Source: Lethocerus indicus (lineage: Eukaryota > Arthropoda > Insecta > Hemiptera > Belostomatidae). Taken from it: a DNA stretch of 64,000 bases. Location of the stretch: NCBI GenBank assembly GCA_019843655.1, contig JACDQD010000009.1:2106704-2170703 (forward strand), in the 5' to 3' direction. Below the pieces are notes generated by a model. The model was not told the origin of the DNA. It saw only the letters and a program-made list of their open reading frames with translations, and ran no database searches. A program made the position numbers and the translations under genes. Shown piece by piece: positions 1 to 64,000 of this stretch (its first letter is position 1; every line of letters begins with the position of its first letter).

Positions 1-1735
1 CGACTTATTTGTGCAAAGATGTTGGCGTACTTAAAAATATGTACAACGCGCCACTTGTTGGTGAATTCTGCAATTACTTTGTTGTCGACCCAATAATTAA
101 GAAAAAATACAAAATAATATTTGTATATATGCCCTAAAGTGGGATACACTATTTGAATACGGAGAGGACAATCTGTCGATGAAATTTTATCCAAAAAATA
201 ATGGATAAATCAATCGGGTAAAAATCATTGGTCGGGGAGTAAGAGCGATGGGTCGACATTTCCCGCTAATGGGGTTCACACTTCTCCTCATAATCGGGAC
301 AAAAACCCAGCCCTAAGATCATAAATCTTCCTTCTTATATATATATACAACAGTGAGCTATAAATCAGGCTAATAGTCTTTTGGAAAATTGTTTCCAAGG
401 CTGAAATAAAAACGGACCCTTTGTTTACACTTTAGGGCGTTAATGCTGGGCCGCCTTGTAAGCAAACGGAAGATCACCCCCCGGTGTTGGACCTCATAAA
501 ACTCTTTTATCGTTATTCATCTTTCTTAAATAATGCCGAGATTGTAATTAAAGTTTTTACCAACTTCCGTTGGAAGAACATTCCTTGTGGGACCGCCCCT
601 GCCGGTCCCTTCGTCATGGGCGTCCTGCTTCGCAAAGTATTGAACGATTGTGCCGGAAATCAGTTCTGTGATAAATCAAGTTCTGGTCTGGGAAACTTTC
701 GCTAGTGAAATTAAAGTTTTACTACTGTGGAGGAGTGTGAAGTGTGATCTGGGCTAAAGCACAGAGTGCGGTCCCATTATCGCCTAACCTCACTATCCGA
801 CCGCTTTCGTATATCGATAGAAAGGGTGTCCCGAAATTAACGCAAAATTTGCAGTAAAGTTAGGAAACCCTATTAAAAAAAACCATTCGACAGCCGATAG
901 TTTAGGGTCAGTACAAATGGAGCGTTACGCGATAGAACAACGTGTTTTCATTGTTGAACAATATTTCAAAAATAATGAAAGTTCGGCAGCCACAGTCGGC
1001 ATAGTGATTTAACTTCGTCATGTTTGTGAACATCAACAAGTGGATGCGGATTTTTCGAACGAAATCTTTTTTAGCGACGAAGCGCATTTTCACCTCGATG
1101 GTGATGACTCCATTTGTACTGATCCTAAACTATCAGCTTTCAAATGGGTTTTTTTTAATAGCGTCGCCAACTTTACTGCAAGAACGGTGGCAAATTCAAA
1201 TCTTGCGTTAATTTTGGGACGCCATTTATATCCTCCAGTCAACATTTCCTATCCGTTGCGTCCTGTAGTTATTTTAAGAAGAACAAGAGTTCTTTATACG
1301 GCGTTAGAGAATAATGTATATGGGTTTTAAGTAATTCGTGCTTCGTCTGTTCGGTGGACACAATAAGACTACTGCTGTTCGATTATGAGGAACTTTTCCT
1401 CAAGACCGGTTATTGTACTACCGAATTACAGCGCCTTCCGGACGATAATTGGACTTAGGAGACGAAGACGAGAAGAAGTTGGTAATTCGAGCTCATCTTG
1501 GAGGGAGAGAACCCAATCTCGCTTCGGAGGGATTTACTCGCTTTGCGGATTGAAAACTGTTTAAACCGAAAACAAACGGTTCTTCTGAAATTCAATTATC
1601 TGCGGACGCGCCGCTCTACAGTAAAGTCCTTTTATTTCGAACAATTTTCAAAGCGAATTCTGACGTAAATATGTCTTATGTAGATGGATATATCGGGCCA
1701 AAAAATTATTTAATTTGTCCTACAATTTGTTTCAG
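1..1735. other. Upstream region / 5' part of Tre1-like gene, with a transposon remnant
   Basis: No protein exon is supported here. It holds the deleted mariner-type element at 824-1223 (separate entry). At its right edge a pyrimidine-rich acceptor ends in TTTCAG at 1735, directly before the first coding exon of the receptor gene. The acceptor implies at least one non-coding 5' exon further upstream, possibly outside the window. I could not recognise a promoter or a donor for that exon. Confidence 0.5.
824..1223 (+). mobile_element. Internally deleted mariner/IS630-type DNA transposon with transposase fragments
   Basis: A relic of about 400 bp bounded by inverted repeats. The left end reads GGGTGTCCCGAAATTAACGC (824 onward). 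The right end, read on the other strand, is GGCGTCCCAAAATTAACGC (ending near 1223). Inside, an ATG at 917 opens a reading frame MERYAIEQRVFIVEQYFKN, the N-terminal helix-turn-helix motif of a widespread insect mariner-like transposase family, which stops at 1012. About 30 bp later another frame gives FSDEAHFHLDG (about 1064-1096), the block around the first catalytic aspartate of the DDE domain. Everything between these two motifs and after the second is missing, so the copy cannot encode an enzyme. No clear target duplication was seen at the ends. The family assignment rests on motif memory. Confidence 0.8.
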
Positions 1736-1817
1736 AAAAGATGACCGACTACGGAGACCCTTTCCTCGACGAAGAGCTGAAAACGGATATATCCAACGGC
1801 ACTGTCATACTGCCCCA
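1736..1817 (+). other. Tre1: First coding exon of the Tre1-like receptor, isolated by a 21.5-kb intron
   Basis: The exon begins after TTTCAG at 1735, has five bases of 5' UTR (AAAAG) and then ATG at 1741. It encodes the extracellular N-terminus and ends CCCCA before GTGAGT at 1818. The split codon CA+T (His26) joins exactly onto the exon starting at 23325 after TTGCAG. The merged reading (TVILPHYSQELLTFAAV) runs directly into TM1, which is the main reason to link these distant pieces. Confidence 0.85.
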
Positions 1818-4800
1818 GTGAGTACTTTTTGTAAACTTTATAGAATAAATCGTATTGTAAGCTTTTCTGAGACAGTCTTCTGAATAGACAAATCTTCAAA
1901 TTTGAGCAGGCCCACGAAATTCTGTCCTTTAAGCGGGTGCCCAAAAAGGTCTTAAGGGTTTTTACCTGCTGACTCGGACAGAGGGCTCCACGAGCTGCAT
2001 TCTGAACAGCTAGAGGTCTCGCTCTAGACCGATAATAAAGTCTTTACGGCATTAAAACTCGCTTTTGGTAGTAGGTTGTTGGGTAACTTAGGCCTGTTTT
2101 ACAGCGGTAATCCAAAACTTCTCCTACCTCCCCAACATACTTCGGCATTTAAAGTAGTTCAGGAAATTATAAACTCGGCCAAATTTCACTGCAAAAAATG
2201 AATATCAAATGAACTCATTCGCGACTGCATTCTCCAATTTTCAATTATTTCTGGAAATTTGTGCTGTGGGTTTAAATTCTGTTCTTAAATGTGCTCCCTT
2301 CAAATAACCTCCAATAAGACGAGTCCCTTATTAGTTTATCTTATAGTTTATTAACTTTAAAATTCAGTCGCAAGGCACTTTATTAAGAGTACTTTATTCA
2401 TACATCTGAAATTTTATCTATGAGCGGAATCGGGACATTAACGCCTATTGCGTATTTTAATATTTTGAACATTTTATATCCAACCTGCTGCCTTTGGGTT
2501 AGGGCGGCGTAAAATTGGCTGGTGGCAGGTGGACTTACGTAATACATATTATATATATATATTGTATATTGTGGTGCCGAGCACATATATACAAGGTAGG
2601 TGGAAGAAGGAGTAGAATTAAGTTAGGGACCGTGTGGGCGTCCAACCGCGCCATTCGCCTAAAAGCAGGTCTCTCTTCTTATTCTTTAAAGACGAAATAA
2701 GTCGGGTACAATTCGTGCGGACCAGTCCGACACCGCCCGCGTTACTTAGGTTTAGTGTATGGCCTATCGCAGTCCTGTATTTCCTTCCTCCTCTAAGTGC
2801 AAGTCCTCCTTTCACTTCGATTTTTAGATTGCTCCCGTACGCACTTGGACCGTACGCTGCCCGAATACAAAACTTACGGGCATAAACTGTATTCTGCTGT
2901 ATTGAAAACTTTTGACATAACATAGAATTTTGTTCACACGCGGCCAAATTTCTAGAGTTTCGATTCTTAATATTCCCGTTCAAGGTGGACGTAATTAATT
3001 TTAATAGTTGACTAGAGTCAGGATTATTTAAGTAATCTTAGGTAATCAGCATTACCTAGCCTAGCATAACCTAACCGATCCTAACCTCCCCCCAGTTCGA
3101 AGCATGCTCGTAGTATGCCTATACGAGGTCGGTTTTTTTTAGTTTTCCACCAAATAAGTATATTCCTAAGCCACGTGTTTGTATGTATATCACTATGCCG
3201 ACAATTGCGTCGCGAATGTCTTTTTTGCTTTGAACGCACGTGGAAGAACAAAATTGGCTTTACGATAACGCCTGCCCGCCCACATCGCTTCTTGTGCGCG
3301 AATTTTTGGCCAAAAACAAGACACTGATAATGACTTTCTCAAAGTTCCCAAAACTGAAAGAAAAGGCACACGAAAGGACGGCGCTACGCTACAATTGAGG
3401 AGACACAAAAACGGCATCGAAGATTGGGCTTAACGAGATCGCAAAAATGAATTTTTGAAGCGATTCGAGGATTGGAAAAAACGTTGGCACAAGTGTATAA
3501 TATGGGGATTATTTTGAAGGGGACAAAATAGATATTCGTAAATAAATAAATAATTTTTGAAAAAACCCAAAATTCGCGTTACTTACAGACCTCGTATATA
3601 GCTATTTTACTGCCATTATAGACAGCTATTAGGTATTTTACTGTAGGTACCAGTAGGTAGTTCGTGTCTGATCCTAGCGGAAACGGTAACCCGGGTAACG
3701 ACAGCCCTAATTATCGATTCAATGCTAATCTGAAGCTAAATCGAGCGTAACGGTATGACCAGTCGAGTGTGGAGAAGACGGCTTCTGTCCGAGGGCCAAC
3801 AATGCCTATATCAAACAATGCCACCGTTTATTCGGACTTGGACGACGAAGCGGCGTAGAACGGTTTAATGTCGGTTGACTGAACTTCAGTCAACATTCTA
3901 GCTTTTCGGTATACTTATACGGGCGGTACTCCACGCCTTGGAGCGATCCAAACTGAATCCCGCAAGTTGTGCTTCGACTATTTCGAGGACTGTTTTAATG
4001 AAGACGCAGTGAAGGTTTTTTACCCGACCGCACTACTAAGTTTATAATTAGAAATGAAGGACGGAGAAAAATTAAAAACCTCCGGCGGTGATAAGCGAAT
4101 TCTCTGACAGCTTCTCGGTTTTCCTCCTCTCCCTGTATACTGTACCGCTCCTGCGGGTCCACACAATTTTGTTTAATCCCCATATTCGTTCAATTCTTCT
4201 GGGACAAAGGTCTTAGAACTTCGATTCCCGGCTGCAACTGAAGACATTATCTGTGTGGGATATAGTTGATAATTTGTCCGCTTGGAGCAGCACTAATCGG
4301 AGATCGTCTCCGTTATCTCGGTCGGTTGTTAACAGCCTCTGTGATTCATATTACATCATTATTTTCTTCCTTTACTCCCTCTCAGTGTTTTATCTGCTCT
4401 TTTCGAGCTGAAAAAAAGGAGGAGTTAAACTGTTAAAAGCGATCCGTTACAAATTCGATGCCGATAACTCTCGAGCTCTCTCGGGCGTGTGTGGGCCCGT
4501 TTAGAGACGTTGTTTCTAAATTCAGCTCTCATCCTTTATTAGGACACTCCTCCGGATTATGTTCGGTGGCGCCGATCCCAAATATAATATATGTAGCTCG
4601 GCATATGTGAAGCGAATTCCAGTCAATTTTCCACACCAATGTTCGTCCCTTTCCGCCGTGAGAGAATCAGCCCAATAAATTGGTTCAGAAGGTGAAAGAG
4701 AGCCAGTCACCAACCGGAAGAGAGAATGAATCAAAAACATAATTATCGATTTCAAGATCGCCGGCAGCGGAAGGTGACTGGCGGGGACTTGTCGATCGAT

Positions 4801-7428
4801 TAAAACACGAATCTCCCTTTCAAGCGATCAAGTTTTCGACTAACGAAAATTCCCTGGGTTGGAATGCCGTAGGTTTGTGCTTTTTCTGCCTCCTCTAGCT
4901 GGTTCGGTCTTTCGCTAGACCGGTTTCGGCCGCTCGCCATCTTCAGTAGCGGTGTTTGACACTGTCGGAACTTTCGACGTTTTCGGCCTTCCTCACTGCA
5001 CTGTCACTGTGTCACTTTGTACTGCGGTGGTTGTCCGTTTGTCGCGTGCGTGTATATATGCCAAAAGTGCCGAATGTGACTAACACCGCTACTGAAGATG
5101 GCGAGCGGCCGAAACCGGTCTAGCGAAAGACCGAACCGGCGAGAGGAGACACACGAAATGTACGGTATTTCAGTTTTTAGTGGACCAGTCGGCAGATATG
5201 TGTACGCAAATAGCCTTTTAGCGAAATCGAGGCGCCGGGTGATGGAGGGTTAAGGCCCTTCCGGTCGGTGCCGGAAGTGAATCGGCGGCTCGCACGTCTA
5301 CAGGAAGCGGCGACTGCAGTAGGCTCCTTTTGTGGCCGCCGCTGCCGAGTATAGACCGGAATTAGAAACATTTTTATTTTTTATTTCCATTATAAGACCG
5401 ATAAACGAATTAGCAATTTACGGCCGTATTTTGAGTTGTGGCAATCCACCGAGCTGCAAAATTCAATTCTCGCAATCAATTATCCTTCGTAAAATCGTCA
5501 ACACTATGACGATTTGGAAGTCCAATTCGTTCACGAACTCTAGCGGCCTCGCTATATGGATCCTTCCATTCAAAATTATCACTTTCATTCCTCCTCCTTC
5601 CAGAAAATTACGGAGCCCCTAAGAGGAAATGGCCGCGTTTTTTCCTCACTGCGGGCGTACTATCAACCATTCGTGTTATCGAAGTACAATTAAAAAATAA
5701 ATTGTATTTACATACGGAGCAATTCATATTTTAACGTTCTCGTCGGCGAATTATTTTCGAGCTTTCGAAAGGTTTTTCAGTGTCGCACTCGATAAGAGCT
5801 AAGCAGAAGAACGGGGTGGGAGAACGGAGAGTGAAGTCATTCGGAAGTTTTCATTTTCACGAGAATAAAGGAAGCCCCCGTTTAATCTCTTCCAGTCAAA
5901 AAAAATTCCGCTGCCAACGTCGGCTGTCGACAATTTCACAAAAATGAATGAACCGAAATATTCACTCATTCTTGACATCAGTCCGTTCCCCACGAACCTG
6001 AGCCGCGTGCACAAGTTTCCTACCGGCGGTGGTAGAAACCTCGCAGGGGGAAAAGATCGGTCAAATTGCCCGCAGGAGATTTTTCAGCCGGGATACATTC
6101 CAATTTTATATTCGAAAAATAAATAAATTACTAAAGACATAATTACGATACTAACGTTTTTTCAATTTCAGGAAATCACGCATAAAAATAATGCATGATG
6201 CATGATTTCTACTAATAAATCAAATTTTTCGGTCAAACGACGTTAAATTTCAAATATAAAATTTTCCCCTTTAATATAACACAATTATTTCATTCCAAAA
6301 TATTGTACTTAGGTCTATCGATCGATTTCCATCTGCCAGACGTCATAAACTTTAATAGGAGTTTCAATATACCGGAACTGAGATTTGAGAGCTCGAATAC
6401 GAACTGAAATGAGGATTTTGTGAAAAGTACGAACTCGTCTGTTCGTAAGCGCCATTCTTCTGAATCTTATTCGTCCGGTATAACTTTATTAATTTATTCG
6501 AATTTCTAGTTTAACATACCCGTTTTGTGGTCTGCGAGTGGTTGGAATACTGTGGAATCGCCGGTTCGGTCTTTCGCTAGACCCCGGTTTCGGCCGCTCG
6601 CCGTCTTCAGTAGCGCGGTGTCAGTCACTTTGGATGTTTTTCGTGCCATCCTCACTGCACTGTCACTGTGTCACTTGTACCGTCCGAAACCGGTCTAGCG
6701 AAAGGCCAAACCAGCGAGAGGAGACGGAAACACGCGAAATATACGGTATACCAGTTTTAATTCGAAACAACCATAATTTTTCCTAATTTCTTGAGGATTT
6801 TCCGAACAATTTCCAAAAAAAAGCGAAAACAACAATTGGACCCCTATAATACAACACCCCTATAATAGGCCGAGTAAACGTCATAAGACCGCATAATTAA
6901 AAAAAGTGCACGCAGACTTACGTATCGCTAATCGCAATTGTACTGTTGGGTACAAGTGCAGTGAGGATGCCCCCGAAAAACATCCAAAGTGACTGACACC
7001 GCTACTGAAGATGGCGAGCGGCCGAAACCGGTCTAGCAAAAGACCAAACCGCACACGTAGGAGACAGAAATACGCAAAATCTCTACGGTATGTTGGACAG
7101 AGTTGACAAAAAGCTGCGGGCGGACTAACGAAGCTGAGGATTGAGTTCACAATGTTTTTTTTTGGATTTCTGCACCCCAGCGCCAATAAAGAATAATGAA
7201 ATTCCGTTCATTTTTATACGAATTTATAATGCTCCGAATTTAATTTTTAAACCGAGTAAACGTGTTAAGACCGCATAATAAAGAAAAGTGCACGCAGGCT
7301 TGTGTATCGACTAGTACCGCTAATATTATGATTAGTTAATAAATTTGGCTCTTTCTTTCGGTTCGATTTTTCCCCCTTTTCTTCCACCACTTTAAATCAC
7401 TGATTGTTGAAGCATCGAGTGTTGTGGC

Positions 7429-7497
<69 letters not shown>

Positions 7498-10400
7498 CTT
7501 CTTGGGACGGAAATCGCGTCAAGTGCGGACGCGGCGTAAAGTGCGTCGACCCGCAACGCTGGGCATCCTCCTAGCACTCATTGATAATTCCCACTATCTC
7601 CACTGCACTCCCCATTATGAACCTTAATTTATATATATATTGTTAATTATTTTTAACTCGCTATCTGTCCACACTACACACCAATCTTCAAGCGTATTTA
7701 CATAAGTGCGCATTTAATGATGGCCATATAAATGACAAGGTATGAAAAAGGTAAAATGAAGGAAACACGCCTAGTTAGCCGGTAATATACAATGGGATTA
7801 GAAAAAAATACGAAAGTATTCGCAATCTTAAATAATTATGGAAAAAAATTTTCATAATTTCTGAAAAATATTCCTGTAAAAACTGTCGATTACGATAAAA
7901 TGTATTTTAATTTTCGAACCCTTCACATTGAGACCGGCGATTAAGTAATATTCTTATATCCGATAGAAATAATCCTATTTTAATAGAATATTTTTATTCT
8001 ATATTAAATATTTTGCTGGGGGACGTCTGTGTTGTATTAGCGCGGCGATATGTCTAATCATCCTGTGAACATCTAATGTCCAATGACCCGAATATCGGGA
8101 ATACGTAGAAGTATTAGGGGTACCCAAATATAATCGACATTATGACTTTGGAATTCATTTTATTTTGCTAAAAAACTTTAATTATTAATCTACTATATAT
8201 TCACCGATATTATCACAACTCTCCGCCACTTTTCCGGCAAGTTTTCGATTCCCCTGTTGAGGATATCCTCAAGACCAGAATGATATTTTATGTTTAAGTT
8301 TTAGTAGTTGTTCATGAGGCCTACGACTTTTGCTCGGGTCATTGCGGGAAATGTGCTAAAGACATCAACTGGGTTTAGAAAGACAGAAATTTATGAGGGA
8401 AAAGTAAGACGTGTATCAATTTTTTTGGTTCTTCTCCACTTGCGCTTACTCTACGTGTACTCGATCAAATGAAGTCCGAATTTCCCCTCGGCGGAAACTT
8501 TACCTGAATGCTTCCTCTTTCAGGAAGCTCCCATTATATTGTCCTTATTGGTACTCCCAACAGTGTTTGTTTCGAAGCGAGATGCGACGTCCGTTTTTGT
8601 TTTTGTTTTTTTCCATATCGTGCCCTACTGGAAGAGTCGAAAAACAGGATTTTATATTGTCGTACAAGAGACAGCCGATGATAGTCGAACAACTGTAGGA
8701 TGGGTTATAATGATAGCGGGCCGGGACGATAGCGAGCTCCCAAATGAGATAAACGAGGAAGGCCTAACGGTGATTCGCTTATCACCCCAACCCCCACAAA
8801 CTCCAATTCTATCCCCTGTTTCGAGAATTGAATTAACGAGTTGTTTGTTTTTACAAACCCCCCCCCCCCAATGAACGCATAACTGTATTGGACGGAGATA
8901 ACTATCGAACAGAGAGATAGCCCGAACATCCCGAATTTGAAGACGTAACATTTAGACGAAATTAAATTTAAAGAGAAAAGGAATATTTCTCTGTACGATA
9001 GTGATCCGATAAGCTAGACCGGATATAATTGTAGTAACGGATGGATCGCAACGCGTCACTAACCGAACGCTACTGGCCGTGGAGAAAAACAGCGACATCT
9101 GTAATTTACGAAAGAAATCGAGATTGTAGAACGGAAAAAATCGAAAAATAATAGTAGCGACGGAGGGCAACTAAAGATTAAAATCAAGATACTGGCAGAA
9201 ACGAGGACAGCGAATAAGGTACAGTAAATGATTCGAAACATTTAATTTTAGAGGAGATTTGACTAACTAAATACCGGCATCGTATTCTATTGTAGCGTAC
9301 TTAATTGATGGCGTATTCTTTTATGATTTATGACACTAAAATTCTCGCTATAAGGGATTTTTTATTAGACCCCTCTGCGTTCCCTGTATTATTTTTTTTC
9401 TTCAGTTTTGTATCCTTGCAATTGCCCATCCCCGATACCTCGACGGCCACATCTTGTTAATTAATTTCTAAATCGATAATTGTCCGGCATTCGATTCGCG
9501 CCCCCCCCCCGGCCACACGTACAGCACACAGACAGCGATAGCGTCCGCTTAGAGTTAATAGCATTATCTGAAACGCTTTGAGGAACAGTCCTCGGTTCCT
9601 GGAAGCGTAGGGCGGTAGGGACAAATCCGCTAATTGCTGAGAATAAGGCCGGGGGGGACCTGCCGGCCCGGAGATAGCGGAGAGGGCTTAGCAAGCATTA
9701 CTTGGAAAACTCGCTTTTCCAGTCTGCACCCCGTACAGTTTCCTCGGGTGGAAATGCAGGTGGTCGGTGACCCCCGGGGCTTAAGGCCGCCGGTTCCGGT
9801 ATAACTTAAATGCTAACTTAGCGCGTTTCCGTCTCCTCTCGCCGGAGTTTGCTCTTTTGCTAGACAGCGGTTTCGGCCGTTCGCCGTCTTCAGTAGCGGT
9901 GTCAACTGACAACCTTCGCCAATTACGGGCGTTCAGTGACCGACACCGACTTCGCGATGTACTATTATTAATTTTTCGAGACGAAAATGAGATACTAGTT
10001 TAATTTCGCTCGTCCGCCGGTGAACTAATGCAATGGGGTTGCGATACGCATTACGCATCGAAAATCAAGTGCGATACTTGGGCCCACAGTTGGACGGAAA
10101 ACTGACTTGGAATACAGTTCGGAAGAGTCGAACAAATGTATAACATATCAAAAGTGGTAATAAATTCGCACAAAAATAGGCGTACCGCAAGATGTCGGTG
10201 AAATCCGCAATGACTTAGTTGCCAACCCGATCTAAACGCCTAGTCGTGGCCATTAACGTGTTTTTACCGTATATTTTTTTTTAAAACAAAATCTCGTGGA
10301 CTATTGTTTCTAGAAACTGTTTATTGTGTCCGTAATATGCGGAATTAATTGGGACGAGCGAATTATTCGGGGGTCGACAGCGGTCGCGTTCGAGACCGCG

Positions 10401-13400
10401 ACTAACGGCCGCCATTTCGATGTAAATTTCACAAAGTGCAAACAAGCTTCCGCTGGTTAAACTGTTATGTAAATTGTCGTTCGCGAAATAAAGCCGAAAG
10501 TCGAATCCGCCTATTGTTTACGCGGGCTGCCCCTAATTTAGGGGATGCATTCCTGGGCTCTGAAAGCCCGCTTTGCGTGTCCGGAAGCGCTTTTGGGCCG
10601 GTCAAAAATTGGTAACGCGGTAAAAAAAAATTTTCCGTCGAAAGAGTTAGACTTTGGCCTCAGATTGCTTCTGTTGACGCTAGGATAAGACCGACAAAAA
10701 CAGACGTTTTAGTTAGCTCATATTCCACTCAATCTTGAAGGTATTTCGTATAACTTTTGTTTCATTGCACAATCAACTATCTTGCATGTTTGCAATTGCT
10801 ACTAAGTATCATCCCTGAGATGGTTCTCATGATAAAGAAATGACTACTGTTGACACTTTCTTGACTTGTTAGAGTGGAAAAGTGCTTGATAAGCGTTAAT
10901 CTAGTGGAGAAGATCTCTCCGGGTCTGTATCGGTACCGGAGGAAATAATTAGGAATATTTAGATCTTCGATTTCAAAATAGCCAGCTCAGAAAAAGAGAA
11001 TCGTTGCCGGACGCAGGGCGAGAAGTGTCCTGTTCCACTTTTACTCTGTGAAACGGCGGTAAAAGTGCAACCAAACTGCCGAGTGAAAGCTACTGAAGAT
11101 GGCGAACGGCCAAAACCGTTCTGGCAAGAGACCAAACCAGAGCGCTGAGTCAAGACTCGTGGTATTCCAATCCTTCGATTCCAAACCTCCGGTGAGACCT
11201 TTCGGTAGCATTCCATCGGGACCTAAGGCTAACATCAATTTTCCTGTCCGAAAAACGCATAAACGGTCAGCATCGTTAAATAAATAACGCACATAGCTTT
11301 TACCTCTACGTTAAGACGGAATAGGCGACTGGAGACACGAAATCGTTCCATAAATAATAAACGACAAAATTCTTTAAATTATAAGGTTGAGACTTAACTT
11401 TTATCTTCTAATGTTATTGATAATGCTACTGACTATAGAAAATCCATTAGCGTTAACGTTGTACCCCCAACTGTTCCGACTTCTAACAGTTGGAGACTGA
11501 AAGTTGGCTCTGATCTAAGTAGATAATGAAGTGGGACTAGTTCGGTAGTTGAAGAGCGTCTTCAGCGGTTCCCAGCCGGCGTCCTCAGAGCCAGCCTTGT
11601 CTCATGTCCCCTCTCTCTGTTTGGCGTTTTTGTCATTTTTTGTTTCATTTTCGTTCACGTTTCGGTTTGAAGAGGGTCGCCTCATTCTTAGACAGCGACG
11701 GAAACGCCCCGGGATTCTTTCTCTGCAGGCCGTATGAATTACGAGTGTATTTTCCGAGTCGGCGCTTTCGATCATTTACCGGTCTATATAAAAAAAAATT
11801 CCGAGCCTTTTCTGAAAAAGGTATTTCTTTTCGGGCGAAGTTTCATCGCTGTGGCGAATTTATAATTTTTCGCTACCGAAGACCGAAACCGGTAGAATAG
11901 GTCCTTATGCCAGTTTCGTTCGGATTCGGGATACCGGCCGGGACACGGTTTCGGCTTCTCGCCATCTTCGGTAGCCTACCGTAGGGATACTATTGAAGCA
12001 GTTAAATTATAATTGTATGACAATAAAGCACGGTTCCACGCTATTATTAGATTCCTAATTTTAAGCGATTACGCCCCGCTTCGTCTTCTGAATTTCCCCC
12101 TCCAATTGCTCCTTCTTCAACCTTTTCACGTATCCGATTCTCCATTTGGCATACTGACTAAATTCACCGTTTGGCCTTCTTCATTAACTACATAACAAAT
12201 AATTAATTGATTACAGATACATAATAATATATGTACGCAATAAATTACCTGACTAGCTTTGACTTCTTACCTCCTTAGTGAACTTCGTTCCCATCCTAAT
12301 TTACGAATTAGAACCGTAGGTTTGTGGTGTTTCTGTCTCCTCTCGCCGGTTTGGTCTTTTGCCAGACCGGTTTCGGCCGCTCGCCATCTTCAGTAGCGCG
12401 GTGTTAGTCACTGTCCGCACTTTGGATGTTTTTCGGGCATCCTCACTGCACTGCCACTGTGTCACTTTGTAACACCGCCGCTACTGAAGATGGCGAGCGG
12501 CCGAAACCGGTCTGGCAGAAGACCAAACCGGCGAGAGGAGACAGAACTCGTTTATGGAATATACCTTCATCCCCAGCGTCCTCATCAACAGAAAATTTAT
12601 GCTGTTAGCAGTTGTTTAGCGACAAACCGCCCGCCTAATGGATATTAGGGGAAATTGACCTCAATTTAAAAAATTTGACCCGATAACAAACGCCGTTGGG
12701 TTTTGGCCCTCTGTTTGTTGTTGTTGGGGGGGGGGCACACGTGTGCAGTGGTGAAGCAGGGGCGCATAATATCCCAGTTCGTGGGGTCGGACGGTACACG
12801 TGCACCAGTAACGAAGCATACTATCTCACTAACGCCGCTACCGGCCTATGGCGGTGTGTGTGGGGTGGGGGGGGGGTTATTCGTCAGTGACTAACCGACT
12901 GTGGATAGTAGTCGTCGGCTCAGTCGAGTTAGTTTATTCGGCGCGTAAACACGCCCAGTGAGCGTCTGCGTTAGTTCGACGGCGACCATCAAATATGACT
13001 AGCACGCTCAGAGACGTGTGAGTACCAGCAATAGTTTTTCTAGTCTAAAACCCCTTTGAGTCCAGTTTCAGTCTCCGAATGTTTGCCCCACGTAAACTGT
13101 TCCGAGTATGCCCACTAATCTTGCTGATGGCAATCCCGGGTACAGCTTAACCGTTTTACCTGCGAGAAAGCGAGTTAAATATTGTTGAAAATAAACCTTG
13201 GGACTTCGTGTGTTAAAGAAAGACAGGTAATTATGCAGGCGCGTTGCGAATTGACGATTGCGACCAAAAAGAGCGAGACGGTTCACCACAGTACGCGAAC
13301 AGTGCGATCGCGATGCTTGCCACTAAAACGGTTAAGACCGAATCAGTATTAAAGTACTAAAATTGAACCGTGTTCTTTTCGAATATTCCGCATTTGCGGA

Positions 13401-16400
13401 CTGTCCCCAGTTTGTAGATAGTTTTGCGATAAAACGGCCCGGATTTTGACGATATTTTGTCTCGAAAAAAGATACTTCTCTTCCGATTCAAATTTTACGG
13501 ATCTTCGGCCGGACATCGATCCGCCGCTCCCTATATTCACGATCACAACTTATAATATCACTCTTAAAACGCCTTCTCTGTCTTCTGAGTCAGTCCTATT
13601 CCAGGCTGGCTGTTTCTCAGCCTTCCGCCATCGTCAGTAGTCACAGTAACCGCGAAACTCGGGGTGGAGCTGCTCTTCCCACTTACGTTATTATTCAAAT
13701 AAAAAATATATATTTTACCTCCCGTCAGCTTTGAAGATTTTCAATATCTCTTGCGATAACGCCCGATCTCCTATATATAATTTAGTACGATATAAAATTT
13801 GCCATTTCTCCGGATTCGAGGATAGAAGTACTTTTCGTTGTTATCCCCGAAAACTGAGATACAACTGATGGTTAAAAACGTAGGGAATGTTAGTTAAAAG
13901 CCGTTTGGTGAGTCTAAAGGTTGAGTGATTTGAATGGGTGATATACAAGCGGTCGGAGTGCGCCCTCCGCTGAATCCTAATCGAAAGCCCACCTCTGTTA
14001 TGTGGTACCGGTAGGTACAACGAAACTTTGGTACCCCTCTGCATATCCATACAATGGTACGGACCAATTTCAATTTTCCATTTCGACGTCCCGTCCGACA
14101 ATTAAACTTGTACTTGAGAATAAACGAACGCATCCGGAGAGTGGTGTACGCCCTACGAAAATAAATTACTGATATTACTGATTCGAAATCGAATCTAATC
14201 ATACATAATAAATAATTGTTCGTACTTTTATACTTCGTTTTCCTTAACTCAAGCGATGAATCGAATATATTTCTCGATAGGCGATTACATTTTTTGGCGT
14301 ACAGTTGTAACATTTATTTTTTCGTAACGCGTAATCTGAATTCCAAATAGTATACTCGGGTCAACCTTCTTTCTTTCAATCTTTTGACACATTGATGGAA
14401 AATTCCCCGTCGCGATCCGAATTTTCCTTATTCGAGTTGAATTTAAGTCCTCGGATTTTTATTATCGTAAATTTCCCGATATTCGTGCATTATAAACGCT
14501 GTTTGTGCATGCATGTATCTACGATATCCTCTGTGTATATTTAAAGAAAAATAAAGTGTTTTTTTTATTTATTTACTGGTTCGAATCCCGCCGATGAACT
14601 GAACTGTCCTCCGATTACAAATTTCAAAACGGCTCCCGCCCTTTAAAAATTTGTCTCGCGCGTACTTATTAAATTTGTTAAAAATGAAAAATCCATTTTT
14701 TCGGTTGTTTATCTATTTCTGTGAAACCCGGCTATCGCCTTGTTCCGAAATCCGGTCCCATATTCTATTCTGAAAATATTCATCATCGACGAAACCGCTG
14801 AGATTTTCGCTGATGACGTATTTTCTTGTTTCGCTCGGACACTTCCGTCGCTCGGCGTTTCACGAACTGTTATCGGCCAACTTCCGGCCCAACCCGAAGT
14901 AAGTAACAAGTCACACCGAGGAGTGTCCCCACCCTAGAACTTCAATTTTCTTATCCAAAATCGCTTTCAATTAACAAGACTAAAGCTGAGTAACTTATCC
15001 TGTACGCTGTGAATGACGTTGTTCGGGGCTTTCTTTACATCTTTTCAAATCGCAGGGTTAATAATCAAAAAACCCGCAACTCCTCCACACAAGTTCACCG
15101 CGGGAGTGATCAGAGTCGAACGGTGAAGAGAGACCGTGAAAACTATTTGGAATCGATACAAAACAGATGTTGCTGGGGGGCTGTTCATGGTCCCCTCAGA
15201 ATGGACTAAGAAAGTGTTCTTCAGAAGGCGGAAGATTGAGTCATATTCCCGGCATGACCGTCTGATAGGGGGCAAGTTACTTTGAAGAAATCAGAGCACA
15301 AAAACGCTACGTTTTTTCTTCCTTAAAAACGTTGACCCCCTTAGATTCTTGGCCCGTGTACATAAACGACGTTCTGCTACTGACTATGGATAGAAGCTGC
15401 AAACACTTATTAATAAAAATCTTCGTAATAAGCAGTCGTTAATTTTGCAGGGGAATTCTCCATTTTCCGACTGGCCGGAGTTTAAAGCGGTTTTTTCCTC
15501 GGTTCGTACAGGCGATAACCCGAGCGTGCTACAATCGCGCAGATAAATTTGTATCCCGACTAATTAATATAATTTTTGTCGTTTAATTTCTTCCTCGCTT
15601 TCAAGCGAATCGCACTCTGCCGGCCGAATGCTTTACAGGGCCATAACTAAGTGTAGCCGTTGTCCCGAGGAAATGGAAAAGCTGGACCCGACGAAAGCTC
15701 TTGGCAGAAGCGTCCATTTGGGGCAGACACTTATTAGTCCGTGCCCTCGTCAAGCCCGAGATGATTCCTCTCCATCGTTGGCTAATCTCCGTGTTAAACC
15801 CTTATTAAAAGCGTTTACTCGTCCATATACCTGTCTACGCGGCGGGAAAGCGTTCCATACCGCCGGACGAGAGGTTGAGCTAAAAAAATATAAAAATAAA
15901 ATAAATTCCGAATATTTCGGCAAGAAAAACCCACTCTGCAAATTGTACGGCTCGAAAACACTTTTTACTTGGTGCTTGTTTGGATAGTAAAACTGCGCTG
16001 AAATGATAGTAAAATCAATAGAAACACCGATGTAAACTAATACAAAATATGAGTATTATGCATATTGACAGTGTGGAAAATTTAAAAGATAAAAAAAGTT
16101 ATAATTTCGCGAAATTCATTACCCGTCTTAAGGCGCCTTACAGGAACGGTAGCACGTTGTGATACGCGTCTTGGCAGTGTAGTTCCCGATATAGTCTGCC
16201 GATATATAGACCGGTTTAGAACTGCCCTAGACACCCCAGCCGAGAACCGGGCTCTGGAAATAGCGCTCACCCCCCAACCCCTATATAGGAGGTGTACCTT
16301 TTTACACCTGAAAGAAACAACATCAACAACAATAATCACCGTAGCAAAAATCAACGTACAATAAAATAGGTGAAAAGGGTCAGCATTGCCAGCATGCGTT

Positions 16401-19400
16401 AACGGAATGCTACTGAAGATGGCGAGAAGAACGCGGTAGGGAATCGGAGCACGGACTGGAATTGGTTTATTCCATGAAATAACTTATAAACCTATAAACC
16501 CTTTTCTCTGTGAAAAACTGGTCGAATTTTCAGGACCCACTAAAATTCTCTTCATTCTGAAAAACGCGATAAATCTGCGCTTTCGGCGTTCCGAAAATAA
16601 CACGCCCTATCACCGAATTCGATGTCTTATCGGGAGAGCCACCCGCATTTACGAAAAATGCGCGACACTCCAAAGACAGTTTCGTGTTCGAACGTCTTCC
16701 GCGTTTCGCTATCGATATAAAAAAATATGGGCTCAACCATGTGCCTAGTTGAAAAGTGTTCGGAGCGCGTTATTCGCAGGAAAATAATATTTATCTTAAA
16801 CCACACATTTATATTTGGATAAATCTCACCGCGGGGTTTCATTCGTACTGGGTTGCAGAGATAAGACGAGTGGGACACCCAGCAATACCGCGTCGTTTCC
16901 CCCGCGTACGACGAAAGAGGAAAACATCTGGCCCTACATATATTTTAGAATACACAAATTGGACTCAATGATGTATTCGAATGTGTCAATAAATTTACTG
17001 CGCTGTACCTAGTCTTAACGCGACGCCGATTTGAATTGGGACCCATTATTGTCACACTATTTATATCCAGTTCAAAAATCGGCTGTAAGTAATAGTATGT
17101 TCTCGAGGAGTCTTAGCATGACTCCTGATGACAACTGAGTCTTGTATGTGTTTTCTACGGGTAAAATACCAAAACTTTGGTCCCGTCTTGAAAGAGCTTT
17201 CTGGACTCGAATGCATTTTTATGATATCTGGGAACGCTGCGAATTAAAGCAGTTTTTCCTCTCCTGCAAGATAAAAACCTAGAGGAAAGAGTGCCCGGCG
17301 GGGGCGAAATTCTGAAGCAGTTGTATCGCGTTCGGTGCCCACTTAGGCCCGTGAAAGACCACACCAACTTAGATTAGATATGTAGAACATCTGAGATTAG
17401 ATTAAGGCGCGTCGTAGGCCTTTTTTTCACGTCGCTACCGCATGTTCCAGTTATCTCACCGTGGACGGAACAAGAGCACGTACTCGCCCCTAGGTGCGTT
17501 CTCGGGACGAGACCACTCCACCAGATAGTATTACGCTCAAATCGCGCTGTATGCCCAAATAAATTATCGTGTATTCACTGTTATACACCGAATATAGCGA
17601 ACGAATAAATTATGGTGGGATCTCGAGTCTAAACTACGAAATAGCCGAGTGGACTGATTTTTTTTCTGAATTATTTTATACCCCGTCCCGTAATCTTGTC
17701 GGCGTCATGAATTTTATTCCGCGTAAAAAAAATCGCAGTTTTTGGCCAGCTTTCGAAAACTGGGATCGCGAACGACCGGGATTAAAGGGTAAGAAGTGGG
17801 ACGCCGGGGGACATACCTGAAGGTGGCGCCCGGTTCGGGGAATACGATGAGGCCGGAAGTCAGACTCCAGCCAAGTGCCAAGTCATGTGCAAGTACGTGC
17901 CTGTTCGGATCACGATCCCCTGCCCACCACCGTCGAGATAGCGTTCAGTTTTCCCTACGCAAGTATGAGGATAACTATGAGTCCGCCGAAGAGTGGATTA
18001 AGTTTCGCCAATAATTCGCGGGACATCAAGAATGCGCGGAAGATGAAGAGGAGGCTCAGCATTTAAGGTTGATGGACCGGCAGTATTGAGAGTGAAACTT
18101 TCACAATTCCCGGAACTAAAAAATAAACCATCTTCAGTTGCCCTCGGTCACTATCATTTCCATTATGTTCGCCGGTAGCAATCTCGATTTCATTGATTAT
18201 TTTAAATTTTAAATTACGAATCGATATTAACCTCCGGGGTTTTTCTACATCGCCGGTAGCGTTCTACAAAAAAAAACTAGGTAATTGTGTCAATAATTGA
18301 TAGCCGATAAAATGCTTCGTACAGCAGTTAGCAAGGACCAGTTTTATTGCTGATAAGCCTCCGTGTCAGCTTATGTTGATTTTTCAGATTAAAAAAAAAA
18401 CCGTATTTCTATTCCGACGTTTTGGACTACCATAATTCTTGGGATGAAGCATCCTTTCTTAATAACGCACCGACGCCATTTGAATAGTGTCAAGTTTCTT
18501 GGTGGATTGATTCGAAAAGCTGAAAAAAAAAATAATAATGTTCAGTCGAGAAAATTGATTTATGACGGGTATTATATATCGATATTGGTTTGGCCGAAGG
18601 TCCACAGTGACCCCGCCGCATGAACCGTGTCATTGACTCCTCCCGCTGTCAACGTCTTATCTGTCGCTTCCAACCTCCACACTGTCCGAACCATTATTCT
18701 TTCGAAACGACAAGGAGAGAGAGAGAAAAACGGAGAAGAAATCTCAATTTATACGGCCCGAGGAAGAGCAATAAAAGCGGTATATTAGGCTTCTAAACGG
18801 TAGCGATAATATGAGTTAGATTTGACCCGTCCAGGGTGGCCGATAAGCTGCAGTCGATGCCCGTTCTCTGGAAGAGTGGTTTATCCAAATTCTATAGTGT
18901 TAACACTCGATCGAACCCCCTTATAGCCTCAGCTATCCCGCTGTAGTTTTTTTTTTTTCAGTTCACTCTCCCTTCTGGGAGGCACGTGTGCAACTTTTGC
19001 TCTCAATGCTTGTTCTGTAGCCTTCACTTCTGTACAGATAATATTCCTCTTCATCTTGGGCTCTCTCTCTCTCTTGAGAAGATTGCTGGTGAGGAAACGA
19101 CGTCATGGTCCGATGTAGAGGAAATAGAAACGACCCAATTGTGACCAAGGACAGGTATACCTTTGGACAGGATCGCAATAGTGATGCCCAAATAACTCAA
19201 CAGTTGTTCATTGAAAGTAATTTCGTGCTGCCATTAAAACTGTCTGTCGCTGGAGTCCAATTACAGACGTATACCGGGCTCAATCACGGCCGTGTTAGGC
19301 CACTAATAGGACGTAAAAAGAACAAATAATAAAACGTATCTAGATAGAGACAGTCCCGGGGTTATCGTGCCCGGTGACCGATAGCAACCTCACGCCACAG

Positions 19401-22400
19401 TCTAACATCTAACACAGTGTTTTTCTCTATCCCAGTAGATATATATATATCCCTGTCCTCTTGTACAAAGGCGCCGTCTCCTCACAATATTAAAATATAA
19501 CACCTGTTCAAATAAGCGATTTAAATCGGCTTACCTTTTTTTTAATCCGATTCATATTCGATATCGGAGTTCTGTTTTATGTGTTCTCTGAGTCCTATAC
19601 GACAGACAGGTATCCTGACAGTTGAAAGCGTGGGAACGATTCAATAAAATAAAATACTGATCGTAGATCGGTCGGGCAAGCAAAATGTAGTCCACTGTTG
19701 GAATTAAGACGGATAAGAAATAATCTCTCGTTAGTTTAAAATCCGGCGAATGTCATAATCCTCCAAATTTAGATACAGCAGCAGGCGTCAACTAGAGCAG
19801 TTACTTGGGGCCTATTTGGCATTGAAGGAGGATATAAGCGATTATTGTCTTAAAATGTGTGCTAATTGGGTTTCGATATGTGCTGTCGCTCGTCTAATAT
19901 GTCCAATCGCCGAGGGCAGGGTTTCATTATCAAATACCGTGTCCGAAAAGTGGTACAAACGTGACCTCGTAGCGTTCTGTAGACCTTACTGTTGCTCCAG
20001 TCGATATGTAACACTTTGGTTCGGCGCCCGAAAGTCGAGAAATTTCGTTTATATATCGAAATGTTTTAACAGTTTTTTTTTGTTGTGATTTCGGGTTTTT
20101 GTCGTCACACAATCAGAACAGCGAGCCGGAGCGCTGAGGCTGAGTTATCAGCGTCAGACCAACTCCGGGCCGGGGCCCACACGTTATAATATTATGACTA
20201 AACACTATAATTAGACGACGCTAATAGTCTACAACCGTTTCCCATGCTAAATTAACTAATTTAGACCCGCCGACGACCTAATTTAGACGGTTTGAAACGA
20301 CGAATGGAAACTGAAACAATGCCAGGTCCCCGCAGCTGTCCGATAAGCTCGTACGTACTTTGCCCGCTTCGGTCTTTTGCCAGTCCGGTTTCGGTTGGCA
20401 TTAAAAAAAGCAGCACGTGAGTAAACCAAAGCCTCATACGGAAAGGTCAATAAAGTCTTAAAATAAATATAGGGTCCCTACTTCGCCTATTTTCTAATTG
20501 CCCGCGTTAGAAGAGGTACAACTGTATATACATATATGTATATATAGACATATATATACAAATATGTGTATATATATATATATATATACATATATATACA
20601 TACCGCGTGTTCTATAGAACACGAGAGGACCGCAACAATAAATGTGTAATTGCGGCTAGCATACGAGCAAATCCTTCAAAATTTCGTTTTTCCCAGGAGT
20701 GAATTTCCGTTTACAATTTAATACGGTCACGAAATGCAGTTTTGGAAAAAGCGTACCCCGTGAAATGTACATGCGCCGTTCGCATGTGAACAGGAACGAC
20801 ATATGGCACCACTTGGCGGGGAGGAGTCAAATTGAACCAATAATTAAGCCTACATGTACTGGCGGTACTGTCGCTGGTTCCAGTTAGTTGATGATGTCTG
20901 TTGATTGATTTAATGGGGCAACAATCAACGGGCCAGTGAGATCACCGCGTGCAATTAAACTGTTGAATGAAACACAAAACCGTCGGCACCAACCGACCGT
21001 TTTCACCCCGGACTTTCCGTATTTTCAGTCCCTTTCAACCACGGGATTTGAATTTTCCGGTATTATAACTCTCGTGGCTGGTGAATTTCATTGAGTTATC
21101 AATCAATTATGGTCCGGTTATTGGGCCGAAAAATAGATGGACCGCGTGGGCACTCGACGTAACTTTTACGTCCACTTTTTAGGCAGCGAATTGTGACTGG
21201 TATATGAGACAAAATAACTCGTAGGCATATGAACGAAATTGTCCCAATATGCCCTAGATTTTTAACATTTTTTTTTCTTTATTTGTACAATCAATTATAA
21301 CATAATTATATGTACAAGTGTTGAGTGTATGTTTCTCACTTGAATGGCTTGACGAAAGAAACCATCCAATGACGGCACTTTTCACAATGGATGAAATAAT
21401 TTATGGCTTGGTAAAGCGATTCTACGAGCTAAGAAGATCTCTTCTTAGCCGACGCGGGGGGGGATAATGGATGGGTAAGAGAGGAAAGGGACTGAACGAG
21501 TGGATTGGGATGAGGAGAAAGGCGGGGGTGGAACTTAAAGAACCGGGATTTTGCGACTTCGTCGACTGTCTGTATGTTGAGGTAATTGTGGATTGTCTGG
21601 TTAGAAACATACCAGGGAGCATTAAGGATGGTTCGAAGGACTTTTGACTGAAATCTCTGGATGCGGGCTATGTCGAATGTCTTGGTGGAACCCCATAGCT
21701 CTATACCGTATGTCCATGTCGGTTTCAGTATTGCTTTGTATATTGTTAGTTTGTCGCTTAAGGTCAATTTCGATGTCCGTTTTAGTAATGGCCTTAAGAG
21801 CCCAAATTTTCTGTTTAAGTCGGTTCTTTCGAGTCGGATGTGGGGATTCCACGTGAGAGATTTTTAACATATTCATCTTCAAGTCGTTTTAATACCGGAT
21901 GAAGATTGGTTCACCGATTTTCTGGCTGGAAAAGCAAAACACGTCGTCGGGGTCGGCAGTGCGAGACATGTGTTCAGTTGTGGTACGGACACAAAAAATG
22001 GAGTCGGTGGCATTTAAAAAAGCACGTGTTCCACCACTGTGCTCCTTCTTGAAGGGAACGCTGCCCGTTGCATCCCGAAACCGGTCCCGAGCACAAGACA
22101 GAAAATCGACTCGAATAATCCTCGAATAATTTTTAGATAATAAAAATAGAGGAGTGGACTAGCCGCAAATCATACCGCCAGACCGACACAGGACAAAATA
22201 GGCTTACGAATTACTTTATTCTTCTATGAATATACGCGCTGTATCGTGAACGATACACAAATATTTATTTTTAAATGCATTCCGCCCCACTGTCCTCACT
22301 AAATTTATGGACGTAAGTATTGGGACCAAAAGAGATTTGGATTTTGCACATTGTTAGGTGTTAATAGGGAATTTATCCCTGAGGGGGGGATTTAAATTTA

Positions 22401-22638
22401 AATTGACGCTCTTTAGATTTAATTAAAAATACAACACCCAGTTCCTAGACATCAACGACTGAGCGGGGTACGACCTCAAATACTGTGCCAGTCATAGACG
22501 ATAAAACAACGTTTTCGACGACTCGTCAACATTGTGGAAAAACCAGATAACAGCGGATTTTTTAGGACAGAAACGACCGAATGACGTTCGCAGCGTTTTG
22601 CTTCGGTTTTTTGCCGGATGTACGCAGAGTTGGCATCA

Positions 22639-22680
<42 letters not shown>

Positions 22681-24757
22681 AGCATCTCCAACCGGAAGTC
22701 GCAGTCGGAGGGTTGGTCCTCCGGGGAAACCGGTATTAAACAGCGGTGAATTCCGCGAATAAAAAAATATGTCGCCGCGGAAGAACACGTTAGGCGTTTT
22801 CTGTATTTCGCTTCTTCGTTCCTTTTTTTTTATATATATAAAAACGATAGCGGTTTGCCCTCATATATGGTATCTCTGAAGCGGGAGACACTAATCTGTG
22901 TCGGTTAATAACAGATGTCATTTTTGTTTTCCTCTCTGCGCCTCGGCCTTCCCATCAAAAGCTTAATTGGCACGAGGCGTATAATTTAAAACGAGAATAT
23001 ATATTCTTAATAGTAACAACCGTCCTGCCGTCTTCAGTAGCACTTCAGTGGATTGAGTGAGGCGTTAATCCGAACTGTAGGTACATTTCGCCTTTCCGAT
23101 AAGAGAGGGCCGGACTTCTTTAGATCGAAAGATGCAGTCTTCGGACATGTTGAGGACGCGTTGAGAAATTGCGTTGTAGCATTGTCATGGAGCATTGTTG
23201 AATCGGTCCCCGTTCTCCGGATATTTGTCTATATATATTGTCCCGAAATCCCAGTTGAGAAGGAGCCAGTTCACTAACGAATCTGCGAATCTAATTTCTC
23301 CGCCGTTCTTCTCGTCTGTTGCAGTTATTCTCAGGAGCTGTTGACTTTCGCGGCGGTATGCGCTGTGACCATAATGGCGATGGGTCTGGTCGGCAACCTG
23401 CTGACCATCATAGCGCTCGTCCGATGTCCCAGGGTGAGGAACGTGGCAGCGGCGTTCATTATCAGGTCGATAAAATTTCGTAGTTAACTAACTTCCGAGA
23501 AAATTCGTCCGAAAAAAACGAAAAATAAAATTGTTTCCGCCCGTTTGCAGTTTGTGCGTTGCCGATTTCCTATTCTGCATACTGGTGTTGCCTTTCGAGG
23601 CTTCGCGTTTCATCACCGGCACTTGGGTACACGGCGATATACTCTGCAGGATAGTGCCGTTAGTCAGGTACGGCAACGTCGGAGTGTCCCTACTCTGCAT
23701 AGCCATGATCACTATAAACAGGTAAATTTTATAATTGAAATTGCGTTTACATTAATGGGGGGAAAAACTTTCAATCCTCCCGGAGCCTATTAGAGATAAT
23801 ACCCTCCCGCTGTATTCCAGGTTCATTATGATCGCCCACTACGGCATGTACACGAAAATATACAGGCCCGTCTGGATAGCGGTCATGATCGTATTCTGCT
23901 GGGTGCTCAGTTTCGGTATGCAGATTCCGACCTTCATCGGCAGCTGGGGTAAGTTGTTCGCCTTCGCGTCCGAAAGCCTCCCGAAGCGTATTCCCGAAAT
24001 TCGACCGATCTAACGCCGCTTTTTCCAGGTATGTACGCCTACGACGAAAAGCTGAGGAGCTGTTCGATAATTGAGGACGAGTCGGGCAGGTCCTCCAAAA
24101 CGGCCCTTTTCGTCATCGGATTTGTCATCCCCTGCCTGATTATAGTCTGCTGTTACGCCAGGATATTCTGGGTAGTGCACAGGTAATTGGCGAAAATAAT
24201 AAAAAATTTTAAAAAAATAAAAACAAAAATTGCAGTTCGATTGCGGCAGGCTTAAAATAACGATCTCATATACAAAAATACTAATTTCAGCTCGGAGAGC
24301 CGAATGAGGAAACACTCGGTCGCCAATACGGGGAAGGAGAAACGCGAAGCCAAGGCGAAGAAAAACGAGTGGCGAATAACAAAGATGGTCTTGGCGATAT
24401 TCCTGTCCTTTCTAATCTGTTATTTTCCCATTACTCTCATAAAGATATACGACAAAAAGGTCTATTACCCGGGTAAGTGTTCGGTCCGGTTTCTAGCCAC
24501 CGCAAGTTATTCCTCCGTGTACGAGTGAATGTTTTATTGAACATGTATTTTATTGTCTGTCGTTTGCAGTTCTTCACGTGATCGCCTACCTTCTGTTGTA
24601 CCTTTCGGCCTGTATAAACCCAATAATCTACGTGATAATGAACCACCAGTACAGGCAGGCCTACAAGACGGTGCTCATGTGCAAGAGGCCGAGGCTTCTC
24701 ACTTTGACGCCCGGTGGATCGAGCTATGGAGGTCAGTGTCAGAACAACGTCGTCTAA
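1741..24757 (+). CDS. Tre1: Tre1/moody-family class A G-protein coupled receptor (trapped in endoderm 1-like)
   Basis: Seven-transmembrane receptor at the plasma membrane. In Drosophila the family acts in germ-cell migration (Tre1) and in blood-brain-barrier glia (moody). Coding exons: 1741-1817, 23325-23465, 23551-23721, 23821-23948, 24029-24182, 24291-24472, 24570-24757. They total 1041 nt and join in phase to 346 residues, starting MTDYGDPFLDEELKTD and ending QNNVV. Visible class A landmarks: GN at 49-50 (TM1), LxxxD at 74-78 (TM2), Cys105 and Cys184 for the extracellular disulfide, NRF at 129-131 in place of DRY, Trp157 (TM4), Pro207 (TM5), CYFP at 267-270 (TM6) and NPIIY at 301-305 (TM7). 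Intracellular loop 3 is Lys/Arg-rich. An N-glycosylation site (NGT, 19-21) lies in the short N-terminus. The introns inside the 7TM part are 79-108 bp; the first is 21.5 kb. The choice of Tre1 over the paralogue moody is from memory of family sequence and is less sure than the family itself. Confidence 0.88.
4867..5165. mobile_element. Foldback MITE, near-complete copy
   Basis: Two long inverted arms flank a spacer. The left arm (about 4867-4965) contains GCCATCTTCAGTAGCGGTGT, and the right arm (about 5083-5165) contains its reverse complement. Outward from that core both arms carry the GGTTTCGGCCGCTCG, GGTCTTTCGCTAGACC and CTCCTCT blocks, ending in CCGTA / TACGG. The spacer includes CCTCACTGCACTGTCACTG, which recurs in other copies. 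No ORF is present. I do not recognise the family. It looks like a non-autonomous DNA element mobilised in trans. Confidence 0.8.
6545..6750. mobile_element. Foldback MITE, second near-complete copy
   Basis: Same family as the copy at 4867. The left arm (about 6560-6625) has GGTTTCGGCCGCTCGCCGTC then TTCAGTAGCG. The spacer has the shared CCTCACTGCACTGTCACTG. The right arm (about 6685-6750) has CGAAACCGGTCTAGCGAAAG, GAGAGGAGACGGAAACACGC and the terminal ATACGGTAT. The right arm lacks the core next to the spacer, so this copy is internally shortened. Confidence 0.75.
6950..7092. mobile_element. Foldback MITE, right half only
   Basis: Holds the spacer in reverse orientation (AGTGCAGTGAGGATG, 6958-6972), then ACACCGCTACTGAAGATGGC, GAGCGGCCGAAACCGGTC and GGAGACAGAAATACGC, ending CTACGGTAT. 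The opposite arm is absent, as expected of a broken or half-deleted copy. Confidence 0.7.
7430..7492. repeat. (GA)n microsatellite
   Basis: About 31 uninterrupted GA dinucleotides within intron 1 of the receptor gene. Overlapping open frames encoding Arg-Glu or Leu-Ser repeats are artefacts of this repeat. Confidence 0.95.
9797..9912. mobile_element. Foldback MITE, left half only
   Basis: Contains GTCTCCTCTCGCCGG, CTTTTGCTAGACAGCGG, TTTCGGCCGTTCGCCG and TCTTCAGTAGCGGTGTC in the same order as the left arm of the complete copies. The sequence to the right does not return as an inverted arm. Confidence 0.65.
11085..11155. mobile_element. Foldback MITE, decayed arm
   Basis: Reads GCTACTGAAGATGGCGAACG, GCCAAAACCGTTCTGGC and AAGAGACCAAACC, a diverged right arm of the same family with several substitutions and no partner arm nearby. 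Confidence 0.6.
11868..11985. mobile_element. Foldback MITE, decayed copy with unequal arms
   Basis: A short arm with GCTACCGAAGACCGAAACCG (11871 onward) faces an arm with CACGGTTTCGGCTTCTCGCC then ATCTTCGGTAGC (ending about 11975). The two are separated by a short spacer, making a small imperfect hairpin related to the larger family. Confidence 0.55.
12314..12546. mobile_element. Foldback MITE, best-preserved copy
   Basis: Arms at about 12314-12405 and 12478-12546 are close reverse complements: the left has TCTCCTCTCGCCGGTTTGG and TTTCGGCCGCTCGCCATC; the right has GATGGCGAGCGGCCGAAACC and CAAACCGGCGAGAGGAGACA. The spacer carries GGATGTTTTTCGGGCATCC and CCTCACTGCACTGCCACTG. The arms are about 70-90 bp, so the transcript of the enclosing intron would fold into a long hairpin here. 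No ORF. Confidence 0.8.
13572..13648. mobile_element. Possible highly decayed foldback MITE arm
   Basis: Order and spacing of CTCTGTCTTCTGAG, CAGGCTGGCTGTTTCTC and GCCATCGTCAGTAG resemble the left arm of the family, but identity is low. Could be chance. Confidence 0.3.
16408..16436. mobile_element. Fragment of foldback MITE core
   Basis: GCTACTGAAGATGGCGAGA matches the conserved core of the family over about 20 bp; flanking sequence does not continue the match. Confidence 0.4.
20362..20400. mobile_element. Fragment of foldback MITE outer arm
   Basis: CGGTCTTTTGCCAGTCCGG followed by TTTCGGTTGG matches the outer part of the left arm. The core and the second arm are missing. Confidence 0.4.
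20523..20603. repeat. TA/TATG-rich simple repeat
   Basis: Alternating TATA, CATA and TGTA dinucleotides over about 80 bp, including an uninterrupted run of about ten TA units near 20570. Confidence 0.85.
21268..21860 (-). mobile_element. 5'-truncated jockey-like non-LTR retrotransposon, end of reverse transcriptase ORF plus 3' UTR
   Basis: On the minus strand, one frame from about 21857 to 21429 encodes the C-terminal part of a jockey-clade ORF2. Landmarks are LTWNPHIRLERTDLNRKFG, KLTIYKAILKPTWTYGIELW, IQRFQSKVLRTILNAPWYVS and HPNPLVQSL. The usual basic ending (PRRLRRDLL) lies in a neighbouring frame across the G/C homopolymer near 21458, so the frame shifts just before the natural end. After the stop a short 3' UTR ends in AATAAAGAAAAAAAA on the minus strand (about 21268-21282), the expected A-rich 3' terminus. 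The sequence 5' of 21860 loses similarity, consistent with 5' truncation. The insert is antisense to the host gene. Confidence 0.85.
22638..22675. repeat. (CT)n microsatellite
   Basis: About 18 CT units, with one early interruption, inside intron 1 of the receptor gene. Confidence 0.9.
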
Positions 24758-26600
24758 CTGTTTAGTCCCGCCCCCTCCTGTAGAATCAATTATTAATGAC
24801 AGTAATAAAACAATAAGGTACCGAAGCGCACTTGGTGGGGAGCCAATGCACTAGTAGTCTTAAGCGAGACCGGGGTTTTATATCCGCCGAGAGAACAGAA
24901 TGAAAATTATATAGCGGTTTCGGCTCCCCGCCAGCAATAACGGCGATGGCGGATGGCCGAAACCGGCTCAAGATTATACGCGAAAATATGAAGGGAATCA
25001 TCACTAACTTCCGCATCGCGCATTTGGAAAATATCCTAGCGGGCTCCGTTGCGACGTTTCGCGACTCCTAAAGGTCTCGATCATCGGGGTACTCCATATA
25101 GCCGAAGTTGGGGGGTGTACCCTCTAGGCTTGCGAGGAAGCGGACGACACCCTGGAGGGCCCCAGGAGGAAAGAGGTCGAAAAACCCTTCCGGCCATCCG
25201 AGGTCCTTCCCACAGTATTACGCGATCCTGGTCGGCGACCGTTCGAGTTCCGGTCTAGGTTCAGAAAATTCTGAAGCTAGATAATAATTTGAAGCTATAA
25301 TAATTTGAATTCCCGAATTTCTATGTCGAATCTGTCAACATCCCAATGGAGTGACTGGCTCCCCACTGTACAAAAACAGTAGATAAATAACAGGTGCTGG
25401 CGGTGAAGGTTGAAAAGATGGTGGACGCTTCCTAACACCACGGGAGTTTTGGATAACTCGCCATTCTAATATCAGGGTAATAGAAACTAAAACCTATCTC
25501 TAGGACATATTAACTGAAACATTCAATGTTGGAGAGGCCTGTATGCGAAGGTTTTATGTTCCCCCGGATTGCATGAGCATGTGTTACCCTACTACCCATG
25601 TACTGTGAGTAACATCACTCCAAGTGTAAATGTACCGCACAAAATTTTATATCGGTGGCTGTATTGTCTCGAAATTTTTTTCAAGCTAAATATTTTCTAA
25701 ACGCATAATTTTTTTATATAAGAAAGCTCAATTTACCTCGAATTAATTATCGTTGTTTCAACATTTCAGCTTAATGAATCTACTCATTCGGCCTAATATC
25801 TGAATAGATATTTATTTATCATTTTTTTTTTTTATAAATTTGAACCGCCACAGCAATGTTACATCGTGACATTCTGTACGAGAAGAACTTTGATTTGGGC
25901 CTAGATCCGTATTGGAAGCTATGAACATATTCCTCTTTTAAAGTGTGTAAACATGCTCATGGACATGCTACTGTCCGTTAGTTCACAAAATGAAATGTTT
26001 TTTGTTTTTGTTTTTTTTTCCTAACCGTAGCTTATGTAGCGCAATTAGCTCCTATGTGTTTTTTTTCTTTTATGGATTTGTTTCACAAATTTCGAAGAAC
26101 TGTATTTGTATCTGTACCGTTTGTTCAAACTGGCATATTTAAACAACTATTAACGCCTCTATTAGTAGGATAAAGTAATTTAGGGTCTGTATCAGTCACT
26201 ATAAATGCCAGTCAATCTAGTCAGTAATAAAAAAAATAATTTCTAAAGTACAAAGAAATATAGCAATATTAAAGGTACTAATGTAAGATTATGTTAGGAA
26301 CTATAATTCTAAGCTTATTATTCGGTAAATTATTAATTTTACAATCAAAATTTTCCACTGTGTATTATCGAAAGCTGTAGATAAGCTTTTTTTCTAATTA
26401 AATTTATTAATGATTATTATTACTCTAATTTTTTTTATCAGTACATAATGTTAATATAATATTGAAAAATGAAATTGTCAATTTTTATGTCATAGTCGAT
26501 ATTTCATAATTGGTATGCCTGTGATAGTATATATATATCTATATATGTTTATAAGCCTCGGTTATGTTGAGTGTCAATAAATAATAAACAGTATGCAAAT
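24758..26600 (+). other. Probable 3' UTR of the Tre1-like gene with poly(A) signals
   Basis: After TAA at 24755-24757 there is no further exon that I can join. Two overlapping AATAAA signals (26576-26581 and 26583-26588) sit after a long AT-rich stretch and would end the message near 26600. The first 250 bp contain a degraded foldback element (24905-24975). The open frame at 25049-25258 shows nothing recognisable. Confidence 0.5.
24905..24975. mobile_element. Decayed compact hairpin of the foldback MITE family
   Basis: AGCGGTTTCGGCTCCCCGCC faces GGCGGATGGCCGAAACCG across a short spacer, giving an imperfect stem of about 25-30 bp in the probable 3' UTR of the receptor gene. The GGTTTCGGC block links it to the family; the TTCAGTAGC core is lost. 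Confidence 0.5.
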
Positions 26601-29600
26601 AGTGTCTTTTATTTTTGCAACCTGCGAATATACTCGAACAGATAATAATCCTTTTGTTGGCAGTAACAAATTATTATTGCCAAATCGACTGCGAATTTTT
26701 CGCCGCATTTTTGATTCCTAACGCTGAAATGTTGAATGTTTCTCTAGACAGCTCAGTAACAATTAACTATGAAAATGACAGAAAATTAATTTGAATGTAA
26801 ACGAAAATGAATTTATTCCGCTTCAGAATTACTCCACAACTGTTACTCACACTATACTAGAATGGAGTTTATAGGTGTTGTTATAAAAAAAAGTGTTTTG
26901 TGAAGCTTAATGCGGAACAGCCTATTTTATTTGCTTTTATATAATCGCTTGATCATATTCAATATCGACAGATATTCATATTTGCACATTATCGCCCTAA
27001 TACCTCATCCATTTGTAACTAAAGGTATTTTGTACTCGGTACAATTTAGTTCATTCTAACATCATCGCCTAACCGTTATCATTTAAAAATGTCCATACAA
27101 TATCCAGAATTAATCCCGAATTTTGCACTGGCCATAACTCTTTTTAAAATATGATTTTATTACTAAGCTTCATCGTGCCGACGGAGAGAGCCTACCGGAC
27201 GAGTGGTGCGTCTAATATTGAAGTTTTTTTTTTTAACTTTAGAAAGCAGCTTTCGTAAGTTCTCAGGTTGAAAAGATTCAGAGACCGTTTCGCAATTGGA
27301 GGCAAAAATGTGCCAGCCTGTCACAATTGGACTGCAAACGCTGCAAAATCTCAAGCAAGCTTTTATAATGACATTTCGCCATTTGTACCGAGCATGAGAC
27401 TGAAATTCCTCATTGAAAAATTCCCTATTAATACCAAGATAAATTACCCGAGTATGAGCTCGAAGTTTACTTTCGTTTGACCACTCTCGAAGCATTGAAG
27501 TCTATATCCTTCAATGAAGAATACAGAGAATTGAAACGTTAAGATACTTAGGTCTACCTTCAGGAAAATGTTCAAACAAACGTTTATTTTGCGGAATTAA
27601 CGATACCTTTTTTCTGCATCGAAATTCCTTTTCCCAGTCGCATCACGTGGTGGAACTTTCTCGGCGGACTTTCAAATTTTCCTCCTGCAGGAGTTTTCCC
27701 CGTGAAATTGTTGCGGGAAATTTTCAGTGAAGAAACTGCAAATTTGTTAGACATCGTCAATGCCTTCCAGATTATTTGACAGGTTTTATTCGCGGTCCGG
27801 ATTGAATATGAAAAGCGTTCAGAAGGGAGAGAGATTCGGCCCCGCTTTATATTCCAATAATTATAAGAGAACTTTAGTCGCTATTAAAAAATTGAAAAAA
27901 TCCCGTTGTTATACAAAAAAATATTTAAATTCCAGGAAAGTGCAAGGAAGACAGCCGAACAATGGTGTCTCAGGTTTCGATTGCTCTAACGCCCGTACGA
28001 TGCAATGACCTCCCCGAACTTCCCGACAGACATATGTAGTGCGAACAGGAGATAGAGTAGAAAAAAGAAAATTGAAAATGAAAATGAAACCTAATTTTTC
28101 CGGTTACCATTATAACTAGCCAACGTTACACCAGTTTGTTCTTCTCCAAACCATTACATCCTAAATAACATGGTTTGGACATTTTAGCAATGCTGCCAAA
28201 TTAAATTTATGGAAAAATAAATCTTATTTTAGAGATTAAAGTTTTTTCTTTTCAATTCTTTCGCTCTTTTCTGCTTATTTTCATAGACATACATGAGAAT
28301 CTATAGACAAACAGTACTTCGCAGTACTCTCTGTAATTAATTTGTACAATTGATGTATGTGTAATGAAATGAATAGAAGATATATGTAAATAATGTACAG
28401 ACGGGTGTAATTTTCTAATATATACTATTTATTTTTAATAGATTACTCTTATCCTAACGCATATATAAAATAAATTACTTGTACTATAGTAATATTAAGA
28501 GAAATTATAATAAGTTGCCAAATTGGATATTTAGTATTGTAACTTTTAGAAACAGTGTTATACTCATTCTATTAAAATTGTATATATTATTATACCAATT
28601 TGTTTTAATTTGTATTTTATGATCTTCGGTTATATATTTGAAAAACCAAAGTTAATTGTTTTTGTTTTTATTTTTTACAATTTTGAAACGTAACGTTACA
28701 GTCGTGTAATTTTTGTTTCGCAATTATATTTCGTTCTAAAATAGTGTATCGAGAGTATTATTTTATATATTCTAGTCTTAGTTTATGTTTGTAATATTTT
28801 TTTAGCACGAATGTAATTATCAGTATTGAAGAGATATATATCACCGAGAAAAGTTTTGTTAAGACTGTAATAATTAGGAAGCACTAAGAAAACAAAAACA
28901 ATATTATAGTTAAATATTTGAAAATAAAGAGATGAATCAAAATATTAATCGCTTCATGTTAAATTATTTATATTCCAGAATACTCTTTCATTATTACTAT
29001 TTAATTTTAATATGAATATTTAAAATTGAGTTATTTTCATAAGTTTAGAACCTGTTGGGACATATTCTTTTTTAAACCAGAGGTTTTATTTTTAACAGAT
29101 TATAAATTCAATAACAAATTATAGCAATGGAGATCTCTTATTATAAATGATGTACTACACACAGCTATTATCTATAAAGTTATTTCTTTACAGTGCTCTA
29201 ACTAGCAGAGACTAGTGCTCTAAAAATGGTTGTAAAGGAAAATTTGTAAAGCTGTTGTAAACCATTAATGATTTAAAAATTAAATACTTTACTTTTTAAA
29301 GTATTAAATTATTTACAACCAACTCCATCCACAAATACAATACACCATGAAACAAGAAAATGATGAACAAATAAAGAAAGAAAATAAAATACTAAGGACT
29401 GTCTTATTTAGAAGAATTGCCATCAAAGATTTCTAAACAAAAATTTATAACATTTAAAGGAGTGGAGCTTTACGAGTAATGTATTAAAATAGTTTAAACA
29501 TTCATGTTCAACTGGCTAGATAGAAATGTCAGACAAGCTTGACAATTGTAATAATTATTACTATGAGGCCTGTATTTAAAAAGGTGCGTATTGTTTACTC

Positions 29601-31550
29601 CCATAACTACTATTATTTCTAGGGACAACATCAAACTGAATTGACCTATTGGAATTCATTACTGACAGTGCAGACAAGCCAATATAACATAATGACAGAA
29701 CAATTCATTACCTTAGTAATGACCATTTCAAGGTACATCATATAAACGGCTTATCCTTGAATTTTTATTGTACTCATCATATGATTTTTATTATTTTATA
29801 TTTTAATTTTCATTATTTTACTGTCTTACAAGATATTAAAGACCGAAATTCTATTTAGTTCAAAAATAATTTCTAGTTGCTCATAAGAATATGTTATTAA
29901 TGAATAAAAAAATATACATAAACTGAAGTTTTACTACCTTATCGATTACAAATGTTGAAGGCAATTAATTGCTTTTAATTAAAAAAAATGCCGCTGGTAA
30001 TGATTAGTTTTAGTTGGGGAAATTTCCACTGAGGGTAGAAAAAAATATATAAATATTATATAAATACATATTATACAAATATTATATAAAATTATTGTCT
30101 AATTATGTTAGATTATATTATATGGCTTATTTGATATAAATCTATAAAAATGTACAGAAATAATTAAATTGATTAAAAACTCCATTTGTATGAAACAAAT
30201 ATAGATTATCACTAACTAACTCACATAACCCTGTGGGAAGAAACACAGTTTATATATTTAATATATAAAATATATATTATCTATCTATTTGTCCTTAACT
30301 TAAATACAAGTAAATGTATAAGTAGACCATTATTTTGTTTTTCTTAATGCTTATTATTAATCCAACATAGATGCGCTTTTAACTTTTCATGTATAATATG
30401 CCAGCAATGCTATTAAAGAATTTTATTATGGTAATTTAGTTTGCTATATTGCAAAATTATGACATGTGACTGCCTTGTGACACTAATGCCAACTAAAGCA
30501 TGGCCATTTTGATAAAGTATATTTAAAAATCCGTAAAAATATTATTAACATTATTTCGAGGTAAGACATCGAATTAATTATTTAGGAGTAATCAGTAAAA
30601 TATGGGCAGGATCTCTCAAGTAGAGATAAAAGGTAAGTGATAAGTTTTGTATTATAAAATATATACAAATAAATATACTTATATTCTCCCCACATGAAAA
30701 TCTGCCAGTAACATTGGAGCACAATACTCAATAATTGTTAACATCGCCCCTACAATATTAGAAATGTTATATTGCCTCTTCCAACAATTCTGGGAATTTT
30801 AGTGTCGCAAAAATAGTATACAACTCCGGCGATTCAAAAAATAATCAGGGGCAAAATTGAAAAACGTCATAAGAAATGCCACATGGTCTGTTTTTACTGG
30901 AGTGGATGAACTGTCCAACGCCTGCTTTATACTACGTTATCGTATGTATATTTAAAGCAAAAATGGTAAAATCGCAGAATACTGTTCCACCTAACCTTTA
31001 ATCCCCTAACAACAGATCGATTATTACTTGACAATATATACAGATGAAACTCCTGTGATTTTACCATCGTGTCTTCATTCACATGACGAAATATTTTAGG
31101 AAACAAGTCTGACCTAAATGTTAAATAATATAAAATACATTAATACGCAGATATAAATCACTTTTTTTTATTCGTATTAGTAATTGTATTCTGTGATTTA
31201 GCGAGAAAAATAAAGTTTTGTATTTGTACTTGTATGTCCAACCTTTCTGGAGGTTAGGTAGAAATTCAACCGGTCGTGGTTTCCGTTATATGCTGTCGGA
31301 CAACAAAACGGGATTGTTTATATGCATTTTTTGGGACCATTATGTTTATATATTGATCAATTCATCCACAATAATTATTAATAATAAATAGAAAGTGTTT
31401 TTTTATAGTTACTTCAAATTTTCGGGCTTTGAATTCCTACGCAATTACTTTATAATAATGAATGTTATAAAAAGTTCTAATAATGTATATGTAATAATGT
31501 ATTTAATTATACATATGTATACATATATAAGTTAATTTGTTAGCCCATAC

Positions 31551-31610
<60 letters not shown>

Positions 31611-32150
31611 AATATTATATATATATATAGTTTTCTCATTCATTGAGGAACATTTAATAATTTAAAAATGACAATCAATGAATAAACATTTTGATTATTA
31701 TCCCATAAAAATATCGGAGCGTAAGTATTTATAAATATTTTGAGCGTACCTTGTTTATTACTCAGGCGGCATACATACCACTACCCGAGCACATTTTCTT
31801 CTATTTTTGGAAGTCCAAATTCGATAAATATTAATGATCGATATTATTTGTTTTAATTTAATACAAAATAAAACGGTGGCGAAAACTCGCCGCGATTAGC
31901 ATATATTAACTATACCATGTTGAATATACACGATGTCTTTAATGTATATAAACGTGTGGGATGTATTTCGTAATGTTATGTTGGTGAGCGTGTTCGGTTT
32001 GTACTCGGATGCTAAGGTAATGTGTAAATTGAGTCTCTTGTATTGGATTAACAAAGTACATAGGTTTACATTACACTTTACTTTGCTTTATTCTGTTGTA
32101 ATTTAAAGTTGGCCATTGTTTTTCGCCTTTTACCACGCATATAAGTAGTA
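26601..32150. other. AT-rich intergenic region
   Basis: About 5.5 kb between the poly(A) signals of the receptor gene and the 5' end of the ZNF318-like gene. Long AT-rich runs dominate from 28050 to 31700. I see no exon, tRNA or transposon end that I can defend. The frames at 27163-27495 (-) and 27760-28008 (+) have no recognisable motif. Confidence 0.5.
31553..31607. repeat. (TA)n microsatellite
   Basis: About 27 uninterrupted TA dinucleotides, followed after a few bases by a second short TA run (31615-31628). Confidence 0.95.
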
Positions 32151-32401
32151 GGTTCCACATCGATCACAGCGGAAAAGGTTCAGACATCTTGTTTTGTTAT
32201 GGTCGTGTTACTGGTTTGATTTTACGGTTCGATTTCGGCTCCGCGCGTCAATTACGATTCCCTCGGGGTGGGCGTGTGTCTGTGTTTTTGTGTGTAAAGA
32301 AGACAATATTTGTTCCTTCGTCAATTATACATTTCGTCGTCGAATATCACGACCGGTCGGCGGGGGTTATGTCGGCGCATTTATGTAAATGAGTCGGTAC
32401 A
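32151..32401 (+). promoter_or_regulatory. 5' leader of the ZNF318-like gene with a short upstream ORF
   Basis: Composition changes from AT-rich to mixed about 250 bp before the ATG. An 8-codon upstream ORF (ATG at 32369, TGA at 32390-32392) ends 9 bp before the main ATG at 32402. The main start has A at -3 (ACA ATG), a reasonable context. The transcription start is not identifiable by eye. Confidence 0.45.
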
Positions 32402-35400
32402 ATGTCCAATTTCCGCGAGGAGGAATTTAGGGAATTCGCGAGGGAGCTGTTCTTGGAGGGGATCGAAAACAATTGGAAACGCAAGTTGCAATCGCCGAGG
32501 GACAGGAAAAAGGAAAGCAGGAGGCGGGAGAGCGACTGTTCGAGCGACGAAGATACGGATGACGGGGGCCGGCGCCGTTCGAAGCACGACTGCAGCCCAA
32601 CTGGTTATACTTCGGACGAAGGTATAAGCTTTAAAAGCGGACGTTTCCACTCGAAAGGGAGCCCCGGCGAACAGGAGAGGAAGAGCGATTCGAGGTACGA
32701 CGGGAATAATGTCAGGGCGAAATCGAGGGATGAAATAATCGGCAGGAGGCAGTTAGACAATTTCAAATTGGCGATATCAGGCCGTGACACGACGCCCAAG
32801 ATAGAGAACCGTTCTGCCCTCTCTTCCTCCGCTAGTTCCTCCGCAAGTGCTAGCTCGCGTTCCCATTCTTCCGATTCTAGCTCTTCCGGGCAACGCACGA
32901 CAGAGAGGAGCTTTTCGAAACGTTCACCTTCGCATTCTTCCAGGGACAGATTCAAAAGAAGTCTTTCCCCCCAGGCTAGGTAATCATTTATTTATAAATA
33001 TTTCACGTCCCGTTTGATTCGCACTATGGGCGTAGCGAACATATTTGTTTCTGTTGTCCTTAAGTTAAGTTAGTCTAAGCTCAGAGGAGGAAAATTATAA
33101 TTGGGCCAAAGAATTCATTTCTTAAAAAATGAATTTTGGTACTATTTTGTTATACACCGACCACTGTTCAGGGAATGTTGTGCGTGACTTGTATTCTAAT
33201 CTAAAATTTTAATATATTTAAATACGATGACCTTTCATTTTTTGAACGAGAGAGTTCTGCTTAGCAGTTGATTCCTTAATAACTTAACTCCCTTAAAGTT
33301 GCCACTACTAGAGGTGTTGAGAATCACGATACTGTGAACTTTAAAAAAATCCATGCATGGAGTATTTATGTAGTATGTAAAGATCGTTATTTTCCAATCT
33401 AAAATGTATATATTCTTTCTCTACAGTGTCCTCTATTTGTATGATCACCACATAAAATCATTTCAAACATGCAATTTGATGAATACAGTTCCTTTATAAC
33501 TGCTTCTTGATACTGTATAAATGTTTATCTGAGAAGTTGGGTGAAAACTTAATTCCCAGTGGGAAATATTTGCTATTTCGCTATATATACAGCAAATAAA
33601 TTTTTATTCTATTTTTTTTTCAGCTATTTAAGAAATACATGAAGACAAACAAAGCTTGTTTGAGTTGGAACATAGGACTTGCAGATCTCAGTTGAAATGA
33701 GCTATTTGTGTTTGGTCTCAAAGCATTCATTTAATTTATTGTTGCCAAAACAAGCCCATGATACGATCAGATATATATTTATTTATTTATATATTTCTTA
33801 TATCTCGCTGAAAGCTTTAAAACCATGTGGTGTTTTGCACTCATGGTTGTCCACATAGATTGCAATATTGTCAAAAGTGTTAACGAGAAAACAATTTTTT
33901 ATACATTTGAATTGATCTCACGGAGAGCCTTAAAAGGGTACCACTTGCAATTTCCCACCAAATAAGGTGGGACTTGAACATAATAATTTACACTGGGGGA
34001 GTTACATAATGAATTACAGATTTTGTTCTTAAATTTAGCCATTTCTCCTCTTTAACCCCGTTGGATAAATATCACTCAAGTGAGCATAATAACAATGAAT
34101 CATTTGTATTGGGACGTGTACAAAAATAAAAAGTGCTAACCAAGTCAGCAGGTGGGAGAGATAACAACAAAGTGCCATGTAAATAACAGGAATGGGCCAT
34201 ACATTTAGTTCAGTTGCAAGATAATAGTAATGTTCTGTTTTATACCCATCATTTAAATGGGGGATATTATGTAAGTGATCGGAGGCCAGAGAATTCAAAT
34301 TTCATGTACCATTAATATGATGCACTTGTTGATCAAATTATTACTCCTTTCTACCTGTATCTCTTTGTTTATTGCCCGTTGTTGTGGAATCAAAGTGCAT
34401 GCATACTAGCTCTGTTGTTGTGTTGTGGCTGTTCCCATATTTGAATTCATCAAAAGGTGGCGGCAGAAAAGAGCAAGGTTTTTCCATTGTCAATCACTAA
34501 CATTATTCAACCGATATGAAATACTCGGTACCCCATTTGCTATCCAAATTTAATTATTTCTTTTGTCAAATCCACGAATATCGTGTGTCCCCGTGGTGTA
34601 TAACAGAAAAGTACCAAAATTCTCTCCCTCAATTCGCATGACTAGAGTGATTCATTTTGTATTGGTACACGGTAGGCGTTTGTTGCAGAACTGTAAATAT
34701 CGATGGAGGGGCATGCTCAAATCTGCATTATGTCAAAATGAGTGTAAAATTGGGTAATTAGGGTGCTGCATTGATTTTTGTTGTTTTCATCAACTGGCGA
34801 TCACACGTTGAGGATGATGTGTCAAATTTTGTGTCTCTGTAAATAATTTTTGCCGAACTCGTGTTTCAAATTTCATTCCCCCCAGGGTTTCTTCATACCG
34901 CAATTATTGGTAATTGAGATTGTGTGAAAACTCTTAGGCTATATCGTTGGTTCAGATCAGGCTAGCATTATCAGACAAATCAAATGCAATTCACGATTTA
35001 TGGACTTCAATTTAAGATATTTATCGGGAGTTCTGTTGTGAATATTCAAAAGGTCATCGCATGTTTTTAATCTTGTGTTTGTAGCCCAGTGAGGTATACA
35101 GTTCGGCCTATAGGATGTATAAATGGCAGCCAGCATCTCCATTCACCTCATTATACATTACAACCAATACTAACAGCATTGTTGTTCCCAGCATGAGAAA
35201 TTATATTTATTTGTGTTACTGAGGAGAATGGTTGTTGAAATTGATGAAGTGTCTGCATTCTATAAGTAATATTTTTCTGTACGAAGCATCCAGTGTCAGC
35301 ACTGTTACTGTCTGTTTACAGAGTAACAGGCAGTAATTGTAAATATTGTATTGCGAGGTATTCGTTTGGGGGTCTGGAAACAGTTTGGAATATCCATTTT

Positions 35401-38400
35401 GCAGACTCCTGTGACTCGTTTATTCAATCCTATAAGCGAAACCAGTTTCTGCTTTACAAATTTATATATTCGGGCATGTCTTACTGTAACAATGCTAACA
35501 GTCTGCTCAACCTTTAGCTGAGTGATGATTATTCCAAACCCTCAAGACCCAATCAAACGAATAACTTAATAAATGTGGGGTACTGCTCTTATCTAACTAA
35601 ACAGTTGTTGTGTTACTTGTAATACGGGAGTAGTTATGAACCTTTATCACGTATATTTTATTATATAATTTATAATATTTAAGAGAGACACAAACAAGTT
35701 CCGTGATATAAAGTAACAAGCAATGTCTTACTTAAACCGATTATCTGAATTGGTGGTAATTTTCTTTTGATTCTTTAATGTTCAAAACACTAGTTATTGT
35801 ATCTATATAGCTCTGTATCCGCATAAGCAACCATTATTGAAGCGTTTATAAATTTTGGTATGTTCCATTAAACACTCAACAAAAGTTGTATATATGTTCT
35901 TTAAGGGGCGCATAACAGCTAAAGCCTAATAGCACCCTAAAAAATAAAATTAAAAAAAAAATGTATGTTATTTAGATTAATGGTAAAATTTTCTTATCCT
36001 TCCTTTGTGTGTACTAATGGAAGGAATTTTATTATCTAATATAAACTAAGTTGGACCAAAATTCTCTCCTAGTCTCTTCTGTTATCTGGACTGAGTGTTT
36101 TTCATTTTTGTCTGCAGATGCCGAGGTCCTTCGCCTTACGGTAGGCAGCAAGAGCACGAAATGCAACAACAGCAACAGGGATGGTTTCAAAATGAGGGAT
36201 TTTCATCTTCGGCCGGAGGTGGTGCCGGTGGCAACGCCCAGCCACAGGATACCTCCACGTTCCCGCCCATACCCAACAGCCAACAGGCAGTTTATCAGTC
36301 AGAGGTACAGTCTAATTGAAAATTTTAACAATTCACTGTGTTTTTCACGCCGAACCACGGCACGGTTAGATATTCCACTGTATAGAAAAATATCGCTTAT
36401 ATTTGCAATCTTCAGAGCATTGAAAATTGGAACTAAAAATGTACCGGGTGCACTTATAAAATACGGGATGGAAACCAACACCCCCTCCCCACCTTATCTT
36501 TGGTCTTTGCTTCAACAAACCGTTTGTGGGTTAAATCGTTTGGTGTAATTTCTTTTCATTTGCAATTTTTTAATGGATCACCCTCCGTTGGAAATACCCG
36601 ATCCCCTTATTATTTTCAATACTTTTTCATTTAGATTTTCCAATGCATAACAGATCATAGGAGACCTAATTGCGCTATAAAAAGAAATGAAAACAAACAT
36701 TTTGCTATAATTTTTCTCATTAATTGCTGGACAGGAGGTACCAAACTTTACCAAAGATTCGAAGAAAATTATATTCCTTCAAAATTCATAGAAAAATTTA
36801 TGCTTGCGTACATTCTGTTAGCTCAAATCATAGCTTTTTGATTTTAGCGTAATTCTAGCGAAGCGGAATTTACAATCCATCCAGTTAATTAAAAGTCAAT
36901 ATATTTTTTTTTTTTAAATAATCTGTCTCATTCCTTCCCGATAGGGTGGCTATGATCCAAACTATGAAAATCGAGGATTCTGTAACAACTATCAACAATT
37001 CGGAGGCTATGAGGCCACCAGTAACAGTTATTATCAATCAGTCGCTCAGAATTTCCCAACAAATGCACCACCGCCTGCACAAGTAAGTTTCTGTTGAACG
37101 TTATAACTTAATATTTCTTGAACTTGGTTTTCCAATCGATGATGTATTTATTTTTTTTTCAAACGGTCATCACTTGTATTTTCTTTCATAAATTCGTTGC
37201 GCATTTTAATTTATGTTTTTATTTTCGAACGATATCTACTGAAATTGTTACATGAGACTGTATAACATGGCCATTGCAGTCACAGCATTAACTTATTGTT
37301 ATTGTTTTTTTGCGGTGTACTATGTGGGATATTTTGAGTCTGTTACTGTGCAGTTCTCAAATTTTAATTATGATACAAGTCACTGTCGTTATCAGTTCGG
37401 ATTTAAAAAGAAATGCTGCTTTTATTAGGAATCTTCGATTGTAATATTTTCCACGCATATATTAATGATTTATCAAAGTCATTGCAGTTATCGCTGCACC
37501 TTTATCAAAATGCATAATTTCATTGTCATTGCGTTTAATCTGAAACAATTAGATTGGTTTAAATTGATTGGAATAGATAAGGTGATTTCTCTTTAGATAA
37601 GAGGATTAGATTGGTTTAAATTGATTGGAATAGATAAGGTGATTTCTCTTTAGATAAGGGAGATTTATTGTTTGTAACACTTCTCCAAAATTAATATTTG
37701 ATCTATTAAGCTTTGATTTGGGAAAAAAATTAAGTTTCAAACATGTGTTGTTCAATCTCAAAAAATGTATTATAACTTTTTGTTTTATATAATGGGATAA
37801 TATTTTTATTTTTTAACCTTCTGAAGATTTTCAAGGTTGCAAAGTGCTTTATGTTAAAAACTTTTCTGATTGAAAACAATTCAAATTTTTTAAAAATGTT
37901 ATTCTTTTTAATACGGTCAGCATTTTATAGGCATTTATTTTTTTTAAACTAGTATAATGTATCCCACATCTCTATTTATCTATACTTCCCCCACTTGTAT
38001 ACCATAAATATTCCTGTTTATTAAAAATCTTGCATTTAGTTGAAATTAGTAAGTTATTTCGAGATTATTTCGCAGTACAGTATTTTCAGTGTAGTTTATT
38101 TGTTCGTGACATTATTCATTAATGTGTTTGTTCGCTTATTACTGTAACTTAATTCTGTTTATTATTTTACTATTTTAATTTGGTGGGCCATAATAAATTT
38201 GAGTGTGTCAACATATTAGCTGCTACATGTTCTTGTGTATACAGATGTATTTATTTGGAGTTTACGTGCATTTATTTAAGATTCAAAGTTAAGAGTATTC
38301 TCTTTTTTTTCACAAAATATTTTAATATACATAAGGTGCTACAACATTGTATTACGAATCTCTATCAAATTCAATAAGTGTTCACTTATATTCATCCATC

Positions 38401-41400
38401 CATTGCCACAGTGATTTTTAAATAGTGTTTTACATGTAATTGATTATCACATTATACTAAGTGCAGTCAAATTCTTCAAAACTTTTTATGTCATACAAAA
38501 AGGGGTAATAGGTAAGTGTCAATTATATTAAAATTTATAATAAAATTTACGCATTATACAATAATATAATTATGTAATATAATGCAGAATCAGTTAATAA
38601 GTATATCTTTTATATTCTGTTTTCACAAAAAAAATCAAATATGTTGGTTAATTGGTTCTGTAGTTGAAATAAACTGGCTAACCTATTAATAAATTAGTTG
38701 ATAATTTATGTCCACAATATTTGTAATTAATTTGTTCTTATATTTCGAGAAGCATTGCATCTACTTGTGCAATGGCAATTTTGTAAAAGGAATTGCCTGG
38801 TTTCAACAGCGTGCATATTCTCCGCAGATCGACTTGTCGCATCAACAGACGCGCGGTCTGTGTGCATGCGTGTACGCATAACCTTCTGTGATGTTGTTAA
38901 CCAAAAAAAAAAATAAACCAAAAAACCAAAAATATTTATATATACGATAATACCGTAAGTGGATTTTCGATATAAATACAATTTTACAAAGCTGAGCGCA
39001 AAAAAGAAATTTTTGAGAGTTAACGCTTTCGAGAGTCCCAATCTAATCGTTTACCGTTTTCTTCGCCGTTGGTGTTTTCAGGATTACCTACCGCAAGGGT
39101 CGAATTGGGGTGGAAATATGATTTATCCCGATACAACTGTTCCACCGCCACCGCCTTCTGTAATGCCTCAACAACAATCATCCTCTGCTTTACATCCCTC
39201 CAGCGAACAGCGCAAATTCAACTGCGGGAACAGGTAAGACGATATCTGTGCATATATAAAACCATTCACTTTGTTAACCGTAATTAGATTATACTGAGAT
39301 CTCTCGCTATTGTGGCGTATCGCAAATTCTAGATTATCGCGGTAATTTTTTTTTTTTTTATTTTCAATCGGTTTGTCACTAATCTCGAGTATAATATCTG
39401 CGTCTGGTTTTGTGTAAGTGCTATTTTTTTTCTTTCGGAGAGGAGGTCAGGCAAATGATCGGAACATCATCACTTGCAATATTCTGGCTCCAGACCACTT
39501 CATTGATGCTTCATTGTCAGCTTGTCATTAAGTACCTTAAACGTTTAATTACGGTCAGCTATTGTGGATTAAAAAATGCAACGGCTATTCTGTCAGTTAA
39601 ATTCTGCATACTGTCTGCCAATGAATAATCACTGTTGATGACAATGTTAGGAAGCTGAAACTGTTGTAACCTTTTTTTTAAAGTACATGGGACTGTGGTG
39701 TTTTAGACTAAGTTAGGTTACAAATTGGTTAAGGTTTAGAACAAGTTTAGATTAAGACTTTGTTTAGAGATCAAATAATTATCACATTTTCTAACAGTGA
39801 CAATGTTTTGTTTATTTGCGTACTCATCGGATTTCCGCAAATAGTAAGAGCGATCACAGTATTCGACGCACAAAGTTGGATGTTGGTTTATTAAAAAAGA
39901 ATTTTTGAAAATTGAAATTATTTCCTCTTCTTTTGAGTATTTCTAGTTGGCAAGTGATTGATACTTTGTGATATTTGTTTGTTGTACGGCAGGCTCTGAT
40001 GCCTCTGTGACAAATGTTCAACCTGTCAATGATCAAAAAGCACAAGAGGCTAAGAAAGAAGGTACCTTGATGATTTTCCCATTGCCTTCATTTTGTTCTC
40101 AGTATTGAAAACAAAAAAAAAACGTTAACTCAGTATGTACAACCACATCATTTATGTGCGATTCTGTTTTCTCCTATGGGTGTTTATAAATTTATTTTCA
40201 GTAAATGTTTAATCGGTGTTTTTTCTTTTTCATTTCAACTAGTATTGTTGTACGTATGCTGTCTGTAAGGATTTTCTCGTATGCGACATACACTTTTTAT
40301 TTCGATGCATTATTCAGTTTTGTTTCCCTTCAATTACAATTAAATAATAGCGCCATTCTCTATCCAAAACAGCCGTAGAACAAGAAATGTTGCAGCAGAA
40401 GCGAACTTTAGAGAAACAACGCGAGGATTATATACGCAAGAGTGTGTCTCTGAAACGTGAATTGAACCGTCTTAAAGAACAGAAAAAAGAGCTTGTCCAA
40501 GAAGATTCTAAAGAAAACGAAAGAATTCTACGTGAAAACGCCAAGCTACAGGTATATTTTACATTCAGTTGTAATAATTACTCGATTGTATGTGCTATAA
40601 AAAATTGATGAAAATTTTATTACGACTACGTGGCTTCAGTTTCCAGCCGAGACAAGATTCTGTATACGTCTAGACTTTTTCTTCCCATCAGCCTAACCTC
40701 GTTAGACTGGGCACTTTGCCAGCTTTCGGGAATATCGGTGGCATTATTTCTGCACTAGGCCGCAGTCTTATTTTTATAAGTATTGTGGAAACATGCCGGT
40801 CTCCTCAGTGCACTAAGGGCGTGGGTCGTGAACTATTGAATTGGTGTGCGTTCAGTTGAAGTTTTCAATGTAATAAACAAATCGGTACTTTGGGTGATTC
40901 ATATAAGTTAGGTTAGACACTACTTAAAATGTCTAGTCTAAACAAAATTAAATTGTTAAACAAAATGTCAAATAGCACAAGTGACTAGTAGATTTGAATG
41001 TGTTGGGACTGCTGGCAGTGCAGATGCAACTCTGACTGCAAGCATAAAAAATTTAGATCAATTCTAAGTTTACATAGAACTTAATGAACATAGTTTGTTT
41101 AGATCATTATTTATCCAGATATTGTAAAACTGCTCGTTTTAGTTTAATACTCATAAAACTTCAATATTCATTACTTATTACTTTGAATATCTATTGTTAC
41201 AGAATGAGATTCAGCAGAAATTGAAAGCAATAAATAATGTAATTGAAATGTTGTCTGGTATAATTGGGGATTCGATGACAGGATCTGAAAAGGACTCGAA
41301 AAAATGTTTGGACAGCTCCAAGGGCTCAGAAAAGGTAGTAAAGTAATTATATAATTTTCTCTTTTATTATTAGTGCTACTACCACTGTGAATTCATTCCA

Positions 41401-44400
41401 TAGTATACATATTAAACAATTGTTTTAGCCATGTTAAGATTTGTAGGTAGTTATATGTGAAGGTAAAAATGCAAAACCAATAACCAGATTTTTTTCTACC
41501 CATTTGAGAAAACTATCGGACGTGATATTTGATCAGGTATTCTGATGTCTTAGCGAATGTTCTGTCTTCCCTCGGGTTTTGTCGATGAAAATTTTTAACT
41601 GAAATCCTCCCGGTCTTTTGCATTGTATTCCAGAAGAAAAATCCGGGCTCGCCGAAACAAAAATACAAAAACACCGATAGTAGTAATTCCTCGTCGCCCG
41701 AAATCACGGAAATAACTGATAAGCCATCGGTGAATTTAGTACATTACGATCCTGAACTTCATTGGTGTTCGGAATGCAATGTCTTTCCGAAAACTGCGGT
41801 CGACTACCTGAATCATTTGCACACCGAAGACCACAAACAACATACGAAGGTAAGTACATAATCCACGCTTCATTTTCAATTATTCAAACGTTAAGAATTC
41901 AATCAGAAATTTTTATAATAACTGATTGCAATTATTTAATAGTTTCTAGTCTTATTATTGAACCCTTTAACTACATTAACCGCTCAGGTCCTGATGGAGA
42001 AATCGCAAATAGATTCCGAAGAATAAATAATTGGTGAAAAGTGGAGGGAGACTCATGAAATTGTTCCTTGTCGAACTGGTAACACAGATGTGATTTTAAA
42101 ACTGCTCACTCCTTCCATTTGAGCCCGAATGCACAAACGGAAGAAACAGTTTCGTTGATTATGCCGTATCCGTATATCAAATATATATAATATATTGTTT
42201 TGCCTCGGCCGAAAATCATTTTTATCGGAACAAATTTTTTACCAGATGCAGAATGTCGAAGAATTGCCGTGGCATTCGAGCCAGAATAAAGAGGCGGCTC
42301 CTTCTTTTGTTAAGAATGCTCCCAGCAAACGGATACCTATTCGAGGTCAGTTCTGTTATATATTCATTTTTCAAAGTTAATTCATCCTTTATTGTACACT
42401 TATTTATCAAGCATTCCTTTAAGGCAGTATAGAAAAGAATAACATAAAGTGCTCAGAAAAAATGTTCAGTAAAAATATTGAATTCTATCGATGTTGTTTC
42501 CCTATTAATTCCCTATTTCGGTTGTATTTCCTTTGATATCAATAAGCCGAAACTCTAAACATTTTATATATTCTGTAAGAACATTGGCATTTCATTCATA
42601 GCGTATTTATTTATCGAAGAATTGCAATAAACTTAATATAATATTTTCTACAATCATGTCATCGATGTTTTTTAAATTGAAATTTATGTTTATTTCCTCG
42701 CATTATTTTTTTCATTTCACGATCCTCCAATAATCAATCCTTAAAACATTTGTTCATATCTTTCACTCAAAATGATATGTCATTCTAGTATTTCTGATTG
42801 TTATGCGATATAAAATTTGTAGTATGTCGAAAATAGTTTCTGTTTTTGTTTCTAGTTAGCGACAAATGCGACGCAGTGATTGTTTATTGAAATGAAAATC
42901 TGTATTTAGAAGAATGATGTTGCTTTGTTATGTCTCATTTGTATGAAAATCCAGTTGTCACTAAAATTTTTAATATTTGGCACAAATGACGACTAAACTT
43001 TGTTATCTTGTAAATGCGTTGTCTGGCTTAATATACAGTAGTACAGAAGGAACTCTTTAACTAATTAAGGAAGGGAATGAAATTTCCTGCTATGAAACTT
43101 ATTCACTTATAGATGGTATTAAGAAATTTAGAAAATAATCTGCTCTATTATTTGCTTGGAAAGTAGGAAAAGTATCCCTAATGATACTTTGTATTGAAAA
43201 CTTAAATCATACTTTTGTCATTGTTGAATAAGAGGTTAGAGAGTTCCTGCTGAGACATAACATTGTTTGTTAAGCTTAGTTTTAAGGTACTTATGGATGG
43301 GTCCGCGTTGATTTTCTGTCTCCATTTTCCCATTTTGGTCCTACAGCTTTTGGCTTTTTGCCATAATCACAGTAGCATATTCCGTTAATAATATTACAAG
43401 GTATGTAAGGCATGTAGCTGGAATGACGAAGCATCCTGTTAACACCTTTTTGTACTGTCAAGTGATAGGTAGAGTGCCTAATCAGCAGCCAATATGAGAA
43501 TTTTGCTGTATTACTATAAAAGAATGGCTATAGATGGCGGTTTAACACCGGAAGTGGAGACAGTAAATTGGACCAGTGATTATTAAGCCGACTTATTTGG
43601 AAATATATATCTTAAGTTTGATAGATTATTGATAATTTATTTAATTAGACATAAATTAGGTTTTTTTTTGTTGTAGCTTAAATATGCAGCAACAAATATT
43701 AATACTTTGTTTTCATATTTTAAGCATGTGGCTAAGATATGTTACATGATTTAAAAAAATCTTATTTGGGATTTATGGAACTTCTTCGACAAGTGATGAT
43801 TGATTGACTTCAAACTTTAAAAAAAAGTATTATTTAACCTGAAGAACTGTAAGAAAGAAGAAATTCCACAGTGAAGTAATTCATCTACAAGTGTACAAAT
43901 AGTATATCCTTCAAGTGTGCATTCGATGTGTGTGCATTTTCTTAAAACAGTGACTGAAAATAAGTTCTATTTATGACTTATTATTATGTGTATGAAAATA
44001 AATGTAAATTGTGTATCATATGTATTTATCAAATAAGTGTAAATAATTATTATGTATTGTCTATAATAACGTAACATGTAATTGTTTTGTTTTTTATTGT
44101 ATATTATTTGAGAGAAGTGTTTTTTCCCAAATAAATACGCAACCATTTTTGTATCCTCAATTTCCCCAATCACCGGTATTTTTATATTCTTTCCAGTACT
44201 GGAAAATGTATATTAAAGCGTAAACTTTGTTTCTCAATTTTTTAGGCCTGCAGTTCCTCATTCCAGCATCAGCTTGGTATTGCAAACTGTGCCAAATTTG
44301 GCTTGGCGACCTACACTGTGCGACCAATCATCTTAAATCTTCAGACCATAATAACAAATACTCTGTAAGTTTCTGCAAATTGAATATTCTTTTAAGTCTT

Positions 44401-46879
44401 TTCATATATTTTATTACATAATATATATAATAAAATCCATAATTTTTAATGAGATTAGAAGGTTGTTTCTAAAAATTGAATTTAACCTCATTCCCTACAG
44501 CATTAAATACTATTCAGTATCGATACTGAAATTAAATTAATAAATTCATCGATAAATGATGACAGGATACATTTTTAACACTTTCAAAAATATTTCGATG
44601 CCAATAAATTATAAACAATCGTTTTTTGCAGGAATTTACTGCACAAAACCCGCATTGGGAAGTTGATTGGTTATCTGAGCGTACCAGATCATTCGAGCGT
44701 AGTTCAAGTAAATCTAGGTTGACAAAGGAGGAGTCGAAAAATGAACGTATGTACTCACCTTCACCTACAGATTCTCAGGGCTCACCCAATTCAGTGAGTA
44801 TAACTTCAGCTCAGCGATCAGCTTTTGGCCATGTTGGCTGCCAACAATAAGGCCGTGAAGCGCGAAGATTTTAGAAAATTGAAGCAGGTAAAATCGAGCA
44901 GCAGCTCTTCCAGCGACAGCTCCAGTTCGAGTGATTCGAGCGACGAGAAAAGTTCAAAGAAGTCGAGGAAAAAGAAGAAGAAGAAGAGCAAAAAGCGAGC
45001 GCGGAAAGAGGACGAGGAAAGGATTCTAGAAATTAGGAAAGAACTGTCATTGGATGTCGAGAGGCCGCCTCCTCCTCTCCAACTTCTGCCGCCGAACAGA
45101 GAGCACGAATTTTACGAACCGGAGTTCGATATCCCGGTGAAAATCATGCAACAGGTTACCAAAAAACCGGAGACAGAGACTCGTAAGCTGGACGAAGACA
45201 AGATTATACGCGAGTGGATGGCTCCTCCGGAGCAGGGTGACAGGGAAATGAGCAGTCTCAAGGGAAGATTGAAGCAGAAGCACGACACCGAACAGATAAG
45301 GAAGCGCGAAGACAGATACAGGGAGGATAAACGCGATAAATACGGGGAAAGGAGACACGACAGGAGCAGGGAATATTCCTCCAAGGAATCGAGGGAATAC
45401 AGAGAGTACAGAGATTATAAGGAATCTAGAGAAAGTAAGCGCAGGGAGGAAAAAGAGAAGAAACAGTCTCCGGAATCAAAAAAATATCACGAAAGAGATA
45501 TCGGCGAGTTCAAATCCGCGGCTTCCTTTCAGGACAAAGAAAAGATGTCCGGTGAGAAACCGCAGGGCAAAATCTGGGCGCCCGGCAAAGACGAAGAGGA
45601 CGACAACGAGACCAACTTTGAAAAGCGCACTTCGGAAAGTGCGGCCAAGAAGAAAGACGTCAGGAAGCCTTTGGTGAACCTGCCCAAAACAAAGCTGCCG
45701 TTCATAGGCCGGATGCCCATCTTGAAGAAGAAGCCCGATCAGAAATCGGATGACCAGCCGATGAAAGACGATAAGAAAGAAGACAAAGAGGACTCCGCGG
45801 AAGAAAAGAAGCCCACTTTTATATGGCCCGACGTACCGAACATTCCGGAGCCGCCGCACACCTCCGAAGACTCCCCGCAGAGAGAAGAGCCCCAGCCCGA
45901 GGAACGCCCTCTCCCAAAGTCGACGCTGATCATCAGCAAGCGGCCGAGGCTCATCGAGCCCGTCCAAGAACAGCCCGCCAAGAAGGACGAGAAACGACCC
46001 ACCGAAGACATAGTCGGCGAACAGGACATGGACATCGAAGAAGAGAACCCGAAGGACGAGCTGCACAAAGATTTCAAGGACGCCCTAGAGCTGTTGTTCC
46101 CGGGGGACACCGTCGAAAAGGATAAAGCGGACGCGGAGGTCGAGAACAGGGAAGAGAAAGAGCCGGCGGCGGCGGAGCGACAGGAGGAGGAGGAACAGAA
46201 GACTCCGGATCAACCGATACCTCCCAGCACTCCGGCCGTGCCCGTCAACAACCACCAGCAGCCTCCGCCGCCCGTCATGCATCCGGGATGGGGCCACAAC
46301 ATGATGCCCAATTATTACGCTGCGGACGGAGGGATGTACAGGGCGGAGCAGGCGAGGGGCTGGGGGGGATACCCGGCGGCGGACTACTCTGGCTACGCGC
46401 CCGATCAGCAGGCGTACATGCAGGGCTACATGCCGTACCCGAACGCACAGCACGGCTACATGATGGACTCCTCGGCGCCCAACATGTACATGCACCCGCC
46501 TCCCGTCTACGACTCTTCGGGGTACGGCGCGCAGGTGCCGGCGCCCCCCGCCGAACAGAACAAGGTCGTCGAGGACGTGCCGCCACCGCCGGGCATCGAA
46601 GACACAGACGACGCCAACGCGGACGACTCGAGCTTCGGCGCGTCGCCGCCGAAAAAGCGCAAGAACCCGATGTCCCAGCGGATGAGACGCCACCTGCAGA
46701 AGAAGAAGAAGAAGGCCCAGAAGCCGGAATCCGCCGACCTGGACGATTCGGAGGTGGGCCTCGAAGAGAACGGAGGGGCCACTCCGACCAACTCCTCCAA
46801 GGACTACCAGATGGAAATGTCGGACCTCGCGATGCTTGGAATTGACGAACAAGACATTACCGCTCAGAGTTTCCGTTGA
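32402..46879 (+). CDS. ZNF318-like nuclear protein with two matrin-type zinc fingers
   Basis: Large nuclear protein, about 1,360 residues. Exons read: 32402-32979, 36118-36304, 36945-37082, 39082-39233, 39993-40061, 40373-40551, 41203-41334, 41634-41849, 42246-42345, 44246-44364, 44632-44793 and about 44810-46879 (TGA at 46877-46879). Order of parts: Arg/Ser/Asp-rich N-terminus; Gln/Tyr/Gly-rich low-complexity exons; a charged coiled coil (40373-40551, 41203-41334); a matrin-type finger C-x2-C-x12-H-x5-H (41766-41834, HWCSECNVF); the linker [15 protein letters not shown] leading into a second finger of identical spacing (44281-44349); poly-Ser and poly-Lys tracts; a charged Lys/Glu region; a Tyr/Pro/Gly-rich stretch; and a basic KKRK / KKKKK tail. 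The paired fingers with the FLIP..YC linker are the ZNF318 signature. In mammals this family acts in nuclear RNA/transcription control; no role is inferred here beyond that. Two joins are unresolved: 39233 to 39993 (phase conflict) and 44793 to about 44810 (frame change without a normal intron). Confidence 0.8.
32980..36117 (+). other. Intron 1 of the ZNF318-like gene
   Basis: Donor GTAATC at 32980, acceptor TCTGCAG ending at 36117; AG+A restores Arg. AT-rich, about 3.1 kb, with no exon or repeat that I can support. Confidence 0.7.
37083..39081 (+). other. Intron 3 of the ZNF318-like gene
   Basis: Donor GTAAGT at 37083, acceptor TTTTCAG ending at 39081. Holds the 57-bp tandem duplication at 37548-37658; otherwise AT-rich with no supported exon. 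Confidence 0.7.
37548..37658. repeat. Tandem duplication, two 57-bp units
   Basis: Unit one starts ATTAGATTGGTTTAAATTGA at 37548 and unit two starts with the same bases at 37605. They agree through GATTTCTCTTTAGATAAG, with the first differences only at the distal edge (AGG versus GGG). This is a recent local duplication. Confidence 0.9.
42346..44245 (+). other. Intron between the two zinc-finger regions of the ZNF318-like gene
   Basis: Donor GTCAGT at 42346, acceptor TTTTTTAG ending at 44245; G+GC restores Gly. About 1.9 kb of AT-rich sequence. A possible inverted-repeat element at 43296-43580 is reported as a finding. No exon seen. Confidence 0.65.
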
Positions 46880-47845
46880 AAGTCCGAGGGGGCAATTTCT
46901 AAGCTCCCTCTCGAGAATATTCATACTGAAATGTAAATAATACGTTAAGATAAATTTATACACAGTATATACATATATTTGATCAGATATAACCTTTGAG
47001 ATTTCACCGAATCGGCTACCGAGTTTTTCGGTTTGAAATCGAATTTGCACTTAACCTGCGAATTAGACTGTAACTAACTGTTGAGCTTGAAAACAAAACA
47101 AGGTTATATTATTTATTCGGATTGAAAGTGGGCTTTATCGGGCCCCCTAAAAACAACCCTGATGACGGATTGAATATTGGCAATTAATTGTTACCATTTG
47201 TTCTACCGTGTGACTTGAGACTAGCCCTACTTGTCCGTGTCGGCATGGATTTAAATGACATATTTAATGAAATATAATTAAATAATTATAATTCCCTTGT
47301 GTGATATCACTGGGGTATAACGTGTACCTCTCAAATGGTAAAAGAACATAATCTCCTCAGCCCTGAGTAATGGGTTCGATCACATTAGGTGACACAGTTT
47401 TCCTCCAATTGGAAATTTGAATGTTTATATTTATTTAGGGTAAATAGTATTAAAGAAAATATTTCCTTTTTTTTACATTAGTTTCAGATGATTTGTTTTC
47501 TTCAAGAAAGAAATAAAATTTTCCAATTATAATTCAACAATTTTTACATAGAATTTTTACCATTTGTTCAAAACGTATTTATATTTGTGCCCACATAATT
47601 TAGATATTTCATTAGAACTTGCATTCTTATAAAGAATTCTTCATTTCTTTCTTATCAATCCTAACCTTATTAGGTCATTTTACTCATATTTGAACCTTTT
47701 TTTTTCTTTCTTGTGTCTTATTTTAGCGATATTTTGTACTTTGTTTCAATTAATGTAAATATTGTAGTTTTAAGTTACACAATTTTATTTTTAAATACTA
47801 CAATGTTATTACATTATGAAATAAAGAATTATAGCATATACTTTT
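46880..47845 (+). other. Probable 3' UTR of the ZNF318-like gene
   Basis: Sequence following TGA at 46877-46879. AT-rich from about 46900, with AATAAA at 47820-47825 as the best poly(A) signal; an earlier AATAAA lies near 47512. No open frame of interest. Confidence 0.45.
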
Positions 47846-48849
47846 GGAAATTAATTAATGTTTAAAAGGAAAAAAAATGTGTATTTATAAAGAAATTATT
47901 AGCTAATTAAAACAATTTTTTCTTCTATCACTTGTTTGTTTTCTTTCAAGCACCTTATTATCAAGATTGTTTCAAGCAGCAAATTGTTATCGAGAAAAAA
48001 TAAAATTTACAGATTTTATGTTCATCCGTGTAATGAAAATCCATGGATTTCGTTCAAACAATTCTTTGACTGTTATATGTTTATTACAATAATTTGAATC
48101 CAAATATATAAATCCACTTTGACTGGGGAAGTTTAAAACACAATGATTTAAATATGTTCTTTATTCGTTGGTTTTACAATTACTATGGAATACCAATTGT
48201 GCTATACAAAATGAGATTAATAATAATAATACTCTAGATTAAATTCTGATTTAATATAGATTACATACAATGGTTAGTTTTAGATTTACAGAGAATCTGG
48301 AATTTTATATCTGCAAAAATATAGCTAAATAATTTATTTGGTAAATAAGCACTACATTTTGAATTAGTACGCTATGATTAAATACTTTATTCACTGGGTA
48401 AAGTTTCCACAGAACTTTAACCAGAGTTCAGCCTTTTTAAAATTCAAGTTTTGGTTGTATACATTTTGAAAAAATATTGCACAGCCAAAGACCAAATGGA
48501 AAAACAATGACTATCACTTACCATTTCATGAGTACGTACAAAATACAAGGTTAAATATCTGGAACAATTTCAGTTCAAACCCATGAGTAATTCTGAAAAA
48601 AAGAAAAGAAGCTTTAAGCCATAATACAATTGAATGCACAATTAAATATATGCTAACTTAGTTATATATTTAACTTTAAAGAACATTTAGTTGTATTTGA
48701 AAATTAATCAGAAGCTTTGTGTGTGGGCTACCGATTTATTAACTTACGAGAAATAATGAGCGCGCGAATTATTTATTATACGTTAAGGTTTAAAAAGAGA
48801 GGTTTTAGGTAGGGAAATTTCCGCGTATTGGCATCACTGTGCGGAGAGC

Positions 48850-49437
48850 CCTAATAGTTTCAAAAATTGCCGCTAGGGGGCGGCACTGCACGGGAAGTAA
48901 CAATACGGGCGCTAGTAGTTCCAGAAATAACCACCAGGGGGCAGTAGTGCACGGGAAGTATCGACACTGGCGCTAGTAGTTCCAGAAATCGCCACCAGGG
49001 GGCGGCACTGCACGGGAAGTATCGACACTGGCGCTAGTAGTTCCAGAAATCGCCACCAGGGGGCAGTAGTGCACGGGAAGTATCGACACTGGCGCTAGTA
49101 GTTCCAGAAATCGCCACCAGGGGGCAGTAGCGCACGGGAAGTATCGACACTGGCGCTAGTAGTTCCAGAAATCGCCACCAGGGGGCAGTAGTGCACGGGA
49201 AGTATCGACACTGGCGCTAGTAGTTCCAGAAATCGCCACCAGGGGGCAGTAGTGCACGGGAAGTATCGACACTGGCGCTAGTAGTTCCAGAAATCGCCAC
49301 CAGGGGGCAGTAGTGCACGGGAAGTATCGACACTGGCGCTAGTAGTTCCAGAAATCGCCACCAGGGGGCGGTACTGTACGGGAAGTGTCGACACTGGCGC
49401 TAATAGTTTCAAAAATCGCCACCAGAGGGCGGGACCC
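48850..49437. repeat. 61-bp minisatellite, ten units, each with a CTCF-type consensus site
   Basis: Ten units in strict 61-bp register. Each contains a block starting at 48870, 48931, 48992, 49053, 49114, 49175, 49236, 49297, 49358 and 49419. The common block is CCACCAGGGGGCAGT, or the variants CCACCAGGGGGCGGC and CCACCAGGGGGCGGT. Compared with the classical vertebrate CTCF consensus CCASYAGRKGGCRSY, the eight internal units match at all 15 positions and the two edge units at 14. The rest of the unit (GGCGCTAGTAGTTCCAGAAA before the site, GCACGGGAAGTATCGACACT after it) is also conserved. There are no length changes between units. A minus-strand open frame across the right end is a by-product of the repeat. 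Confidence 0.95.
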
Positions 49438-52400
49438 GTACCAAATTCAAACCGAGCGACCTCCTTGCATCTCATGTTCTCCTGATACAAATCCTGATAC
49501 TTTTCCCGACCCAAATTGAAAATTTTAAAATATCAATATTTACCCAGATTTTTCGTTAATTTGATAATAAATGAAACTGTTAAGGCTTCTAATGCATAAA
49601 TTAGAAGGGGAAATTAATTTTTTTTAATTAATGATTAATTTATTTGATTGCAAATTTTACGCCCAAACATTTTCCGTGCAGTGCAGCCATCTGGCGGCGA
49701 TTTTACGAATTAAATACACGAATTGGCAAATATTTTTTATTCATAAAAAAAATACCCGACCGGTCACGAGATTCGTGCACGCTGAAAATTTACACAGAAA
49801 TACACACAAACGCCATCTGACAAATATATAGATACATTGACTTATCAACAGATTCGATCATAAAATCTAAATTTAAGCGAGAGCAGGTCCTAAAATTTTC
49901 GTTGCAGATTCATGCAGAATACACAGTTTCTCACGCAAAAATTTATTTAAGCGAAAAATGTTTCTCAGCGTGGCAATAAAAACAAATTAAAAAAGCAACA
50001 TTAAATACAACTGCAGATAACATTGACAGAGCTAAATTTGTACTGTTTGTATTTTGTAAGTTTGTAAAAATAATGCAAGGGTAGGCAATATCTGGAGTTA
50101 ATGCTAATAGCGAGTAAATTACATTAATTTTATTTTGAAAATTTGTAATAAGACATACAGTACTTTTCATTAATTGTCTTTACACAAAGTACCTATAACG
50201 TACTGATCTATTTTAAAGTTTGAAGACTGTGCTTAACTATTTCTAGCATGCCGCTGGTATTTCAATTTCATTTTCAGTTTTATGTTTACAATGAAAGTTT
50301 ATAATTATATTCTGCATACAGAAGAGGGTAGTCTGCATTTTTTCTTAACAAGCTCTATAATGAGGTTCAAACTTTCCTTCTATACTTAAATATCGTAAAT
50401 ATATTTTATGTATGTAAAGAAGAAATAAAACCAGCAAATCGTATCCTTGATATTTTGTTAAACTTTAAATATTTACGCTTGAATTTTGCAATATTTTGTG
50501 CACTTAAACTTCATATACCTGTAGTTTAATTAGTTCTTTGGGAACCACTGTCCTCTCACAATCAACTGAAATGTCAGATTGATTACAAATGGAATTTAAT
50601 TAATTTCATATTATATTTTCTGCATCATTGGTTGCGCAAAATTTGACACTTTCAAAATCGATTTAAACATTTGAGAAAGTGCTGAATCTAATGAAATGAC
50701 TCTAATTTTTTGATAAGTTAGTCTTACACACATTCTCCCTAGGAATAAGGTTAATAAACTACAGAATAGGGGATAACACAAATGAGTTACTACATTAAAT
50801 AGAACCATCTGTAAATAATTTATTTAATTTATATTTCGCATTTTATACAGATAAAATTCCAATAATTTAAAATCGATACAAAAATATAATAGCACTACTT
50901 TGTCAATAATAAATTTAATAAATACTCAAAAGGCGAAGCCGTTACACTATATAAGATATAGTTCAAAGTAAGCTGAAATTAAAATAAACTTTGTGCAAAA
51001 AGGCACTCGCATTTCTCAGTCTCCCAATTTAAATGTTTCAGTTAAAATATTCGCTAGTTTAACACAAACCGAAACCTACATTTAAGAATAAATTAAAGGC
51101 TATACACTATTAGCGTCATTATATAAAAATAAATAGATATAAAAGTTACTGTAACATAGACAGTACCACTGACAAACTTGAAAGTGTTCCAAAATTAAAT
51201 TTTCAACAAGTCCTTTTAAATACTTGAGGATTGTCTGCCGGAACTTCGTATCAGAATTAAAATAGAGAACTTTTTGTCCATTTAAAAGTTCTATGCCTAA
51301 GCAAAATACGTAGGCAATTATTCCAACGCTCAATACGGACTTGAGTATTGAAACTTGTAAAAATGATATGTTCACACTTTAAAATATCTACACGCCTACA
51401 AGGAACGGATACTAAGGATTGAACAGTACTTAGGATTAGTTAAGATAAAAATACACTTTAAAGGCAAAAACAGTGAATACAAGTTTGAAAAAACCCTGCG
51501 TGGATACACAGTTTTATAATAAAATATTTGCATCTTGTTACAATATAAACTATTTATTTTAAGGCCTCACGTGTGTCCACGTACAGAATGATTTATACTA
51601 CTACAACCTAAACTTCTATTCGAAATATTAAAATATATTTGGTTCTTCACAACCGAATTCATTAGAATTGAATTGAACTCATATTTGAATATAACAATTC
51701 CGTTTTAAATTTTTCAATCGAAGGAGAGGCTTGTCAGCGCGATGGATTTAAATCTGAGATAAATAATGTTAACACGTGAACACTCTTTACCGCCAACAAG
51801 CTTTTCCTTCCGCTGCAATTTTAAATTGCAAAATTCGTTTGGAACTCTTTCACTGTTGATTTGAGACTAGAAAATAATTTGCGTCCATTAAATGGAAAGA
51901 TTAATACATCTTTGTGCACAGAGACATATATTTGTGTTAACTCCCTTCAAGTATTTTCCACTCGCTGCTTTATCACCAAACAAGAAATTGAATTGCTATC
52001 TGGCAGTGAATATAATAAATCTTAAAAAATATATATATACATCGGCCATACAAGATATTTGTATATAAATCAAAATAGTACGATGACAGCACTTTTCATA
52101 ATATATTATCAACAGACTCTGGTTTATTTATTTCTGTTTATAACCAATCGCTTTAACGGAAAGAAACCAAATAAGTCTGAAAATGTAGAAGATCAAATTC
52201 AACAGTAAAGGTGAATACTGTTGTATTAAAATTTAAGAGCTTATTTTTTGAGACAATATTTCAAAATAACTTAAAATATCTTTGCAAAAAGAAGCAACAC
52301 AAAACTAACATGACTAATAAACTGGATGTTTTATATTTTGGTTCATTTTTTAAATTATTCTTTTTGAATTTAGTTTCTTTTTCAAATAGAAGAGACAATT

Positions 52401-53116
52401 TCGGTGTTTTTTTTAATTTATAAAAAATACGGAAATATCGAATATATATAAAATTTAAATAGTAAGACACTGCCACAACGTAAGCAATATACCCGAAGCC
52501 AATTTGTTACAAAAGAGGGCACAAAAGTGTCACCGTTTGTACAATTGAATACAGTAGAAATTGATAGAAAAATATTTAAATAATAAAATAAGCTTAAAAT
52601 TACAATTAGAAAAATTGGGAATGCAGAAAAACTGGGATTTTTTGATTTTAACTTAAGGGCAATTAGAATCACTCAACTTAATAGAGCTCGCTAAATAGTA
52701 CTTACACATAAAACAGATGCCAGAATAAAGAACTCAACCGGTAAGGTAATAGTGGCGATCCATTTACCTAATACATTTTGGGGTAAATAAGAACTTTTAT
52801 TATATGAACAGACAGGTTTCTGCTTAATTTTTGTCCGTGTAAACATTAGGACACTTGAAGTACTATGAAAGATGGCTTTCATACCTTTTTCTTCTCACAA
52901 ATAACATCTTCACAAGACAGGACCTTCAGTCTAGAGCTGCAGTATCAGAAATCGTTTCTTAAGGAACAAACTGCTGAAACGAATTCAACAAACTGTTTGT
53001 CTTAATTGAAACACTGTATTCTAGCGATATATACTAGTCGAAAACAGACGTGTCCGTACGAGGTCTGTGTCGCAATTGGTGGCTAAACATTCACTCCCCG
53101 TGTTAGAAAGAGCGAC

Positions 53117-53160
53117 AAAGCGTCCTGTCTGCACTGTTAACAGTGCAGGCAGGACGCTTT
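53117..53160. repeat. 44-bp near-perfect palindrome
   Basis: Left half AAAGCGTCCTGTCTGCACTG then TT; right half AACAGTGCAGGCAGGACGCT then TT. The arms pair at 21 of 22 positions with no loop. It lies about 200 bp past the FAM177 stop codon, in the likely 3' UTR, directly beside a decayed MITE arm. Confidence 0.9.
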
Positions 53161-53169
53161 ATCGACAGG

Positions 53170-53240
53170 ACGCTACTGACGACGGTGGGAAATTCGCGAA
53201 ACTGGTCTATAACAGGACCAAATAATCGAGGGGAGATAGA
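53170..53240. mobile_element. Decayed arm of the foldback MITE family
   Basis: Reads GCTACTGACGACGGTGGG, CGAAACTGGTCTATAACAGG, ACCAAATAATCGAGGGGAGA and TAGAA. This has the same order as the right arm of the intact copies (GCTACTGAAGATGGCGAGCG, GAAACCGGTCTAGC, GACCAAACC, GAGGAGACAGAA) with many substitutions. It shows the family is not confined to the receptor intron. Confidence 0.55.
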
Positions 53241-53354
53241 ATATCGTCGATATTTGAACAGACTGGCACCAGTGGTAAGTACTTTAGAGTTAAAGGAGAG
53301 GTAGCAGCTGCAGGAATGAATACTCGGATTAAAAAATATTAAAAGATGAAAAAA

Positions 53355-55352
53355 CTAAAATCTTTGCTGGTGATTTTGAGGAGGCGACGATGATGATGTC
53401 GATTTAAGCTGCGACTGTACAACGAAAGGAGCGTTGTTCGTTGGTTCAGCTGGACGCCAACCAGCCATTTCTACGTCCTCCTCCCTTTTTAAATTTTCGT
53501 CCTGAACGAAACACAAACGCAATGGAAATATACTGGGCCAAGCTTTGACAGAACGCTATCGCAAATAAAATAAAAAGTAAAGACAGCTGGGAAGGAAAGC
53601 AATTTTAAAAGCGGACCATTACGGCCAACAATACAAACTGTTTTACAGTTTAAATTTTTGAAGTGCTGAAAGATGGGAAAAATATTAATACACTTTGTCT
53701 TCATTCCAGTTTTACAATCCTCACTCATTAATTTCTTCAATATCAATCCAAACTCAATTTATTCCAACTCCGACCTCATCTGTGTGACTAATCAGCCCAG
53801 CTTACTGGCATTCATTTACAGCGAATAATAACTACGGAAAGCGAGATATTTCTATTTTTAAAAATAAAGCGGATACAGATAAAAATCTATTATGCAGATT
53901 CCAGGCAATGATTTCCAATTGATATTGTATACTGAATTCAGAAGTATTATCCAAAATTACAGTATTATAACCTGGATAAAAACCAAGTTAAGGTAAAACC
54001 TTAACACTGTCCATAAGGTATTTATTTTGGTGACCTCTGAGGATTTGGTCTATTAAAATATCAAGCAACAGGTGTAACTATTTCCCCCTTAATACCTCCT
54101 TATCCAGAAACTATCCATTTTGCACTGGATTACTCTAACCACTAACAAAATACTTATTTTCTAATAATTTATTTTTTAAATGACACTGATTCTCTCCTAT
54201 AAGTTTAATAGAAATAAATTTCTCTATTTGATTAATTGATAAGACAAATTTTATTTTTTGTTGGGAAAATTAATAGTAGGGTCATTTAACATTCTTTTAA
54301 AATTATGAAACAAATTTTCTGTTATATAAATTTTTTGTTTTCCCAACAGTTTTGGGAGTTTTTTGCATGTACTTTTTTCTTCTTTTAAAAAATGACAACA
54401 TTTAAATTCCTATTATAATTTTTCTACGGTTTAGAGTTTAAATTCCAGTTTGCTAGTCAGATTGAATTACTGTTACAAAACCATGTTTAAAATGTGCCAC
54501 CCAAAAACTTTGAAAAGCTCCATACTAAGATCAGGTATGTTCGGGTTCAGTTATTAAAAAATTATTAATGGATATCTCACCAATACTATTGACAATGTTC
54601 TTGCTTAAAATACAAAATCCTGTACCTCGAGGGCCCAACAAAAAAATACCTTCAAATTTTGTCTGCACATTTCATGCGCAATTAAAGTTGTCTACAACTG
54701 TAAATAGAATGACGATATTCTGTTACCTCGGCCATCTGTCTGTTGTACTGCTCGATTTCGTAGCCGTATTTTGGCGAAGTGATGCCGAAGAAGTGGGCCA
54801 ACGACTCTCCGAAATAATCGCAAACCGCCAGCAGCTTCATACTTGCCAAAACTGTCTGGTACCAAAACCAGGGACCCCAGCTCAGAAGTGTCTGCGAAGG
54901 GAAAAAAAAAGCATCTTAACTCAGTACGTCTGTTACATTAAAATAGGCTGAAGGGACCAAAATAAATTACTATGAAAAGTAAAACTACGCATAAGCTGGG
55001 TGAAACATTGAATGGCCAAAACTTTGACTCATAGTTGGTCGATTACATTAATTATCAATGTTGCAAATAATTTTTTTTTAATCGCATTTATTGATTACTT
55101 CTCAAGTATACTAATTTTGGTCGTGATCATATAATAAATTTTAAAATTAGAGTCCTCATGAAAGACAATCGGCATCTATTATAAACTAAAACTGTTCAAC
55201 ACATTTTGTATAAATTTTACTTTTCCTGCATCATGTAATACCATGAAAAACAACATATAAGTTAAGCAATAATTTTAAGATTAGTTTTTGATTAGATTAT
55301 TTTTGCTGCTTACAAAATTATGTCCCACTCAAACAGACCGATACTTACCTCA

Positions 55353-55417
<65 letters not shown>

Positions 55418-56056
55418 TACACATATACTTTTTTATGGTATGAACTTACAGGATCGACACTGGGAGTTGAAGGTTCTTTAGGAATTAGCACTGAATCTTC
55501 TTCATCGCTGCTGTACTCTTCAAGTGTTCCATCTGAAAAGTGCAAAATCCTTTTCGGCGTCCGCTTGTGGGTTATATCCACTTCTTTCATTTCGTCCTTT
55601 GCTTCCTGCGACAAAAATATACCGAATCATTAGAAAAAAAATGAATCCGTTAAACACTATTCAAATTTTCTTCTGTCTTTAATCAGTCCATAATTTAGCA
55701 AGAATTATAAATATACGACACTCAGTACAGATTTTCAATGCGACTGAAAATTGTAAATTTTTCTTAAAGTATTATATATATAGTATACAGTATATTATTT
55801 CCACAGAATATTTTCGGGAGTCGTAAGAAATCCACTCAAATTTGTAACTGACTGGTTATGAAGGTTTGGAAAGTTACAAATCTGCGATGAATTTTAATTT
55901 GCATCTTCCTTATATATTCGCTTCGTTTACTGGAAAATAAAACTGAAACTTTTCACAATTTACAAATCAAGTTTACAAATGGAAAAATTGTTTTACCTCA
56001 TCGTTAGGAAAATGTAAATCCACGGAGTCGATGTGTAAATAATTTTCGCTCGACAT
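53355..56056 (-). CDS. FAM177: FAM177 family protein
   Basis: Small conserved eukaryotic protein, 175 residues. The human FAM177A1 protein is reported at the Golgi with VPS13B; the biochemical role is unknown. Coding exons on the minus strand, in order: 56056-55997, 55605-55450, 54891-54727 and 53501-53355, all joined in phase 0 with GT-AG introns (donors GTAAAA, GTAAGT, GTAACA; acceptors GTCGCAG, TTCGCAG, GTTCAG). Start ATG at 56056. The family core runs over about residues 35-125: RILHFSDGTLEEYSSDEED, then SWGPWFWYQTVLASMKLLAV, CDYFGESLAHFFGITSPKYG and YEIEQYNRQMAE. The C-terminus is Ser/Pro/Gln-rich (STSSSSPPQNHQQRF). The central segment with GPWFWY and AVCDYFGE is hydrophobic and could lie on or in a membrane. 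The gene is divergent from Arp10. Confidence 0.88.
55357..55410. repeat. (TA)n microsatellite in the FAM177 gene
   Basis: About 26 TA units in intron 2 of the FAM177 gene, beginning about 40 bp downstream of its 5' splice site (on the minus strand). Confidence 0.95.
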
Positions 56057-56800
56057 TTTCAGAACGGAAAATACGCCTACTTACTTTCGAATGTAAATAT
56101 TTCGATACGAATTAAAAAAAATAAATAAAACAAATTTATAGATTGAGCCGAAAGTGAAAACAAACCTATCTAACAACAGACTACCGGAGAAGGTTCCATT
56201 CGCCCTAAATAGAAATATTATTATTTTGATTATTATGCGATATAACAATATATTGTTTTTCATTGGAATAGACTTCTTTTAATCAATTAATAGAAATATG
56301 AAATAGTAATATGGGAATATGTATTATTACAACTTATATTTGGGTATAAATAAATATACTTTTTAGTTCGATTGTCTCAAGTTTTATAGTAGTTTTTATA
56401 ATTCGTTAATAATATACACTTATTTTATTATTACTTATTTTACTATTATTAAATTTTATATTATTAACACTTATTTTATTATTATATGTTTTTGATGTAT
56501 ATATCTAATCGGTTTGGGGACAATGAAACGGAATAAAAATAAATTTATGTTCGAGGTATCGAGAAAAAAAATTATTCGCGAATAAATGAGTTATAATTAT
56601 TTAATTTTAATTTCGCAAATTATTTATTAAAATGTATATGTATAACAGTGGCCAACACCGGTGTGTAACCAACCTTAGCATGTTTAACCTGGCTGGCTAT
56701 CTGTCGGACCGTCTCGGTTTCTGATTTCGAGGCTGTAATTTTATTCTATAAATAAATAAGTATATACTGTTATATAAAATAGAAAGTAAATACAGGCAGG
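56057..56800. promoter_or_regulatory. Shared divergent promoter region of FAM177 (-) and Arp10 (+)
   Basis: 744 bp separate the two start codons with no other gene between. The interval is AT-rich in the middle and more mixed near both ends (56150-56200 and 56640-56730). No convincing TATA box position could be chosen among the many AT runs. ACACCGGTGT near 56656 is a perfect 10-bp palindrome. Shared regulation is inferred from geometry only. Confidence 0.5.
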
Positions 56801-59800
56801 ATGTCGCTGTACGAAGGTCTGTCGGTCGACAAGCCGGCGGTCGTCCTAGATCTGGGCGCCAGATACACCAAGTAAGGCTGTAGGCTCTCGATGATATTTT
56901 CTTCCAGCCTCTTCGCCAATTCGTTTTCTCTCAAATCCGATATTTTCCGCGATAATAAAGCGAGCGGAGGCGGGGGCGGGGGGATAAGATTCTCCCGGAT
57001 TGTCAATAACCTCGGCCCTGTTTCAGGTTCGGTTTCGTCGGCGAACTCGGCCCCAGATGCATAATTCCTTCAGAAATCGCCTGCCCGTTGACCGGCAAAA
57101 TGAGGTTGATACACAGTTACAAAAGCGAGAAGGATCTCTACGCGCTGCTGGTAGAATTCGTCCGCATGCTCTTCTTCAAGTGGGTTCAGATCGCTTTCGC
57201 TCAGTTACAAATTTCAGTTTATCTTCACTCATTCGCTAGCTCATTTCACCCCATGAAAATTCCCATATTTACAAAATTAATTATTGGGACAGTTTGTTGA
57301 AATGAATTAATTTATCACAACCCAGCAATTTACCATTTTTTTTTTTGTAAATGTAATCCCTGGGCACCAGCTGCCAAAGATTAACCACCTCATTTATTAT
57401 CCTTTTAAAATTAGTGACAATAGCATCTAATTGGTGATATAAAGCGTACTTTAAATTATTTGTTTCGGGGCATACAACTTTGTCTAATATTTTCCGATAG
57501 GGTCTTCAAGTTACACCACTTATTGCTTAATGTTATTGTCAGTGACGCGGCGTTAACCCGTTAAGTACCAAATTTTTTTTTCTGAAAATTTTGCATAACA
57601 TTTACTTATTACGATGCATTATTATGAAATAATTTTTTAAAAACCAGTTTGTCAAATATTTTGTTTTTTAAATCGAGTCTCCATTCGGGGATTAGGGCAT
57701 TATACAGAGTTGAACCGACACATGAGACCGACCGTCTTTTATTTCGAATATTAATCATAATTACGAGTATTTTAACACAATGTAGTATTTATAATGTGAA
57801 ATTACTGAAAGTAATAAAAAGAAAACTTCCTGTAAACGCATATATCATATCAGAAAAAATTAACTGATCCCCAATTGGGGCCTACGGTACTTAATGGGTT
57901 AATAATGCAGTGAGATATTGACACTGTAGTCTCTAGTATTATAACTTTAAAAAAATTCACCATCATCGGATTTTTGCACGTGTCATATAATGCCATGTAT
58001 ATGCAATTAATTCGTATGGTTCAAAGTATTATGTACTATTTATTATTGTAGCCAGAAAATATTATAGAAACTAATGGGGCCGTTTTTCTTTTGCAGACAT
58101 GTTCTAGTGAACCCGAAGGAAAGGAATGTTGTTATTGTTGAATCGCTTCTCTGTCCCACAATATTCAGGGACACGCTCGCCAAAGTTTTGTACAGGCATT
58201 TCGAGGTAAATTTGTAAATAACACGTTGGTGTAATTGCAGAAAATATAATGCAGCAATATTTCTGTAGTTGAGTCCGTGAAGACTCGGCAAATTTCTAAT
58301 ATTACTCTTTTGGATTTATGATATTCAAGCAAAAATTTAGTACTTTATACACACTAAAATTACATTTAAAAAAACCAGAGTACAGATTTATTACACCTGC
58401 AATGATGAGAATTTATAACATCAATAGCTTCAAAGTGAAAAATTTAACAATTAAAAAATATAACTGGATGTTGTGACCTATCACATTGAATGATTATAAA
58501 TTAATGACTTAGAAATTGGTAAGAACTAGGTATAAGAAGAGACTTAAATAGAATCTGAGGTCCATCCAGGGTGTTTTTATGCTGTCAGAAAAATTCCAAT
58601 ATTCTTTTGGATTTACAATACTCAATTTAAAATGTAACAATAGCATAAAAATCCAGTGTACAGATTTATTACATTTGTAGTTAATCGACTGATTCGAAGG
58701 GAAAAGTTTAACATTCAAAAAATATATAAGGATTGAACAGAAGTTGTTGGACAAATTGTGTTGGTTTGGACAGAAACAAATTTCATTTTTGGTCGGGAAC
58801 AAATTAATTAATGATTTATTCTTGATTCAGGTGGCGTCTATACTGTTTGCACCGTCGCACTTGGTCGCTCTTTGCACTCTGGGCGTGAAAACGGCACTTG
58901 TGATCGATGTGGGTTATGAAGAGGTTCAGATAATTCCCGTTTACGAAGGCGTTCCTGTGTTGAACGCATGGCAGGCTCAGCCATTGGCGGCGCGTGCCGT
59001 ACAAGTGTAAACAGAAATTTATTTTTCAATCTTTCTCTATTTGAAAACTCTTTTCTGCAGTCTACAGTATTCTACAAATCACTATCATTTTGACACTACG
59101 CAATCGTACCCATCTAGAATTTCGTACCACTTTTAGATAATCCCTTTTTTTTGGTTCCAGCCGGCTCAAAAACAACATTTTGAATGCGTACAACAACAAG
59201 AAGAACGCCGGAGATATAGAATGCTTCGACGAGGATATCCTGGAGCTTACCGAGAGTGTCATAGAGGATATCAAAGGTAGTGCGCTTTTAATTCTCTTAA
59301 TCGGCCTAACTTAACCTATCCCCTTGTAGTTTACACTTAAAGCTACAATAACAGTTATTTCAATTTAATTTCTTTTCAATTGAAAACCGAGAAACAATTC
59401 AGAGATACCGGTAACTCTTTTGCTGTGACGGTGTGCTGTATTTGCATAACATTCACTACATTATATATACAGGAACATTTTATCCTTATTTTGTTATTAA
59501 CTTATTTACATTTGAAATTATGATTGAGGGTAGTTAAGGGGTTAATATTAGTTCAATTTTAATATTAGTCCTCTTTTCATGATACGTTTAAATGTAAAAT
59601 TTGACCATAATTTTTTGCAGTTGTAAAATTACCCGTAATCCTTTTGCTTGATGCAACGCTATGTTTATATAAAATTCACTACATTGTACATACAGGAATG
59701 TCCTTGTTATCCAGGTTTATTACATTTAAACTAAATTATTTCTTGATCGAATTTTTTAAAATGAAAATTACCCTAAATCATCTAATCCTGCAGTTGACCG

Positions 59801-62142
59801 GTTTCAATTGATGTTTGGTTTCTGTTTTTGTTGTTTGATCAGTTCGTGGCTGTTTCGTAACGACTATGGACAGGAGCCGGAAGATAGCCAAGGGCAACGG
59901 CCCTAAGGAGCCGCCGCCTCTCAGGTATTGGATTGGCGACAAAATTGTAGACATACCGGGCATGGTCAGAGAAACTGCGTTCGACGTCATCTTCGAACAG
60001 GACAACGATCACAACTCTCTGCCGAATCTCGTACTTGATTCTATATTGAAGGTATTTTTCGGTTTTATAAATCACCAATCTATACTTCTGTAGTTGTGCT
60101 ATTGATGCCAGTGCTAGACAGACAGGTTGCGGTGTAAATTTTCTCAGTAATTTTTCATTCTATAAAAACATAAAATCTTATACAGTTTTATGCACAAAGT
60201 AGCACAACACTAACAGCTATATTATTCTTATTTTTTTCTTTATTTATGCCGAGGCTTTCTGTACAAAAGACAAGTTGAGACAGAAAACCTCACTAATTTT
60301 ATTACTGCGGATGTTTTTAATTAATTTAAAATGTTTTCTCAACAATATTTTATTGTATAAAGCCTGGAATCTTACATAGTACAAAGTGCAGTGCAAGGGA
60401 ATAGTAGCATTTTTTTTTTAAACTGATTAATTCTCACTTAAGGTGGAGGCTTAAATTTTTTCTTTATGCTACTGATTGCTGTGAAAGTCTTGGACAGGCT
60501 ATTTGAAACAGAAAACCTGATTACTTTCATTACTTCGGATGTTTTCAATCCACTCTACGTGCGATATAAATGTTATAAAACGGATAGTGGAAATGATCTA
60601 TATAATTTTTAGTTGCAAGATTACTCAGGTACTGATAATTTTGATTCCTGTTTCCTGGTTGGTATAATCTTCGGTAGATTGATTATAGCACGCTATCGTT
60701 GTACACTCTACAATCTATGCTCTGACCCCCATCTCTTGGGCCAATATAAAGTTGTATTTACGCTTTGAATTTTCAAGTGCGGTATCGACACAAGAAAAGC
60801 CCTCGCCGAAAACATACTGCTGGTCGGCGGCACTGTGATGGCGCCCGGTTTCAAAGCCCGATTCCTCGATGAAGTTAAATCGCTTCTCAATTCGCACGAA
60901 TACTCGGCGAAGCTTCCGCTCGAAACTGTCAAAATCCACGTTCCGCCCTGCAAGGACAACTACACCTGTTGGCTCGGAGGTGAAATTCTACACCCGTATT
61001 TATTTTTAATCCGATAAATTAATCCTTTATTAACAGATTGAGGACGCGGCTCTGCGCGTTCGACACGCACTCGAAGACGCGCATTTTCGAACGCTCTAAA
61101 AACATGCTTGGCATGTAACAGGAAGCGGATACGCAGATTACTAATTTGCATTTACTATTTTTAAATAATACTATATATATCTGTTTATTATACAAGATTT
61201 AATTTTTTTTTAGCCTTATATTTATGCACATTCTGTAAGTAATAGCGATTTGTTTCTTCGGAAATAATTTTGAAAAATTTATCGCCAAATATACAATCGA
61301 CAGCTCTTCTTTCGCGCTGCAATTTCTTTGTAACGATGTTGTACCACAAATTCTTTCAAAAGGTTCCAGATTTGGAAGCATTTGTCCATTCTTCAATTAT
61401 AGACTCATCGGCCTCCTCCGCCTCCGAATCTTCACTTTCGCTCGAAATGTTATATTTTTCACTCAAATTTTTTCTTCCTTTAATCGCATCACTTCAATTC
61501 AAGAATATCGCCGCTATCACCGAATTAATTTTCGTCGCAAGTTTTGTTCGGTTCATCGGATAAATTGTTGTATAACGATTCACTTTCAGTTTCGTTTTCA
61601 TTACATCTGTATGTCATTTCGCCGCTTTAATAGGGGCTAATTCGTAAAATCAATTTCTGTTATCAATTATCGGTAGCGGATAGATTGAAAATATAGACGA
61701 TACTAAAAAAATTGTTACCTTCCAAATTTAAAACACGAAGTTTGATATGCGGCTCGTCGCTTAGTTGCCGACTGAATAAAAAAAAATACACGAAAACGAG
61801 ATGAATATTAGTCGTAGTCATAAGAATATTTCGGTGGAACGATTGGAAGTTTAAAAATAAATTAAAATTTTGGTTTGCCGACGTTATAGTCACTTTGTTA
61901 TTCTCATTTCAAAGAAGTAATATTGTCAGTCTTTCTCCGCTTCTTTGACCCCAAGTCCAGACAGATATCTGAAACATAACATTTCTCCGTTAATGATTGC
62001 AGGTGCGATATTCGGAGCGACGGATATACTGCCGATGAGAGCTTTGGGCAGGGAACAATACCTGGAATTGAACACGGTGCCAGACTGGTCGAATCTGGCG
62101 CACAACTCTCTGCTCTCGTTATTCCCCAAGTTGGCCATCTAG
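56801..62142 (+). CDS. Arp10: Actin-related protein 10, dynactin pointed-end subunit
   Basis: Component of the pointed-end complex that caps the Arp1 filament of dynactin and so serves dynein transport in the cytoplasm (orthologue of human ACTR10, also called Arp11). Exons: 56801-56871, 57027-57179, 58097-58205, 58831-59006, 59161-59276, 59843-60051, 60778-60979 and 62003-62142. They total 1176 nt and join in phase to 391 residues, the normal size for the family. The actin fold is clear: phosphate-1 loop LDLGARYTKFGFVGE (about 16-30), phosphate-2 loop VIDVGYEEVQIIPVYEG (about 135-151), AWQAQPLAARAV after it, and adenosine motif LLVGGTVMAPGFKARF (about 292-307), then CWLGGAIFGATD near the C-terminus. 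Exon 4 ends with GT before GTAAAC; an apparent donor two bases earlier breaks the phase. The gene is divergent from FAM177. Confidence 0.92.
57553..57902. mobile_element. piggyBac-type MITE in Arp10 intron 2
   Basis: Flanked by TTAA on both sides (57553-57556 and 57899-57902). The 342-bp insert begins CCCGTTAAGTACC and ends GGTACTTAATGGG, inverted repeats of about 13 bp with one mismatch. A TTAA target and CCC...GGG ends are the hallmarks of piggyBac-superfamily insertions. The internal open frame of about 70 codons has no recognised motif, so this is a non-autonomous element. It lies in the same orientation-neutral position in the 917-bp intron, well away from the splice sites. Confidence 0.85.
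60980..62002 (+). other. Last intron of Arp10
   Basis: Donor GTGAAA at 60980, acceptor GATTGCAG ending at 62002; G+GT restores Gly in WLGGAIFG. It contains a GC-richer island (61035-61110) and several short open frames on both strands, none recognisable. Confidence 0.7.
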
Positions 62143-62585
62143 GGAACTCCCATAGCATTTATTCTACCCCCACTATATTGTATTCTGTGTTAGACATTTT
62201 GTACCAAAATATTTATTTATTTAAAAAAATGTGTTGTTATATTTATACGATCGATATAATTAAGGAGAAGAGGGCTTTTTTTTATATACATCATACACGC
62301 AAAGTACCAATTGTAATGTTATGCTTTTCACCAAGATATTATTTGTCTGCAGAAAAAAGACTGATCATCCAACTTTATAGGTATTGCAATTTTGTGGACT
62401 TTAATTTTTTTTAATTCTCTTTGGAGTAGGTTCGCTGTACTAAGGGAAACAGAGTCTTATAAAAGCATTTAGTTGTATAACGGTATTACAACAAAGCAAG
62501 TTCTATTTTTTTTTTTGTAATTTTATTCATTATAAAAAAAGTATTAAATCGTTTTGTTAATTTTCTCAAAATAAATTTAATTATT
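62143..62585 (+). other. Probable 3' UTR of Arp10
   Basis: AT-rich sequence after TAG at 62140-62142, with an AATAAA near 62569 (AAAATAAATTTAATT) as a likely poly(A) signal. The piggyBac-type MITE at 62651 lies just beyond. Confidence 0.4.
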
Positions 62586-62650
62586 AATCAGTTTGTCTAT
62601 TGTATTTTTTAATCACCCATTTTCAGCTCCCCATTATTTATTCACTCAAA

Positions 62651-62868
62651 TTAACCCTCTATGGGCCGAATTTTTATTTTGAACAAAAAATCAGCAATTA
62701 TAAATCTATATATGCGAATGAAAAAAAAAATTGATATTGATATTGGTTGTCTTGACAATATTATAGGATTAAGATTTATGTGCCTAAGAAAAAAAGCTAG
62801 AATTATTTGGTAAAATCTAGATAAATTGAAATGTGACCTGAAAGTTACAGGGACCCATAGAGGGTTAA
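62651..62868. mobile_element. Second piggyBac-type MITE, unrelated to the first in its ends
   Basis: TTAA at 62651-62654 and 62865-62868 flank a 210-bp insert beginning CCCTCTATGGGCC and ending GGACCCATAGAGGG. The inverted repeats pair over about 13 bp. There is no coding capacity. The ends differ from those of the element in Arp10 intron 2, so two TTAA families are present. Confidence 0.85.
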
Positions 62869-63290
62869 ATTAAAATGAGGTATTAACTATATTTTATTAC
62901 ATCAGCCTTACGATGCTGTTTAAATTTGTTCCAAAGCTTAAAGGCAAATTAGGGGATATTCCAATGCAAATACACTAAATTTAAAAGCTTATTATAATAA
63001 TTATTCTCCAGAATTTCAAGGAAAACGAAGAATAACACAGAACAATTTAAATTTTTTGTTTTTTTTTTATTTATTCTATATGCTAACACTTATTATAGCA
63101 TACGCCAAATCCACAAAAAAGAAAGAGTGTGATTTACAGTAACATGTGCATAAATCTAGATACAACAGAAACTTTCTTATGTATACAGGAATGTATTAGT
63201 ATGGCTCGATACCGTTTTAAAATTCCTTCAAAAGCCATTTTCAAAAAAAGGAAAAAAACCCGGTTAATTCGAAATTATCTACAATAGGAC

Positions 63291-63324
<34 letters not shown>
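63291..63324. repeat. (TAA)n microsatellite
   Basis: About 11 TAA units; the minus-strand poly-Leu frame over it is an artefact. Confidence 0.95.
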
Positions 63325-63325
<1 letters not shown>

Positions 63326-63846
63326 CAACAAGGAACGACAACAAAATGCAATTGGCTAACTCGAGTATACTGTTCTCTCTATACATCTGTTCAACAATTG
63401 CGTTAGAATAAAATTTAATCTGTGTGTACAAATCAACGCGGTAAAATTTACAACAGCACGAAAACAAAAAAAATCGAGTAAAGTTTTCAACTTTTCAACC
63501 AACAAAAAAAAATTTATCCATACCAATAAATTATAATATATATATATTACATACGACGGGAGGGAAAGCGAGAAAGACAGTGAAACGCCTTTAATATACA
63601 TACAATATTTGATATTTGACCATGCCTAATACTCGAATTAAAACTATAATACAACTTTCAACTTCAAAATTAAATATATTACACTATATAACTTTCGAAA
63701 GGAGTTCTCTCTAAGGGGGTTCAACAGAAATTTCAATTAATACTGCGGAAAAAACTGTGATAAGTACCTTTCAGACCCGATTAAAATAGATACAACACAT
63801 TGGTGCAACCAGTTTTTTTGGTTTTTTCTTTTTTTCGGTTTTCTCT

Positions 63847-63850
<4 letters not shown>

Positions 63851-63883
<33 letters not shown>
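63851..63883. repeat. (TA)n microsatellite
   Basis: About 16 TA units. Confidence 0.95.
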
Positions 63884-63885
<2 letters not shown>

Positions 63886-64000
63886 CACACGAAAATGGAA
63901 TGCCTCGACAATTGAGAAACCATGCGCATTTACAGATTAAGACATCCGGTTTTTCATTGAATCTTTCGTTTACTCCGTTCTATTTGAAAGCTAACCGACT

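Follow-up and report, generated by a model that had tools for sequence, protein, structure and literature searches.

The window analysed here, the whole 64-kb stretch of Lethocerus indicus DNA, holds a tandem array of CTCF-type sites between two convergent genes, which an earlier note made from the sequence had labelled ZNF318-like and FAM177. The second label was borne out, the minus-strand gene matching Pfam PF14774 (E 3.6e-8 and 7.3e-21), whereas the first was not, as Pfam gives only a sub-threshold SR-25 match for the plus-strand frame at 44804-46879. Two other frames of the window, 21429-21863 on the minus strand and 1013-1330 on the plus strand, had no Pfam match; by eye, the former resembles a fragment of a non-LTR reverse transcriptase and the latter a fragment of a mariner-type transposase. 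The window also carries a perfect tandem duplication at 37548-37658 (57-bp unit, 1.9 copies, 100% by Tandem Repeats Finder).

Tandem Repeats Finder places the array at 48851-49430 on the plus strand, with a period of 61 bp, 9.5 copies and 93% matches. A direct scan of the window revealed ten cores, all on the plus strand and at a constant step of 61 bp from 48870 to 49419, eight of which fit CCASYAGRKGGCRSY exactly while the first (CCGCTAGGGGGCGGC) and last (CCACCAGAGGGCGGG) each deviate by one mismatch, confirming the earlier description of ten co-oriented sites. The core of unit 4, CCACCAGGGGGCAGT, lies at 49053-49067 and the remaining nine start at 48870, 48931, 48992, 49114, 49175, 49236, 49297, 49358 and 49419; the rest of the 64 kb has no further place for CCASYAGRKGGCRSY at zero or one mismatch and two at two mismatches (17816 on the plus strand and 49683 on the minus strand). 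An upstream module, located 9 bp before the core in unit 4 (49039-49043, plus strand), reads AGTTC in eight of the ten units and AGTTT in the first and last. Units 4, 6, 7 and 8 are identical, while the first unit is 79% and the (partial) last unit 87% like unit 6, as expected of an array that recently grew from its middle. The spacing had been described as about six helical turns. Placement on the same face is a reading that we reject: at 10.5 bp per turn, 61 bp make 5.81 turns, so that neighbouring sites do not share a common helical face.

To compare the units with known CTCF motifs, we used the vertebrate matrix JASPAR MA0139.1 with the counts that we assume for it (maximum 30.9 bits). On this matrix the ten window cores score 24.3-28.6 bits, and the next best place in the window (49682, minus strand) 17.4 bits; the unit scores 26.9 bits, a value that none of 5000 dinucleotide shuffles reached (top shuffle 19.4). 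Of the scorings that the earlier note had proposed, the vertebrate one came out in its favour, and by this matrix the letters of the window units mark them as CTCF-type far beyond chance. The fit to the fly motif, which the note had also drawn on, is weak. On the fly matrix in the form assumed here, the commonest window unit (CCACCAGGGGGCAGT, six of the ten) scores 2.97 of 25.1 bits and the other four (GCGG) 11.4-15.5; the commonest units rank 149-154 within the window, and five other window places score 16.1-19.2 against 15.5 for the best unit. The value of 2.97 bits arises because this assumed matrix hardly tolerates A or G at positions 13 and 14. Read on its reverse strand, the commonest unit scores 15.1 bits, and the window cores lack the form AGRTGGCGC that the same matrix takes as fly-type. 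We take the core of the chicken 5'HS4 FII site to be CCGCTAGGGGGCAGC, of the same GGGGGCAGC kind as in the window, and this core is also low on the same fly matrix (4.83). A low fly score need therefore not be fatal, as CTCF of Anopheles in cell lysate is nonetheless reported to bind chicken 5'HS4 FII, with a partial antiserum supershift (PMC1174870).

A search of the genome (427 Mb, 209 contigs) revealed that the 61-bp unit is dispersed and the array not a local design. There are 845 exact matches to CCASYAGRKGGCRSY, compared to 29 for the reversed pattern, and among the first 100 places listed 86 fall into 11 multi-site clusters, seven of which carry both strands, with 61 bp as the commonest same-strand spacing (42 pairs). 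Five of the 14 single places among these 100 were inspected by eye: L001 looks like an element block, whereas L002, L005, L006 and L007 do not. The 43-bp stretch between cores has 295 genome matches at up to three mismatches (control, 0), of which the first 100 were listed, and the segment 49431-49740 at least 50, including the window itself, on nine contigs; the others are 82-93% identical to the window, with 40 of 300 candidates scored and some matches being two halves of one element. One of the nine contigs, C133, duplicates C3 where checked, so that genome-wide copy counts may be somewhat inflated. The two are identical over 19,501 bp (L064 and L065 versus L066 and L067), which marks C133 as a duplicated contig in the assembly; we had considered it as a sign of copy-number polymorphism and rejected this, since identity over such a length says nothing on alleles.

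Seventeen of the CCASYAGRKGGCRSY places were fetched and read in part, and several are pairs of inverted arms around an interior. The arms match each other over 219 bp at 91% in L012, while L014 has two such matches of 102 bp each, one at 99% and one at 96%; in L012, L013, L014 and L015 the interior between the arms matches the right flank of the window array over long stretches. The many dispersed copies and the inverted arms around an interior fit a foldback or terminal-inverted-repeat element. The copy in the window spans about 48785 to about 49741 on the plus strand (C9:2155488-2156444 in the genome) and consists of a left end, an expanded left arm, the interior and a short right arm; the feature is therefore larger than the earlier note gave. 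Coverage by at least three other element loci runs from 48785 to 49737, as read on L026, which is the window place re-fetched, and the ends were also compared by BLAST. The left end (48785-48850, plus strand) has one outer type A block with a degenerate core, CCGCGTATTGGCATC, at about 48821, and matches L025 at 92% and L017 and L012 at 84-85%. The interior (49431-49663, plus strand), starting with CCAAATTCAAACCGAGCGACCTCC and covered by the 49431-49740 query, lacks by eye about 370 bp that the fuller copy L033 has. The right arm (49664-49741, minus strand) is one degenerate block, with the core CCGCCAGATGGCTGC at 49683-49697 and AATTC 9 bp before it, and matches L018 at 86%, L022 at 80% and, over a longer stretch, L017 at 74%. 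With its right arm reduced to this one worn block, the window copy has effectively one orientation of sites. A degenerate 3' tail that by eye is retroelement-like (49770-49845, plus strand) adjoins the element, with matches in L022 (2430-2478) and at the end of L017. Comparable tails are found close to several further copies, and such neighbouring retroelement-like pieces blur the outer edges of the element. No clear target-site duplication was seen by eye at the ends of the 23 loci printed.

Since the array belongs to a single copy of an element that is dispersed, its intergenic place is explained by insertion. The idea of a boundary made for this gene pair is accordingly not supported, and we rejected a purpose-built insulator at the window locus on the ground that element copies are dispersed through the genome. 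The array could instead be a boundary element maintained at this place, for which its position between the plus-strand 44804-46879 frame and the minus-strand FAM177 gene could be cited, as could its ten strong sites in one orientation. We hold this to be very unlikely, because the same element and its arrays occur at many places on many contigs and because a single arm growing in tandem accounts for all sites pointing the same way. Insulation of the flanking genes, or a barrier effect on them, would be an unproven proposal. The locus is thus less special than thought, and the finding is more interesting genome-wide.

The copies and their relatives vary in form. The largest cluster among the first 100 CCASYAGRKGGCRSY places listed, L017 1729-6851 (G000:C1:12986728-12991850), extends over about 5 kb, in which scrambled 61-bp units carry 35 exact matches to the motif, all on one strand. 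In L010 (1947-2620) the two arms differ, with 62-bp units on the plus strand (mostly CCACCAGGGGGCAGC) and 57-bp units on the minus strand (mostly CCACCAGGTGGCAGC), both unit types keeping GTTCC upstream. Beside an element copy, L023 (1443-1990) carries a minisatellite with a different GCGCCCCCTCAGGGTGGTG core (70-bp unit, 7.8 copies, 98% matches). On the same contig as the window and 0.95 Mb away, G000:C9:3103905-3124090 is a macrosatellite in which eight arrays of 61-bp units recur every 2.7-2.95 kb, all listed sites lying on the plus strand. Its cores, read in L068 (C9:3103300-3110100), are CCACCAGAGGGCTGC (one mismatch), with 11, 9 and at least 11 per array where read; neighbouring kilobase units are about 97-98% alike where read, and by eye the unit also holds a look-alike of a coding exon fragment.

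To determine if the core is conserved beyond the rest of the unit, we compared blocks across loci. In blocks picked by their core match, conservation reaches from about -18 to about +26 relative to the core and drops in the spacer, the core itself being biased by this choice. Blocks were also chosen by their flanks alone. In 46 diverged type B blocks chosen in this way the core holds 1.19 bits per column compared to 0.45 and 0.14 in the spacers, and with one block per locus (35) it holds 1.66 compared to 1.12 and 0.69, a smaller contrast; the corresponding values for type A are 0.73 versus 0.13 and 0.24 (30 blocks) and 0.90 versus 0.18 and 0.33 (19 blocks, one per locus), the spacer values being partly lowered by differences in unit length. 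Among the diverged type B blocks 19 of 46 fit the consensus exactly and 32 of 46 within one mismatch, and position K is G in 37, T in 9 and never A or C. G to A is usually the commonest change. In the outer type A blocks the core is less strictly preserved (2 of 30 exact; K is G in 16, T in 10, A in 2 and C in 2). The earlier note had named as contrary evidence a dispersed satellite whose core is no better conserved than its unit; the unit is dispersed, but the core stands out from it. These data also bear on the proposal that the array is a passive minisatellite inside a repeat, that no protein reads it and that the motif match is accidental. The identity of units 4, 6, 7 and 8 lends this some weight, as their high scores then count as one event and not many, but the modules are conserved between diverged families that differ in unit length and in spacers, and we regard a passive minisatellite as highly improbable.

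The second of these families emerged from the GGCGC form of the motif, CCASYAGRKGGCGCY, which has 31 genome places compared to 6 for the control; 27 of the 31 were read and 25 are distinct. AGTTC lies exactly nine bases before the core, like in the window unit, at six of these 25 places and is lacking at 19, and a scan for upstream matches at the 25 places peaked at 5 bp (mean 3.40), hardly above the value at 0 bp (3.20). The six places with AGTTC, together with one with AATTC, make up L096-L102, which have further sites around them, several in arrays, and cores that are mostly CCACTAGATGGCGCT or CCGCTAGATGGCGCG. L097 has interior letters in common with the window's family, so that the two families are related and their copies not independent, and the second-family cores were found with the consensus itself. 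In a column table of the blocks with AGTTC at -14 (43 of 171 family-1 and 18 of 30 family-2 representatives), the spacer consensus differs between the families at all of the columns -9 to -4 and agrees at -3 to -1. Within the core, differences are confined to columns Y, R, K, R, S and Y, all of them degenerate positions of the CTCF consensus, an outcome that picking cores at up to three mismatches favours. Blocks with AGTTC at -14 account for 18 of 27 in family 2 without L098, which is the same repeat as L097, and L100, which holds both families, and for 29 of 41 with them.

The distance between the two modules is, in our analysis, unaffected by how the cores were picked. In L096, L097, L099, L101 and L102 all 18 cores (up to three mismatches) that follow AGTTC by 4-15 bp sit at a gap of 9, as does every such core in L098 and L100, which are outside these totals, whereas background AGTTCs had such a core at a gap of 4-15 in 0 of 88 and 0 of 91 cases. 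For the window's family, 402 AGTTCs in 32 loci (without L001, L017, L066 and L067) gave gaps of 9 in 178 cases, 12 in 15, 10 in 11, 13 in 4 and 8 in 2. A distance of 10 instead of 9 bp was seen in 10 of 171 representatives, compared to 43 at 9, and in 5 of 154 seeds from 36 loci; this seed count omitted L002-L008, L024, L036-L041, L043-L045, L048 and L051-L053 as non-element, overlapping or duplicate, as well as the zinc-finger loci L056-L063 and the duplicates L064-L065. Genome-wide, AGTTC-N9-CCRSYAGRTGGCG has 279 matches and its reversed control none. The first 100 listed fall into 31 clusters. Twenty of these are multi-site and comprise 89 sites, and 14 of the 20 carry both strands; the steps between sites include 40, 63, about 76 and 114-116 bp, and the 38 spacers printed include 26 different ones. 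The gap counts in the loci and the reversed control are what speaks for a specific spacing. Further two-part clusters, in which sites are 63, about 76 or 116 bp apart, lie at G000:C1:8473767-8474414, C3:31447334-31447861, C4:11439408-11440008 and C2:29107832-29108580. The strand order of two-strand clusters was minus then plus in 11 of the 14 for AGTTC-N9 (first 100 of 279 listed) and plus then minus in all seven for CCASYAGRKGGCRSY (first 100 of 845 listed).

What persists across the families is thus, in its letters, a two-part site of AGTTC, nine free bases and the core, and the conservation of these modules fits a CTCF-type site of two parts. In vertebrate CTCF, fingers 3-7 recognise the core, while fingers 9-11 recognise an upstream motif that most often lies 5 bp, and in some sites 6 bp, from the 19-base core (PMC9004084); the best upstream site, TGCAATCCC or TGCAATACCC, is also recognised at a 6-nt spacing (PMC10287918). 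In the window unit, AGTAGTTCC ends 5 bp before the 19-base core and agrees with TGCARTNCC, our shorthand for the vertebrate upstream motif, at only six of eight set positions (chance 0.0055 at one fixed spacing). The vertebrate upstream motif on the reverse strand of the unit was also considered and dropped, the spacing, worked out by hand, being unfit.

The block could alternatively be the site of the element's own or a helper transposase, arm and end repeats raising transposition and the likeness to CTCF sites being incidental. Such a role would suit the outer ends of the element, which are themselves versions of the block, and the inverted arms, which a terminal-repeat transposon needs. We nevertheless consider it rather unlikely, as a two-part site of about 30 bp with CTCF-like free positions (type B position K being only G or T) would be a close coincidence, as the core columns differing between the two families are all degenerate CTCF positions, and as the second-family cores are near the fly CTCF optimum (21.5-21.6 of 25.1 bits on the matrix assumed here).

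The genome encodes CTCF. A query with CTCF fingers gave 172 genome matches, and the locus at C10:13315.7-13319.4 kb was picked by its exons, which are 61-71% identical to the human fingers. The joined fingers have human CTCF as best PDB match (E 4.6e-101, colinear). By eye, finger 3 carries the human recognition helix and later fingers are changed, presumably in a manner resembling Drosophila CTCF. A panarthropod survey reports CTCF in the transcript libraries of 105 species (PMC5094011). The block could instead be read by another zinc-finger protein of the host whose specificity resembles that of CTCF, be it a paralog or a repeat-silencing factor. Multi-finger loci are many, the highest-scoring of the 172 matches being other zinc-finger loci at 32-44% identity; the assumed fly matrix dislikes GGCAGC; and BORIS, a human CTCF paralog, is reported to prefer the tandem-repeat part of SVA elements (PMC5007689). 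With one locus standing out by its 61-71% identical exons and by fingers colinear with human CTCF, we think it doubtful that such a protein is the reader.

The reading that we favour, and judge somewhat probable from the sequence evidence, is a mobile inverted-repeat element with arrays of two-part CTCF-type sites and host CTCF as their candidate reader. A non-autonomous, foldback-like inverted-repeat element would have inserted between the two convergent genes, and its left arm would then have grown to ten units by tandem duplication of one 61-bp unit, through unequal exchange or slippage. Each unit would present an upstream module TAGTTC, a 9-base spacer, the 15-base core and then about 11 conserved bases to the multi-finger host CTCF, the predicted binder, and the units would probably be occupied in part or in full. 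Binding would have preserved the core, the upstream module and the distance between them, whereas the families came to differ in their spacers, unit lengths and interiors. Of this, the dispersal, the inverted arms, the growth of the array, the conservation of the modules and the presence of a CTCF gene are seen in the sequence. With the two-part site taking up about 30 bp of the 61-bp unit, neighbours could bind together, rotated by about 70 degrees; we infer such joint occupancy of the ten sites, like any insulating or barrier effect here. Where the two arms face opposite ways, as they do in many copies, they could halt extruding cohesin arriving from either side, although polar CTCF barriers are, to our knowledge, not established in insects.

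A wider and more tentative reading, possible but not one that we would put first, is that a diverse, old group of inverted-array elements lives off CTCF. Their arms would be made of two-part sites because binding helps the element, the elements would supply much of the insect's CTCF landscape, and the free 9-bp spacer would expose TAGTTC as the upstream half of the site. If so, the help to the element could be open chromatin, pairing of its ends or protection from silencing. If CTCF reads the arrays, the many dense clusters (11 and 20 multi-site ones among the first 100 listed of 845 and 279 matches, respectively) offer material for testing barrier strength against the number and orientation of sites, and the upstream half of the insect CTCF site becomes a concrete prediction. 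Should another protein read them, its specificity would be nearly that of CTCF and equally interesting.

Dispersal of CTCF sites by mobile elements is known from mammals, and the gypsy insulator array from flies; our literature search, largely without subscription papers, found no report of CTCF-type arrays on dispersed inverted-repeat elements in insects. Gypsy is an LTR retrotransposon. Its insulator has 12 Su(Hw) sites in Drosophila (PMC5825117). Gypsy resembles the window element, in the reading favoured here, as an insect mobile element on which sites of a multi-zinc-finger insulator protein are clustered. The protein is another one, and the window element differs by its inverted arms, its two-part CTCF-type sites and its many unit families. 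Rodent B2 and similar retroelements are short and have single sites, whereas the window element carries arrays. They share with it the spread of CTCF-type sites by repeat expansion, and the same source defines a two-part CTCF motif of 33/34 bp with two spacings (PMC3368268). In the human subtelomeric 61-29-37 repeats near TERRA promoters, a 61-bp unit also occurs in a region with CTCF sites, but these sites lie about 300 bp downstream of the 29-bp repeats (PMC6600276). We rejected homology with this 61-bp repeat, the likeness being in unit length only, which we take as coincidence. The DXZ4 macrosatellite likewise consists of tandem units with CTCF-type sites, and its period of about 3 kb (PMC3218863) is close to the 2.7-2.95 kb of the locus at C9:3.10-3.12 Mb; the latter differs in having 9-11 mostly one-mismatch cores per unit where read. 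Finally, the VNTR of hominid SVA elements is reported to bind BORIS in vivo and both BORIS and CTCF in vitro (PMC5007689). SVA is a vertebrate retrotransposon with a GC-rich VNTR; two motif-matching sequences are named in the SVA-D tested there, and no inverted arms are described for it. As in the window element, however, CTCF-family sites are clustered in tandem repeats that lie within a mobile element (PMC5007689).
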